A DNA stretch of 64,000 nt from Lucinisca nassula (Eukaryota; Mollusca; Bivalvia; Lucinida; Lucinidae): NCBI GenBank assembly GCA_963580285.1, contig OY757011.1, positions 201,145,644-201,209,643 on the forward strand, read 5' to 3'. The position numbers and the translations under genes were made by a program. A model generated the notes under the pieces. That model did not search any database. It worked only from the letters and a program-made list of their open reading frames with translations, and was not told the DNA's origin. Shown in pieces: positions 1 through 64,000 of the stretch (position 1 is its first letter; each line of letters opens with the position of its first letter).

Positions 1-240
1 AGGTTTTAACCGGCTAACATTTTCGGCTCAGTGCGGTACGTTTCAGTTCATTGAAACGCGCGACGCAGTTTCGAAACTTTCCCGCGATCAAACTTCAGCG
101 TTTGATGCAACTGTCTTCGAAAATAGCTTTTTAAAATTATTTCGACGCTTTTTGTGTTTCTTTTGTAATGGGACTTGACTCATTTTGGTTTTGAGAATCA
201 TTTTTTGGATGTGAATATAATTCTAATGAACTCTGTAAAG

Positions 241-297
241 ATGGCGGATTATCGCGAGAAATTGAACGAGATTCCAGGCGAGATTTGGGTGCCTAAG
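241..297 (+). CDS. possible first coding exon, 19 codons (very tentative)
   Basis: An ATG in a good initiation context (AAGATGGCGG) opens a 19-codon frame (MADYREKLNEIPGEIWVPK) that stops at TAG 298-300. A GT that could serve as a splice donor (CTAAGTAGGT) lies inside the last codons, so this may be exon 1 of a host gene continuing past an intron. The first 240 bases are richer in CpG than the rest of the window, which would suit a promoter. The stretch EIPGEIWVP recalls the opening of NUMOD4-type motifs, but it is too short to assign. I see no second exon nearby. It could be chance. Confidence 0.18.
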
Positions 298-434
298 TAG
301 GTTGTTCCAGCCTCTCTACAGTAAAGCAAACACTTCGTGTGTTTGCTATTAACTCCATGTGAGACAAAGAGAAAAAGGGTGACAACGACAAACTGTAATT
401 TACATTTACCTACGCTCGATAATTGCTGGTACGC

Positions 435-436
<2 letters not shown>

Positions 437-507
<71 letters not shown>
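437..507. repeat. (AG)n microsatellite
   Basis: About 35 uninterrupted AG units. Translated frames through it give artificial Arg-Glu or Ser-Leu repeats. Confidence 0.97.
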
Positions 508-509
<2 letters not shown>

Positions 510-532
510 AACATGTAGGCAGTGGGGCACTC

Positions 533-564
533 AGAGAGAGAGAGAGCGAGAGAGAGAGAGAGAG
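533..564. repeat. (AG)n microsatellite, second block
   Basis: A shorter AG tract with one C interruption, 25 bases after the first block. Confidence 0.95.
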
Positions 565-1009
565 GTAACCCATTTGGGTCGTACGTACAATATATCATTG
601 TGAACAGTTAACTAAAAAAAAACAGCGTTTTTACACTATCAGACGCGACGTCATATGATAAAAAATGAATTTATATGCTTGAAAAATGAAATTGTCGTTA
701 ATAATAGAGCTATGGAGTATAAACCCAGATGAAATGTATGTTGAATCACACATCATGAATTTAACAAGTCCATGATATGAATACACTTGAAAACCTCAGT
801 TTGTATAAAGAGATTGGGATAAGGGTGTAGATTATATTCTTTTCTTGGTAAGAAGAAAGCGTCGATACTCATTACTATAGCCCCCCCCCCCCCCCCCCCG
901 CGTCATAAGGCAATGCTGTGGAACGTCCATAATCTATTTTTAAAGCAGAAAGAAGAAATGAAATACAATTTATCCTGAGACCATTTATTTATTGTTTTAT
1001 GGCCATGAA
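565..1009. other. non-coding stretch with poly(C) tract
   Basis: Apart from a run of 19 C at 881-899, I see no gene or recognisable repeat here. Confidence 0.6.
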
Positions 1010-1253
1010 CATAATGTTAACAAGTCCGTGTAATGAACACCACTCTAAACCCCTTTTATGTAGAGAAAAATGGGGTTTAGTGGGGTGTTCACCATTTTCC
1101 TTATTCCTGCTCAAAGACATAGGTTGTGAGTAGTATTTTTCTAATGAGCACTCAAAACCCATGTTTGGAGAAAAAATAAGAAAAAAAATACAAAGGAACC
1201 ATTTTTGAGATATGAAAGAATGCACTATGTCACACGTGTGTGTTATGGTAATG
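1010..1253. mobile_element. HP1 hairpin MITE, degenerate copy
   Basis: The left end reads AACAAGTCCGTGTAATGAAC. The middle has a decayed palindrome around TAATGAGCAC, and the right end resembles the CACACTGGTGTGTTATCGTAATG-type terminus seen inverted at 12,893 and 60,999. Paired AAACCCC and GGGGTTT blocks, typical of the family, are present. Confidence 0.6.
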
Positions 1254-1599
1254 TACTGCATTATAATACAAGGATGTGGTATCCTAATCTTTATTTGCCA
1301 GATACTCCAAACACCTCGTAATATTATATGGTGTCCGTGCCAACTGAGGGTAACACGACTCCCGGAAACCGCCGAAATCACATCTGAAATCATCGAAATC
1401 CCCGCTGAAATCACCGAAATCAGCCTTAATCTCCCCATAATCACCATTGAAAATATATATTGTAGCAATGTTATATTAAAATGCATTAGGTAATGTATAA
1501 ATGCCATTTTATTTTTAAATTATCTATATGATTTTGGATATAATACGGTTGTTTAACACGGTAAATACAATTGCAAACATTTTTTTATACCAGTACTCA

Positions 1600-2761
1600 T
1601 CACATTGTGTCTGCAAAGCTTGCTCGCGTCCAAAGTGATGATGTTTTCTGATCCATTCCTTGTGACGAACGAAGATAAGCAAAGCTGTGTACTAGCTCCA
1701 ATGCTGTTTAGCACGATGTTGTCTTTGAGCTCACAGACGCTTTCCAGGATGGTGACAATGGTATACGCTTTAAATATTGCTTTGATGGGAAGTTTTTCAA
1801 TCTAAGAACGATGCAGGCTAAATGCAACCTGAAGACAGAGGTAACAGAGAAGTTCCTCACTGCCGATGACATGGTAAAGGGTAGTCCAATAGAAGCGAAG
1901 AGAAGATGCAAACATATCTTGTATCTGATACATGTGACAATTTTGACATCACATTAGCATCAAATCGACTGAAGTGGTATGTCAGCCAGCATCTAGAAAG
2001 CCCTGCATGAATCCTGTCATTACAGTGGAAGGTCAAAGAATGCAAGTAGTAGACAAGTTCGTCCAACTTTGAAGTTGTGCACATTAATGATGCCAGGATT
2101 GTCAAAGCTGGTGCGGCATTTTGCCGACCACGACACAGAGTTTCCTATCGAAACTTGAATCAGATCTGACACAAAGCTGAAAGTCCACAGAGCTATGTTA
2201 TTGCTAATTGTGTTATAAATACCCATACTAAGATAGAAGTGAAGGCAATGATCGGGAATCGATACAATTAACCCACACCTCCAATCAGAGACATCAAAGG
2301 GAAAGAAACACAAACATTAAATAACTAGACCCTAATGGAAACATCAATAGCGGAGTAACTTTCCCACAAATGACCAATTGGCTATCCAAAACAAAAAGAC
2401 ATGACAAAAGACAAACCATAACAAATATAAACCGCGACAGAATAACCGCCTTGGAACGGTACAGTTTACCAACGGCATACCAAAAATTTGAATCGCCTCC
2501 ATACGTAGAAATCTTCTAAAGATAAAGTTGCAAGACAGGATTCGGATGCCGAGCGTACACACTCTTCTAAAATTGTCACAGTTAAGATGGACAGATTTTG
2601 TAACCAGAATGCCTGATAAACGCTTGCCGAAGACATCCAATGCGTCCGAGCTCCTGCAAATTCTTTATGTACGCTTAAAATGTTTGAAAGCCGAATCTAC
2701 ACCGGGAAAAGCGACTTATGACAAGCGAACGCGACGAAGATCGACTATTACGAGTTCGTAA
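1600..2761 (+). pseudogene. decayed RTE-like LINE, RT C-terminal half (LINE-F)
   Basis: Plus-strand frames show broken pieces of the RT and C-terminal region of an RTE-type non-LTR retrotransposon. A segment like the RT motif (V)KQGCVLAPxLFS appears as KQSCVLAPMLFS near 1680-1720. VITVEGQRMQVVDKF lies near 2020, and TKLKVHRAMLL near 2170-2200. The terminal block HTLLKLSQLRWTDFVTRMPD lies near 2560-2620. Several frameshifts and stops separate these pieces, and a SINE fragment splits the region near 2.2-2.4 kb. The family's usual function is target-primed reverse transcription, but this copy cannot code for it. The pattern of conserved blocks in order is what supports the call. Confidence 0.75.
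2225..2415 (+). mobile_element. SINE-7 fragment inside LINE-F
   Basis: The segment AGTGAAGGCAATGATCGGGA and the following ATC-rich part match a copy at 52,010-52,150, including ACTTTCCCACAAATGA near the end. It lies exactly where LINE-F coding similarity is interrupted. Confidence 0.55.
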
Positions 2762-3480
2762 CCTGTTTCCGACTTTTTCTAACATTTCGGGCATTGCCAG
2801 TCTCTTACAAACAGGAACACGTCTAGCTCAAACTACATTGAAGATTAACTATTCTCCTGAATAAGGATAAACTGTGGTTGCCATTAGGAAATTGTGCATT
2901 ATTTCATGATTTCAAAAAATGACATTTATTTTCTGATTAAAGTTTGCAATGTCTTTCTTGTTTCAGCTCATTGAGGATGTTCTAGCGTGTACCCGCAATC
3001 TATGTGATTGTTCAGAAGAATAATATTTAACCCTTTTAAACCCCATACTCTTTATAAAGTGGGATTTTCTTTGGTTTTCATTACACAGACTTGTTAACAT
3101 GATGCTGAGTTTCCTTGTTGACGCCAGCTTCAATTTTCGGGGGTCAATTGTTCAAAACGTAGTACATGTACCGTTCAGAATTTTATCAATTAATATGGCA
3201 ATTGTGCTAAAAAATGTCTGTGTATTATATACATGTATTGGACTTATTAGAATAGTAAACAATTTGACCAATAATAGACTCGTTAAGCTAACATTGTAGT
3301 GAACAGGGGGCTTTGTGGTCTCTGTATTTGTACACATACCTAATTTTCCGAGTGCTTCGAAACAATCCGAGTGCAAAGATACATTCACCATAACTGTCAT
3401 TTTTTCTGATATAAATTTGTGATATTTTTCTTGTTTTTACGCCAAACATTGCTTGTAGATGCTCGTTAGAACCGCTTATT
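2762..3480. other. non-coding stretch with HP1 fragments
   Basis: 3,025-3,105 is the terminal part of an HP1 element (ACCCC... TTTATAAAGTGGG... CAGACTTGTTAACATGATG). 3,455-3,478 carries the HP1 core half GCTCGTTAGAACCGC. Otherwise AT-rich with no gene visible. Confidence 0.5.
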
Positions 3481-3698
3481 AAGGGGAATGGGAACACCTT
3501 CAGGGGAGGCAACTCCTGCAAAAAGTATTTTTGTCTCCCATGTCAATAGAATCAACACTTAAAGGAATTATAATTTCCTTTAAGAGTTGACCCTTCTTCT
3601 GTGGGAACAATTTTATAGAAAAGCGAGCAGGAAGTCGCGAAAGTTGTCTTCCTTTGAAAAATGGCGGAAAAATATGACAGGTGTTCCCATTCCCATTT
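3481..3698. mobile_element. HP3 MITE (TIR AAGGGGAATGGGAACACC)
   Basis: It begins AAGGGGAATGGGAACACCTT and ends with the inverse GGTGTTCCCATTCCC. The same internal blocks (TCAGGGGAGGCAACTCCTGC, TCTCCCATGTCAATAG, TGAAAAATGGCGG) recur in three other copies in this window. It has no coding capacity and is most likely a non-autonomous DNA transposon. Confidence 0.85.
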
Positions 3699-4649
3699 AG
3701 GGAGAAGAAAAATAATGAACACCCTTGTAAACACCAGGGGCCAATTCAAAATTAACAATGTCGTTAGTTAACGTATCGTTAAAACTTTGATAATTAAATA
3801 TGACAATTATTCTCATTTTTTTTGCGGATGCTGATGCTGCTCATATTTTTTCAGCAAAAATACCAAAAATTTCGATATTGTACTTGCTAGAAGAGTTAAC
3901 AATATGACCACTAACGAGCTCGTTAAGCTAACGGTGCTTTGAACAACTGGCCCCAGTTCTTCTCTTTATAAAGCGGGGTTTACTGGGGTGATTATTTCAC
4001 GAATTTGTGTGGTATGCATTTCACGTAGAGTTTAACGCATAAAACTGTTGATGATGTCCAGATTGAGAGTACAATTGCTCATATACACTACAATAACGGA
4101 TTCGAAGTCGCACATCAGGTTAATACTCTGATATCTTTTAAATAATTTCCTTTGGCAAAATATCATTTTTGGTACCTTAGTTTACCCTATTCTACCCTAA
4201 TTACCGCGACTACATTTTGAACGACCCTCACATGCTGAGAAACAACGTAGCGTATTTTATATGAATAAACTCATGATACTAAAATCCTTTAAGAGCAAAT
4301 TACTACTCCATTTCCACAGTTATCGTATTTAATTTTATTTCGACAAACTTTAAATAAACTATCGTATTGCCTTTCTTACATTAAAGAAATGTTACGTGAA
4401 GCAATAAAGTTTTAACAGCACGCGACAAGACAATAAAATTACCACAACGGTGTCTGTGGCTACCTTTAAGGTGAAAAAGCGGAAATGTTTAAACATCGTC
4501 ACATATATGATGGTGGGGCTCTCCAGACGTGAGCATTGCACATATATCATTTTGCTTTTCCAGCAGAAAGGATTAAAAACTTAAAGGTCAGTGAACACTA
4601 AAATATCATACCTCTGTACGCTCGTATACCGCATGAAGATAACTTCACG
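3699..4649. other. AT-rich non-coding stretch
   Basis: An HP1 terminal fragment lies at about 3,960-4,010 (TTTATAAAGCGGGGTTTACT). Nothing else is recognisable. Confidence 0.5.
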
Positions 4650-4875
4650 TTAACCCATTTTGTACCAAATGGAACCTTCCACCTTATATATAGCAGGAGT
4701 CCATTTCAAAATTTAGGGGTGTCAGGTTGTGTTTTCTTCCAATTTTATTTGGAAAATTTCTGAACGTTATGCAAACAGTGCATGCCCTGACCAGACGCCG
4801 CATTCTGTGGCGTCTGATCTGGGCCTGCAGTATTTGCCAGGGTACCCGTTTGAGGGTTTCCGGCAAAAAATGACT
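4650..4875. mobile_element. HP2 hairpin MITE
   Basis: It begins TTAACCCATTTTGTACC and ends near GCAAAAAATG. Compare the 54.4-kb copy, which ends in GGTACAAAATGGGTTAA, the inverse of the start. The core is an imperfect palindrome built on CAGACGCCGCATTCTGTGGCGTCTG, flanked by the paired arms GCAAACAGTG and (C)ACTGTTTGC. It abuts an HP1 copy. Confidence 0.8.
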
Positions 4876-5153
4876 TAACGAGTCCGTGCAATGAACGCCC
4901 TCTAAACCCCACAGAATATAGAGAAAACTGGGGTTTCCTGGGGGTAATCACTATTTTTCTTATTTCTGCCCCCAAGACATAGGTTATGGGTACCGCGGTA
5001 GTTAGAAGCGCGGTTCTAACGAGTACCCGAAACCTATAATTGGAGTATATAAGAAAAATAATACTAATTTTCGATTATTTTTTTTTAGAAAAATAGCTTT
5101 TTTGAGATATGAAAGAACTTGATGCAGTATTGACAAACCCGTGTACTGCAATG
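4872..5153. mobile_element. HP1 hairpin MITE copy
   Basis: The left end reads AACGAGTCCGTGCAATGAACG. AACCCCA and TGGGGTTT arms follow, then the core GGTTCTAACGAGTACCC with only its right half conserved. The right end near 5,150 is decayed. Confidence 0.75.
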
Positions 5154-5189
5154 GAGTCTCTCATATCCGTAGAACTAGGTTTTATCATT

Positions 5190-5329
5190 GCGGTTCTAAA
5201 TTTACGAGTACCATAAGTCTATGTTTCAGAGCAAAATTAAAAATGATGTATACTCCACATAACACAAAGTTCTGCCCATATAAAGTGGGCTGACATGGGT
5301 ATTCATTACATGGACTCGTTAATGTGATG
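5190..5329. mobile_element. HP1 fragment
   Basis: A partial copy running from the core GCGGTTCTAA to the terminus GGACTCGTTAATGTGATG. Confidence 0.65.
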
Positions 5330-5591
5330 CAACGCCTTTTGTTGCATTTGGAATAAATTGCGTGTTTCTTGTTTCCACTCATATTTTTGTTGCAACTTAA
5401 GATCAAAGTTCCGAACGAAATGCTTAATTTCTTTCTAGAAAATAGAAAATTATTCCTCTGGCTTCTTGTCGGAACAGATACAAAATGACGGGTATTACCA
5501 ATGAAGTCCAACTCAAATCAAATGGGGTGCTCAGCTGATCCAGTAAGTTTGCACATGTCATTGTAGAAGTGGCACTCATAGCTAGGATAAT

Positions 5592-5825
5592 AAAGGGAAA
5601 TGGGAACACCTTCAGGGGAGGCAACTCCTGCAAAAGTTTTTTTGTCTCCCATATCAATAAGGATCAACTCTTAAAGGGAGGAGCAAGTACTTTCCTTTAA
5701 GAGTTGACCCTTTTTCCGTGGGAAAGAGTTTATAGATAAAAGCGAACAGGAAGTTCCGAAAGTTGTCTCCCTTTGAAAAATGGCGGATAACTCGAGAAAT
5801 CTGCCAGGTGTTCCCATTCCCCTTA
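5592..5825. mobile_element. HP3 MITE copy
   Basis: Terminal inverted repeats AAAGGGAAATGGGAACACC and GGTGTTCCCATTCCCCTTAA. Internally it contains facing copies of AACTCTTAAAGG and CCTTTAAGAGTT, so the interior is also self-complementary. Confidence 0.88.
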
Positions 5826-5934
5826 AGAGATATATTTTTTCTTTTATGTCCTCAATGTGATTCATAAAGCATCCACATCATATCTTTCTAACAAGAAATT
5901 TTACTTATCTGGAGTATGCGGGCTGGATGTCAAT

Positions 5935-6230
5935 TTTGTTTGAATTGAGATTTTGCATCCCCGTCAACACTATTAAGGTCATGTTGGTGATGTTGCTTCC
6001 AAATTTTGGGACTTTTACCCGACATTGAGATGAAATGGCATCTCAATCCCTACCGCCCAGTGAAAACAAAATGGTTATATGCCTGTACGGTCCGACTTGA
6101 ATCACTTTTCCTGGGCAGGCTTAGACTTTCTAGGCGGTTTACCACCACTGATGTGCGGTCGGTTTCAGTTATGCGTGGAAGCACCATGCAGCCCAATCTA
6201 TTATTTTCTAGCCCCGATGGTCGGGGCCTT
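5935..6230 (-). mobile_element. SINE-3 copy
   Basis: It carries the blocks CAACACTATTAAGGTCAT, ACCCGACATTGAGATGAA and GCCCCGATGGTCGGGGC, shared with copies at 6.4, 35.3, 54.0 and 60.4 kb. Orientation is judged from the 35.3-kb copy, which ends in a CAAA-rich tail. Confidence 0.7.
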
Positions 6231-6235
6231 ACGTA

Positions 6236-6386
6236 ATAGTAGTTGTAGCAGAATAAAAAGTAGTAGTAGAAGTTGTAGATGTCGTAAAAAAGTAGTTGTA
6301 GTAGTAGCAGTAATAGTAACTGTTGTTGCTATTCTTGCAATATTGTTTGTGATAGTAGCAGTACTAGTGATAGCAGCAGTTTTTGT
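6236..6386. repeat. degenerate (GTA/GTT)n array, first half
   Basis: A run of imperfect GTA, GTT and GCA triplets. The same array resumes at 6,839 after two SINE insertions. Confidence 0.85.
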
Positions 6387-6570
6387 TCATTTGATTTGAG
6401 GTTTAACGTCCCTGTCAACACTGTAAAGGTCATTTTGGAGACGTTGCTTCCAATTGTGTGGGACTTTTACCCGACATTGAGATGAAATGACATCTCAAGC
6501 CCTGTCGCCCAATGAAACCAACAGGGTTTATAACCATGTGCAGGCCGACTCGCACCGTGGTAGAAGCAGT
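6387..6570 (-). mobile_element. SINE-3 copy (partial)
   Basis: Carries GGTTTAACGTCCCTGTCAAC and ACCCGACATTGAGATGAAAT, as in the other SINE-3 copies. It is cut short where SINE-4 joins. Confidence 0.75.
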
Positions 6571-6572
6571 GT

Positions 6573-6838
6573 GTGTGTGAATTCGGGTTTAACGTCGCTT
6601 TCAACAATTTTTCAGTCATATCACGACGGTGTCTGGTTGCGACAGGGAGTTATACAACACCCAGTCACATTATCCTCACACTGGGTCGACCAGTCCTAGC
6701 TCTACCCCGTAAATCTGAGTGCCAAGCGAGGAGCAGCTAGTACTATTTTTAACGACTTTGGTATGTCACGGCCCGGGATCGAACCTGACCTCCCGTTCCC
6801 CGGAGCGGACACTCTACCAACTGAGCTATCGGGGCCGG
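6573..6838 (-). mobile_element. SINE-4, tRNA-headed
   Basis: Read on the minus strand, the head contains a box A-like GATAGCTCAGTTGGTAGAG and a box B GGTTCGATCCC in tRNA-like spacing. The tail reads TTGTTGAAAGCGACGTTAAA, a style of 3' end common in mollusc SINEs. Pol III transcription and LINE-dependent mobilisation are the expected behaviour of the class. It is a SINE rather than a tRNA gene because the long body and tail follow directly. Confidence 0.85.
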
Positions 6839-6985
6839 TAGGTAGAAGCAGTAATAACCTTGGAGGCAGTAGTTGTTGTAGTCAGTAGAAGTAGTGACAG
6901 TAGCAGCAATAGTTATTGTTTTGTAGTAGTAGTAGTAGGAGTTGTAGTATTAATGGTAATAGTGATAGTAGTAATGGTTGTGAGG
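6839..6985. repeat. degenerate (GTA/GTT)n array, second half
   Basis: Continuation of the array at 6,236-6,386; the SINE pair sits inside it. Confidence 0.8.
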
Positions 6986-7395
6986 CACTATATTTTTATT
7001 GATGAGCCTATCTTTAACCCTAAACCAGAATACACGGACTTTAATGAATATTTAGATGTACTTACAGATGTATATGTATTTGTCTCCTTTGATAACGATA
7101 ACATAAAGATGTGTTTTATTATGTAAAATTATAAATATACGCCGAGTCCCGAAACCTATAAAATACCCGGTAATACTATGCATATAAGCATATATAAGAA
7201 TCAAGTCGATTCAGACCAGACTGTGCAGCTGCTTGTGCAGTAAATAAGACCAGATGACGCCACATTTAAAAATAATGAGAGGTCTGGGCCCAACAAAACG
7301 CATTTGAGGTGAGTGGTAGAAACGCTAAGGGCATAGTTAAAAAGTCCCCAGCATACAGATGGTTCAGCTCATCAAAAAAAAAAGATCATTATCTC

Positions 7396-7467
7396 ATAGG
7401 CGAGCAGCAAATGCTCAGGCGAGACTGCGCATGCGCAGTCTCGCCTGAGCATTCGCTGCTCGCATAG
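7396..7467. repeat. near-perfect 36-bp-arm palindrome with central TGCGCATGCGCA
   Basis: The arms run from CGAGCAGCAAATGCTCAGG to its inverse, with the centre at 7,431/7,432. The centre TGCGCATGCGCA matches the known NRF1 consensus. The arms are the inner part of the HP4 family (33.7, 55.6 and 56.3 kb), here without the HP4 outer arms. Confidence 0.9.
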
Positions 7468-7830
7468 ATATAGAGCATGAGGAGACATTGAGATAGCTAT
7501 ATGCACCATGACGTCAGTTGTCTGCGCATGCGCATTGGAAACACATTAATCGTAAAATACTGAAGTTCATTTTCTCATACGTCGACTTCTTATAATTTGT
7601 AAGTGAAGAATGCAACAGCCCATCGGGCTAGGTGGAAATATTTTATCAATAATCATTTGTCTAAGAATGTTACAAAAATTTACATATATTAATTAAATAA
7701 CACCTGGTAAGATTAACTGTTTGATCGTGTAAGATTGTTCCGACAAGTGACAAATATTACACTGTAACATTTAAATTTATGATTCAGCAAAATAATATGT
7801 TTGAATATAAATATGGGACATGCACATGCT

Positions 7831-7931
7831 TGCGCGCACGTGTAAATGTGTGCGCACATACATGTGCGCGTTCGTTTGCGCGCCCGCGCGCGCGCGTGTG
7901 CGTGCGTGCGTGTGTGTGTATGTGTGTGTGA
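7831..7931. repeat. alternating purine-pyrimidine tract (GT/GC)
   Basis: About 100 bases of GC, CG, GT and TG alternation, including GCGCGCCCGCGCGCGCGC and a GTGT tail. It is low-complexity and a textbook candidate for Z-DNA. Confidence 0.9.
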
Positions 7932-8044
7932 CGCCACTCAAAGGACCGGCCAGATGAACGGACAACAGAAACTTCTCTGTAAATTACTAAAACGGAAGAA
8001 CAACTTCTCAGGTGCTTAAACGGCGGATCAAGGGTATACGTCAC

Positions 8045-8089
8045 TATTGTTGACGGGGACGTTAAACCTCAAACCAAACAAACGAAACA
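8045..8089 (+). mobile_element. SINE-3 3' tail fragment
   Basis: TGTTGACGGGGACGTTAAAC followed by CAAAC repeats matches the end of the SINE-3 copy at 35.3 kb. Confidence 0.6.
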
Positions 8090-8866
8090 AAAATGGCCGC
8101 CAGAGCTAAAAATAGAAAAAACCTTTAAATGACATCTCCTCCTAGGCAAATAGCCCCATTTGAAAATAATTTCACAGGAATGTTCCTTGAGTGACCCTCT
8201 TTCAAAATTGTTTAAATCGTTCTGCTTCGTTAAACAAAATGGCCATCAGAGCTAAAAATAGAAAAAAAACCCTTTAAATGACATTTCCTCCTAGGCAAAT
8301 GGCCCCATTTGAAAATAATTTCACAGGAATGTTCCTTGAGTGACCCTCTTTCAAAATTGCCTAAATGGTTCTGCTTAGTTGAACAAAATGGCCACCAGAG
8401 CTAAAACTAGAACAACCTTTAAATGACATCTCCTCCTAGGCAAATTGCCCTATTTGAAAATAATTTCACAGGAATGTTCCTTGAATGACCCTCTTTCAAA
8501 ATTGTTTAAATCGTTTCGCTCCGTTAAATAAAATGGCCGCCGGAGCTAAAAATAGAAAACCTTTAAATGACATCTCCTCCTGGGCAAATGGCCCGATTTG
8601 AAAATAATATCACAGGAATTTTCCTTGAGTGACCCTCTTTCAAAATTGCCTAAATCTTTCCACTCCGATAAACAAAATGGCCACCAGAGCTAAAAATAGA
8701 AAAACCTTTAAATGACATTTCCTCCCAGGCAAATGGCCCGATTTGAAAATAATTTCCCAGGAATGTTCCTTGAGTGACCCTCTTTCAAAATTGCCTAAAC
8801 TGTTCCGCTATGTTAAACAAAATGGACATCAGAGCTAAAAACAGAAAAACCTTCAAATTCCACTAC
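8090..8866. repeat. tandem array, ~145-bp unit, about 5.4 copies
   Basis: Units start with AAAATGG at 8,090, 8,236, 8,385, 8,530, 8,674 and 8,819, giving periods of 146, 149, 145, 144 and 145. Shared blocks are AGAGCTAAAAATAGAAAA, GACATCTCCTCCTAGGCAAA and GGAATGTTCCTTGAGTGACC. The units have diverged by scattered substitutions. No ORF runs through them. Confidence 0.95.
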
Positions 8867-9575
8867 AATGAAAAATAGCCTCCAAAGATAAAAGTATGGT
8901 CCACATCACCTTAAAGCAGTGAATAATTCATTTCCATAAGCTTTGAAACATCTTGGATTCAGGTGAGCGATTCAGAGCCATTATGGCCCTCTTGTTTCTG
9001 CTTTTCATGAAAGTATAAACGACAGCGGGTCGCTACCAAAGTTTACATGAACCCCTTCCGGGTTCATATACTTTGCACGCGACCCACTTCGTTCATACTT
9101 TAATGAACAGCAGAAAAATAAAATTCATTTCTTAATATTCATACTCGTATGTATATGTTTTTTTATTTACTTCTTGTCATAGATTTAAAATGCGGAACTA
9201 TTTTATTCTGATTGTCATTATTAGTTTATCATAGACTTAACGCAAACTCATGACATGTAGCTCATAAAATCTCACCAGATGCAAATATTGGTATTTCCGT
9301 ATCTGACTTTTTTTTAGACAAATCATCAGGTGTAATGCGCGGAAAGAATAAAGATTGTGTGCATTACATCGAGACAAGATGTTCAATACCCTTTATCCAG
9401 CTTTTCACGACAATCCGTACCTTTGCAAACAGTGCAGATCTAGATGTTTGTCATTCAGTTCGCGATTGGTGTGGGCAAGAATGATGCTTGTACTCATTAA
9501 AATTTCGCCTCATTGACACATGTGCGACCAGTTAAGACTCAAATCAGGCGGAATATACAACCCGGTATGGCAAGG
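8867..9575. other. non-coding stretch
   Basis: Contains a short inverted pair around GAACCCCTTCCGGGTTC at 9,048-9,066, flanked by GACAGCGGGTCG and CGCGACCCAC. No gene is visible. Confidence 0.5.
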
Positions 9576-9847
9576 CATCACGCAAACACGCCTGTTTAAT
9601 TTCGATCCCCTCAAACCCCACTTTTATATGGTAAAATTAGGGTTTACATGGGTATACATTACTTCTATAATTTCTGCTCAAAACATAGATTATGGGATCT
9701 CGTTAGAACCGCCTCGGCTTGGCGAGTTCGCGCAATCTATGTTTTGAGTAGAAATATGAAAAATATCAGATTTTTTCTTTATCTGAAATTTTTCATTTTT
9801 GGGTGATTTTTATTTCTTCATGTTTGCATAGGATTCTTTTCGTAATG
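9576..9847. mobile_element. HP1 hairpin MITE, type II ends
   Basis: It starts CATCACGCAAACACGCC and ends with a decayed inverse (GCATAGGATTCTTTTCGTAATG-like). The core CTCGTTAGAACCGCCTCGG is followed by a damaged right arm, and AACATAGATT and AATCTATGTTTTGAG flank it as an outer stem. Confidence 0.8.
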
Positions 9848-10003
9848 TTTTTCTCTTATCTCCTTTGGCTAGTTCACAGACTGTAGAAAGCTTCTGCGAT
9901 CAGTGAAGATCCTGATCAGACTGTTCGGATGCACAGAATCACCCGAGTCTTCGTTGGTCGCACATGTATTATGTAGGTTTTGTTGTGCGCTGGCCCTTGT
10001 TGT

Positions 10004-10200
10004 ATTGTTATATACTGTATGCCAGTGGACTCTTCCATTGCTATATGTTGGACAAGTCCATTTGTCATATTAGGCGGGTGTCAGGCCTATTTTTCGTTTC
10101 TGTTCTATTTTTGACAGAAAATTCTGTTAGCAAATAGTGCAGGGCCTGATAAGACGCTGGGTCTGTACTCTTTGACAAGGTACACCTTTAATGGTTAACA
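10004..10200. mobile_element. HP2 copy, right arm decayed
   Basis: GGACAAGTCCATTTGTCATATT, GAAAATTCTGTTAGCAAATAG and GGTACACCTTTAATGG match the 14.5-kb copy. Confidence 0.7.
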
Positions 10201-11859
10201 CATTTGAGCAATGTAAATTTGATGCTCAAAGCTTGTTCTCCAGTGTGATCAGTTTTTGAACGTCCCTTTTTCACAGTGCGAGACAGGGGTCCGTATTAAA
10301 ATCAACCACTGTCAAATTAACGGCAACACGATACTTCGTTAAAGTTGAAATTAGGAAGCTCAAATTTTGACGGGAACTATTATGTTGTTGTAAACTTCGG
10401 TCGTACATCAGTGCATCTTTGCTACGGCATTACTTATCATATATGTTTCTTACATGACCTTTCATTTGTTTGTTTGGCGTGGAGTCTGACGACCTAGTAA
10501 ACACCTTTTAGGTCATGCCGAGCTGGCCAGTTTACCTAACCAAAGTTTTCATGTTTAGGTTGTACATACGTTATCCAGCACAGCGAACATTCTTTCGCCA
10601 GCATCTGACAACGAAGGGAGAGAATGACCGTCGAAACCATAATATTATTCCGACATTACCTCCTAATTACCGGCCAAACGCGCACACGATTGTGCTACCG
10701 AGGCCGGCTAGTGTACAGTAGAAATGAAACCGGCAGGTATGAAAAGGAACTGTCACGACAGGGAGATATTTCCAACCGGATTTTATACAATCGATTAAAA
10801 ATATTGACACTTTCACTTTTGTTACGTTAGGAAATATTTTCGGGATTACCTCCAGAAATCCCTCCAATCTCTGCAATCCTGAACGACCTAATACTGGAGA
10901 CTCGTACAATACTATTAGACGGTCAATTGATAGCCTATGTATTTGCACAGAATGTCTAAGCAAACAGTACAGATCCAAATTAGACTGCGCCTAAGTCTGA
11001 TCAGGGTCTACACTGTTGGCCATTCCGTCTGTACCTTTTGGACTCCTTGCTGAAACTCGAGACAAATTTATGAAAACTTTAGGAGAATTACAGCAAGTCC
11101 TTATGGTGTCCAAATTTTTACGGCTTTTACTGTATACACCCTAAATAGGCCCACACAGGCGAAAGGGGTGTTCCAGCGTAAGCCCTCAGTGAGGGCTCAA
11201 GACGGACTTCTCAGTCTGTGTGAAGAAACTTTCGGACAAGTACCTCAATATATATATGTAGCACACAATGAGGACTCTGATCAGACTGTGTGAATGCGCA
11301 GTCTGAACTGAGTCTTCGCTGGGGGGCACATGCTCCAAGATCGTTTTTTACTTGGGTCGGTACAGTTATACTTTTTAAATATTTATGATAAATGTTTTCG
11401 ATTAGGAATTTAGACTCTCTTGGGGGTGTAATATTTGGATAATTATTATTTGGGTGTTATTTAACTATTCGGGATAGGATTTACGGCTATCCGTTTTTCC
11501 TTCATATCGCCTACGCAGTCAGAGATACCAGTAAAATTAAAATGCAAAGTCAACATGTATCTTCATTATTTGATATGGTGTGTTTTTTCAATGTAAAATT
11601 TTATACCAGTTCATTGGAGCACACCGAAAGCAGTCTGTTGAAACTGGAATAATCTTTAAGATGATACTGATGAGGCCTTACTGGCCGAAACTTAGCTAGT
11701 CTGGCACAGAAAAAAACTTGTACACTCCTCGGGTTTCAGGTCTGTGCTGTAGTTCTTGCTTCCACGGGATTACCTTTATAAGAAACATTTTTTTTGTTGA
11801 GCTAAAAATTGATCGGACCTTATTGAAATTTGGACCGAACACGGATGACCATACAAAGC
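10201..11859. other. long stretch without recognisable gene
   Basis: Short ORFs here show no family similarity that I recognise. A small dispersed motif (CTGATCAGACTG... GAGTCTTCG) occurs at about 9,915-9,960, 11,278-11,325 and again near 51,430-51,540. Confidence 0.5.
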
Positions 11860-12059
11860 ACCAAGTGAACAAGTCCATGAAATGAAGACCCCCCCCCCCC
11901 CACCACCACCACCACAAACCCACATTTAAATAGAGAAAACTGGAGTTTACGGGGGTATACATTATTTTTCTTATTTCTGCTCCAAGACATATGTTGTGGG
12001 ATTTTCATTAGAAAATAGCCATTAAATGCATCATGTCGCACGGGTGAGTTTTCATAATG
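11860..12059. mobile_element. HP1 copy with C-tract and (CCA)n
   Basis: The left end AGTGAACAAGTCCATGAAATG is followed by a run of C and CCACCACC expanded between the usual arms. The right end GTCGCACGGGTGAGTTTTCATAATG is the type I terminus. The central core has collapsed to TTTTCATTAGAAAATAG. Confidence 0.75.
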
Positions 12060-12674
12060 AAATGAGCCGGGCATGATATCTCTAGTGTGATAAGCGAAGA
12101 CAAAGGTCAGCCCATCCGCAGTCGGAAGAGGGAAGAACCGTGTATAGTCTCTGGACTATCTGGAGAGTGATGAGCAAAGTCTCTTTAAGGACTATGTGAA
12201 TGTGCAGGCTGGTCGCTGCTTGCAAAGGTCTTCTGGAGGTTTTATCTTGCTCCGGCTGATATGACAGCTTAGTACATGTACTGTAGGAGAGAAAAACAAA
12301 TATTACTTTTGCACGTTTCACTGCTACCCAAAAGAGAGTATGGGCTACGAGCATAGTCAGTTTCTGAAAAAAAAAAACAAAACAAAAAAAAAAAAACAGC
12401 AACAACATTAAGCCAGAAAATGACCAAACAATAAATAAGACATGTTGACCAACAAGCGAAACAGCACAAAACAGAGGGCTGACGTCGTATCGCTATCGGC
12501 CCGGCGTTGGCCCGATACTTTTTAATGAATGGGTTCTTTGGACAGAGCGATCATTACCAACAAAAGGAAACCCTGGTAAAAATGATCTCTTTCCGAGATG
12601 GGCTACACTTTATAATTACGAAAGCATGCCTATTCAAATTCATTGCACATTTTACTCCCGAAAAAAAAAGAAAA
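12060..12674. other. non-coding stretch with A-rich tract
   Basis: An A-rich tract at 12,367-12,399. No gene is seen. Confidence 0.5.
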
Positions 12675-12806
12675 TTTTCAGATGAAAAATTGTGATATTT
12701 TTCTTATTTATATTTTAGAACAGAAATATGAAAAATAAGGTTTACCCTTGAAAATTCCAGTCTGGGATTCAAGGGGGTCAATATTATATAGGCGTGTTTT
12801 CATGAT
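12675..12806. mobile_element. HP1 fragment, type II end
   Basis: Ends TATATAGGCGTGTTTTCATGATGG, matching the inverse of the type II terminus at 46,389. Confidence 0.7.
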
Positions 12807-12889
12807 GGAAAGAATTTGTTCCCTCAGTCCTGTAGGTTGGAAAATGCTATACTCTTTAATGCAAAATATTTTACATTTCTACATGCGTG

Positions 12890-13173
12890 ATCATTACGAT
12901 AACACACTCGTGCGAATTAGTGCATTTTTGCACATCTCCAAAATGGGCATTTTTCTGATGAAAATCCGTGATATTTTTCTTATAAATTCTGCAAACACAG
13001 GTTGTGGGTGCTCGTTAGAACCGCCTCATTGAGGCGGTTCTAACGAGTACCCACAACCTCTGTCTAGGAGCAAAAATAAGAAAAATAGTGTATACCCCCG
13101 TCAACCCCAGTTTTCTCTATATAAAGTGGGGTATAGTGGGGGTCTTCATTTCACGGACTTGTTCACGTGATGA
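12890..13173. mobile_element. HP1 hairpin MITE, near-complete type I
   Basis: It begins TCATTACGATAACACACTCG and ends GGACTTGTTCACGTGATG. The core at about 13,009-13,062 is an almost perfect palindrome: GTGCTCGTTAGAACCGCCTC, a short turn, then GAGGCGGTTCTAACGAGTAC. The two ends are not inverses of each other, so this is an asymmetric-ended hairpin element. Confidence 0.88.
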
Positions 13174-13637
13174 TATGCGTCATGTGGGCTAAGCTTGTGC
13201 GTATGGTACGTGTTTCCATTTCCCTTAAAAGAACATTTCGTACAGTAACTGCCGAGTAAGCAGTTTATATTCAAACAGGCCATATAAATATAAAAAAATA
13301 CATGTTGTGGTGTAGGTATATATTTATTTATATATAGGATAACATTTTCCCGTGATTTGATAACACTGTCGTTTTATTGCCTTTAAAGTGAAATTTTTAT
13401 TAATACTTTTGGCAGATTATGTCATTAAAATACCACAACTTGACTTTGTTTACCGAAAGTATAAGTAAAGAATGTTAGTGTGTCTCCTGCTTGGCGAATA
13501 TATCTCTTATAATTAAATAATAATTTATTGTTCTAACCCAGTATTACCATCTCTACCTGTTTAGGGTTACGAGAACAAGCCTATCCAAACATATTGAAAA
13601 TATAACCTCCAAAACATAAAAATTCTGACATTTTTTA

Positions 13638-13831
13638 TACAGTGAAATTCCGCTATTAAGACTAATTCTGCTTTAAAAGGCTTATTTAATAGGCTGCAGT
13701 TGGTCCTTGTTTGTCTTTTCTGCATACAGTGTCCTCCGGTCAGAGACAACCTTTGGTACTGTTCAAAAGTGGTCTTATAGACCACTTTTGAACAGTCCCA
13801 AAGGTGGTCTTAAAAGCGGAATTTTACTGTA
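13638..13831. mobile_element. HP5 MITE (TIR TACAGTGAAATTCCGCT)
   Basis: It begins TACAGTGAAATTCCGCTATT and ends AGCGGAATTTTACTGTA, which are inverted repeats. The centre is a hairpin of TGTTCAAAAGTGGTCT and its inverse at about 13,762-13,797. Flanking TA suggests a two-base target duplication, as in the Tc1/mariner group, but that is inference. Confidence 0.8.
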
Positions 13832-13832
13832 T

Positions 13833-13995
13833 TTCTGTACAAAACATAGTTTGTGGGGACTCGTGAGAAGTATCAACAATCTATGTTTTTGAGCAGAAAC
13901 AAGAAAAATAATGCACACCCCTATTAACCCCAGTTTTACTATATAAAAGTGGGGTTTAAGGGGGTCAAAATTACGTAGGCGTGTTTTCGTGATGG
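13833..13995. mobile_element. HP1 partial copy, type II end
   Basis: Runs from a decayed core (GGACTCGTGAGAAG) through AATCTATGTTTTTGAGCAG to ACGTAGGCGTGTTTTCGTGATG. Confidence 0.75.
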
Positions 13996-14028
13996 TTGCC
14001 AGATGCTGTGTAATAAATTGTAACACCA

Positions 14029-14180
14029 GGTTAACAAATACATGTACCTGGAATGAACGCCACCCTATAAACCCCACTTTATATAGGGATACGTAGGGTT
14101 TACGGGGGTATTCATTCTTTGCCCTACTTTTTCTCGAAACATGAATTTAGGGTACTCTTTAGAACCACCTCATTGTCACG
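14029..14180. mobile_element. HP1 partial copy
   Basis: GGTTAACAAATACATGTACC, AACCCCACTTTATATAGGG and TACTCTTTAGAACCACCTCATTG show half of an element ending at the core. Confidence 0.7.
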
Positions 14181-14460
14181 TCAGAAATTTTTTTAATACC
14201 GTTTTGCAAATAGTAAAGAGCGTGACCATACGGCGTGTTCTGTGGCGTCTGATCTGCGCCCGCACTGTTTGCAAGACTTACCTGTTAAAAGATTGGTTCA
14301 AAAGGCAAATCTGTTTATCAGTTTTACATAATATAACTTTCGTCTATTGCCAAAGGTGCACTTTAATGCAAATAACTCAAAATAATGCGACAAAATTTGT
14401 TCACTTCACAATTTGAGCATTTTTTTCGCATTTACAAGCAGATTGCATGGAAGAGCCTCT

Positions 14461-14694
14461 GCACTGAATTGTATGCTAGTGAATTCTTCCATTGCTATAT
14501 GTTGGACAAGTCCATTTGATATATTAGGGGTGTCAGGCCGATTTTTTTATTCTTATTCGATTTTTGACGGAAAATTCTGTTAGCAAATAGTGCAGGCCCT
14601 TATCAGACGCCGCGTTCTGCGGTGTCTGATCTGGGCCTGCACTGTTTGCCAAGGTACTCCTTTAGGGGTTTCCCGCATGCAATGGGTTAAAGCC
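14461..14694. mobile_element. HP2 hairpin MITE copy
   Basis: Core palindrome CAGACGCCGCGTTCTGCGGTGTCTG between GCAAATAGTGCAGGCCC and GGGCCTGCACTGTTTGCC. Right end CAATGGGTTAA. Confidence 0.82.
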
Positions 14695-14700
14695 CAATTT

Positions 14701-14925
14701 AAGGGGAATGGATACACGTTCAGGGGAGGCAATTCCTGCAAAAGTATTTTTTGTCTCCCATGTCAATAGGGGTCAACTCTTAAAGGAAAGAATTTGCCCA
14801 GAGGAGCAAATTCTTCACTTTAACAGTAGACTCCTTTTCAGTGGGACAAGTTTTATAGAAAAGTGAACAGGAAGTCTCGGAATTTGTTGGCGGAAAAATC
14901 TGCCAGGTGTTCCTTTTCCCCTTAA
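14701..14925. mobile_element. HP3 MITE copy
   Basis: Begins AAGGGGAATGGATACACGTT and ends GGTGTTCCTTTTCCCCTTAA, with the shared interior TCAGGGGAGGCAATTCCTGC. It lies only six bases after an HP2 copy. Confidence 0.85.
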
Positions 14926-14994
14926 AGAAAGCTGAAGTTAACAAAAGTATTCGTTATTTTTTTCGTACGCGTTGGAAAATGCAAATGCCACACA

Positions 14995-15236
14995 TGGTGA
15001 ACTCGGTGGCTTAGCCGAATGCGCATAAACTGGTGAGCAGTAGGTCGCGGGTTCGATCCCCGCAGGGTCGATACCTGTCTTTCGTGGAATTCTTTCATAT
15101 AGTCAATTCTTCCTTCCGCTGCAGTCAGTTGTCAGTTTCTGTATAAGCCTGTCCAGGAAAAGTTTGGTTGGGTACTGACCGGCTCGGCTTGACCGTGATA
15201 ATGTTGGCTAGGCTGTTAAACACCACACTCAACAAA
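14995..15236 (+). mobile_element. SINE-6, tRNA-headed
   Basis: A box A-like GTGGCTTAGCCGAATG and a perfect box B GGTTCGATCCC (about 15,050) lead into a long body and the tail GGCTGTTAAACACCACACTC. It is not a standalone tRNA gene because no closed acceptor stem with terminator follows. Confidence 0.8.
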
Positions 15237-15387
15237 CAGTTCGCCTGAAGAGCATCAAAGAAAACGTTACCTCATGCTGGGGTATTTTTGGTCGATTGTT
15301 TTATCAATCCGTCAAACGATAATAATACAGTAGCAATTTCATTGCTATTTTCCGCGTCACTATCACTAACTAATAAATCGGAATCAG

Positions 15388-15953
15388 GATCAGAATTGTT
15401 CTGGACAAGCATACAGCAGGACCTGTGATATGGGAAGTAAGTCCCTAGCTCTTAGCAAAGAGGTAAACTTAGCTACACAACCCTTAACACCCTCAGATGT
15501 CGGGAAGGGCATTCCAGTCTCTAATGGTTCGAGGAAAGAACGATTCTTTATACATGTCAGTTCTTGCAGTAAGGGTCTGAAATGCCAGTAAATGATGAAT
15601 TCTACAGTGCCTAGGTGGGGGAACACGATTATCAGTTGGAATGCAGGCAGCACCCTTTAGACCTTTGTATAAAAGTATGAGCCTACTGTCTCTTCTCCTT
15701 TTCTTGAGTGACTCCCATCTTAATTTTCCTAGTTAACGGGCCTCCGTGGCCTAGTGGATAAGAGCGCTGACTCTTAGTCATTAGGTATCTCACCGCCGTA
15801 GGTTCGAGCCTCGCTCGGACCACGTGTGAACGCCAAGTTCTGCAACGGAAGGTCAGGTGGTTTTCCTCCGGGTACTCCGGTTTTCGCCCACTTCTAATTA
15901 ACGATCGGCTCGATATGAGTGAAATAATCTTGAAAGGGCCGTAAAACCCAAAC

Positions 15954-15987
<34 letters not shown>

Positions 15988-16301
15988 CCTAGTATTCCAG
16001 TCTGCTCCCAGTTTCAAAACAGTACTTGACTGTTACAAATCTAGCCGCTCTATTCTCAATCTTTTCAATTTCTGCATTAGTGACCTCTCTTCTGAGGTCC
16101 CAGATCCAACTACCGTATCCAAGACTGGGCGAACAAGTCCTTTTTGACGTCTCTTACACCCTGTGGACACTGATGAAGATTTCGCCTCAGGAAACCAAGC
16201 GTTCTATTTGCCTAAGTACACATGTTGCTAATGTGTGTATTCCATCTCAAATCGTGTGTGATTGTCGCACCAAGGTACTTAATGGAGTCCACATTATCGA
16301 G
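15388..16301 (-). pseudogene. LINE-A part 3: RT C-terminal region of CR1-like LINE
   Basis: Read on the minus strand from 16,301, this continues the piece at 25,757-26,716 after the LTR element is removed. Blocks in order are VDSIKYLGATITHDLRWN, NRTLGFLRRN (frame-shifted), LVRPVLD, a block reading NAEIEKIENRAARFVT, then after a SINE gap IPTDNRV, SFFPRTIRDWNALPD and CVAKFTSLLRARD. The stop is near 15,388. These are the usual post-RT blocks of CR1/Jockey-type elements. Several frameshifts make it non-coding. The SINE at 15,734-15,985 sits inside it. Confidence 0.88.
15734..15985 (+). mobile_element. SINE-1, tRNA-Lys-like head, poly(A), TSD TTCCTAGT
   Basis: The head has GGCCTCCGTGGCCTAGTGG (box A region), an anticodon-loop-like CTCTTAG (CUU) and GGTTCGAGCCT (box B). 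The body ends CGATCGGCTCGATATGAGTG... GGGCCGTAAAACCC plus about 29 A. The 8-bp direct repeat TTCCTAGT lies at 15,726-15,733 and 15,986-15,993, so the insertion is complete and fairly recent. A second full copy lies inverted at 47.0 kb. Confidence 0.93.
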
Positions 16302-17005
16302 TGTTACGAGATGGAATAGGAAACCTCTCTGGTGCTTATGCACATCTAAATTATTTAGTAGATATATGGTAGGGCGGTGCGAGTGAAATATTTTAGGTGA
16401 AATATGGTAGGCAAAATGTGCTGCTCCATGAACAAGTCATGTACATATCATACGATGTATGCATGAGTGGTTTATGGAGATCTGTTTTTACAATACAGGG
16501 GGCCGCTATAAGGCTGAGTTCTATAAAATTTGCCTAAAAATCGCCAACCGCCAAATTGTGCCATATATGATTTTCATTCCCGTCACGTGTTGTGTGGGTG
16601 TTCGTTTTGACAGGAGTCATGGCATTGATTTATAGGGTCGTTTCATCAATTTTTCCTATGGGAAATATACTATTTGAACGCAAATCCATTATCTACTCGA
16701 TTTTTGCTATCTAGCTTCAATTGTGGACGGTATCTCCACCTCGCCACGATTTAAGCAAGGTAATATGAGTAGGCATGATTTTCCGGTAGTATTCATAGAT
16801 ATAAAAACCCTGAGAAAAACCAACACTTTAGCAGCAGGTCAAGTTGTAACGAGTATCTACAACATTGTGTCGGGAAAAAGAAAGTATATTGAAAGGTATG
16901 TTAAATCTATGTTTAGTATTATTTTTGTATGAACATGCTTGTAGGTTTTGGAGGGGTTTACTTCTAGTATACCCCAACTTTCTGAAGCCTATTCTGAATT
17001 CACTG

Positions 17006-17163
17006 TTGAGGCATGTAGTGATTAGGTTACTAGCTTTGCCAGCTAGACGTCGCAGGATTGATCCCAGGCTTCTCCAGTAGTAGAATGAGTCTTTCTAAGT
17101 GAGGTCCTGTCTCATTCTGACCCTAGATGTTGGTGAGACGTAAAGTTTGGACACCCGCTCATT
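17006..17163 (+). mobile_element. SINE-2 relic embedded in 5' LTR
   Basis: TGTAGTGATTAGGTTACTAG, GCAGGATTGATCCCAGGCTTCTCCAG and GGTGAGACGTAAAGTTTGGA parallel the free SINE-2 at 48,847-49,012 segment by segment. The same piece is in the 3' LTR (23,964-24,121), so it was captured before this insertion. Confidence 0.75.
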
Positions 17164-18680
17164 CTGGATTCATTTAAGCTTTTAGACCCCTTTTGTAGAA
17201 TGTAATTAATAAACGCCGGGTCACTTGTTTGACCCATGACTTTTGACTAGCTATGGTTAGAAAACCGTGGTTCCGTCCCAATATGATATTAGGTGTAGAG
17301 GGGACGTAAACTTTAGACGGGTTTAACCATATCTTCATCATCAGGGCGAACTCTTTCAAGAGCCTGTCGGGTTATCCGTGATGATGAACCGTAATGAATT
17401 TTATTTTACAAGCGTGTTCACGTTGATTAGAAATAATTTTGTTCAAGAAGAATTTCGAGTTCATTTTGTAATGATGCCGTTTTGTCTGATAACTCAGTTT
17501 GTGCATGTATGTACATATAAAGAACGTGATGATGATAAGTGGGAGTATTTGGTCGCCACACGTCATAACGGCCTGAGTGGCGGGGATGACGTCAGCTGCG
17601 TCATCGGCGTCGCGAGGACGGTTGTGACGGGGTGCCTACCAAATACAGAGAGAATTTACGGCAAACAGTGTTGGCCCTTATGAGACACTAACAAATGTTG
17701 TGTATTATAGATGAAAATCTTCTGTTTGTAGTTTCTATCTGTTGTTAATGTAATGAATTTGTGAATAGCTATATTTGTGAGCCGTGTCGCGGAGAAGGAT
17801 ATGAAATAGAGATTGTTATGTTTCCTGTAATTGGCGGCTGACCAGGTAGCGCAAAGGCGTGGTCTCTTACTTGTGATAATGTAGTGAGCACAAATTTGAT
17901 GAGTATTATGCTCAGTAGTAGTGAGCATTAATTGATTTCTGTAGTGCTCAGTAAGGAAACATGAACTTTGAGTATTATTGTGTCAAGCGCTAGGTGCTGA
18001 TGATTTGATGCACAGTCAAGTTGAGTTCTGCTGTACGGTTATTTGTCGCATGCACTAATTAGCCTGTATGTCTGGTCGGCGCATGCGCAATAACGGTATA
18101 TGCCTGAACATATTCTTACTTCTCCGGGAGGGGAATCATGATATAGCATGTATGTTTTGTGACTTGTGTCTTAGTCCAGTTATCGTAATTTGCAGGCACA
18201 ACAATGTGTGGTGACCTGCTGCTCCCTGCAATATAGCAGCAGATACTGGTACGACGCTGGGGGTTAGGGTCCAGCAAGGGCGGACAGACCACCGTGAGCA
18301 GCGCATACCATGGTCCAGTGTGAACAAATGTGAGACCTTTTCAAATGGAAGGGGGCAATTAAATACCTGCAGGTGATTCAGTCGAATCAGTTTAGTGCGA
18401 TCGCGTAATAATACAGATCAACCTGTGATCGGCAACAATGTCGATAGACTAGTTTGCACTAGTTCGTGAGAGAAAGATTCACGCGTGAGGGGGATTCACC
18501 CGAAGTTATAAACTGGCCAGTCGCGTCTTGAGTTGTTTCTTTTTTTGTTTTTGTTGTTGTTTTGTTGTTTGCTTCTGTAGGTATTCACGTCACCCGTTCC
18601 GAGCACAGAACATTGTTTTGCCTTCGGAGCGGACGTCGTGAGTTGGCTACAGAAGCAACAATTTGTGATGTTTTGTGTTA

Positions 18681-18754
18681 GTAAGTGTTAAATGTAGATA
18701 CTGTAAATAATTCATGTCATTCATCTAATATCTTTCTTGTGCCTTACCCCACAG
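18681..18754 (+). promoter_or_regulatory. intron-like donor/acceptor pair in LTR
   Basis: A donor-like TTAGTAAGTG (GT at 18,681) and a strong acceptor CTTTCTTGTGCCTTACCCCACAG-type tract ending 18,754 bound 74 bases. A second strong acceptor-like tract ends CTTCTGTAG at 18,580. Both are conserved in the 3' LTR (25,600-25,673). Whether they are used is unknown. Confidence 0.3.
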
Positions 18755-18839
18755 CTGCCCGTACACCTGTCAGAGATCACGCTCGGTTGTCTTGTCAGCA
18801 TGGGGGTTTGCGGGACGCCATAAACCCACATGTAACATT

Positions 18840-18858
18840 TGGTGTCAGAAGTGGGATT
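18840..18858 (+). promoter_or_regulatory. primer binding site, tRNA-Leu type
   Basis: TGGTGTCAGAAGTGGGATT is complementary to the 3' end of animal tRNA-Leu including CCA. It lies two bases after the LTR. This is the minus-strand priming site. Confidence 0.88.
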
Positions 18859-19540
18859 TGATCTCTTGCTGGTGTTCCCGGCTGTGGAACAGCACATTGA
18901 TACTCTGAATCATCAATTTAAAAAAAATGTATTGACAGCCACATTTAGAAATTAACTTGAATCTTCCTTCCTGCGTTGATGAAGTGCGAAACCCATGTAT
19001 TCAACTAAATGGATACTGACAAGTTGATAATTTCTGAGCAGGAAGGCAAGGCAAACCCCACTTTTTCTTGGTAACGAAAAATTTAAGTAGACCCCACTTA
19101 ATTGTGTTACCTGACATTCTACTAAGTTAAACAGAATTTACTAATTGATCTTACCAACACATGGTTCTGACGTAGTGACCGTTAACAATTTACTGACGTT
19201 GACATAACGATAGCGTTAATATTTACGCTGTGGCTTGAGGTTAGGTATGACGTAATAGAAACATTAATGGTGACTTGTTATGATCGGAGTTTTGTAATGT
19301 GATGAAACTTCGGATTGTAGCATTTTACTGTAAACGTCGTCAGTTTATGAAGTCATATTAGACTACCAGTACGCAACGTCATACTTTGCTGAAAGCATTT
19401 GACATTTCAAATCGCGTGTGCTTTAATAACTAACGTTTTAGTTAGATTAACGCGTATAACACATATCTTAACGTTTTAGTTAAGCCCATTCAATCATCAC
19501 TGATCATAACTGATCAGTTTATAGTGGTTTTGATAGTAAC
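18859..19540 (+). other. untranslated leader of the LTR element
   Basis: About 680 bases with no long frame, probably carrying packaging signals. I recognise nothing specific. Confidence 0.6.
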
Positions 19541-19831
19541 GTGAGATTTACGTTATCAATAATGGAGCGTTTAATGCAAATGGGAAAGGATTTAGGTTAT
19601 GAGGGGAAGGAGTTACAAGGTTTTGTTAAGGAGCAGCAAGTTATTGAGCGGGCAGAAAGGCAAGAGCAAAGGGATTTAGAAAGGTTAAGGTCTGAGGAAA
19701 AGGAAAAGGAAAGGGTACATGAACTAGCTAAGTTAGAAGTAGAAGAAAAGGAAAAGGAAAGGGCACATGAACTAGCTAAGTTAGAAGAAAAGGAAAAGGA
19801 AAGGGAGGAAAAGGAAAAGGAAAACACATGA
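19541..19831 (+). CDS. N-terminal Gag fragment, charged coiled coil
   Basis: Encodes 96 residues. The second methionine (MERLMQMGKDLG, at 19,562) is the more typical Gag start. It is followed by Glu/Lys/Arg-rich heptads in which a unit like EKEKERAHELAKLE is repeated. The frame ends TGA at 19,829-19,831. The next frame, shifted by +1, continues with the same repeat theme (HELA) and then the Gag core. The break lies in a GAAAAG-rich tandem tract where indels are easy. I read it as one Gag broken by an indel. A programmed +1 shift is possible but would be unusual inside Gag. Confidence 0.75.
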   Translation: MRFTLSIMERLMQMGKDLGYEGKELQGFVKEQQVIERAERQEQRDLERLRSEEKEKERVHELAKLEVEEKEKERAHELAKLEEKEKEREEKEKENT

Positions 19832-19838
19832 ACTAGCT

Positions 19839-22800
19839 ATGTTGAATGTTAATAAGGAACTTGAAATGGCACGCATTAAGAGTGAAAGGGACGCAAAAGA
19901 GATTAGTGAGGCCCATTTAGAACAAATAAAACATGGGTTTGAGCTACAGCACCAAGAATTAAGGAACCAATTAGAAATGCAGAGAGCGAAGCTCGAGCTA
20001 GAATTTGAAAAGCAAAAAGCTGAGAAGGTGGCTCATGCCCGGGATCCTAAGTTACCTTATTTTGAAGAGGGTAAAGATAAAATGGATAGTTATTTATCTA
20101 GGTTTGAGAAATATGCTACGGCTAATAAATGGGATAAGAGTGTTTGGGCCGCGTATTTAAGTGCATTGCTCAAAGGGCGCGCACTTGATGTATATGACCG
20201 GTTGTCAAATGAGGATGCGGCGGACTATGATAAGTTAAAGGACGCTTTATTGAAGAATTTTGACATGACAGAGCGCGGATTTAGGAAGCAGTTTCGTTAT
20301 AATAGGCCCGAGAAATCAGAAACGTTCATACAGTTCAGTAGTAGACTGAGAAGTTATTTAGAAAAAAGGCTTAATATGGCAAAGATAGAAAAATCTTTTC
20401 CGGCTGTCTGTGATTTCATGGCAAGGGATCAGTTCCTGGAGTCATGTAATAGAGAACTGTATGTATATCTGAAGCCAAAACAGTTTGGTAATTTAGATGA
20501 AATGGCTAGGGAGGCAGATTTGTTTGCAGAAGCGCGCGGGGGCGTATATAGTTGCATTAATAAGGGGCAACGCGATAATAGAGGCGCAGCGCAGGGTAAA
20601 CAGGACAAAGTTGACTCGAACAAACCGAGTGGTAGATCGGATATCAAGTGTAGCATATGCGGTAAGGGGCATTTAACAATTAAATGTTTTAAAAACCCCG
20701 ACAGGAAACAATTGTATAGCGCAGAGGTAGGAGCAACTGGAGTTGGGGATAGCGGTGTTAAGGAAAATTTTAACACGCGCGTAGAGACTCAAGGTTCTCA
20801 GGTTAAGAATGAGAATATGCAGAATGTAGGTCGTGGTTATACACGTGGTCGTGGTAATTTTAGAGGGTCTTTTCGCGGACGTGGTAAAAATAATAGCACA
20901 CCACGTGGCGCAGCACACCAAGTTAATTTTTGTCAAACGGAAGTAACTAGGAAAGGTGATGGGATTGGAAGTATTTTTGAAAATAAGGTTGGTGATCCTT
21001 TGATTTCGGATAGGGAGGAGTGTAGTAAGGAAACTAGGGAAGGTGTCTGTTACTTCTTAAAGGCAAGGTTACCGACGGCACAAGGATTGGTTAATAATAA
21101 AAAGGTGGTTGTATTAAGAGATACTGGGTGTACAGGCTGTGTCGTTCGGAGAAGTTTGTTTTCGGATAGTCAGTTAATAGGGAAGGAATCAAATGTTACG
21201 TTGATTGATGAATCCACACAAAGGTATCCTTTGGCAATGATTGACATTGATTGTCCTTTTTTCACTAGGAAAACGGAAGCTTTGTGTATGGATGATACGT
21301 TGTACGATTTGGTTATCGGTAACATTGATGGATCAAAACTTCCTGATATGTCTCATTTCTCAGCTGCGGCTGTAACTAGGTCTCAAACTAGGCAGGATGA
21401 GAAGCCTTACAGAAAACTTAAGGTTCCCGATCAGATCATTAACGATGACAAGGAAGCTTTCAAGCAAGCTCAGGTTGGTGATCCAACTTTGGAAAACATC
21501 AGGAAAAGGGTTGTATCTGGGAACAAGACTGTGAGTCGTGGTTTAAACCGAGGTGAAACTAGGTTTATTGAGAAAAAGGGTTTGGCATATAGGGAGTTCA
21601 CAAAGGGTAACAAAGTCTCTTTCCAACTTGTGGTCCCTCAAAGTTTCCGAGGAAAGGTGTTGAAACTGGCTCATGAAACGCTTATGCCTGGACATATGGG
21701 TATTAGGAAGACATTGGATAGAGTTGTAACTGAGTTTTACTGGCCCGGTATTTGCGGTGATGTCGCTAGATTTGGTAAATCTTGTGATATTTGTCAGAGA
21801 ACCAGTCAGAAAGGTCGGGTCACTAAAGTACCTCTAGTAAAAATGCCATTGATTGATACGCCATTTAAGAGGGTGGCAGTGGACATAGTTGGTCCAATTG
21901 AGCCTCGATCTGATAGGAAATCTCGGTATATTTTAACCATGGTAGATTATGCGACAAGGTATCCAGAGGCGATAGCTTTACCGAGTATTGAGACGGAACG
22001 TGTCGCGGAAGCGCTTATTGAAATGTTTAGTAGGGTTGGCATTCCTGATGAAATGTTGACTGATTGTGGATCACAGTTTACTGCTGAGGTAATGAAAGAA
22101 GTCAGCAGACTTCTTTCTCTTCAACAGTTAACGTGTAGTCCGAGACACCCAATTTGCAACGGCTTGCTTGAGCGTTTCCATGCTACGTTAAAGCAGATGT
22201 TACGTCGCATGTGTGCTGAACGTCCAAAAGATTGGGATAAATATCTTCCAGCTTTATTATTTGCGGTTAGGGAAGTCCCACAAGAGTCTTTAGGATACTC
22301 CCCTTTTGAGTTGTTATATGGACGTAACGTCAGAGGTCCAATGGCAATATTAAGAGAATTATGGGCTGAAGAAGTACGCGATGAGCAAGTTCTTTCGACG
22401 TATCAATACGTTATTGAGCTAAGGGAACGGTTAGAGCAGACATGCAAATTAGCGCGTGATAATTTAAAGAAGGTTCAGATTAAGCAGAAAGCTTATTATG
22501 ATAAAGGCACGAGGTCGCGTAAATTTGACTTCGGCGATAAAGTGCTGTTGTTACTACCGACAGACAGTAATAAATTATTGCTTCAATGGAAAGGTCCTTA
22601 TGGAGTGGTTGAGGTAGTAAACAGAATGGATTATAAGATTGACGTCAATGGAAATGTTAACACATATCACGCTAACATTCTGAAACAGTATGTTGAGCGT
22701 CAGACTGTGACGTCTCATTGTCTGATCTCTAAACCTATTATGTCGACAGACAGTCATGACAGAAATGACGTCGACGAGTCTTCATTTGAAGACAGCAGTT

Positions 22801-23084
22801 TTCAAACTGCAGAGCAACCGGAAAGTGATGGAGACGTTAGCGTCCCACACACACTAACGTCAGAGGAGAGTGAGGAGACAGAAGGGCTGAGAGAACAGCG
22901 CCTTGCAGGACTGACATGTCAGGCAGACCAAATTATATGTACCACATTTATGTCAGAACCTGTGAAATCAATCAAATCTGTTAAGCCAGAAAGGCCACCT
23001 CCAGTGAGATTAAAACGATATCCTTTTTCTAACAAACAGCAGAATGTCAGGGGAGCAGGAAAATTCTGGGGCAAACCGCCATAA
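19839..23084 (+). CDS. Gag-protease-integrase polyprotein without RT/RNase H
   Basis: 1,081 codons, uninterrupted. Domain order: coiled coil (residues 1-66); Gag core of the type related to SCAN domains (about 67-235, with LKGRALDVYDRLS at 111-123); a zinc knuckle CSICGKGHLTIKC at 271-283, spaced C-X2-C-X3-H-X4-C, one residue short of the norm; RG-rich tract (330-350); aspartic protease with DTG at 428-430. A linker with AAAVTRSQTRQ (509-519) follows. Integrase: HHCC finger H612, H619, C649, C652; catalytic D682, D742, E778 (a DD35E spacing); a GPY-type module WKGPY at 917-921. The acidic tail ends GKFWGKPP. Gag would package the RNA, protease cleave the polyprotein, and integrase insert the cDNA. 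No YxDD RT motif or RNase H occurs anywhere in the element. The intact catalytic residues suggest that the protein was functional recently. Confidence 0.93.
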   Translation: MLNVNKELEMARIKSERDAKEISEAHLEQIKHGFELQHQELRNQLEMQRAKLELEFEKQKAEKVAHARDPKLPYFEEGKDKMDSYLSRFEKYATANKWDKSVWAAYLSALLKGRALDVYDRLSNEDAADYDKLKDALLKNFDMTERGFRKQFRYNRPEKSETFIQFSSRLRSYLEKRLNMAKIEKSFPAVCDFMARDQFLESCNRELYVYLKPKQFGNLDEMAREADLFAEARGGVYSCINKGQRDNRGAAQGKQDKVDSNKPSGRSDIKCSICGKGHLTIKCFKNPDRKQLYSAEVGATGVGDSGVKENFNTRVETQGSQVKNENMQNVGRGYTRGRGNFRGSFRGRGKNNSTPRGAAHQVNFCQTEVTRKGDGIGSIFENKVGDPLISDREECSKETREGVCYFLKARLPTAQGLVNNKKVVVLRDTGCTGCVVRRSLFSDSQLIGKESNVTLIDESTQRYPLAMIDIDCPFFTRKTEALCMDDTLYDLVIGNIDGSKLPDMSHFSAAAVTRSQTRQDEKPYRKLKVPDQIINDDKEAFKQAQVGDPTLENIRKRVVSGNKTVSRGLNRGETRFIEKKGLAYREFTKGNKVSFQLVVPQSFRGKVLKLAHETLMPGHMGIRKTLDRVVTEFYWPGICGDVARFGKSCDICQRTSQKGRVTKVPLVKMPLIDTPFKRVAVDIVGPIEPRSDRKSRYILTMVDYATRYPEAIALPSIETERVAEALIEMFSRVGIPDEMLTDCGSQFTAEVMKEVSRLLSLQQLTCSPRHPICNGLLERFHATLKQMLRRMCAERPKDWDKYLPALLFAVREVPQESLGYSPFELLYGRNVRGPMAILRELWAEEVRDEQVLSTYQYVIELRERLEQTCKLARDNLKKVQIKQKAYYDKGTRSRKFDFGDKVLLLLPTDSNKLLLQWKGPYGVVEVVNRMDYKIDVNGNVNTYHANILKQYVERQTVTSHCLISKPIMSTDSHDRNDVDESSFEDSSFQTAEQPESDGDVSVPHTLTSEESEETEGLREQRLAGLTCQADQIICTTFMSEPVKSIKSVKPERPPPVRLKRYPFSNKQQNVRGAGKFWGKPP

Positions 23085-23243
23085 CTTAAATAACTAAATT
23101 TTACTTAAGAAAATTTGGGGGCAGACTACCTTAGTAGGTAATTTTTCGCACGGTTGTTGTGTAAATAGCTGTCTTGTTTAGATAGGTTCATCCTATTCCA
23201 TCTCTGAACACAAAGAAAAAACATTTCTGATTGTTTTTTCTCC

Positions 23244-23258
23244 AAAAGGGGAAACTTT
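23244..23258 (+). promoter_or_regulatory. polypurine tract
   Basis: AAAAGGGGAAAC plus TTT directly precedes the 3' LTR and would prime plus-strand synthesis. A second purine-rich stretch, AATTTGGGGGCAGA, lies at about 23,112. Confidence 0.75.
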
Positions 23259-25756
23259 TGTTACGAGATGGAATAGGAAACCTCTCTGGTGCTTATGCAC
23301 ATCTAAATTATTTTAGTAGATATATGGTAGGGCGGTGCGAGTGAAATATTTTAGGTGAAATATGGTAGGCAAAATGTGCTGCTCCATGAACAAGTCATGC
23401 ACATATCATACGATGTATGCATGAGTGGTTTATGGAGATCTGTTTTTACAATACAGGGTGGCGCTATAAGGCTGAGTCCTATAAAGTTTGCCTAAAAATC
23501 GCCAACCGCCAAATTGTGCCATATATGATTTTCATTCCCGTCACGTGTTGTGTGGGTGTTCGTTTTGACAGGAGTCATGGCATTGATTTATAGGGTCGTT
23601 TCATCAATTTTTCCTATGGGAAATATACTATTTGAACGCAAATCCATTATCTACTCGATTTTTGCTATCTAGCTTCAATTGTGGACGGTATCTCCACCTC
23701 GCCACGATTTAAGCAAGGTAATATGAGTAGGCATGATTTTCCGGTAGTATTCATAGATATAAAAACCCTGAGAAAAACCAACACTTTAGCAGCAGGTCAA
23801 GTTGTAACGAGTATCTACAACATTATGTCAGGAAAAAGAAAGTATATTGAAAGGTATGTTAAATCTATGTTTAGTATTATTTTTGTATGAACATGCTTGT
23901 AGGTTTTGGAGGGGTTTACTTCTAGTATACCCCAACTTTCTGAAGCCTATTCTGAATTCACTGTTGAGGCCTGTAGTGATAAGGCTACTAGCTTTGCCAG
24001 CTAGACGTCGCAGGATTGATCCCAGGCTTCTCCAGTAGTAGAATGAGTCTTTCTAAGTGAGGTCCTGTCTCATTCTGACCCTAGATGTTGGTGAGACGTA
24101 AAGTTTGGACACCCGCTCATTCTGGATTCATTTAGGCTTTTAGACCCCTTTTGTAGAATGTAATTAATAAACGCCGGGTCACTTGTTTGACCCATGACTT
24201 TTGACTAGCTGTGGTTAGAAAACCGTGGTTTAACCATATCTTCATCATCAGGGCGAACTCTTACAAGAGCCTGTCGGGTTATCCGTGATGATGAACCGTA
24301 ATGAATTTTATTTTACAAGCGTGTTCACGTTGATTAGAAATAATTTTGTTCAAGAAGAATTTCGAGTTCATTTTGTAATGATGCCGTTTTGTCTGATAAC
24401 TCAGTTTGTGCATGTATGTACATATAAAGAACGTGATGATGATAAGTGGGAGTATTTGGTCGCCACACGTCATAACGGCCTGAGTGGCGGGGATGACGTC
24501 AGCTGCGTCATCGGCGTCGCGAGGACGGTTGTGACGGGGTGCCTACCAAATACAGAGAGAATTTACGGCAAACAGTGTTGGCCCTTATGAGACACTAACA
24601 AATGTTGTGTATTATAGATGAAAATCTTCTGTTTGTAGTTTCTATCTGTTGTTAATGTAATGAATTTGTGAATAGCTATATTTGTGAGCCGTGTCGCGGA
24701 GAAGGATATGAAATAGAGATTGTTATGTTTCCTGTAATTGGCGGCTGACCAGGTAGCGCAAAGGCGTGGTCTGTTCAATTGCCTCTTACTTGTGATAATG
24801 TAGTGAGCACAAATTTGATGAGTATTATGCTCAGTAGTAGTGAGCATTAATTGATTTCTATAGTGCTCAGTAAGGAAACATGAACTTTGAGTATTATTGT
24901 GTCAAGCGCTGGGTGCTGATAATTTGATGCACAGTCAAGTTGAGTTCTGCTGTACGGTTATTTGTCGCATGCACTAATCAGCCTGTATGTCTGGTCGGCG
25001 CATGCGCAATAACGGTATATGCCTGAACATATTCTTACTTCTCCGGGAGGGGAATCATGATATAGCATGTATGTTTTGTGACTTGTGTCTTAGTCCAGTT
25101 ATCGTAATTTGCAGGCACAACAATGTGTGGTGACCTGCTGCTCCCTGCAATATAGCAGCAGGTACTGGTACGACGCTGGGGGTTAGGGTCCAGCAAGGGC
25201 GGACAGACCACCGTGAGCAGCGCATACCATGGTCCAGTGTGAACAAATGTGAGACCTTTTCAAATGAAAGGGGTCAGTTAAATACCTGCAGGTGATTCAG
25301 TCGAATCAGTTTAGTGCGATCGCGTAATAATACAGATCAACCTGTGATCGGCAACAATGTCGATAGACTAGTTTGCATCAGTTCGTGAGAGAAAGATTCA
25401 CGCGAGAGGGGGATTCACCCGAAGTTATAAACTGGCCAGTCGCGTCTTGAGTTGTTTCTTTTTTTGTTTTTGTTGTTGTTTTGTTGTTTGCTTCTGTAGG
25501 TATTCACGTCACCCGTTCCGAGCACAGAACATTGTTTTGCCTTCGGAGCGGACGTCGTGAGTTGGCTACAGAAGCAACAATTTGTGATGTTTTGTGTTAG
25601 TAAGTGTTAAATGTAGATACTGTAAATAATTCATGTCATTCATCTAATATCTTTCTTGTGCCTTACCCCACAGCTGCCCGTACACCTGTCAGAGATCACG
25701 CTCGGTTGTCTTGTCAGCATGGGGGTTTGCGGGACGCCGTAAACCCACATGTAACA
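23259..25756 (+). repeat. 3' LTR (2,498 bp)
   Basis: Direct repeat of 16,302-18,837. It lacks about 50 bases present in the 5' copy (junction near 24,229, with the short homology GGTT or GGTTT at both edges) and has 12 extra bases near 24,772. The embedded SINE-2 relic is at 23,964-24,121. Confidence 0.95.
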
Positions 25757-26716
25757 TCGAGGACCATTCCCTCTAAGGTGTAAGAAGCCTCAGTTTTATC
25801 CTAATTATCGGCATAATATTGCATTTTATGGGCTAAAATCTCATGCCCCATTTTCGTGCCCAACATCCTAATCTATCTATATCATCCTGAAGTTTCAGTG
25901 AGTACTCTGTATCTCTAATTTCCCGGTAGCAAACACAGTTGACCAAGAACAGTCCCTTGTGGGACCCAGACAAAACTGGAGCCCACTCTGAAGATTCACC
26001 ATTAACACCATTGTTTTCTGTAGCAAATAAAGGAATCTATCCATTTGAGTCCTCCCCCAAAATTTCATAACCAAAAAACTTAGATATAAGTAGTTCATGT
26101 TGTGGGATGTCAAAAGCCTTCTCGAAGTCCAGAATAAATATGTCAATCTGTCCCCCTTTGTCCAAGATTTTGGTCAATCATTAATAACCGTGCTCAACAC
26201 AACTATGCATTTTCCTAAAAGTATGTTGCCTGTCTGACAAAAGTTTATGTTCATCCAAGTGGACCATGATGTTTGAGCAGTTTACACAGAACATAGGTCA
26301 GTGACACAAGACGATAATTACGAACCAGACCCTTTCTCCTTTTTGGAAGAGTGGGCAAATGTTCGCTAGGAGCCATTCTTTGTGTGTGTGTGTGTGTGTG
26401 GGGGGGGGGGGGGTTCATCCGCATCAAGAGACTGTTCGAACAGATGTACATAAACTGTACTTTACTAATTTGCTAGTTCCTTCAGGACTCTAGGGTGAAG
26501 ATCATCAGGTCCTAAACTTTTAGTTGCGTTTAAGCGTTTAAGTAACTTGACCACTCCTGCCGATAACACAATAATATTATCCATCCAAAGGGCCAATCTT
26601 CAAGTCAATGGAAACTCCGTGAACTCAGTTTTATTAAACGCATCATTGAGTTGAGCAACTAGTTCCTCTGCTCATTCAGAGTCTGATTTAGCAATGTTGT
26701 TGTTTTCCAGTTTCCC
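25757..26716 (-). pseudogene. LINE-A part 2: RT domain of CR1-like LINE
   Basis: The minus strand from 26,716 down shows, in order: AKSDSE, AEELVAQLNDAFNKTEFTEF, a block ending LNATKSLGPDDLHPRVLKEL, then KEWLLANICPLF, NYRLVSLTYVLCKLLKH, DIFILDFEKAFD and PQHELL. These are the thumb-proximal and RT blocks of CR1-type LINEs. Reading frames are broken several times, and a (GT)n(G)n tract interrupts it at 26,381-26,413. It joins part 1 (33,336-34,990) upstream and part 3 (15,388-16,301) downstream across inserted elements. Confidence 0.88.
26381..26413. repeat. (GT)n followed by G-tract
   Basis: A TG run of about 19 bases followed by 14 G, inside the LINE-A RT region. Confidence 0.95.
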
Positions 26717-28184
26717 CGTGTCGCGGGTCGTCAGCTGGTGGAGTCCCAGGGAACGAATCCATGCTGGCACTACACTGTAGCCGTTCGGTGGTACCCCTAT
26801 TCCCCGTTGCCGATGAACAGGGAGACCATCGCTCGGCTCCAGCCCCGTCCGTCTCGTGTTTGTCGTCTCACGTCTCAGGTGTCTCCGAGCCCACGGGCAT
26901 CCCCTTGCCCTGTAGCCAATCGCCGAGCTCCGTCCTGAGAGGTTTGTGAAACGGTGCCGTGACCTTTCCAGGTCTCGGTGGGGCTTATATTTTGTCTTCC
27001 CGTTTGCTTCAGGAGTGCATGTGTCCTGTCGCTAAAGGGCATCTTCATTTGTTGGAGTTTCTAGGCTAGGCGTGCTTCATTTTTCAAGGGCTGTGGATGT
27101 GTTGCACAGTTCCAACGTGAGCCTTTGTTTTGGTGCAACATAGTTTAGTTGTAGTAATTTGGAACTCCATTCTAAACGTTTGGCTACGTGATTGCACTGC
27201 GTTTAAGTTATAGCAGTGCTGTGCCTTGGGTTTGTGCGGTTTGCCGCAAAGGGGTGTGGGTTGTTTTGTGTAACAGGGTAGGCTCCGAGTTTGAACTTAT
27301 CATTAAGGGGATCGTTTAGCAGTTAATTTTGTTTGAAAGTTTCATTGCGATTTGGAAGACGTCTCTAAAGATTGCTATGTATACACGTTTCCATGTTACG
27401 TGTTATGCACCTTATATTCAATCAGGGGATTCGAGATAAAGTTTTTTAGCCATTTTTGTAGAGTCCATCCATTTCTTTCTTCTAGTTTGTAGCTTCAGCC
27501 GCATCTACACCCTCACGCCAGCACCATGTCTATGGATGTCGTCTACGTTTTTGTATCAATTTTGATATTGGTATTTTTGTTTTTTTATTTTTTTGTTTGA
27601 TTTTTGTATATTTTTGTAACGTATGTACATTTTTACATTATTTGGTCTGTGCCCCCAGCTTATTGAGTATATATGCGGGCGGATGTGCTCGCCTCGCCAC
27701 GGACCTGCCGTGTTGGTTTTTCTTGTGCTTTAAAGATGGTGTTGTCCGTTTTGGGGCAAGCTCACCCGCTCTCTATTGCTGGGTAGGACAGTTTTTGAAC
27801 CTGCAAGGTTGTGCTTGTAGATTATATTTTGTGATTTTTGTTTATTTATTTATACAACATATAGTATAGTGTGACGGCCTCCGCCGTCTCGGGCCCAAGT
27901 TCGTGTTTATTTTAGTTTTTGGGTGACCTCTATCGCGGAGGATGTGGAGGTAGGTCAATCCCCTTTTCTGCGGGATTCCTACTCTACAAATATTCTACAA
28001 CTATCGCTATATCTACCTAATTGAGCATTGCGTGGGTGGATGTATGTTGTTTTAGTTTTGCGTGGGTGGTTGTGTGTTGATGCCTTCCTTCAGGGTCGCG
28101 CTAAGTCATGCCCTAGTTAGTTAGTTAATTTCCCTTATCTGTATAAATATATGGCCGTCTTGACCGTCATTTTTAATTACGGTC

Positions 28185-28473
28185 ATGGCGCGATTTGCTG
28201 TTTTTGGTGATTCTTATGTTAAACGACAAGGGCAGTACCGAGGGCTGTTTGATGTATCGGGCGAGGTTCGGTTTTTCGGGCGTGGTGGTATGCGCGTGGC
28301 GAGGTATGATGTTGACTTATGGGACAGCGTTTCATATTTTCCGAGGGCAAATTTGGGACAGCGATGGCCGCCTCCACAGGCCCTATTATAGGGACCGTAT
28401 TCATTTGTCAAGGGAGGGACAGAAGCAATACCATGTGTGCTTAGAGAGGGCCTTCCTGCGATTTTTCTGCTAG
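28185..28473 (+). pseudogene. SGNH-hydrolase-like gene remnant, internally deleted
   Basis: The plus-strand start MARFAVFGDSYVKR carries a block I-like GDSY, then VRFFGRGGMRVAR. In a second frame the C-terminal piece RDRIHLSREGQKQY carries a block V-like Asp-x-x-His. Between them the roughly 100 residues with blocks II and III are missing, and the frame shifts. Proteins of this pattern occur with mobile elements in marine invertebrates; that is recollection of the family, not a search. It is too short to be active. Confidence 0.6.
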
Positions 28474-28690
28474 TCAGGTATTTATAAAAGGGTCCTTTTG
28501 TGGCCCCCAGATCATTCCGTTTGGGTAACCGTATAATGTACATCCTTTATTCGAAAGCGAAATTTGCGAGAAAAAAGAAAAACAAAGAGATGTGATAAGG
28601 CCTAGTGTTTCTTATTTCTGTCCCACTTATCTAAGTGCATTCCTGAAGGAGAGCCTTTTGTTTGCTAGTGTGTTGGTGTGCCGTTCTCCT

Positions 28691-29180
28691 TTGGGTTGTG
28701 TGGTTCTCGATCAGCCAGGATTTTGATGCAACGCTGCTCAGTGCCAAAGTCCTAAGACCGCAAACCCCAGCGTTACATCTCGTCCTGATTTCCTGTTTGC
28801 CTCAACCCTCCGGAGAGGCCGGGCGATGGATTTTCCTTGTGGTGGATCCATGCCCAGTCCCGGCGTGTTCTCGTGTGATCCTCTTTTGGGCAGTGTGGCT
28901 CCCGATCAGCTAGGATTTTGGTGCAGCGCTCATAAGCGCAAAGCCACTGGGCCGCAACCACAACGCTACACCTCGTCTTAACCTCTCGCTTGCCACACCC
29001 CTTTGGAGGGTGGGTCGGGGCTATGGATGTTCCTTGTGGTGGGTCCATGCCCCGTTCTGTTATGGTCTTCTCACAGTGATCCAGGGATCGCTGTCACCGT
29101 TAGGCACTCCTAAGTGCAAAGCCGAAGCCGCAAACCACAGTGCCTACCGTTGACTTTGTTCCCCTTTTCGCCGTGAGACG
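28691..29180. repeat. tandem repeat, ~195-bp unit, 2.5 copies
   Basis: TTGGG(T/C)(T/A)GTGTGG followed by CGATCAGC(C/T)AGGATTTTG starts at 28,691 and 28,886. Both units then have a CCTTGTGGTGG(A/G)TCCATGCCC block. A third, truncated unit follows from about 29,052, with GTGCAAAGCCGAAGCCGCAAACC. Confidence 0.8.
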
Positions 29181-29353
29181 ACCGCCCTTTGATCACTACG
29201 CTCCTTTTTGGTTGGTAGTGTCTCAGGTGCGGTATTGTTTCTGAAATCGGGTCTCTAACGGTGTTGGTTTCAGGCATGTTTGTGTGTAACCTCGAACGGG
29301 GTGTGTCTCTCGTAACAGTGCAATAAATTTAGTCTGCGCCCTTAGCTTTCCCC

Positions 29354-30125
29354 TATATTTTGTCCAGGTAGTTTGTTTTCTCAAAGAAATTGAAAACCGC
29401 GTCCCTCATTTCCTGTGACATTAGATTGAGCAAAGAAATCGTGTTTATCTCCCCTTGGTATCATAGTGCTGTCAGTTCTCCCTTTAGTTCCTTTCTAGCG
29501 GGGCCGTGTGCGGGGCACTCTGCGAGGTAGTGTTGAACACTCTCCACCCCGCCACAGTGCCCGCATAATGGATCGGCCGCGTTATAGAAGATGTTGTGTG
29601 CATTTAGTCCGTTGACCCCAAGTCTTAGTCGTGTATATATGCGATCGAGCTTTCGGCTGTCGCTGTATTGAACTATTTTCGGGGTCAAGGACTGGCAGAT
29701 CGAGTGTCTGAAGCCGTGTTGTCCCTGTCATATGCGCGCCCATTCCTTTTTGATGCTGGCCTTAATGATTGTGTAGACTTCTTGTGGGGTGGGGAGGTAG
29801 TCAAGTTCCTTCCCCCGGGTCAGAGCTTCTTTGGCCAGCGTGTCTGCGCGCTCATTCCCCTGCACGTTGCAGTGGGAGGGGATCCAATCTATGTTCAGGG
29901 TGATGCCTTGTTTTAGTATTTTGTGTATTAGGATAGGAATGTCCTGCAGTATATCCGGTCTTGTAGTGCTGTTTCCAGAGTTTATGCTTTGTACTGAGCT
30001 TAATGAGTCCGTTAGTATAACACCACTATCGGGGTTTTCTTCCTGTATCCATTCCAAAGCTTTCTGTATGGCTATAAGTTCTGCAGAGTAGACTGTGAGT
30101 AGACTGCAGAGTAGACTTTTGTGCT
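29354..30125 (-). pseudogene. LINE-B RNase H (N-terminus deleted) and C-terminal Cys/His region
   Basis: Minus-strand blocks: VYSAELIAIQKALEWIQEE (catalytic Glu), GVILTDSLSSVQSI (catalytic Asp), IDWIPSHCNVQGNERADTLA (His and last Asp), followed by RLRLGVNGLN and CGHCGGVESVQHYLAECPAH. The first strand of RNase H with its catalytic Asp is missing, next to a small duplicated TCTACTC motif near 30,095-30,120. A TGA interrupts at 29,461, and the true C-terminus appears to end at TAG 29,354. RNase H after RT is typical of the I, R1 and related LINE groups. Confidence 0.85.
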
Positions 30126-30138
30126 TAGGCTTCTTAAA

Positions 30139-31980
30139 TTAAAAACTTCCGGATATGTTTTTTTCCGCTGTTTTGACCTGTTCGAGGTCATGGTTTTTAA
30201 TTAGGTCCTGGACTTTGATAATATAGGGAATCTTTCCTCTTAACCTATCTCTTTTAACATGATTGGGCGTGTCGGCGATCATTTCGTTTATGGGGAGACT
30301 TTCCCTAAGACTGCTTGAGCGGGCCCAGTACTTGAGCTGCAGTTCATCCCTCCGCAGGTGCAGGGGCATGACGCTGCATTCAATCTCCAGGTCCAGGTTC
30401 CGCGTTCCCCTGTATGCCCCAGTAGCGATTCTGAGGGCTGCGGCCTGTATGCTATCTAGTTTTTTCAGGTGTGATGGCGCCGCAGACGCGTATGCTTGGC
30501 AGCCATAATCAATTTTGCTTCTTATGAGTGCTGTGTACATTTTGATCAGGGTTTTCTTGTCTGCTCCAAAGTTTGCCCCCGAGACCGCCCTGAGCACATT
30601 TAGGTCCCGCTGGGACCTGGACACCAGATGTTCAATGTGCAGTCTCCATGTTAGATTGCTATCAAAGTACATGCCAAGGAATCTGGCATGACTGGCGTAC
30701 TTTATTTCCTGCCCGTCATACGCCAGCCTGGGCATGCCCTTTGTGTCTGCGAAATTTCTATTGAAAACCACCACTGTTGTTTTTTCTGTTGATAATTTGA
30801 AACCCCAGTTTGTAGCCCAATCACGTATGGCATGTAGCGCTTTTTGTAGTGCAGGAATGGCACTTTTTGGTTTTCTCGCGGTTTTCCATACTAAGCCGTC
30901 ATCTGCGAACATGGATATTCCCAGCGGTAATGCGTGAAGTGTTTCCTGCAGTGTGTTCATTAGTAGATTGAAGAGGATAGGAGATAGCACCGACCCCTGG
31001 GGGGAACCATTCTCGCAGTCATAAAAACCGGACACATCATTACCTATTTTTACGTTCATTTTTCTATCAGTCAAAAAGTCTCTGATCCAGGTTAACATTT
31101 TTCCATGAATTCCAAATTTGTTCAGTTTTAGAAGGACCCCCCTAGTCCACAGTAGGTCGAAAGCTTTTTCTAAATCCAAGAAAACCGCTACCAGTGAGTG
31201 TTTGATTAATTTTGCCTTTCGGATGGCGGATTCTAGTCTGGTGATTTGGTCAGTGGTAGATCTATGTTTCCTAAAACCTGATTGTTCGTCTGCTAAGAGT
31301 TTATTTTTCTCAATGTATGCTGTTAGTCTAGATGCTACCATGGTTTCCATGATTTTACATATGGTTGATGTGAGTGAAATCGGCCTATACGATTTCGGCT
31401 CATGGGGGTCCTTGTCCGGTTTTAATATTGGAACGATGGTGCTCTCCTTCCATTGTGTAGGGAGGGTTCCCTCGTTCCAAGATTTGTTTATTCATGCGAG
31501 CAGCTGATTTTTTCCCTTTTCGTGTAGATGTTTTAACATATCGTAGTGAACGGTGTCGGCCCCGGGGGCGGTGCTCTTTTTCTTATTTAGCGCGCTTTGC
31601 AGCTCCCTGTGGGAGAAGTTCGCATTGTATGCCCGGCACTGGCCAGCGCGATCGGCGTCCTGAACGGCCTGCTCAATCATTGGATCCTGCGTTTCCCTAA
31701 TGCGCCTAAAGTTTGGGTCTAAATTTTCATTGCTGCAGACTTTCCGGTAGTGTTGTGCTAAGATTGCTACTTTTTCTTCGTTTTCATGAAATCTGTTGTT
31801 TCCTTGTTTTAGAACCTCTACCGGCTTTAGGGTTTTTCCATTAAACCTTTTTATTGTGTCCCAAATTTTCTTAGCATTTGTTTTGTATGTGAGGGTGGAT
31901 ACAAAATCCCTCCAGGCTTGTTGTTTTGTTTGTGTTAAAATATATTTTGTTTCCTCTCTTACACGTCTATATTCCTCCAA
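30139..31980 (-). pseudogene. LINE-B reverse transcriptase
   Basis: Two frames cover the RT: 31,980-31,492 (EEYRRVREETKYIL ... HRELQSALNKKKSTAPGADT) and 31,350-30,139 (403 codons). Motifs include EQSGFRKHRSTTDQ, AVFLDLEKAFDLLW, SPQGSVLSPILFN, the catalytic MFADDG, and ARFLGMYFDSNLTW. Small indels near 31,483-31,494 separate the two frames, and the sequence between them still encodes an RT block in a shifted frame. The protein would copy its RNA at a nicked target, but this copy is dead. Confidence 0.92.
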
Positions 31981-33001
31981 AAGGGCGGCTGTTTTGTTTT
32001 TCCTATATTTATAATATATTTTGTTTTTCTTTTTGACTGCCTTGCTACAATTTTCATACCACCATGGTAAGGTGTTTTTTTTTGCTTATTTTTTGGTTGT
32101 GTTTTTGGTATTGATTTTTCACATGCCGCCATTATTTCCGAAACGAAATCCTCATTATTTTTATTGATATTTGTGCCTTCGAGGGATATGTTGATGTGTT
32201 TAAGTTTCTGCCTGAAGAGGTCCCAGTCTGCTTTGTCTAAATTCCAACGTCGGGCAGGCCGTTGCGTTACGCATTTGTGAGTGAAGTTGAGCGACGTCAG
32301 GATGGGGAAGTGGTCGCTTCCCATCGTGTCGTCTCCCACCTACCACTCACTAGATTGGCATAGTGATGCGCTAACCAGTGTTAAGTCTATGGCGCTCGTG
32401 CTACCGCGCTCGACGTTGAGTCGTGTGCCACACCCCGTGTTAAGGATTACGTAATCAGTGCTGTTTATAAAATCGACCAGTTCTAGGCCTCGTCGTTTTT
32501 CATATGTGGGGTTGTGGTTTGTCTCCCATAGTTCGTGTCTGGCATTGAAATCCCCTAGAAAAATTGATTTTTTCCCTAATTTTTTGTAAATTTCATCATA
32601 ATCGTCAGACGTTACTACTGCTTTAGGTGGTGCATAGAAGTTTACTATGTCTATGTTTTCTTTTTGTCCAAAAATTCTGACGATCACCACCTCTATTTCT
32701 TTTTTTGTGTGTCTAAATTTGATTTCTTTCGAATCTAATCCTGTTTTGATAAAGGTGGCTAGCCCTCCCCCGCGCTCCCCCTTTTCCCTACTGAAACTGA
32801 CCGGAGTTTTGTATCCTGGAATTTTTGTTGGTTTACTATCTTTTTTGAGAAAGTTTCTTGGATAGCTATTACCTCCGGTGTGTAGCCTAAAGTTTCTAGA
32901 TAATTCCCTAAAGCCCCGAGTTTTGTTCCATTTTCCCTGCCAGACAGAATACGGGCGTTCCACTGCAACACACGGATTTTCGCAATGGTGCTGGGGTTCA
33001 T
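31959..33001 (-). pseudogene. LINE-B AP-type endonuclease
   Basis: The minus strand starts MNPSTIAKIRVLQWNARIL (catalytic Asn), with EVIAIQET (catalytic Glu). A frameshift in an A-tract near 32,846 leads into SREKGERGGGLATFIKTG, IDIVNFYAPP, IFLGDFNARHELW (Asp/Asn) and SAIDLTLVS. An in-frame TAG at 32,340 precedes MGSDHFPI (the SDH motif). A further A-tract shift lies near 32,080. The three lesions make the copy non-functional. The start lies 71 bases after the end of the ORF1 remnant. Confidence 0.9.
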
Positions 33002-33071
33002 AATAAGGCAGTTTTACGTCCACCCTTGATCCTTCGTCCAGGATCAGTGGAGCTGTAATCCGCGTTTTTCC

Positions 33072-33335
33072 TTAAGAGTTCTTGTGTCTCGCGCTTGTTG
33101 TGTTTTCTCCTTGTGATTTTCGCTTTCCGCCTGTTTTGTGCGGGTGCGGGTGCGGGTGTGGGTGCGGCGCTGTTTTGTTTATTTTCCGTTGATTCTGATG
33201 GTGATGGGGGTTCTCATTGTTTGCGGCGATTTCCCCTGTGGTGCCCGACGTATTCATGTTGTCGGTCTCCACTCTGTGTGTGGTGGCGTTTTCGATGATG
33301 AGGTCTATGACTGATTTAGCAACCGCGTTCCGTCT
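33072..33335 (-). pseudogene. LINE-B ORF1 C-terminal remnant
   Basis: An open minus-strand frame without its own start runs from the LINE-A junction at about 33,335 through AVAKSVIDLIIENATTHR, an HPHPHPHPH repeat and basic residues to the stop at 33,072. It ends just upstream of the endonuclease start. The abrupt start inside ORF1 shows that LINE-B is 5'-truncated, as expected from incomplete target-primed reverse transcription. Confidence 0.65.
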
Positions 33336-34990
33336 TCATTTATTTAGAGGTGGGATACCTTCCCTGTCTTTTTTCTGGCTATTGATATACTCAGAGTATC
33401 TGTAGAAGACTCTTAGTTTTGCCTTAATATCACCTACCAAGTTAATCACCTACAAATCATGCTGATGTTTGAAATCAGTCTTGATTTCACGTCTCAAGTT
33501 TTCAAATTTTGTCAGGAGTTTACCACTTCACATTATTTTTGCCTTTGCATGAATCTTATTCCTTCTGCGAACCTTTCTTCTTATCTCTGGTGTGATCCAC
33601 GGAATCGAAGTCACACACCTGCTAGTTTTTGAGGGGATAAGAGTTTCGGCCGAAGTTTTGATGAAAGCAGTTATCAAATGGGCCCCGTCAAGCGATTTTG
33701 GTACTTATCGCCTATGCGAGCAGCGAAGGTTCAGGCGAGCCTGCGCATCCGCGCAGTCTCGCCAGAACCTTCGCTGCTCGCTCATACAAGCAATGAATCA
33801 AGAGGAACCTTCAGACAGAAAGCCATATCCCTGGCCCCTCTGAATGGCTGGGCATGCGCAGTTAAAATTTGTCATGACGGAATGCTCGAAGACACCAAAT
33901 CGCTTGGCGAGGCTCAAGTTAAAGTACTCCTGGACAGACCGAGCATCTAAATGATCACTTTGCAAATTATAGCGCATCCTTCCTCATAATTTCATAGTCA
34001 CATTTTTGATACGAGAGCACCTTCGTCCGAGGTTTCTTTATTTATGGAATGTAGATTTTTAAATATCCGGAAAAATTATCATGATAACTTAGTTTGTCTT
34101 GAGATTGAATACCTTCAAACTGTCCTGGCAAAATTGTAAGAATAAGATCCAATGTGTTCTTATCACAAGTGGGGAAGTTAACAATGTCTTCTAAGCCACG
34201 GTCATTCATAATGTCAATTAATATTTGTATTTCGGACTGACTCAACATTGGGCCTTGTTTACCGAGCCTGTCAGGCCAAACACTGTCTCTAAGTTGAGGT
34301 CACCTGGAACATGTAAAGGTGAAGTTATCTATCCTTATGATGAGACTTAATGCGATCAAATTTATCTTTAAACAACTGGAATTTTCGACCGTACCATTTG
34401 TTGGTCGATACCAATTTACTACGAAGATTGAAGTTTTGTTTGCAAAAATCTAACCCAGATCGATTCCGAGTCGTTTTCCAGTTCCATGAAAGGAATGTGA
34501 GGGACGTCTTTGTGAATGAGCAACATCACCCCACCGCAAGGAGAGTTCCCTATTTTTTCTACAGACTCTGTACAGACAAGTTTCAGGGATAAGCTCAGAT
34601 GTGTAATTGAACTGTCAGTCTTTGTCTCCTGAATAGCCACAATATGTGGCCGATAAGAATCAAGGAAAGGTAAAAGTTCAAGATTTTTTCCTCATATTCC
34701 ATTTGTGTTTATACTGCAAAGTTTAAACCTTTTACAAAACTCGACTTATTTGCGTCAGTAGTCGAAGATTTACCCCGTTATACTTTGTCAGAGGTTCCAA
34801 TTCCACACATTTTGGGCAAATCCATTTGCAGTTTGAGTTTATCAATGTGCCATACGCAACATGTGAAATGAAACATCCACATTTCTCACTGACCACACTG
34901 AACTGCCTTGTGGTCGTTACGGAAAGCACCACTGCAAAGGCCACAGTCAGCTTTGCAGTCTTTGCAATGTCAAGTCCAACTCCACATTCA
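33336..34990 (-). pseudogene. LINE-A part 1: PHD finger and endonuclease
   Basis: The minus strand from 34,990 shows a PHD-like Cys pattern (CGLCSGAFRNDHKAVQCGQ, then CKWICPKC). Endonuclease blocks follow: YRPHIVAIQETKTDSS, NSPCGGVMLLIHKDVPH, DSESIWV, and LEDIVNFPTCDKNTLDLILT near 34,170. Next come EIMRKDAL, CVTSIPWITPEIRRK and YRYSEYINSQKKDREGIPPL, up to the LINE-B junction. A PHD finger ahead of the endonuclease is known in CR1-like LINEs. Frames are broken, and an HP4 element interrupts at 33,681-33,912. Confidence 0.85.
33681..33912 (+). mobile_element. HP4 hairpin MITE
   Basis: Outer inverted ends: GGCCCCGTCAAGCGATTTTGG and CCAAATCGCTTGGCGAGGC-type. A large inner palindrome follows: GAGCAGCGAAGGTTCAGGCG against CGCCAGAACCTTCGCTGCTC, with GCGCATCCGCGC at its centre. 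Two further copies, inverted, lie at 55.6 and 56.3 kb. Confidence 0.85.
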
Positions 34991-35029
34991 ATCTGTAACA
35001 GCTGACTGTTACCCGGAGTGAAAACATTT

Positions 35030-35215
35030 GTTAGCCTTGGGTCGGGGTTTACACATTTAGTACTAGTACTAATCTTCCATGTGGCCCTCTTTTCCCGGGT
35101 AATGTGGATAAAGTCTCTTGCTCAAGAAACAACACTTGGCGCTTGCGGGGATCAAACCTGTTACCTCTGGATCTCAAATCCGGTGCTTTACCACTGCACC
35201 ACGGCGCTCCACAAG
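35030..35215 (-). mobile_element. SINE-5, tRNA-headed
   Basis: The minus strand starts GGAGCGCCGTGGTGCAGTGG (box A), with an anticodon-loop-like TTTGAGA (UGA) and box B GGTTTGATCCCC. The body runs to about 35,030. A tRNA gene is rejected because the 3' half does not close the acceptor stem. Confidence 0.75.
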
Positions 35216-35295
35216 TAACAACCCTGATTACGAGGTTTCACAGTCAGTTCACTATCAATCAGTACATTGGTCAATTATATATAGCTCAACATACT

Positions 35296-35616
35296 CAAGT
35301 AGCCCATCGGGGCTTGAAGAAATAAATGGGCTGCATGATGCCTCCACGCAGAGCTGAATCTGGTCGCACACGAGTACCGGTAAACCGGTTAGAGGGTCTA
35401 AGCCTGCCCAGGCAAAGTGGTGCAAGTTGAACCGTCCTTGCTTATAAACCATATTGGTTTCATTCGGCGACAGGGCTTGAGATGTCATTTCATCTCAATG
35501 TCGGGTAAAAATCCCACAAAATTGGAAGCAACCTCTAAAATGACCTATATAGTGTTGACCGGGACGTTAAACCCCAAATCAAACAAACAAACAAATCAAA
35601 TCAATCAAACAAACAA
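35296..35616 (+). mobile_element. SINE-3, best copy, (CAAA)n tail
   Basis: Runs from AGCCCATCGGGGCTTGAAGA through GAGATGTCATTTCATCTC to GTTGACCGGGACGTTAAACC, with a CAAACAAACAAA tail. It sets the orientation of the family. A self-complementary GATGTCATTTCATC segment is conserved in all copies. Confidence 0.85.
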
Positions 35617-35624
35617 ACTGTAGC

Positions 35625-36545
35625 TGCGGATGCTTACGGATAAAAATCCGTAAGCATCCGCAAGGACCCGTATCATGCGTAAGCATCCGTATCCATCCGT
35701 AACCCAATCCTCAGGATCCGCAGATATATGCAGATCCGCAGCGGAAATTTTGAAAATCTCTATTTTGCTGCGGATGAAATATACGTTAGCATCCGCAGAA
35801 TATACGTTATCCATACGTAAAATACGTAACTCATACTTAAGATATGTAAACTCATCTGCAGGATATGTTAGATACGTAACTGATCTACACACTTTGTCGG
35901 ATGTGCGGATGCCTGCGGACACATAGGGGTACGTAAACACAATTACATATGAGTTCCGCATGATATACGTATGTTTGGCATATATATTGCGGATCTTACG
36001 ATAGGACTTGCCGTATTTGCGTATCCTTCCGGACGAGATACGGGTATATTACGGGTGTTGCGGATGGGACGGCCATCTTTGCCACAGCTATCTTTGAGGG
36101 TGGGGGTACTATCAGCTTTGCCAGGGATGGTCCCTCTTCTTCTACCCCTTGGCCTCTTCCTCTGCCTGGGGAGGCTGTTGTGGCTGCTCACCCTCTGGAG
36201 GATTCTTCCTGGTTTTTCTGCTACCTCTTCTGCCAGACATGATGCACACCAAAGTCCAAAACGATGGAGTAGAAACTGTTGAAATAACTGGATCTAGCTC
36301 TCAGACTTGATGAAATGCGACTGAAGCAAGCTGCGATTCGCGTGGGAAATCCGTAAGTCATCCGTAAGTCGCCCGTGACACGTGTCAGCGGATGGGCTCA
36401 TCCGCAGGTTTTTGCGTAACAACCGTGCATGCTACTGACGAATGTATGTAACTTTTGCCCAAGTTTGCGTTATTTGGGGTAAAATTACGCATTTTCATTA
36501 TCCAAATATACGCAGGCATCCGCAGGTCCGTAAAATGGCCGTGTG
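35625..36545. mobile_element. unclassified 921-bp transposon-like unit with dense short motifs
   Basis: An 8-bp direct repeat ACTGTAGC (35,617-35,624 and 36,546-36,553) brackets a unit whose first 310 and last 200 bases are packed with GCGGATGC/GCATCCGC, TCCGTAAG and TACGTAA in both orientations. It opens with the palindrome GCGGATGCTTACGGAT. The interior holds a minus-strand ATG at 36,240 starting MSGRRGSRKTRKNPPEG and a Gln/Pro-rich stretch, open for about 30 codons. Dense subterminal repeats and an 8-bp duplication would suit a DNA transposon (hAT-like or P-like), but no transposase and no clean terminal inverted repeats are visible. Confidence 0.6.
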
Positions 36546-36553
36546 ACTGTAGC

Positions 36554-37345
36554 ATAAGAGTTTCAATTTACGTTAACCCCACCCACTAGTGAAGTAATGG
36601 CGGGAAAGAGTGTCAACACAGCTTTTAATCTACGGTGAGAAAGAATAAATAATCCACAGTGAGCAGCAATAAAATGTTGCTGGTTTTATGCTTGTCTGCT
36701 ATGAGCCAGACAAGAAACTAATGGCAAATATAAGAAAAAAAACAAAAAACTTCTGATACCCGAGATCCGCCCACTGCGAAAAAACAACAATAATACTAAA
36801 TACACCTTAATGATCCTAAGTATTGTGACAGATACGGCAATCTTCCACGTATGGACAGGTCCAGTTACTATATATTAGGCGTCATTGTTATATTATTCGG
36901 TGTAAGTTTTACATCAATTTCCGGCGTACTACAACAAACAGTGAAGATCTCGATCAGATGCAACAGAACCTCTTCACCGATTTTTGGGACGCTACAACGT
37001 TAAGCAACGTCGTATCAGCGTCTATGCAACGTCATATGGACGTGTTTTCAAACCCAAGCGTATTTTAACTTTGCAAAAACGAGATTAGAGTGAAATAAAG
37101 AATAATTCATGGCGGAAAAGTTGTGATGCACCAATATTAAATAACAAAGTGTAAGTTTCTCCTTGGATTTTGAACTGAGATCGACGGAATCGTGATTTTA
37201 GCGCCCGTAGTTTTGACATTTTCTAACGGTTTGTTTTGATGCTGATAAACAGACTGGACAAAAGGTACTTTTATTATTTCTATGACCATATATTGACAAA
37301 ATATAAGTGTTTTACAAAGAAAGTTACAATTTCACTCGGTATATA
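36554..37345 (+). other. probable LINE-C 5' untranslated region and flank
   Basis: No coding sequence. The LINE-C 5' boundary cannot be fixed from one copy. The stretch just before the start codon is AT-rich (TCGGTATATAATGG). Confidence 0.45.
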
Positions 37346-39235
37346 ATGGCACCAGGTCGGCAGAAAAATTTCTACGCTGTAACAAATGGAAGAGAAATAG
37401 GGGTCTACACAAACTGGACTCACGCTGGAGATTCTGTAATAGGATTTGCCAAAGCCAAGTACAAGGGGTATTGTACTTTTAGTGAAGCAGCAACTGCGAT
37501 GTCTAATGCAGGGTTTGCAGATTTTTTGGTCTTTGATGGACAGAACACGTATAAAAGAGCAGACTATGAACAAAGCAAGCAAATACACATTTGCGGATCA
37601 GATGCAAAAGCCACTGACCAGCTACAAACGTCAGAGGATTGCCTCAAACACACACAGACTCCCTCAGATGCACAAACAAATATCCCTACTGTCTTCATTG
37701 ATGGCAGTTGCATTCGCAATGGTGCAGCGTCTGCACAGGCAGGCATAGGAATTTTCTGGGGTCCTGATCATCCTTGGAACTGCGGTCAGTCACTACATGA
37801 GGAGGAACTAACAAATAATAAAGCGGAGATGAGAGCCGCCATTAAAGCAATCGAAGAAGCAAAAAAACATGATGTCGGAAAACTTATCATCAAGTCTGAT
37901 AGCAACTATGTCGTACACGGAATAACAGAATGGGTCCATAAATGGCAGGCAAACCAGTGGAAGACCTCCGATGGTGAAAATGTGAAAAACAAAGAAATAT
38001 GGATCAAGCTTCTTAACTTAATACAAAGTAGTAAAATCCACATCACTTGGGAACATGTTCCTGCACATTCAGGAATATATGGTAATGAGGAGGCAGATCG
38101 ATTGGCAGTGAACGCAGCGAAATCATTAATGCAAAGCGACACGGCCTTAGAATGCAAACCTAGAATTACACCACCCTGTAAATCAGAAAAGCAAAATATG
38201 CCAAATCCTGAACCTAGAGTTCTTATTATTCCCAGGAAAACTTGTACAGCAGATGATGCAGGCTTATCAAAACAACCACTGGCATCATCACAGTCCACAC
38301 CGAGCAGGAGAATAACCAGAGATAGGAGCGAGACACCTGTACCTGGGTCAATCAATGGTTTTTCGAGCAAGAGTGATGGTTTCGAAGACAGCAAAAGCGG
38401 AAGACTACAGATTAATTCCAAGCGTATGGAAAAGCCAATAGATGATGAGCAAACCGTCAGATGCATAAAGAATGTCGAAATCGTGTTGCAGAGCGTAATG
38501 GCCGAGATACATGAACTGAGACAGCATCAAATGGACTTTAAAACTGAGATGAAAGAACAGCTAGATCAGCTACAAGTGAAGCAACAACAAACAGAAAGTT
38601 CATTCCATAATCTATATGTGAAGCAGCAAGAAACAGAACAATCAGTATCTACGCTCTCGAAAGATGTGGCAGTAGAAATAGATAAATGTAACCAAAAAAT
38701 TGACGACTTAAATGAATTGCCCAGACGGACAGATTTACCAAGTCAACTCTGCGATTTTCGTTTGGAAATAAAAGGGCTGAGCAAAAAAGTTGACACGCAC
38801 TTTGGTGATATGAATATATCAGTACAAGCGGTTGAAAGGTCAATTATGTCACTACAGAATGGTTTTGACAATAGTTCAGAGGAGTGCAAGACCAATGATA
38901 AACAGATACAGGAAACTCTGACTGAAATAAAGACGGACATGAGAAGAGTAAAACAAACTATTACGGATATTGAAACAACGCTGACTGTTATATCAGAGGG
39001 TGAAGTTTTCTCAAAACCGAATAAATCCACAAAAGCCAAGACAAATGATGAAGAAATAATTATACTACCTGATACAAACATTTATAAAGAATTAGAAGTC
39101 GAGGACGGTGAATCGGAAGTAACTTTTAAGAATGTGGATGGCGGTGTGACTAGGGAAATCAGCGACGTAGACAAAACATTAGAAGTAGATGAAGGTGAGA
39201 GAAATGGTTCAGTCGAGAGACCTACAAATACCTAA
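37346..39235 (+). CDS. LINE-C ORF1, part 1: RNase H1 (hybrid-binding + catalytic) with coiled coil
   Basis: The open frame begins at 37,307, but Met14 (37,346, MAPGRQKNFYAV) is the better start because the conserved domain follows directly. Numbering from the upstream Met: hybrid-binding domain about 21-66 (FYAVTNGREIGVYTNW), as in eukaryotic RNase H1. RNase H catalytic domain about 127-275, with D132 (FIDGSC), E174 (NNKAEMRA), D198 (IKSDSN), H254 and D264 (VPAHSGIYGNEEADRLA): a complete catalytic set. A Ser/Pro-rich linker (280-380) and coiled coil (about 385-560) follow. RNase H1 cuts RNA in RNA-DNA hybrids, so here it could remove template RNA. In known RNase H-bearing LINEs the domain follows RT in ORF2, and it lacks the hybrid-binding part. 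The frame ends TAA 39,233-39,235, but the same frame continues into the SGNH domain. Confidence 0.93.
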   Translation: MAPGRQKNFYAVTNGREIGVYTNWTHAGDSVIGFAKAKYKGYCTFSEAATAMSNAGFADFLVFDGQNTYKRADYEQSKQIHICGSDAKATDQLQTSEDCLKHTQTPSDAQTNIPTVFIDGSCIRNGAASAQAGIGIFWGPDHPWNCGQSLHEEELTNNKAEMRAAIKAIEEAKKHDVGKLIIKSDSNYVVHGITEWVHKWQANQWKTSDGENVKNKEIWIKLLNLIQSSKIHITWEHVPAHSGIYGNEEADRLAVNAAKSLMQSDTALECKPRITPPCKSEKQNMPNPEPRVLIIPRKTCTADDAGLSKQPLASSQSTPSRRITRDRSETPVPGSINGFSSKSDGFEDSKSGRLQINSKRMEKPIDDEQTVRCIKNVEIVLQSVMAEIHELRQHQMDFKTEMKEQLDQLQVKQQQTESSFHNLYVKQQETEQSVSTLSKDVAVEIDKCNQKIDDLNELPRRTDLPSQLCDFRLEIKGLSKKVDTHFGDMNISVQAVERSIMSLQNGFDNSSEECKTNDKQIQETLTEIKTDMRRVKQTITDIETTLTVISEGEVFSKPNKSTKAKTNDEEIIILPDTNIYKELEVEDGESEVTFKNVDGGVTREISDVDKTLEVDEGERNGSVERPTNT

Positions 39236-40351
39236 CATGAAAATACGGCACCACAGGCTTTAAATCGATCTGAGACAATTGCAAGGCGATCAACACAACC
39301 TGCAAAAAGAAATGTAATGAATGAGCAAAGAACAGTACAATCAAAAAGGGAGAAAATATACTTGATAGGAGATTCTATATCGGGACAGGTTAACCCTGCT
39401 TTACTGGGAAAGGCTACGAAATCGTATGTTCAGAAGCTAAAAGCGCCTAAGATTGATGACTTACAGAAACTGACAGACCATGTAAAGGACGCTAAGATGA
39501 TTATAATACATACAGGTATTAACAATCTACGACAGAAAGAGGCAGTGGCTGATCCCACGGAGACGCTAATTAACGCTGTGGTGAGTTTTAAAGACGAAGC
39601 GCCTGGTAGTAAGATAGTTATATCCAAAGCCATTCCCATTGGTAATCATCAAATAGATATCGATAGAATTATCTACAACGCAGAAAGTGAGAAGAAGTTA
39701 CGGGAAGTTCTAGAAGAAGAAGTCACATTCTTAGATCATGGGAATCTAGCGGAACGAGGGATGCCAATACAGAAATACTACAGACAAGACCTGATACATC
39801 TGTCAAATCATGGTGTTGCAGTATTTGCCCAGAATTTAGAACAAGGAATATCAAATTTGTTATGGAAAGATGGGAAACGAGACATCGCTGATCAACGAGA
39901 TACCCAGACGAGCTTGTATCAGGATGGAGAAAGAAGTCGAGGAAGGGATGACCAGGATGACAGGGAGAGGGTGTCAGCCAGGCCCTATAGATCATCGTAT
40001 TCGCATGACAACAACAGAAATAAGTATTACAGACAAGGAAGTTACCGAGGAAGGAATGCACAGGGCAACTGGGATCGGGATGACGGATACAATCGCAGAC
40101 ATATGTTAGGACACTCCGAAGATAATAAATACCGCTACAGAGACAGTTTTCATGATAATGACAAAAACAGATTCGATAACAGAAGATATAACAGAAGGAG
40201 GGACAATCGGTATAGCGATTATTCAAGACGCAAGGATAGCTACTATTATGAGGACTCTTATGACGATGGCACAGGATGCTCTATTAAAGATAAACATTTT
40301 GAGAAAGACAATGATGATTATTATTTACATCAAAGTAATAGACGGTGGTAA
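39236..40351 (+). CDS. LINE-C ORF1, part 2: SGNH hydrolase domain with Arg/Asp/Tyr-rich tail
   Basis: Same frame as part 1, open right after the TAA; the first internal Met is at 39,317. From that Met: block I GDSI (18-21, nucleophile S20), block III HTGINN (65-70, with N69), block V DLIHLS with D158 and H161. The domain (about 13-180) fits SGNH/GDSL esterases, a class known in ORF1 of some CR1/L2-type LINEs. The tail (190-344) is rich in Arg, Asp, Tyr and Gly (RRKDSYYYEDSYDD) and may bind RNA. A single TAA separates it from the RNase H1/coiled-coil part. I infer an original fusion protein of about 1,000 residues, or two proteins made by re-initiation or readthrough. Confidence 0.88.
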   Translation, partial: HENTAPQALNRSETIARRSTQPAKRNVMNEQRTVQSKREKIYLIGDSISGQVNPALLGKATKSYVQKLKAPKIDDLQKLTDHVKDAKMIIIHTGINNLRQKEAVADPTETLINAVVSFKDEAPGSKIVISKAIPIGNHQIDIDRIIYNAESEKKLREVLEEEVTFLDHGNLAERGMPIQKYYRQDLIHLSNHGVAVFAQNLEQGISNLLWKDGKRDIADQRDTQTSLYQDGERSRGRDDQDDRERVSARPYRSSYSHDNNRNKYYRQGSYRGRNAQGNWDRDDGYNRRHMLGHSEDNKYRYRDSFHDNDKNRFDNRRYNRRRDNRYSDYSRRKDSYYYEDSYDDGTGCSIKDKHFEKDNDDYYLHQSNRRW

Positions 40352-40636
40352 TATGTACCATTTATTGTGTAATTGGGACACTAGTGAATAGTGGTTTATG
40401 AAAACATGTTGATTTAACAAATAAGAGAAGCTTAAAAGTTAACAGAATTTAAATTCTGCTACATTTATAAATTTATAAGTATGGGCTTACAAACATAACT
40501 TTTTATGCTTCCTATAAATTTCAGTCAATGGTATCATATGACATTAATTTATCAGTTAAGATGAATAGTATCATTTTGCTATATTAATTTTCTCTTTTCA
40601 CTCTAATCTTAATTTGTAAAGTTGTAACATGCTATA

Positions 40637-43069
40637 ATGATGTTGACTAAAAGTGCAAAAAAGTTTTTGACAATAAGCTGTTGGAATATAAATGGTTTGG
40701 AGTTTAAGGCTAACGGAGTCAAAAGTAACAAGTTAAACGACCAGGAGGTTATCAGTAAACTTGATAAATCCGATTTCATAGGTTTAGTGGAGACGCATGC
40801 GGACCAAACAACTGATATATCTTTACAAGGTTATTATGTATTTCGGAAAGATCGACCAAAACATCAGAAAGCCTGGAAATCATCAGGTGGAATAGCTGTC
40901 ATGGTAAAGGAATCATATAGAAATGCATGCAAGTTTGATCCTTTATCAGACAGTGACATCATCTGGGTTCGAGTACAGAAACAACTCACAAATTTAAATT
41001 CTGATTTGTATTTAGGTTTTGTGTATTTACCCCCATCAAATTCTTCTTATGGGAAAACACACGGGAAGGATATACTACAAAAAATTGAGAAACATGTTGA
41101 GTTTTTCTCTTGTAAAGGTAAAGTCATGTTATGTGGAGACTTTAATGCTCGGGTAGGAGAAAGTATTGATTTTTTAGACAAAGAAGAAGACCCCCATTTA
41201 CCTCTGTCCCATGATGAAACATTTGAATTTATTCTACCCAGAGTCTCTCATGATAGCAAAACCATTAATCAGCATGGTAAATGGCTTGTTGATATTTGTA
41301 CTGATAACCAAATGTATTTATTAAATGGCCGTACTTTAGGTGATTTGACTGGCAAGTTTACTTGTCACACATTTAGGGGGAGTAGTGTTATAGATTATTT
41401 CATCTCTAGTACATCTCTTTCTAATTCAGTTTTTAGCATGAATGTACATGATTTAAGTCTTTTTTCTGACCACTGCTTAATATCGATGCAGTTAATAGTT
41501 TCTTGCGATATTGATGAGGATTTTTCTAAAAATGAGATTGCTATCAATAACACATATTTGCCAGATAGATTTATTTGGTCTGAAGACGCTAAACAGCGAT
41601 ATCAAGAATCTTTCAAATCAGCTGATGTTAAATATAAATTGCATGATATAGATAAAATGCTTGAGCAAATTGAAACAAACAGTGCTGGCATTGAGTCTAT
41701 AATTGAAAAGGTTACTGATGTTCTGGTGTTTGCAGGAAATAAATCGTTAGTTAGAAAATCGTTCAAACCTAAAAGAAAGTCATTTCATAAAGCCAGTAAG
41801 AAATGGTATGATTTGGATTGCAGAACTATGCTGAAATACTTAAAGTCGGCCAAAAATGCTTTTAATAGAAATACTTGTAGTAATGTATTACGTATGCAAT
41901 ATTACAGGAAATATAAAGAATATAAAAAATTAATAAAACATAGAAGAAGGCGGTACAGACATTCCTTAACAGTTACATTAAACCAGGTCATGGATGATGA
42001 TCCAAAGACATCTTGGAAAATCATAAATGAGCTGAAAAATGAGACTTTACCCCCTGATAAGGCAGAAAAAATAAGTCGGACTCAATGGTACTCTCATTTT
42101 AAAGATTTGTTGAAAGATAACACCTGTAAAATTGATGAAGCAAGGCAGAGAGTTGTTAAAGATGAACTTCGATATTATGAAAACTCTACACAATCAGGGA
42201 ACTTAGATTTTATAATAACTGAGAAAGAAATTGCAGATGCATGTAAGAAACTAAAAAACAATAAATCCAGCGCCTACGATCTGATAAAAAATGAAATGAT
42301 CAAATCAGCTCTCCCTTTTATTAGTTCAAGACTTGTTACAGTATTCAATATTCTACTAAAAACTGGTATATTTCCAATATCTTGGACTGAAGGTATCATT
42401 GTACCCGTTCACAAGCAAGGCTGTGATACTGAACCTAATAACTATCGAGGCATTACGTTAAACAGTTGCTTTGGTAAATTATTTTGTCATATACTTAATG
42501 AAAGAATTTCTAAACACCTGGAGGAGAGAGCATATATTAAAAGGGAGCAAGCCGGATTTCGTAAAAACTTTCGCACTGCAGACCAAGTATTCATTCTAAA
42601 AACAATTGTTGATAAGTACATCAAGACAAACAGTAAACAAAATAAATTATTCAGTTGTTTCATTGATTTGAAAAAGGCATTCGATACGGTTTGGCATGCT
42701 GGTTTATTGTTAAAATTACAAAAAGCTGGGATAAATGGTAAAATTTATGAATTAATTCGCTCTATGTATCAATATTCAAATTCACGGGTGAAATGTAAAC
42801 ATACCTTGACGGAACCTATTAGTATTAAACAGGGTATTCATCAAGGTAATGTTCTTAGTCCACTTTTATTCAATATATTTATCAATGACGTTGGTACTGA
42901 AATGAGCGAAAGAGATGCCCCCATTTTGCACGATTCAAAGGTAAATTATTTGTTATATGCAGATGACTTAGTTTTACTCTCAACCTCACAAGAGGAACTA
43001 CAAGGGAATTTAGTAAAACTCTATGAATATTGTAATAAGTGGGGCCTTAAGATAAACACGGACAAATAA
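40637..43069 (+). CDS. LINE-C ORF2, part 1: AP-type endonuclease and reverse transcriptase
   Basis: 810 codons. Endonuclease (about 11-295): SCWNINGLE (N18), VETH (E52), SSGGIAVMVKE, CGDFNAR (D168, N170), SVIDYFISS, and SDHCLIS. A middle region with DLDCRTMLKYLKSAKNAF follows. RT blocks: AEKISRTQWYSHFKDLL, KNNKSSAYDLIKNEM, NNYRGITLNSCFGKLF, REQAGFRKNFRTADQ, CFIDLKKAFDTVWH, HQGNVLSPLLFNIFIND, and YADD at 774-777. The frame stops at TAA 43,067-43,069, seven bases before part 2 opens in the same frame. Start chosen: MMLTKS, 285 bases after ORF1. The protein would nick target DNA and reverse-transcribe from the nick. Confidence 0.93.
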   Translation: MMLTKSAKKFLTISCWNINGLEFKANGVKSNKLNDQEVISKLDKSDFIGLVETHADQTTDISLQGYYVFRKDRPKHQKAWKSSGGIAVMVKESYRNACKFDPLSDSDIIWVRVQKQLTNLNSDLYLGFVYLPPSNSSYGKTHGKDILQKIEKHVEFFSCKGKVMLCGDFNARVGESIDFLDKEEDPHLPLSHDETFEFILPRVSHDSKTINQHGKWLVDICTDNQMYLLNGRTLGDLTGKFTCHTFRGSSVIDYFISSTSLSNSVFSMNVHDLSLFSDHCLISMQLIVSCDIDEDFSKNEIAINNTYLPDRFIWSEDAKQRYQESFKSADVKYKLHDIDKMLEQIETNSAGIESIIEKVTDVLVFAGNKSLVRKSFKPKRKSFHKASKKWYDLDCRTMLKYLKSAKNAFNRNTCSNVLRMQYYRKYKEYKKLIKHRRRRYRHSLTVTLNQVMDDDPKTSWKIINELKNETLPPDKAEKISRTQWYSHFKDLLKDNTCKIDEARQRVVKDELRYYENSTQSGNLDFIITEKEIADACKKLKNNKSSAYDLIKNEMIKSALPFISSRLVTVFNILLKTGIFPISWTEGIIVPVHKQGCDTEPNNYRGITLNSCFGKLFCHILNERISKHLEERAYIKREQAGFRKNFRTADQVFILKTIVDKYIKTNSKQNKLFSCFIDLKKAFDTVWHAGLLLKLQKAGINGKIYELIRSMYQYSNSRVKCKHTLTEPISIKQGIHQGNVLSPLLFNIFINDVGTEMSERDAPILHDSKVNYLLYADDLVLLSTSQEELQGNLVKLYEYCNKWGLKINTDK

Positions 43070-43075
43070 AAAATA

Positions 43076-44200
43076 ATGACATTTTCTAAAGGTGGTCGAA
43101 TGTTAAAAGATAACTTTAAATTCTTTGTGGGTGAAGACGAGCTTGAACATGTTAAACAATATAAATATCTTGGAGTCAATATAAGCAATACGGCTAAATT
43201 TTCTGTAGCAGAGAAAACACTTGGTTTAAAAGCGAGCAGAGCACTGTTCTCAATCAAACAGAGTATATTTGATAAAAACATTAAACCTTCATCTTTGTTA
43301 AGCATATTTGAGGCTCTTGTCAAACCCATTGCCTTATATGGAAGTGAAATATGGGCTGCTTACAAACCATCTTATAAAAACAAAACATTGGATGAGATGT
43401 TTGAACAGTCACTAAAAAGTAACATTGAATTTGATAAAGTATTCATTAAGTTTTGTAAATATGTGCTAGGAGTTCAATCCAAGGCTTGCAATTTTGCTGT
43501 CTTCAGCGAACTTGGCCAGTACCCCTTATTGATAGCTATTTTAACAAGTCGTATTAACTTTTGGCTGCACACTATTCAGTCAAACAGTGATTCGTTAATA
43601 TTTAAGGCATACTCGGAGCAATTTAGCAGCTCTAACGATAAAGGTATATGGGTACAGTTTATAAAAAAGATTATGCATGAATTGGGATTTTCCCATGTGT
43701 GGAATAATCACTCCACTTTTGACACTGATGCTCTTCTTGCTGCAGTCAAGCACAAGCTGAAAGAAAGATTTATGTCATTTTGGAAGAATCGCATTTCAGG
43801 GGATGAGGGGATGAAAAAATTGCAGACTTACAAATTACTGAAACAAAGTTTTGGATTTGAGCCTTATCTTGATTATCTACATGATAAAAGTATCAGAAAA
43901 TGTCTGACTTCATTTAGGATAAGTGCCCATAGACTGAGAATAGAACGGGGTAGATACTGTGGGGAAACACCGGAGCAAAGATTATGTATGAGTTGTAATG
44001 TCATTGAAGACGAAGTTCATTTTTTATGTCACTGTAAAAAGTATGAGACGGCAAGATTACAGCTGTTTGAAACTATACAAACAAAAGACTTTAGATCGAG
44101 TAGGGATCATGAAGAAACCTTTTTAGGCTTGATGAAAAATTCAGATATGAGTGTTATTAAAGCTGTGGCAAAATTTATTCAGGATTGTCAAATAATATGA
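43076..44200 (+). CDS. LINE-C ORF2, part 2: RT C-terminal domain with Cys/His motif
   Basis: 374 codons in the same frame as part 1 after one in-frame TAA. VKQYKYLGVNIS is the block that follows the YADD region in LINE RTs. FEALVKPIALYGSEIW follows, and near the end SFRISAHRLRIERGRYCG and CMSCNVIEDEVHFLCHC, a C-X2-C-Xn-H-X3-C-like motif usual at LINE C-termini. Without part 1 it would be inactive. Confidence 0.9.
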   Translation: MTFSKGGRMLKDNFKFFVGEDELEHVKQYKYLGVNISNTAKFSVAEKTLGLKASRALFSIKQSIFDKNIKPSSLLSIFEALVKPIALYGSEIWAAYKPSYKNKTLDEMFEQSLKSNIEFDKVFIKFCKYVLGVQSKACNFAVFSELGQYPLLIAILTSRINFWLHTIQSNSDSLIFKAYSEQFSSSNDKGIWVQFIKKIMHELGFSHVWNNHSTFDTDALLAAVKHKLKERFMSFWKNRISGDEGMKKLQTYKLLKQSFGFEPYLDYLHDKSIRKCLTSFRISAHRLRIERGRYCGETPEQRLCMSCNVIEDEVHFLCHCKKYETARLQLFETIQTKDFRSSRDHEETFLGLMKNSDMSVIKAVAKFIQDCQII

Positions 44201-44411
44201 GTTTTAAATTCCAAACCATTCGTTTCTAACCATATTTGTAATATATATATAATTCATTAATGTCTATGTCTGTGGATTTGTGTGTCTGTATGTGTGTTTG
44301 TATGTATATGTCTGTTTCATGATCTTTTTTGTTGTGTGTGTCATTTGCCTTTAACCCATATTGTGGGTATAATTGAGCAATAAAATAAATTCTATTCTAT
44401 TCTATTCTATA
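44201..44411 (+). other. LINE-C 3' UTR and (ATTCT)n tail
   Basis: A TG-rich tract (TGTGTGTC... TATGTGTGTTTG) is followed by AATAAAATAAATT and then TCTATTCTATTCTATTCTAT, a short pentamer tail typical of several LINE groups that do not end in poly(A). The element ends near 44,411. Confidence 0.8.
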
Positions 44412-44489
44412 AGGGTTAAAAAGGGGCGCAACGGCAAGTAGGAAACGACGTTCCGAAATCGAGTGGTGTTTCTGTATTTATATGTCTTA

Positions 44490-44600
44490 CCAGGGATTCC
44501 CAGACTTTCGGACGTGTCTTTCAACACGTCTCGTCTCAGTATGACCATAGCTTTTAGTGGAACGTAAAATTCAACCATACACAAACAATCAAAGACAATC
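44490..44600 (+). mobile_element. SINE-2-like 3' fragment
   Basis: CAGACTTTCGGACGTGTCTTT and GGAACGTAAAATTCAACC resemble the body and tail of the SINE-2 copy at 48.9 kb. The tRNA head is absent. Confidence 0.6.
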
Positions 44601-44744
44601 CTGTGTTTTCATTTTTGGGTTGATTGTTTGTCAATCGACCCAAAGTTACTAAGCATAGGAACTCCTCAGTGCTTATAGTTCACATGACTGTTACTACTGA
44701 TTTGTAGAAAATTCAAGTAACGATTATTTGTAAAAAAAAAAAAA

Positions 44745-44951
44745 TAGCCGTATTCCAGAAACTCCTAAAGGGGTACCTTGGCAAACAGTGCAGGCCCAGA
44801 TCAGACGCCGCAGAACGCGGCGTCTGATCAGGGCCTGCACTGTTTGCAAAAAGTTATGCCATTTCCCGAATAAATTTTGAAGAAAACACAACCTGACACC
44901 CCTAAATTTCGAAATGGACTCCTGTCATATATAAGGAGGAAAAAGGGTTAA
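44745..44951. mobile_element. HP2 hairpin MITE, inverted copy
   Basis: A near-perfect stem: GCAAACAGTGCAGGCCCAGA... against GGGCCTGCACTGTTTGC, core CAGACGCCGCAGAACGCGGCGTCTG. AAGGGTTAA at the right end matches the family terminus. Confidence 0.85.
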
Positions 44952-45024
44952 TGTTATCGTTGTGCAGTCGGCATGTAGCGTCATAGGGTAATCTATAGAA
45001 TCTTGCCGTGACTGGAATAATGGG

Positions 45025-45150
45025 TTGGACTTGGCAAACAGTGTAGACTAGATCAGACACTGTTTGCTTACAGTACAGGGATTTAAGGACCAGACACCGC
45101 AGAAAGCAGTGTCTGATCAGGGTCTACATTATTTGCCAATTAGGGTTAAA
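45025..45150. mobile_element. HP2-like variant
   Basis: GGCAAACAGTGTAGACTAGATCAG, GCAGTGTCTGATCAGGGTC and a TTTGCC arm show a diverged HP2 hairpin. Confidence 0.5.
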
Positions 45151-45704
45151 GGAAAATGTTTACAATCTAAGTCACCGTTCAGGATCATTTTGCTAGCCTA
45201 CACTCAGAGACAATGGCTCCACCGGTACTTTCAGTGCTTTGATTAAGAGTAGGAGTTATTAGAACAATTCACGTGAAAAGGGCATTAATCGCTTTTTTAA
45301 AAACCAATAAATTCTAAAACAAAATACCTGTTTTTCTCAATAAATTTTTTGCTATATCATTTTGATTGTTTTTGCTTTATCATGAAAATTGAAACAGGCT
45401 GCCAATCATTTAATGTACATAAGGATGTGCAATAGATAGTAGTTGAGATCTTAAGTGTATACCCCCTAGGTGAATATCTCAAATGATTAGAATACTCTAG
45501 TACTCTCAGTTTGTTAGTACAAGTGATAAAAGATACTCTTAATTTATTTATTATAGTCAGCCTGCCGAAGCCCGTAGGGGACTTTTGATGGCATTAGTTC
45601 TCTGGTTTAAATTTGGTGGTTTTGATTGTTTACGGCCCAGTCAACACAATTTGTATCATCGAGCCGATCGGTTCACCTAGACGCAGTAAGCGGTTAACCA
45701 GTAC
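45151..45704. other. non-coding stretch with SINE-1 tail relic
   Basis: 45,620-45,680 (GTTTACGGCCCAGTCAAC, ATCGAGCCGATCGGTT) resembles the SINE-1 tail on the minus strand. Nothing else is recognised. Confidence 0.45.
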
Positions 45705-45989
45705 AATGCCATTATGCTTGAAATCTTGATGAAACCACATCAGTGCGACATAGTGCATTTTTTCACATCTTCAAAATGGTTCTCCGTGATATTTTCTTAT
45801 TTATGTTGGAAAGATAGGTTGTGGGTACTCGTTAGACACCGCCTCATTGAGGCGGTTCTAACGAGTTGTCATAACTTATGTTTGCGAGCAGAAATAAGAC
45901 AAATAATGTATATCCCTGTAAACCCCAGGTTTCTTCATATAAAGTGGGGTTCATAGGGCTGTTTATTTAACGGACTTGTTCACCTGATG
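45705..45989. mobile_element. HP1 hairpin MITE, type I
   Basis: GTGCGACATAGTGCATTTTT at the left, core TACTCGTTAGACACCGCCTC, then GAGGCGGTTCTAACGAGTTG, terminus GGACTTGTTCACCTGATG. Confidence 0.83.
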
Positions 45990-46019
45990 ATAGGAAGTGA
46001 GAGACCCTCCATGGCATGC

Positions 46020-46062
46020 AAAAACAAAACAAAAAACAACAAAAACAACAACAACAACAAAA
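46020..46062. repeat. (AAAAC/AAC)n simple repeat
   Basis: Low-complexity AAC and AAAAC units. Confidence 0.9.
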
Positions 46063-46388
46063 ACGTTGCCGAGAGAATATATATATGACACCCGCGATCC
46101 CTGATTAACATTAAGACGTCAACCCGACTGATCTCAGTGGGTAAAACCACTCTTGTCTGGGACAAATTTTCAAATATCATTTCACTGGAAGCGATTAGCA
46201 AAATGTGTCTTTGGAGATAGGCACACAATAAATATTTTAACCAGCCTGCAAAAGTGCACATGCTGCGCTGCTGAAAACACTAGTGAGTTGTTGGCTGGGA
46301 AAATGGTCAAAGACGAGGATTTAGACTATTTCGTTTAATCCTATGGTTCCTGCAACAATCTACGCACTGTCATCTTGTCTCTGCATGG

Positions 46389-46669
46389 CATCACGAAAAC
46401 ACGCCTATATAAATTTGACACTCTCGAACCCTACTTTAATATAGTAAAAAATGGGGTTTACAGGGGTAAACCTTATTTTTCTTATTTCTGCTCTAAATAT
46501 AGATTATGGGTACTCGTTAGAACCGCCTCAATGAGGCGGTTCTAACGAGTACCCACAATCTACATTTTAAGCAGATATAAGAAAAATATTACATTTTTTT
46601 ATCTTAAAATTTATATATTTTTCGGCGATAAAGGTTACAATGTATTTGTATAGGTGTGTTCCTGTAATG
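46389..46669. mobile_element. HP1 hairpin MITE, near-complete type II
   Basis: Terminal inverted pair CATCACGAAAACACGCCTATA and TATAGGTGTGTTCCTGTAATG. The core is a perfect palindrome: GGGTACTCGTTAGAACCGCC, TCAATGA, then GGCGGTTCTAACGAGTACCC (about 46,507-46,554). Confidence 0.9.
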
Positions 46670-47011
46670 GAGGGAGACTAGGCTGGGCAATGGTCCTGAA
46701 TGAGGACTTGGGCTGTTTCTTTTATTCCTTCAGTTACTGCTATTTGAGCAAACAGTTAAGACATTGATCAGTCTAAGCTTGGTCTGCACAAGTTTGCCTC
46801 ATTCAGCAAATGAGACCTGTCTAAGATTTACAGATAAATCTCTCTTTACTGCACAAGTTCATTCAAATGCTAGTGCGCGGTTTAACTTTGTTGATAAGTG
46901 ATATTCACGTGGTCAATAGAGGTATACGTCTAATTCATCAGTAATTTTGTCAATCGACCCAAAGTTACTGATGAAATACACTATAACTGCAAACAATGGA
47001 CCAAAAGAATT
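46670..47011. other. non-coding stretch
   Basis: No gene or clear repeat visible. Confidence 0.5.
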
Positions 47012-47020
47012 ATAAGCGCA

Positions 47021-47264
47021 TTTTTTTTTTTTTTTTTTTTTTTGGTTTGGGTTTTACGGCCCTTTCAAGATTATTTCACTCATATCGAGCCGATCGTTAA
47101 TCATAGGTGGGCGAAAACCGGAGTACCCGGAGAAAAACCACCTGACCTTCCGTTGCAGAACTTGGCGTCTCACACGTGACCCGAGCCAGGCTCGAACTCA
47201 AGGCGGTGAGAGACCTAATGACTAAGAGTCAGCGCTCTTATCCATTAGGCCACGGAGGCCCGGA
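47021..47264 (-). mobile_element. SINE-1, full copy inverted, TSD ATAAGCGCA
   Basis: Reads poly(T), then the inverse of every SINE-1 segment, ending GGCCACGGAGGCC. The direct repeat ATAAGCGCA lies at 47,012-47,020 and 47,265-47,273. The anticodon-loop-like CTAAGAG (inverse of CTCTTAG) is intact. Confidence 0.92.
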
Positions 47265-47280
47265 ATAAGCGCATTGATAA

Positions 47281-48240
47281 AAGTTTATAGCTCACCAGAG
47301 CCGAAGGCTCCGGGGGAGCTTATAGGATGGCAGGCCTCCGTCGTCCGTCTTCCATCGTCGTCCACACTTTCAAACTGCAATATCTCGGCAACCTGCTGGC
47401 TGATTCCAATCAAACTTCATATGTGTTGTACACCGGATGGGGGAACAATGACATAGCATGTTTTGTGAGAATCAATTGCAAAGTCTGGTTGCCATGGTAA
47501 CCGTTTACCAAAAGCTTGTGCCCTCTCTAGCGCATTCATTTTTAGCCTGATCTTTCTGAAACCGATATGTATTGGAGAGATCACAAAAATCTGGAATGGA
47601 TTCGTAAATGGGCCAGGTCCGATCATTTTTGGTGGAGTTATGACCCCTTTTAGATTTATGACAGCATTCTCCATAGGTTTCTCTTGCTAAGTATGGTAAA
47701 ATGCTTGTGACCGGCATAACTCATTCATTTCTGATTGGATCTTCATGAAACTCTGTCAGAATATTTATCTCTACGAAACCTAGGCCAAGTTTGAAACTGA
47801 GTCATGTTGGGCCAAAACCTATGTCAGTAGGTCAAATCTTAAAAAAACCTTGTGTTCACTCTAGAAGGAGAATTTTTGATCCAATCTTCATGAAACTTTG
47901 TCAGAATATTTATCTTTAAGAACTTTAGACTATAATAGAAACTGGGTCATGTTGGATCAAAAACTAGGTCACTAGGTCAGATCTTAGAGAAAAACCTTGT
48001 GTACACTCTAGAAGGCGCATTTTTTTAAACAATCTTCATGAAACTTTGTCAGAATGCTTATCTTTATGAACTTTAGACTGAAATGGAAACTGGATCATGT
48101 TAGGTCAAAAGCCAGGTCACTAGGTCAAATCTTAGAAAAACCTTGTGTACACTCTAGAAGGCACATTTTTGATCCAATTTTCATGAAACTTTGTCAGAAA
48201 TAATTTTTTATAATATTTGTACATGTTTTTAAGGTAGATT
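47281..48240. repeat. dispersed repeat with ~145-bp tandem units
   Basis: Starts AGCTCACCAGAGCCGAAGGC. From 47,740 the unit headed CTTCATGAAACTTTGTCAGAA recurs at about 47,743, 47,887, 48,034 and 48,179 (spacing 144-147). Shared blocks: AGGTCACTAGGTCAAATCTTAG and CCTTGTGTACACTCTAGAAGG. No coding. Confidence 0.88.
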
Positions 48241-48289
48241 TGAGTGTTGAGGATTGTAACAAACAAAGTTTCGATAGAGCTTTTTTTTA

Positions 48290-49640
48290 GCTCAACAGAA
48301 CCAAAGGGTCCAGGGGAGCTAATAATAAAGACAGTGGTCCGTCGTCGGCGTCGGCATCAACATTTTCAGAAGACATCCCCTCTGAAACTACTTGGACAAT
48401 TGAAACCAAATTACATGTGGAGCCTCTTTGGGAAGGGGTAACGAAAGTTTGTTTGTAAGGACTGGATCACCTGACCTATATGGCCGCCAGTCCCATATGT
48501 GATAAAAACCTTTACAAATCTTCTTATCAGTAACCAAATGGCCGAACACCTTGAAACTTGGTATGCAGCATCGGGGACTCGAGGCCCTACCAAATTTGTT
48601 CAAATGATGACCTTTGGTAGACCTTGACCTGTTTTATGTCAACGTCAAATTTGGTCACTTAGTTGATTGGAAAAAAAGCCAAAACAGTGGATTTCCTGAT
48701 TGCATAGTAGCCTGTGACATCAGAAATCAGCTGGATGGAAGTTTATCAGTACCCAAGGTCAAGGTCATTTATTGAGGTTAAGGTCATTTATTGACCTTTG
48801 TCCTGGATGGCTCAGAGTCAGTATTTTTGTCTTCTTCTCCACTTAATAGAAGCCTCCGTGATGTAGTGGATACGCTACTCGCCTTGTAAACCAGGGATCA
48901 CAGGATCGATTCCGGGCTTCTCCAGACTTTCGGATGAGTCTTTAAACCGAGGTCCCGTCTCCGTATGGCCTTAGCTGTTGGTGGGAAGTAAAACTCAAAC
49001 ACTCACTCACTCTTCTCCACTTAAACTGCTGGGTCGATTGAAAACAAATTACATGTGGAGCGTCTATTAGAAATGGGGATAAAAGTTTGATCGTAAGGAC
49101 TGGGTTACATTGCCAATATGGCGGCCATGCCCATATACGGTAAAAACCTTTAAAAATCTTCTCAGGAATTAAATGGTCGATGACCTTGAAACTTGATATG
49201 CAATATCGGGGACTTGGGTCCTACCAAGTTTGTTCAAACGATGACCTTTGGTTGACCTTGACCTGTTTAACGGCAAGGTCAAATTTGGTCACTCAGACAT
49301 TTGTATGGAAAATGGCAGTGGATATTTCTGATTGCATGGTAGCCTGTGGCATCAGAAAAGTTCTTTGCAATCAGCTGAATGGAAGTTTATCAATTTCAAA
49401 GGTCAGGGTTATTTACTGCCCTTTGTCCTGGATGACTTAGATTCAGTAATTTTATCTTCTTCTCCACTAAAAACTGCTGTGCTGATTGAAACCAAATTAC
49501 ATGAAGAGCCTCTATGGGATGAGGCAATGAAAAGTTATTCCTTGGATTGTAGTCACATCACCAAGATGGGTGCCATGTCTGTACATGGTATAAACCACAT
49601 AACCTTTGGTAAGCATAGTGGCCCATGGTCCTCTTGTTTA
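48290..49640. repeat. dispersed repeat, three degenerate units of ~430-600 bp
   Basis: TTCTCCACTTAAACTGCTG-type heads, ACATGTGGAGC, TATGGC(C/G)GCC and GATGACCTTTGGT(A/T)GACCTTGACC recur in units at about 48,370, 49,013 and 49,455. It starts AGCTCAACAGAACCAAAGGG, like the neighbouring repeat's AGCTCACCAGAGCCGAAGG, so the two arrays may share an ancestor. Confidence 0.8.
48847..49012 (+). mobile_element. SINE-2, full copy, 12-bp TSD
   Basis: The tRNA-like head AAGCCTCCGTGATGTAGTGG, anticodon-loop-like CTTGTAA (UGU) and box B GGATCGATTCC precede a body with GGTGGGAAGTAAAACTCAAA and a CACTCACTC tail. The direct repeat TTCTCCACTTAA lies at 48,835-48,846 and 49,013-49,024. Confidence 0.92.
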
Positions 49641-49642
49641 TT

Positions 49643-49662
49643 TTCTTCTTCTTCTTCTTCTT

Positions 49663-49693
<31 letters not shown>

Positions 49694-49704
49694 TTATTAT
49701 TATT
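49643..49704. repeat. (TTC)n then (TTA)n microsatellite
   Basis: About 16 TTC units followed by about 5 TTA units. Confidence 0.97.
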
Positions 49705-49739
49705 GTTATCGGAAAACGGTTTAAATAAAACTTTGATCC

Positions 49740-50575
49740 TACACAGGGTTCATCGACTGTGAATGCACTATAGTTTGAGGCAGTATTGAGAAATGACTGA
49801 TAATTTCAAGATGCATAGTTAAAATGAATAGAAAACAGTTTAATTTGTTTATGTACACAGGTAGTACTATAGCCCGAGGAATACGAAGATACTCTAAATT
49901 AGCTGCAGCTCAGGTTTCGTAATAGGATGTGACCAACACAAACTGCTCTTGTGCATTTGCATAACCATATTCTCAGGTACACCGGGTGCAGGTTCCGGGA
50001 TTTCGGGGGTAAACAAATATTAAACTAAACTAGATATAATAATGCCAGCCCGTGCGACGAATAAGCGCCTGTTGTTACTTTTATAGAGGTATTGCACTCA
50101 TACTGGTTTATGGTGAATTTTGTCCCGAGTTGGGATATTACCATGAATACGTGTTTAGAGTGATTTACAGTGGTAACGCTACGTTTCTTATTTCTGTTTC
50201 GAAGCAAACCTTGGTGGTTCTCGTTGGCACCGCTTTCGCGTCGCAGTTACCAAAATCAACATTTCAACAGAAACTACGAAAATTATCCACATACAGAACT
50301 TCATTTTCCAGCGAAACGCTGTTATAGTGCATATAGGTTCTTGAACGTATACCAGATCTAGTTCTATTAGTACGCTATCAAACCCTAGAAAGAGACAGTT
50401 ATATGATTTAGCACCACATTGTGCAAGCAGGCCCAGATTTATATTGTTTCTATAAGATAGAATTCAACGAGTGAATTTTCAATACCTCCGAAATACTGCA
50501 AATGTCGCTCCGAAATACACTGCACAATCTGTCGAAATACATGTATCTCCGAAAATTTCGCAAGTGCTTGCTTTA
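49740..50575. other. non-coding stretch
   Basis: Short ORFs only. 50,195-50,240 keeps weak HP1-core similarity. No gene recognised. Confidence 0.45.
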
Positions 50576-50720
50576 CATCACGAAAACACGCCTATATAAT
50601 TTGGACCCCATCGAACCCCACTTTTATATAGTAAAGCTGGGGTTTACAGGGGTAAAGCTTATTTTTCTTATTTCCGGTCTAAAATATAGATTGTTGGCAC
50701 TCGTTAGAACCGCCTCGATG
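50576..50720. mobile_element. HP1 left half, type II
   Basis: CATCACGAAAACACGCCTATA through AACCCCACTTTTATATAG to CACTCGTTAGAACCGCCTCG, where it is truncated at the core. Confidence 0.8.
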
Positions 50721-50789
50721 TTCTATTTTCTCCATGGTAAATTCAGTCACATTTAAAAACATACGCTTTACCGCTGTATGTGTACGAAC

Positions 50790-51006
50790 GTATCATTAAC
50801 CCTTGTCCTGCTGAATATTCATATATGCCACACCCACTACCGATTATCGACCAATCAGATTACTTGATGCAAATTATTGCAACAGATTCACAATCTGAAT
50901 GGCAAACAATGTAGATTCCGATCAGATGGCTTCGTCAGAAGCCATCTGATCTGGATCTACATTGTTTCAAAGATAAGGCATATCCGGGATTAGCAGGACA
51001 AGGTTT
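50790..51006. mobile_element. HP2-like hairpin variant
   Basis: Ends TTAACCCTTGTCCTGCTGAA and AGCAGGACAAGGTTTAA are inverted. The inner stem is CAATGTAGATTCCGATCAGA, GCCATC and its inverse ATCTGGATCTACATTG. It shares layout with HP2 but the sequence differs. Confidence 0.75.
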
Positions 51007-51044
51007 AAATTTTAGATATTGGGTGCATTTCTTTTTGTTTCGGT

Positions 51045-51216
51045 TCTACTTATTTTTCGAAACGATCGTTAATCAGATGTGGGAGCCGGAAAAAAATACC
51101 CGGCTTTCCGTTGCAGCACTTGGTGTCTCAGATTTTATCCGAGCTTGGAATGGACCCACAGCGATGAGAGGTTAAATGATTAAGAGACTTACCTACAAAG
51201 CCGCGGAGGCCCGTAT
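51045..51216 (-). mobile_element. SINE-1, old degraded copy
   Basis: ACGATCGTTAATCAGATGTGG, CTTTCCGTTGCAGCACTTGG and CCGCGGAGGCCCG follow the minus-strand SINE-1 order with many changes. Confidence 0.65.
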
Positions 51217-51849
51217 TTGAGCAATGACATTGACCCAATATTATGTGTCCAGTTATGGTCGCCACATAGATCTTGTTAAAGTATCGTTTAGTAAGATGAT
51301 CTTCCAATTTACCAATTAATTTCGGTTGAATGAAATGCATCATTTAATCTACAATAGGACGGGACAAAACCAAAATATTCAAGCTGTCATACGCCGACAC
51401 CAAAGACTCAGATAAGTGTGCATCAGCACAGTCTGATGAGAGTCTAAGCTGGTCGCTTTATGATCGATATGCCCTGTCAGCTTTAGACGGTATCTGCGAG
51501 CATCAACGGGTCTGATCAGCCTGTACGTACGCTGATCTGACTCATGACAGTTTTTACCTTATGCTGTACCCAGCGAACTACGGAGTCTGAGTACAGGGTA
51601 TCGGGTAATTGAAATATCAGGTAATAACTGACACCAAAAAATATTTCACAAATATACTCTAGCGGGCAATAGGTGTAAAAGTGGCATCTTTTGTATTTGA
51701 CATGTAATTTTACCCAGTCTGTCGAGGAATTTTTCATTTCTTATAAGGGTTTGACACGATACTTTGTTGCAGTGAACTACAATTAGGATTGAAAGAAAAA
51801 ACCGTAACAATAACAACAACACATAATATAACCCAGAGATACGCATCAG
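51217..51849. other. non-coding stretch
   Basis: Includes the small CTGATGAGAGTCTAAGC-type motif near 51,430-51,540. No gene recognised. Confidence 0.45.
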
Positions 51850-52150
51850 TCGGATGAACAGCTGACAGATGGAAAGGAGGTCGCGGGTTCATGGCCGCAG
51901 GGTCGGCAACATTCTTTCGTGTATATTGACCATGTATTATTCTCTCAGGGAAAGAGCAGTTTTCATTTCCTGGCGAAAGAATGTGCACTGTTCTGGTTAA
52001 ATAGAAGTGATGGCAATGATTAGGAATCGAAACAAAACCATACAGCTTCCATCCATACACGTGAAGGGAAAAGAAGCATAAAGTTACGTCACAGTATTTA
52101 AACACCATAAGCAGAAAGCCAAAACGACAGCTTACTTTCCCACAGAATGA
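51850..52150 (+). mobile_element. SINE-7 copy
   Basis: A decayed box B-like GGTCGCGGGTTCATGGCCGC, then GGCGAAAGAATGTGCACTG and AAGTGATGGCAATGATTAGG. Parts match 2,225-2,415. Confidence 0.6.
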
Positions 52151-52171
52151 TTATCTAAATAATAGAAAAGA

Positions 52172-52320
52172 TACAGTAAAATTTTGCTATAAAGACCACA
52201 AATCTACTTTTAAAAGCTTATAAGAAGGTTTCAGTTATTCTGTCTTGTGTTTGCTACACACACTGTCTCTAAATAAGAAACCTCATTTGAGACTGTTCAA
52301 AGCTGGTCTTAAAGATACCA
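52172..52320. mobile_element. HP5 partial copy
   Basis: TACAGTAAAATTTTGCTATAA and GACTGTTCAAAGCTGGTCTTA match the start and centre of HP5 at 13.6 kb. The right arm is lost. Confidence 0.6.
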
Positions 52321-52871
52321 CAGCACCAAGAGGTGTTGCTCATGCGCATAACATGCCTTCTATACTTTTTATACATTTGTGCCGAGTTCCACCAATAAAT
52401 CTCAAAGGGTTATTGGAGTTATGGCCATCACAATGTTATATTGTCAGAGGAGATAACTAAAACTTCAGCGAAGCCTGATTACACTCTTCTGGAGTCCATG
52501 TCTGTTGATCTGAACATTGATATTTGTCATTTGTCTATGGAATAATGATTTTGGATTAACGCTTTGGTACTACGACCTAAACTACTTGTAATTCTTGTGC
52601 ATGGTACGCTTTCTTAACCTCATGTAGATCTGTACCAAGTACCATCGATATGTCTCAAAGTGTATTGGAGATATGGTGATCACCATGTGGTCATACTGTT
52701 ATATTAGAAGGGGAGATAACTCAAATACCATAGCACCAGAGTTGTTGTACTTAGGCATGACACACCGTCTCAACCTTGTATACAATTGTGCCATGTACCA
52801 TCGATATATTTCAACGGGTATTGGAGTTATGGTCATCACAAAGTTTTATTGTCAGGGGAGATAACTAATAC
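52321..52871. repeat. degenerate tandem repeat
   Basis: CTCAAAG-GTATTGGAGTTATGG(T/C)CATCAC recurs at about 52,400, 52,652 and 52,808, with GGGGAGATAACT after each. The array ends where LINE-G coding starts. Confidence 0.75.
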
Positions 52872-53325
52872 AGATTGTATGGAAGTGGTTCGGTCTTTTG
52901 ACGTGCCGCTGGTAAACCAACTGTCCTTGTTTCATATGCATATAATAGTGTTGGCAGCACCACAGCTCTGTAGATTTTCAGCTTTGTGTCAATCCTGATT
53001 CCACATCGATCTCAAACGCTACCCCGTAGTCGGCCAAATGCTGTTTTGCCTTCCAGTTTAATGTCTGTCTGTTTCTTTCCCCCATTATGTATGTTGCTCC
53101 TTTTTTTGTTAGGTTTAGATATTCTGAGTCACCACCGGTTTGGGAAAGAGCTGCAGACTCGGTTTTCCTGTTGTCCATTTTGTTTACTGTCGTCACGCCA
53201 TGTTTCGACTTCTTTCTCTATTGTAGGAAGAATTTGGGTTCTGACTGTCTCAGTTCCTGATCGTTTCTCTTTTTAATTGGCAATCCTGGCATTGACTTCG
53301 TCATCAATATGCACATCTCCTAGGG
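52872..53325 (-). pseudogene. decayed RTE-like LINE fragment (LINE-G)
   Basis: The minus strand shows VHIDDEVNARI-like sequence near 53,310, then after about 280 unrelated or scrambled bases GIRIDTKLKIYRAVVLPTLL, YAYETRTV and YQRHVKRPNHFHTIC down to 52,872. These are the same post-RT blocks as in LINE-F at 2.0-2.6 kb. It is truncated and frame-shifted. Confidence 0.75.
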
Positions 53326-53439
53326 TAGGTGGGTTTATCAACCACTTGCATTCCGTGACCTTTCACGTGCAGTACGATAACACAGCTGTGTGATATAATG
53401 TATAATTTCATGTATTCTTTCATGTATCCAAAACGGTTA

Positions 53440-53663
53440 TGTTTTTTTTTTCTGATATAATTTTTTTTAATTTTTACTCTAAACAAGTGTTGGGTGCTTG
53501 TTAGAACCATCTCATTGGGTGGTTCTAACAAGTACCGATATGTTCTTGGAGGAGAAATAAACAATATGATGTGTACACAACCCAATTTTCGTTTTACATA
53601 TATAATACATATATATGTATTAAGGTTTAAATTGGCGTTTATTACACAGACTTGTTAACGTGA
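53440..53663. mobile_element. HP1 hairpin MITE, divergent copy
   Basis: Core GGTGCTTGTTAGAACCATCTC, then GTGGTTCTAACAAGTACC. Terminus ACACAGACTTGTTAACGTGA. Confidence 0.75.
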
Positions 53664-54030
53664 GATTTTGCTTTCCAACATCTGAGGGGAAGGTCTTGGG
53701 AAACTCAATATTTTATGGTGCTTGAATGAATAAGTATTAAAAGCAAAAGAACATACTTAGAAGACAACAAATTTTAGACAACAGAAAGTAATCTAAGATT
53801 TATTTCTTTAACAGCATCAACTATTTTAGCAACTGAATGAGATTCCTATGGGATAAATAAAACTTGACCTGGCTCGTTAACAGCCAATTATTCTTACTTG
53901 TGAAAATAATACAGACATATAAAGACATATAATATCTGTGAGACTAGATTGCCAGTCTCAATAATCTGACTCATTCATACTAACGGGTTGTACGCTTCTA
54001 GCTAGTCCCTACAATAAAAACCTTTTTTTT
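53664..54030. other. AT-rich non-coding stretch
   Basis: Nothing recognisable. Confidence 0.5.
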
Positions 54031-54034
54031 TAAT

Positions 54035-54330
54035 TTAAGGTTTAACGTCCCCGTCAACACTGTATATGTCATTTTGGAGACGTTGCTTCCAATTTTGTGG
54101 GACTTTTACCCGACACTGAGATGATATGACATCTCAATCCCTGTCGCCCAATGAAACCAATAGGGTTTATAAGCATGGACGGTTAGACTCGCGCCGCTTT
54201 GTCTGGGCAGGCTTATATCTTCTAAGCGGTTTACAAATACTCGTGTGTGGCCAGTTTCAGCTCTGCGTGGAAGCATTATGCAGCCCATCTATTTCTTCAA
54301 GCCCCGATGTGCGGGGGACCGAAAAAAAAC
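54035..54330 (-). mobile_element. SINE-3 copy
   Basis: GGTTTAACGTCCCCGTCAAC, ACCCGACACTGAGATGATAT and CTTCAAGCCCCGATG align with the inverse of the 35.3-kb copy. Confidence 0.8.
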
Positions 54331-54416
54331 CTTTGCGAAGTTATTTTTATGTCATCCTGTATGGTGTATTGGTCTTGCTTTAAAGGAGTGAAGACACCAT
54401 CAGGGGAGTCGTCTCT

Positions 54417-54636
54417 TAACCTTTTTTGTACCAAATGGAATCTTCCTCCTTATAAATAGCATGAGTCCATTTCAAAATTTAGGGTTTCAAGGTTGTGTTT
54501 TCTTCAAAATTTGTTTTGAAAATAGCTTAACTTTTGGCAAACAGTGTAGGCCCTGATCAGACGCCGCGGCGTCTGATCAGGGCCTACACTGTTTGCCAAC
54601 TACCAACTGGTGGGTTTCCGGTACAAAATGGGTTAA
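54417..54636. mobile_element. HP2 hairpin MITE, best-preserved ends
   Basis: Ends TTAACCTTTTTTGTACCAAAT and GGTACAAAATGGGTTAA. Inner perfect stem GGCAAACAGTGTAGGCCCTG... with core CAGACGCCGCGGCGTCTG, a perfect 18-bp palindrome. Confidence 0.88.
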
Positions 54637-54714
54637 TCCATAGATGACAATGCAATCTCCCACCTAATGCGTTTGGAGTGGTCCATTTCCAGTAATAGGG
54701 GTGCCAGGTTTGTC

Positions 54715-54838
54715 TTGGTAGTTTTGTCTGATTTGCAAAAATGTATGTACTTTCAACAAACAGTTTAGACTCGGCGTCTGATCTGGGTCCGCACTGTTTG
54801 CCAATTTCCCAACAATGTCCGCTAGGCATACATGGGTT
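54715..54838. mobile_element. HP2 truncated copy
   Basis: CAACAAACAGTTTAGACTCGG, CGTCTGATCTGGGTCCGCAC and CATGGGTTAA, lacking the left half of the core. Confidence 0.7.
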
Positions 54839-54864
54839 AAGTCTGTGGAATTAAGAACCCCCGT

Positions 54865-55000
54865 ACACCCAACCTTTATACGCTATTTTCCTAATTCCTA
54901 CTCAAAAACATAGACTTGGTACTCGTTAGAACCACCCAATCAGTGGGCGGTTCTAACGAGTACCCACATTTAATTATTAAAGCAGAAATAAGAAAAAATA
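54865..55000. mobile_element. HP1 inner fragment
   Basis: GGTACTCGTTAGAACCACCC, then GGGCGGTTCTAACGAGTACC: an intact core with both ends cut. Confidence 0.8.
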
Positions 55001-55127
55001 TGACAACTATGAATGAAAGCCTTACGTCACTTTGGTTTGTCATCCTAATGACTTTATATTTTCTCTGTGCAATGTGCAATAGGGCCCTCAAAGAAACAAA
55101 ATGCCATTTGAACAGCTGCATCCCTTT

Positions 55128-55420
55128 AAGGAGAAGGGATACACCTTCAGGGGATGCAACTCCTGCAAAAGTATTTTTTGTCTCCCAAGTCAATAGGGGT
55201 TAACTCTTAAAGGTAAGTATTTGCTCCTAAGGAGCAAATTCTTTCCCTTAAGAGTCCTAAGGAGCAAATTCTTTCCTTTTAGAGTAGACCCCCTTAGGAG
55301 AAAATTCTTTCCTTTAAGAGTTGACCCATTTTTCAGTGGAAAGGCGAACAGGAAGTCCCGAAAGTTGTCTCCCTTTGAAAAATGTCGGAAAAAATCTGTC
55401 AGGTGTTCCCATTTCCCTTA
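55128..55420. mobile_element. HP3 MITE with internal triplication
   Basis: Ends AAGGAGAAGGGATACACCTTC and GGTGTTCCCATTTCCCTTA. The segment AGGAGCAAATTCTTTCC is repeated about three times inside, lengthening it by roughly 60 bases over the other copies. Confidence 0.85.
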
Positions 55421-55608
55421 GACACAGGCTCCCTGATTTAGAAATGATTCAGTTTACACGTAAACAAATAGACTCTCACTGAAGTTGGCCCATCCATGTT
55501 AACAGTGGGGTATGTCAGGAGACCCCAGTTCAAATTAATACGCCCAGCATAGCATTGTGATGATCTCAATGTGGAAAATCTACGCGTTAATATTCTTCTC
55601 GATGTGTT

Positions 55609-56165
55609 TCATCACGAGAACATGTCTATATGAGCCCCGCCAAGAGAATTTGTGTCTTCGAGCATTCCGTCATGACAAATTTTAACTGCGCATGCCCAGC
55701 CATTCAGAGGTGCCAGGGAAATGGCCTTCTGTCTGAAGGTTCCTCTTGATTCACTGCTTGTATGAGCGAGCAGCGAAGGTTCTGGCGAGACTGCGCGGAT
55801 GCGCAGGCTCGCCTGAACCCTTGCTGCTCGCATAGGCGATAAGTACCAAAATTGCTTGACGCGGCCCATACAATTTTGGTCCCATTCAACCCCACTTCTG
55901 TACAGAAAAACTGGGGTAAGCAGGGATATACGTTTTTTTTTCTTATTTCTGCTAAAAAACAAATTATGGGTACCCGCTAGAACCGCCTCGGCGAGGCGGT
56001 TCTAACGAGTACCCACAATCATTGTCGCCGAGGCGGTTCTAACGAGTACCCTCAATCTATGTTTTGAGCAGAAATATGGGGGAAAAATAGGATTTTTATC
56101 TGAAAAATTTCATTTTTGCTGGTCTAATATTGCAAATATATTTGAGTAGGCGTGTTGTCGTAATG
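55609..56165. mobile_element. HP1 type II with duplicated core, split by HP4
   Basis: Starts CATCACGAGAACATGTCTATA and ends GAGTAGGCGTGTTGTCGTAATG. After the HP4 insertion it resumes CAATTTTGGTCCCATTCAACC. The core is present one and a half times: GAACCGCCTCGGCGAGGCGG and, after CAATCATTGTCG, CCGAGGCGGTTCTAACGAGT again. Confidence 0.85.
55633..55866 (-). mobile_element. HP4 hairpin MITE nested in HP1
   Basis: GCCCCGCCAAGAGAATTTG to ACCAAAATTGCTTGACGCGG, with the inner stem GAGCAGCGAAGGTTCTGGCG. Closely similar to 33,681-33,912 and 56,296-56,540. Confidence 0.85.
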
Positions 56166-56295
56166 TGATTATGCGCAACATACTTTTTTTTTTTTTTATA
56201 AAAGATCAAACAACTTCTGTTTGAGTCATACCCAATATATTATCATAACTGGCGTTATGATAAACCTTCAGCTTTTCGAACTATCCCTATTTCGA

Positions 56296-56540
56296 ACACA
56301 TCTGAGCCCCGCCAAGCGAATTTGTGTCTTCGAGCATTCCGTCATAACAAATTTTAACTGCGCATGCCCAGCCATTCAGAGGTGCCAGGGAAATGGCTTT
56401 CTGTCTGAAGGTGCCTCTTGATTCACTGCTTGTATGAGCAAGCAGCCAAGGTTCTGGCGAGACTGCGCGGATGCGCAGGCTCGCCTGAACCTTCGCTGCT
56501 CGCATAGGCGATAAATACCAAAATCGCTTGACCCATCTAA
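56296..56540 (-). mobile_element. HP4 hairpin MITE copy
   Basis: Opens near GAGCCCCGCCAAGCGAATTT and ends ATACCAAAATCGCTTGACCC. Inner stem as in the 55.6-kb copy. Confidence 0.85.
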
Positions 56541-56589
56541 TGTTCTTAATATGTTCGACCCCTTTAAATCGGGAGGATTTTACATGAGC

Positions 56590-56860
56590 GGTCATATATT
56601 ATTGAATGTATTAAAAATGTTGAGGAAGAGGGAGGGATAAAATGCGAAGAAGCCTCGCATTTTATCCCTTTTCAACGAGTTGAATAAATTTAATAATAAA
56701 TGAGCTATTACTGAATTTATTAAACGAGTTGAGGAAAAGGGATAAAATCCGAGCATTTTATCTATTTTCCTCCACGAGTTTAACAGATTTAATAATACAT
56801 GAGCACGAATGCAAGATTCTATTTATTATATGACATTTAAAACGCATTTTATGCACGAGT
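56590..56860. repeat. cluster of short inverted repeats (GGGATAAAATGCGA type)
   Basis: GGGATAAAATGCGAAGAAGC and GCCTCGCATTTTATCCC form a hairpin at 56,635-56,670. The unit (GAGTTGAGGAAAAGGGATAAA ... ATTTTATC, then AATAAATGAGC or AATACATGAGC) repeats once more to 56,803. Confidence 0.75.
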
Positions 56861-57754
56861 GTTTTTTTTTTTATCACAAAAATGTCAATATTCCGCCGTT
56901 AGTTAACACGACGTTGTCGCACGAGTAACGTTACGGGATGTATTTAACTAATTTGCATATCTGATCCTCTAGTGCATTAACGAATTTAATATATGGCGTT
57001 ACTGACGTCATATAATAATTTCTATTTAAATTCGAGAAATTAACCTTATTGTTTGTAGCATCGCAAGCAATTAGTCTCTGAATATGACATACGGTTTACT
57101 AGTCTATTTCCAGAAATCGCTTTTTTATGTTTGAATATGACCCCTATAATTCATACAGCCCACGATGCCATTAAATCTAAGGCCAGGATATATTTAATCA
57201 AAAGAATTATTTAATGCAATGTCAATAATGAATTCTCCAATTATGGCACACAAAAGGCTACAAGACATCTTCATGCCAAGAATAAGCCTTAAAATCGAGA
57301 TATAGTTTAATTACACGGCAAACAGCGGGGGAGTGAGAATTGATAAGGGATTGTGGATGCAATTCTGTAAAATGCCATCAGTGTGATTGCTGTAATTATG
57401 ATAAAATTATGTACTTTACTAGCTTCAACAGATTCCTGTGACAGGATAACTCGTCAAACATGAAAGGTTTAGCAAAGATAAAAATAAGTTTTTTTTTAAA
57501 AGCCTTCACTTCCTGTTTCTGATAATCTACAGCATCCATCATATAAATACAAGCCTAAAACAATTATTTATAATATTGCTGTTTTAAAATTACATCTTGA
57601 AAATGTCAACCGGTCACACTTTAAAGGCGCATGTTTATCCTTATCGATTAGCAAGACCTGTCTAGTCGGATAGTTCTCTCTTTTGCTCTGAATCCGACAT
57701 TCACGACAACGAAGGTTTCGTGAATCATTTCTTAGCTATTATTTGTGCTTGGGC
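56861..57754. other. AT-rich non-coding stretch
   Basis: No gene or clear repeat recognised. Confidence 0.5.
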
Positions 57755-59362
57755 ATCAAGATGGTTTAGTGGATTTCCGTGCAGCAGAAGGCTGAAACGA
57801 TCTTATTTTCACTAAGATCTATACCGGCATTTAATTTTAATAGTACTGCAGTCCAATTTGTTGAAAGTCATAAACATTTGGGCGTAACCTGGTCTAAAAC
57901 TTGTCAGTGGAACAGCCACATTGATAACATCTAATCATCTGCAAGAGAGACCATTGGTATTATACGAAAACTAAAGAACATTAAAGCCCTAAACAAAATA
58001 TATCTTTCAAACGTCAGACCTCTTCTAGAATATTCATCTGTCACCTGGGATTGCTGCACTGTATGATGGTATAGTTCTGCCACGAGATAGCTAGACGGCT
58101 ATCGCAAATAGCTAGACAGCTACTGCCATAATTTAGAAAAGTATCGCGACAATTTTGAGTTTCCTGCCACATAACTGAAAATTTTACGGCGATAAAGTTA
58201 ACATTATTGTCTCGCTTTTCGTGATATGCCCAGAACTGCCACGAGGTATAGCTAGATAACTATCGTGATAATAGCAAAGCATTGCGAAAGCTCTGAAGTT
58301 TCCTGAAAAAAAAAAAATTGCAATAATTGTTATGAATTGTTATTACGATATTTTAGTCATTTATATTCTGAAAACTATTAATAGATCATAAGCAAAAAAG
58401 GTAGATACCACACCGTAACATAAATGGCTGGAAATTAGTCCCGATAGACATTTACTAGACAATGCGATGAAATAGCTTTATTTATCTATTTTTCTGGTCT
58501 GAGACATATTTTTAATTGAAAATGCATAAACTATTTCTTGTAGCAACTCCCGACGGAACATAAATCATCGTCAATGCCGCAAAAGTTACGTCACTGTGAC
58601 ATGTGTACTGTATCAACAAAGGTATATACCAGGTTAACAAAGCTGGCGGAAGTATAAAAAAACAAGTTTATATATATTTCCAGGAAAACCCAAAACTATC
58701 TAGATATTTTTTCAGTTTTCTCGGTATTTTTTTAATTATCGCGATAGTTATCTAGCTAAATCGTGGCAGCTCTGGGCACTATCACAAATGAAAGCGAGAT
58801 AATATTTCTTTCAATTATCTGGCAGGAAACTAAAAATTATCGCAATATTTTTCAATATTATTGCAAAAGCTATCTACCTATCTCGTGGCAGAAATATGCC
58901 TCCGCAGTACTGAATATGAAAAGGTTTAAAATGAAGCCGCTCAGATCGTAACTGGCTAACCACGTTCTTTCTCTATTGTTAATGTGTACAGCGAGTGTGG
59001 TAGGGACTCGTTAACAAACAGAAGCCATGCTTGGCAAATATCAAAATATACCTTCGTAACCGAGATAACATTTCCACCCCGTAAAATAGTATTGAAGTCT
59101 TTTCTAGATGCTGTTTACCACCTACGTTCGGCTCTGGAACAATCTAAGATCTGTATCTAGAGCGTCGGATGCTTATGTTTTTCAGATATTTGTTAAAAGG
59201 ACAAATGTTAAATATTGTAACCATTTGAAGGAAATAGAAAATTGTGAATGTGGCATGTACGAGTCGTACGAATTCGTAAATAAATGCTGTGACCTGAAAA
59301 GTGATCTCTACGAAAATCACATATGCAACGAACGGCAAAATGTGTGTATATGTGGAAGTTAA
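57755..59362 (+). pseudogene. decayed LINE RT C-terminal region (LINE-E), split by foldback element
   Basis: Plus-strand blocks: VESHKHLGVTWSKTCQWNSH, ARETIGIIRKLKNIKAL and NVRPLLEYSSVTWDCCT up to 58,061. After an 845-bp insertion it continues EYEKVQNEAAQIVTGLT, then WNNLRSVSRASDA and CNERQNVCICG near 59,350. These are consecutive RT C-terminal blocks ending in the Cys motif. Frames contain many stops. Confidence 0.8.
58062..58906. mobile_element. FB1 foldback element
   Basis: Long imperfect inverted arms of about 240 bases. The left arm TTCTGCCACGAGATAGCTAG, TTGAGTTTCCTGCCA and AACTGCCACGAGGTATAGCT mirrors the right arm read inverted from 58,900. Each arm repeats the CTGCCACGA unit twice. 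The interior has no ORF. It sits within LINE-E, so its limits are clear to within a few bases. The target duplication is probably ACTG. Confidence 0.8.
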
Positions 59363-60350
59363 AGTGAAAATGCTCTTCCTTATTTTTTAATGAAATGATT
59401 ATAATATCATAATATGTTAAGACAAACTCGCGCTTTTCACCCACTTAGTCTTGATACTTGAAACTCAATGACCAATGACCAGAATACTCCTCTTTTTCAG
59501 ACTGTTCATAGTTTTATCAAAGACACTAAGAGATTTACCTAAATCTCTTGAATTGACATGCTCAAATCTATACGTGTTCCCATATCTTTGCTGCGCTCAG
59601 ACACAAGAGAACACTTTGGTCGCCACATGCACAGTTAACTGGTCTATTACTCTTTTTATTACTCTTTTCTCCTTTTTCTTCTTTCGTCTACTTCTGATTC
59701 TGTTCTTACAATCATTTATTTGCCATGTTGTTGCTTTCATTGTAGGGGTAGGAATTTACCTAATAATGCGAAAAATTGTAGCCCAAACCCATTGCTACAT
59801 CTACAGGGAATTAAAAACGTTTATTCCAACTTTGATATATTATTTCTTGGTCCGTGACCTTGACATTGAAATCATGACATAAGGATATTCAGCAGCTCAA
59901 TAAGACACTGGACCTGCACCTATCATCATTCCAAATAAGACCAAATCCACCATAAGATTTGGAAAATATGAGCCCTTGAAAAACTTGAACATACACTTTT
60001 AAGTCCGTGACCTTGAGCTTGGGGTGATAGGCATTGACGAGGGAATGCTAAATAAAACTTGGGACCTATATCTATCATTATTCAATAAAAACACAAAATA
60101 AAAACAAAAAACGGACGTATCATATGGCTGATAAAATCTCTATCGTGGCTTTGACTTTGAGGTCATTGACATGGGCTTGGGGTTTGTCTGAACAAAACTT
60201 CGGACTTATACTATCTGGATTCTAAAATAAACCAACTCCATTTTGTGGTAATTTGAAACCATTAATAAATTAAGATTTTGAACTCTCTGACCGTGACCTT
60301 GAGGTCACGGGCATAACAAGGGTACTTTTATTCCGATTACACATTCGCAG
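59363..60350. repeat. degenerate tandem repeat region
   Basis: 59,854-60,320 shows TCCGTGACCTTGA(C/G) heads at about 59,852, 60,006, 60,141 and 60,291, with AACTTGGGACCT(A)TA-type blocks between, spacing 135-154. The preceding 59.4-59.85 kb is AT-rich without a recognised gene. Confidence 0.65.
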
Positions 60351-60354
60351 GCTT

Positions 60355-60630
60355 TGTTTGTTTGAGTTGAGGTTTAATGTCCCTTTTAACACTATTGAGG
60401 TAATTTTGGAGACATTGCGATGAAATGACTTCTCAAGCCCTGCCGCCAAATGAAACCAAACGGCTTATATGCACCGGACGTTCCGACTCACACCAATTTA
60501 CATGGGCAGGCTTAGTCCTTCAAAGCGGCTTACCAATACTCATAAATGGTCAGTTTCAGCTCTGCGTGGAAGCAACATGCAGACCAATCTGTTTCTCCAA
60601 GCCCCGATGGGCGGGGCTCGTGTGCTAAAA
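60355..60630 (-). mobile_element. SINE-3 copy
   Basis: GAGGTTTAATGTCCCTTTTAAC, then CTTCTCAAGCCCTGCCGCC and CCAAGCCCCGATGGGCGGG, aligning with the inverse of the 35.3-kb copy; a short internal segment is missing. Confidence 0.78.
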
Positions 60631-60639
60631 TGGCGTCTA

Positions 60640-60745
60640 ACAAGCACTTTTCAGATGCAGATAACTGTCTTTGTTTCTTATTTATTCTCCAAACATAGAT
60701 TGTGGTGCTTGTTAGAAACGAGTCCCAGCTCTCTGTGATCAAGAA
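60640..60745. mobile_element. HP1 fragment
   Basis: TTTATTCTCCAAACATAGATTG and GGTGCTTGTTAGAAACGAG represent the left inner part of HP1. Confidence 0.55.
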
Positions 60746-60998
60746 CAAGAAAACTGTAAGCTCTTATTTGTCTCAATAAAAAATGTGGTATTTATGGGTC
60801 ACACTGGTAAAGGCAAGCGCGCAGGGTAAGGAACAAACCCACAGGATAAGGAAATTTTTTCCGCTCAGGATAAGAAAGAAAACAAAACCAACAGTTTAAG
60901 TGTGAAAAAGGTAATTAAGAAAGCAAGAAAACATGACCAGTCAACAAATGAGTCAGCCAGTTAACCAAGTGCTAATTGATCTTGTCTTCCAACAAGTT

Positions 60999-61278
60999 CA
61001 TTACGATAACACACCAGTGCGACATTAGTGCATTTTTTCACATCTCCAAAATGGCCATTTTCCTGATGAAAATCCGTGATATTTATCTTATAAATACTGC
61101 AAACATAGGTTCTGGGTGCTCGTTAGAACCGTCTCATTGAGGCGGGTCTAACGAGTACCCACAACCTATGTCTTGGAGCAAAAGTAAGAAAAAAAAATTA
61201 CACCGCCGTAGACCCCAGTTTTCTGTATATAAAGTGGGGTATAGGGGGTCTACATTTCATGGACTTGTTCACGTGATG
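60999..61278. mobile_element. HP1 hairpin MITE, complete type I
   Basis: CATTACGATAACACACCAGTG at the left and GGACTTGTTCACGTGATG at the right. Core GGTGCTCGTTAGAACCGTCTC, then GAGGCGGGTCTAACGAGTAC. Confidence 0.9.
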
Positions 61279-61378
61279 TTAAAAAAACAAATCATTAAAT
61301 TTATCTATTTTGTTCTGTATAGTTATCAATTATAATGTCTTTGCAACTAACGATTTTGGCCAGTTTTAATATCACGTC

Positions 61379-61547
61379 ATAACATGGCGATGTGAAGTTG
61401 TTTTTATGAAGAGAGGAGCGACTTTTTAGTACTATTCGGACTTTCTGGGACTTTTTCTGTATTAGTGTTGGGTTTGGAACCCCGTGGTATATTAGTGAAC
61501 GTTATATGCTGCAGAGGTTTTGCCAGAGAGGCTGAATATTACGGAAA
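61379..61547 (+). other. probable LINE-D 5' UTR
   Basis: Short leader before ORF1. The 5' boundary is not determinable from one copy. Confidence 0.4.
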
Positions 61548-62726
61548 ATGAGTAGTCAAACTGGTGCTGCGTGGAATGTGGTGGTGGGGAGGTCACGCCC
61601 TAGATTTAGAGGCAGGGGCGGACACAATAATAGTCGTCAGAAGACGGAGAGTAAGCCTGCGAGTAAACGACAGAGGGTTTCGGACGGATCCACGGGTTCG
61701 GCAACAGGAGCAGGGTCAGGGGCAAGTAGAACTTTGTCATCTCAAACATTGTTTTCCATTGATAAATTCAAAGAGCTAAATATAGATGATAAACTTGAGC
61801 GCATCTTCGCTTGTGTACAGGACGTGTTATTGACCAATGAAAGACTTTTGAAGGCGGAGCGAACGGTGAATGAGTTATGTAACACTACACTAGTCAATAA
61901 AGACCGTATTAATATGCTGGCATATAAATCCATTGATAGTGAAGCACGCCAGAGGCGTAATAATCTCATATTTTGGGGAATCCCCGAAAGTCTTAATGAG
62001 GACTGCCTTGTTGCCCAGAATGAATTCCTGTCTACCCATTTGAACCTTGACCCTGACAACATATTTGTCCAGCGAGTACACCGGATTGGAAAGTTAAAGC
62101 CCTACCCGCGTCGTAGCGACGGACCTGCGAGGCCGAGACACAGACCACTAATAGCAGCTTTCCGGGACTATCCAGATGTAGAGCTTATTCTGTCGAACGC
62201 CGGTAGACTACAGGGATCTCCGTTTGGTATCAACCGTGACTATCCGCAAGAAATTGTGAATGCTAGAAAGCCCCTCTTTAAGCAAAAAAAGGAGCTGAAA
62301 TCCAAATACCCAGAAGCTAACTTGTCAATCCAGTTCCCCGCTAAACTGTTGAAAGATGGACGAGTCGTTAAAGACATGTTCCCGGACTGGCACGCAGTAC
62401 TTAAACTTGATAGACTTAGTCAGTGCAATTATAACGCGGAAAAGCCGGAGGTGGTGGTATTTGACAGCGAGGCATCAAATGAATCTGATATGGAACATGA
62501 ATCTGATAAATCGCCCGGACCTCGGGCATCGAGACAACCAACGCCGACCGGTGCTAGATCGGTATCTCTAACGTCAGTGCACCTACGTGGACTTTCGATG
62601 GACCGCGGAGAGCCGGGCACGGACCCAGTTGATCGAGTTGCGCAGACAACAGCGGACCGCGGGAGTACAGAGAACTCACCCGAGAGAGACCAGCCCCGGA
62701 ACGAGCCCGACAACACGAATGTATAG
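61548..62726 (+). CDS. LINE-D ORF1: L1-like RNA-binding protein
   Basis: 392 codons. A basic Arg/Gly/Ser-rich N-terminus (1-65) and a coiled-coil-like helix (about 70-125, DKLERIFACVQDVLLTNERL) are followed by an RRM-like region starting RRNNLIFWGIPE (about 136-147). A C-terminal domain carries FVQRVHRIGK and RPLIAAFRDY. This is the arrangement of L1-type ORF1 proteins, which coat the element RNA as trimers and act as nucleic-acid chaperones. The tail (300-392) is acidic, Ser/Pro/Arg-rich and probably disordered. The frame is intact with a clear ATG after an AG-rich leader. ORF2 begins about 120 bases downstream. Confidence 0.88.
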   Translation: MSSQTGAAWNVVVGRSRPRFRGRGGHNNSRQKTESKPASKRQRVSDGSTGSATGAGSGASRTLSSQTLFSIDKFKELNIDDKLERIFACVQDVLLTNERLLKAERTVNELCNTTLVNKDRINMLAYKSIDSEARQRRNNLIFWGIPESLNEDCLVAQNEFLSTHLNLDPDNIFVQRVHRIGKLKPYPRRSDGPARPRHRPLIAAFRDYPDVELILSNAGRLQGSPFGINRDYPQEIVNARKPLFKQKKELKSKYPEANLSIQFPAKLLKDGRVVKDMFPDWHAVLKLDRLSQCNYNAEKPEVVVFDSEASNESDMEHESDKSPGPRASRQPTPTGARSVSLTSVHLRGLSMDRGEPGTDPVDRVAQTTADRGSTENSPERDQPRNEPDNTNV

Positions 62727-62847
62727 AGTCACGCGGAGTGTGCAATAGCCAAGAATGATAACTCTTCAAACTCTGAAAAAACAAACAAAAAAACTGGACG
62801 TGCACCCACTACCCCAAACGTTAATAGAAATACCATCCTTCTGTTAA

Positions 62848-63171
62848 AAACCTGATTTATCGATTAAATACGATTCTTTAAAATGTGGAACGTTAAACGT
62901 GTGTGGCCTTAAAAGAAGGCTTAATTACCCAGAATTCACTGACTTGATCCGACAGCATGACATATTCTGTATGAGTGAAACCAAAATTGACAAATTTGAC
63001 ATTATTGAATTGAACGGATACAAATTTATATCCCAATGCAGAAAACAACCGTATCTTCGCAAAAGTGGCGGCATTGGCGTGTTCATCAGATACGAAATTT
63101 TCCCACACGTAACAATTCTCGAATCTGACTCCGACTACATACTATGGTTTAAGACTATTTTTGAAAACTGA
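62848..63171 (+). CDS. LINE-D ORF2, part 1: endonuclease N-terminus
   Basis: Open from 62,848 (after a TAA), without an ATG before the conserved sequence CGTLNVCGLKRRLNYPEF. The catalytic Asn is in LNVCGL, and the catalytic Glu in CMSETKIDKFD. KSGGIGVFIRYEIF follows, then a TGA at 63,169-63,171. The next frame, shifted +1 at a T-tract near 63,157-63,162, continues the domain without overlap loss, so this is one gene with a single frameshift. A GTG at 62,899 is not a credible eukaryotic start, so ORF2 initiation is unclear. Confidence 0.85.
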   Translation, partial: KPDLSIKYDSLKCGTLNVCGLKRRLNYPEFTDLIRQHDIFCMSETKIDKFDIIELNGYKFISQCRKQPYLRKSGGIGVFIRYEIFPHVTILESDSDYILWFKTIFEN

Positions 63172-63962
63172 CGAAGATTTGGTATTTGGGGCAACTTACG
63201 TACCCCCGGCTGATTCAAGGTTCAATACCAAGGACGAGTTAGATATGTTTGAGGTAGAGATATGTAACATGTGTATTTTATACAAATTTGTATGCCTTTC
63301 AGGCGATTTCAATGCACGCGTTTGCAAAAATGACGACTTTTTAAATGCTGACGACTTTTTCATGGATCACTTTGGATTCGATGAGACTGTCCGTAACTTC
63401 TATAACGCGTCCACTCTCTTACAAAAGTTAAACATGAACTTACATCGAAAGGCACAAGATACTACATGTAATAATGAAGGCAATATTTTATTAGACATCT
63501 GTAAGAGTAATAATCTCTTTATCTTAAATGGCAGGTGTGGTAAAGATAAGGAAACAGGTTCTTTTACTTTCAAAAATACTTCAACAATTGATTATTGTAT
63601 ATTTAGCTCGGAAGCACTCAGATTTATTGGTAATTTTGAAATACGTATGTTGGACTCACTTTACTCAGACGGCCATTCCGTACTAATTACAACACTTAAC
63701 TTCGATAATTTTATTAAGACAACGCCCCTACAAACTCAAAAGTCGTCACCACAACAACCTAAATGGCAATCAAGCAAAAAAGACGAATTCATACTAAACC
63801 TTGATGATGCTGTGATCAATGATGTCCACATCAAATTGCAACAGGCCCTTGATGATATTCCAAATGTAAACAACGAAATGATGAATGAGCTATGCTCAAA
63901 AATTGGAAACATTCTTATAGAATCAAAAGCCAAATCGTTTAAAAAAAAGGTACCTATTCCAG

Positions 63963-64000
<38 letters not shown>
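63161..64000 (+). CDS. LINE-D ORF2, part 2: endonuclease C-terminal half, runs off the window
   Basis: Open through the window end with no stop: KTDEDLVFGATYVPPADSRF, LSGDFNARVCKNDDF (catalytic Asp/Asn), LLDICKSNNLFILNGRCG, SFTFKNTSTIDYCIFSS and DGHSVLITT (SDH-like, with Gly for the usual middle position). It ends in a poly-Asn tract encoded by (AAT)n at 63,963-64,000. The RT should lie beyond the window. The overall layout resembles LINE-C's endonuclease, including the GDFNARV and NLFILNGR-type blocks. Confidence 0.85.
63963..64000. repeat. (AAT)n microsatellite at window edge
   Basis: At least 12 AAT units in frame with LINE-D ORF2. Whether the ORF continues beyond cannot be seen. Confidence 0.95.

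What the first reader, a model, noticed from the sequence alone, without database searches (positions are those of the whole stretch)
37307..40351. LINE whose ORF1 fuses a complete RNase H1 (hybrid-binding + catalytic), a coiled coil and an SGNH hydrolase
Seen: one plus-strand frame carries FYAVTNGREIGVYTNW (hybrid-binding domain), a full RNase H set (D132, E174, D198, H254, D264), about 170 residues of coiled coil and then GDSI/HTGINN/DLIHLS of an SGNH hydrolase. An endonuclease-RT ORF follows 285 bases later. Known: RNase H in LINEs usually follows RT in ORF2 and lacks the hybrid-binding domain; SGNH domains occur in ORF1 of some CR1/L2-type LINEs. Inference: the element captured a host-type RNase H1 gene into ORF1, giving it its own means to remove template RNA and perhaps to hold RNA-DNA hybrids during target-primed synthesis. 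I do not know of this exact combination, so it may be a new ORF1 class.
Basis: partly seen in the sequence, partly recalled or inferred. Interest (0 to 1): 0.88.

Follow-up and report, generated by a model that had tools for sequence, protein, structure and literature searches.

The report
LINE carrying RNase H1 in ORF1
A jumping gene in an animal genome carries, in its first protein, what looks like the cell's RNA-removing enzyme RNase H1 joined to a fat-cutting enzyme fold, and several related families in the same genome keep this unusual combination in working-looking order.

Summary
The domains are real and in the stated order, but the window's ORF1 is cut by one in-frame TAA (39233-39235) that two sibling copies lack. 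The unit is a 7.38-kb LINE (37034-44410) with two further full-length copies, 99.1% and 98.6% identical, on other chromosomes. A second family (~8.9 kb, four copies 99.5-99.8% identical) has hybrid-binding + RNase H + helical + SGNH regions in one frame of about 1350 codons in 3 of 4 copies, and an open EN-RT ORF2 in 4 of 4. The unnamed 2.93-Gb genome holds at least 89 RNase H1-type loci besides the probable host gene, 22 in open frames of 900 codons or more; LINE context was seen at 10 of 14 fetched loci. Catalytic residues of both enzymes are invariant in the rows compared, and nonsynonymous change is depleted. So this is a conserved LINE ORF1 class, not an accidental neighbour. A sister LINE has hybrid-binding domain + PHD-like finger + SGNH without RNase H. 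A 2013 study found no RepBase esterase ORF1p with a structured RNA-binding domain. Function (removing template RNA) is inferred, untested. Nine paper searches listed no description of this ORF1; Repbase was not searched.

The parts
37034..44410 (+). whole LINE copy (7.38 kb). At the 5' end two sibling copies share about 16 more bases that differ in the window
   Evidence: same ends in L101 and L102
37346..39235 (+). ORF1, first part: hybrid-binding domain, RNase H, helical region; ends at in-frame TAA 39233-39235
37370..37492 (+). RNase H1 N-terminal hybrid-binding domain (PF01693)
   Evidence: E 1.1e-11
37688..38119 (+). RNase H catalytic domain (PF00075); D, E, D, H, D codons start at 37700, 37826, 37898, 38066, 38096
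   Evidence: E 1.1e-36
38441..39025 (+). long helical, probably coiled-coil region (limits approximate)
   Evidence: helices 363-445 and 448-566 in the low-confidence model of relative P0017; alignment
39236..40351 (+). same frame after the stop: linker, SGNH domain, Arg/Tyr/Asp-rich tail
39341..39868 (+). SGNH hydrolase domain; Ser codon 39374, Gly 39515, Asn 39521, Asp 39788, His 39797
39869..40348 (+). low-complexity Arg/Tyr/Asp/Asn-rich tail (in family 2 a long Asn-Gln-Glu-Gly-Arg repeat)
40637..44200 (+). ORF2: endonuclease, RT, C-terminal Cys/His motif (motif read by eye); in-frame TAA at 43067-43069 shared by the three copies of this family that were aligned
40682..41482 (+). APE-type endonuclease (PF03372, PF14529)
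42410..43066 (+). reverse transcriptase (PF00078), up to the stop
44354..44368 (+). small 3' hairpin (ACCCA...TGGGT), similar in other families
44389..44410 (+). (ATTCT)n tail after AATAAA, the 3' end

Best explanation
This is a damaged copy of a LINE (non-LTR retrotransposon) whose lineage acquired an animal-type RNase H1, hybrid-binding domain and catalytic domain together, at the front of an esterase-type ORF1. Shown: the domain order, the mobility of the unit, its presence in several families, and constraint on both enzymes. Inferred mechanism: ORF1 protein multimerises through its helical region and coats the element RNA; the hybrid-binding domain holds RNA-DNA hybrid (or structured RNA); after target-primed reverse transcription the RNase H removes the template RNA so that the second DNA strand can be made, freeing the element from host RNase H2; the SGNH domain binds or cuts lipids as in other esterase ORF1 proteins.
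For: Element ends and two near-identical siblings. Family 2: single-frame ORF1 in 3 of 4 copies and open ORF2 in 4 of 4, with different flanks. 20 of 36 homologues of ORF1 match both RNase H and SGNH in one protein, three of them only part of SGNH; 15 of the 36 match hybrid-binding domain, RNase H, helical region and SGNH. RNase H and SGNH catalytic residues identical in the rows compared. pN/pS 0.18-0.37 for hybrid-binding domain, RNase H and SGNH in the window-against-others comparisons, against 0.48-0.76 for linkers, helical region and tail; one further comparison (L108-L104, SGNH, limits set roughly) gave 0.49; synonymous sites mostly saturated. Best sequence and structure match human RNase H1. 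27 of the 30 best hybrid-binding loci have RNase H just downstream, 25 in the same frame; many are copies of a few families. PMC6068448, passages: LINEs without RNase H rely on cellular RNase H2, and RNase H1 overexpression complements.
Against: No activity was tested. Host species and LINE clade are unknown. A hybrid-binding domain occurs without RNase H in a sister LINE, and 28 of 67 hybrid-binding matches have no scored RNase H within 1.5 kb, so the two domains need not work together. No clear target-site duplication. Weak branch support for the RNase H origin. Helical region from a low-confidence model (mean pLDDT 53.7). Family-2 copy L112 lacks two residues in a stretch of its RNase H that is conserved among the relatives. 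ORF2 of the window's family carries a stop in 3 of 3 copies.
Confidence: 0.65

Rival explanations
1. The RNase H1 part is kept mainly as the RNA-binding module that esterase ORF1 proteins otherwise lack: the hybrid-binding domain grips structured element RNA for packaging, and cleavage is secondary.
For: A sister LINE keeps a hybrid-binding domain with a PHD-like finger and SGNH but no RNase H found. PMC3905857 (sections 12 and 13 read) reports no structured RNA-binding domain in RepBase esterase ORF1 proteins.
Against: RNase H catalytic residues are identical in all rows that reach them and the domain is about as constrained as the hybrid-binding domain. Some RNase H loci have no hybrid-binding match in the scored lists.
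Confidence: 0.2
2. RNase H and hybrid-binding domain act at the target: they recognise or clear R-loops in chromatin and so steer or open the insertion site.
For: Only analogy with the substrate of RNase H1; the sister LINE pairs a hybrid-binding domain with a PHD-like finger, a possible chromatin reader (PHD below Pfam cut-off).
Against: Insertion-site preference was not tested; I saw no shared motif by eye in the flanks of the 7 copies printed.
Confidence: 0.1
3. A LINE landed beside a host RNase H1 or esterase gene, or the window is an assembly chimera.
For: The window alone would allow it.
Against: Same boundaries in copies on three chromosomes, several families in the same order, exon-like host pieces elsewhere, and single proteins with the same domains in other sequence sets.
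Confidence: 0.01

Closest known systems
Esterase (type IV) ORF1 LINEs, e.g. ZfL2-1 (CR1, L2, RTEX)
   Same: coiled coil followed by SGNH domain in ORF1, EN-RT in ORF2 (PMC3905857 passages and sections 12-13; PMC4120745 passages)
   Different: [quoted passage not shown] here hybrid-binding domain and RNase H precede the helical region
LINEs with RNase H (I clade, plant Ta11 L1, oomycete L1, Utopia)
   Same: element-encoded RNase H
   Different: there the RNase H lies in ORF2, at its C end in plant and oomycete L1 (PMC5348765 passages); that it lacks the hybrid-binding domain is recalled; here it is in ORF1
Cellular RNase H1 of animals
   Same: hybrid-binding domain, linker, catalytic domain with the active-site residues
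   Different: window copy 50% identical to a crinoid RNase H1-like protein in the catalytic domain; fused to helical region and SGNH; dispersed in long open frames

Membership tests
non-LTR retrotransposon (LINE) | ORF with APE-type endonuclease then RT | tested here: met
   open in 4 of 4 family-2 copies
non-LTR retrotransposon (LINE) | dispersed copies with common ends and a 3' tail of simple repeats | tested here: met
non-LTR retrotransposon (LINE) | target-site duplications | tested here: inconclusive
   none clear in 7 copies; a 6-base match in L109 overlaps the tail
esterase (type IV) ORF1 | SGNH fold with Ser, Gly, Asn, Asp/His in ORF1 | tested here: met
   Pfam GDSL family listed for 3 of 7 proteins scanned (of which 5 were ORF1 proteins), each below its cut-off; no such match for the window
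esterase (type IV) ORF1 | coiled coil before the SGNH domain | tested here: inconclusive
   long helices in a low-confidence model; no coiled-coil program was run
RNase H1 (animal type) | hybrid-binding domain plus RNase H with D-E-D-H-D | tested here: met
RNase H1 (animal type) | groups with animal RNase H1 in a tree | tested here: inconclusive
   not rejected, p-AU 0.725, weak branch support, only 4 animal rows from 3 species
named LINE clade (CR1, L2, RTEX and others) | position in an RT tree with reference elements | not testable with these tools
   no reference LINE RTs were at hand; for the tree of my own hits

The most novel reading that the evidence does not exclude
A LINE lineage that is self-sufficient for template removal and membrane contact: because it supplies its own hybrid-gripping RNase H1 and a lipid-type esterase on an abundant coat protein, it could complete double-stranded DNA outside the usual nuclear target-primed route (for example on membranes), a step towards a virus-like life cycle.
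Probability: 0.08. Interest if true: 0.95.

Novelty: new variant of a known kind. Interest (0 to 1): 0.77.

Why it matters
Why some LINEs have acquired their own RNase H is called enigmatic in print (PMC5348765, passages). Here the enzyme sits on ORF1, away from the RT and probably in larger amounts, together with the hybrid-binding domain, and in an esterase ORF1 of a kind reported to lack structured RNA-binding domains (PMC3905857). Family 2, with near-identical copies and open frames, makes direct tests possible: does a catalytic-dead RNase H stop transposition, and does the element escape dependence on host RNase H2?

Tried and rejected
Chance or chimera: rejected by copies with common ends. 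Bacterial origin: a scan of prokaryote contigs with the ORF1 alignment confirmed 152 loci and kept the best 80; all 80 titles are bacterial, identities are 24-37%, and the matches lie in the hybrid-binding/RNase H half; the scan used RNase H words only. Viral contigs: four scans; three found no relative, one gave 12 loci matching in the RNase H half. Pfam alone for the SGNH part: below cut-off. In the SGNH structure search ranks 1, 2, 4 and 9 are designed scaffolds; the other top-10 rows are natural SGNH enzymes. Contig-length coincidence as evidence of linkage in other genomes: P0017/P0053 (6065) and P0005/P0054 (2250694) share lengths; suggestive only, the contigs were not seen. An Rfam scan of the window found nothing at gathering scores. 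Identity as a mark of the host gene: two exon-like pieces on C5 are 75% and 68% identical to the crinoid protein, but the third is 41% and a LINE fragment (C15) is also 68% over the same 35 residues, so identity does not decide; order and spacing of the pieces do the work.

Rows dropped before counts: in the RNase H tree 1 of 65 rows (P0147) gave no match, and rows labelled LINE include protein hits whose genomic context was not seen; in the RT tree 12 of 122 rows were too short or had no RT match; one of 98 rows (a hybrid-binding domain) was left out before merging.
Full report
Observation. The frame at 37346-39232 holds the RNase H1 N-terminal hybrid-binding domain and an RNase H domain, followed by a helical region; after a TAA at 39233-39235 the same frame continues to 40351 with an SGNH domain and a charged, tyrosine-rich tail. 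ORF2 starts 285 bases later with endonuclease and RT, has one TAA at 43067-43069 and ends at 44200.

The unit. The genome (2.93 Gb, 696 contigs, unnamed) gave 15 matches to the first kilobase of ORF1, a lower bound. I fetched 10 kb around the 14 places other than the window. L101 (99.1%) and L102 (98.6%) match the window from 37034 to 44408-44410 and stop there on both sides, so the element is about 7.38 kb and moves as one piece. L102 carries a ~300-base insert with a 13-base overlap of the flanking matches. L103 is a broken copy, about 89% identical. Of the 14 loci, 10 match ORF2 downstream of ORF1; L103 keeps only the start of ORF2 and the 3' end; L105 and L113 show no DNA match to ORF2 (L113 has a frame with the ORF2-type C-terminal motif); L110 has an insert and is cut by the end of the fetched stretch. 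The ORF1 stop is private to the window copy among the three; the ORF2 stop is shared by all three, so it probably predates their spread.

A young family. L108, L109, L111 and L112 are 99.5-99.8% identical over ~8.9 kb, lie on four chromosomes with different flanks, and end in (TTCTA)n (one short tail in L108) after a small hairpin and AATAAA. ORF1 is one open frame of 1354, 1360 and 1358 codons (stop to stop) in L108, L109 and L112 and split in L111; ORF2 is open over 1194 codons in 4 of 4. L110 is a fifth copy with a large insert. L112 lacks two residues in its RNase H. Their tail is a long Asn-Gln-Glu-Gly-Arg repeat. L104 of another family has a 1009-codon single-frame ORF1. Near identity and open frames suggest recent activity; expression was not tested.

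Spread. A search with the hybrid-binding family gave 67 matches; of the best 30, cut out as 3-kb loci, 27 have LINE-type RNase H downstream, 25 in the same frame, and 3 do not. A search with a crinoid RNase H1-like protein gave 98 rows, only 150 of 1758 candidates being scored. Leaving out one row that is a hybrid-binding domain, these merge to 92 loci; 3 belong to the probable host gene on C5, leaving 89, of which 22 lie in open frames of at least 900 codons. Some of the 89 are short or weak, and most were not read. By coordinates, 39 of 67 hybrid-binding matches have a scored RNase H within 1.5 kb downstream on the same strand and 28 do not; of the 28, two are on C5 beside the probable host gene, three are the PHD family below, and 23 were not read.

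Host gene. On the minus strand of C5, hybrid-binding pieces at 152066600 and 152002487 are followed by RNase H pieces at 152055894, and at 151986004 and 151977116, in the order of a protein split over exons, perhaps two gene copies. Identities to the crinoid protein are 68%, 75% and 41%; identity does not separate them from LINE fragments (a C15 LINE fragment gives 68%). I could not fetch them. The crinoid protein itself has Gln at the catalytic Glu position, so it is an imperfect stand-in.

Relatives elsewhere. Of 36 protein hits to ORF1, 15 match hybrid-binding domain, RNase H, helical region and SGNH (two of these only part of SGNH), 5 RNase H and SGNH without a hybrid-binding match (one with only part of SGNH), 12 RNase H without SGNH (mostly shorter predictions), 1 only helical region to tail, and 3 are other RNase H proteins (a spider RNase H1-type protein and two unrelated). 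Two of the three named sources are Candidatus Thiodiazotropha bins, clam symbionts (recalled), so probably carried-over host DNA (inference). The species of the other hits are not given.

Selection. In the comparisons with the window, pN/pS is 0.18-0.28 for the hybrid-binding domain, 0.27-0.30 for RNase H, 0.32-0.37 for SGNH, 0.19-0.24 for EN and RT, and 0.48-0.76 for linkers, helical region and tail. L108 against L104 gives 0.22, 0.27 and, with roughly set limits, 0.49 for SGNH. Most dS values are saturated, so the ratios are rough.

Structure. Full-length model of relative P0017: mean pLDDT 53.7; RNase H blocks 41-88, 80-88 over residues 171-250; top matches human RNase H1 (E 5.8e-14, 44% identity). 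The hybrid-binding domain was not resolved (pLDDT under 50 for residues 1-55). SGNH model: mean 59.5, blocks 72-93 over residues 41-210; natural matches include sialate O-acetylesterase, PAF acetylhydrolase and E. coli thioesterase I.

Origin. Tree of 64 RNase H domains: the 40 LINE-type rows are one side of a branch (SH-aLRT 38), the 4 animal RNase H1 rows one side of another (89); LINE + animal together is not rejected. A single capture from an animal RNase H1 is the simplest reading, not proven.

A sister design. L119, L120 and L121 have a hybrid-binding domain 42% identical to the window's and no LINE-type RNase H within 1.5 kb. L119 reads hybrid-binding domain, PHD-like finger (E 0.0015, below cut-off), coiled-coil-like stretch and the start of an SGNH-like domain, with one stop before its rest. 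L120 with L149 shows the same, frame-broken after the hybrid-binding domain, then EN and RT fragments. In the RT tree L120 falls outside a 23-row clade (SH-aLRT 99) that holds five RTs of this genome with RNase H in ORF1 (window, L104, L106, L108, L114) and P0054, whose link to an ORF1 rests on contig length alone; the ORF1 of the other rows is unknown. ORF1 modules thus seem to be exchanged, as PMC4120745 describes for other domains (passages).

Literature. Nine searches listed no paper on RNase H1 or its hybrid-binding domain in a LINE ORF1; several lists were capped (20 of 366, 20 of 44, 15 of 22,480, 15 of 137, 15 of 213, 10 of 368). I saw passages of PMC4120745, PMC10294476, PMC11203168, PMC6068448 and PMC5348765 and, of PMC3905857, passages and sections 12 and 13. 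Repbase itself was not searched, so I cannot say that the ORF1 is undescribed.

Mechanism. Shown: architecture, mobility, constraint. Inferred: multimerisation, hybrid binding, RNA removal after reverse transcription, lipid contact.

Noticed in passing
L119, L120+L149, L121 (C10, C16, C20 of G000): A sister LINE whose ORF1 has hybrid-binding domain + PHD-like finger + coiled-coil-like stretch + SGNH-like domain but no RNase H found; 23 further hybrid-binding matches without a nearby scored RNase H were not read.
   Followed up: partly
window 43067-43069: In-frame TAA in ORF2 shared by the three aligned copies of the window's family, so probably carried along while they spread: mobilised by other copies, or read through.
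   Followed up: partly
window 19839-23084 (+): One 1081-codon frame with integrase domains but no RT or RNase H found by Pfam; its gag-like start and protease-like DTG motif are read by eye.
   Followed up: no
window 30139-33023 (-): A second LINE: endonuclease and RT in separate frames.
   Followed up: no
window 61548-62726 (+): 392-codon frame that looks like another LINE ORF1 (impression only; no Pfam match at E 0.001).
   Followed up: no
window 35302-35606: A ~290-base dispersed repeat, also in L101, L102 (inside the LINE copy), L104 and L110.
   Followed up: no
window 44778-44850 and 46474-46588: Near-perfect palindromes, arms 94% and 91% complementary.
   Followed up: no
family-2 5' ends (L108, L109, L112): The three elements begin with the same sequence, ACATGACGTCACGATGTAAACAA; TGACGTCA is a CREB/ATF-type site (recalled), perhaps part of an internal promoter. 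L101 and L102 share a similar start.
   Followed up: no
P0030 (spider Oedothorax gibbosus): A 763-residue protein with two RNase H1-type units in tandem.
   Followed up: no
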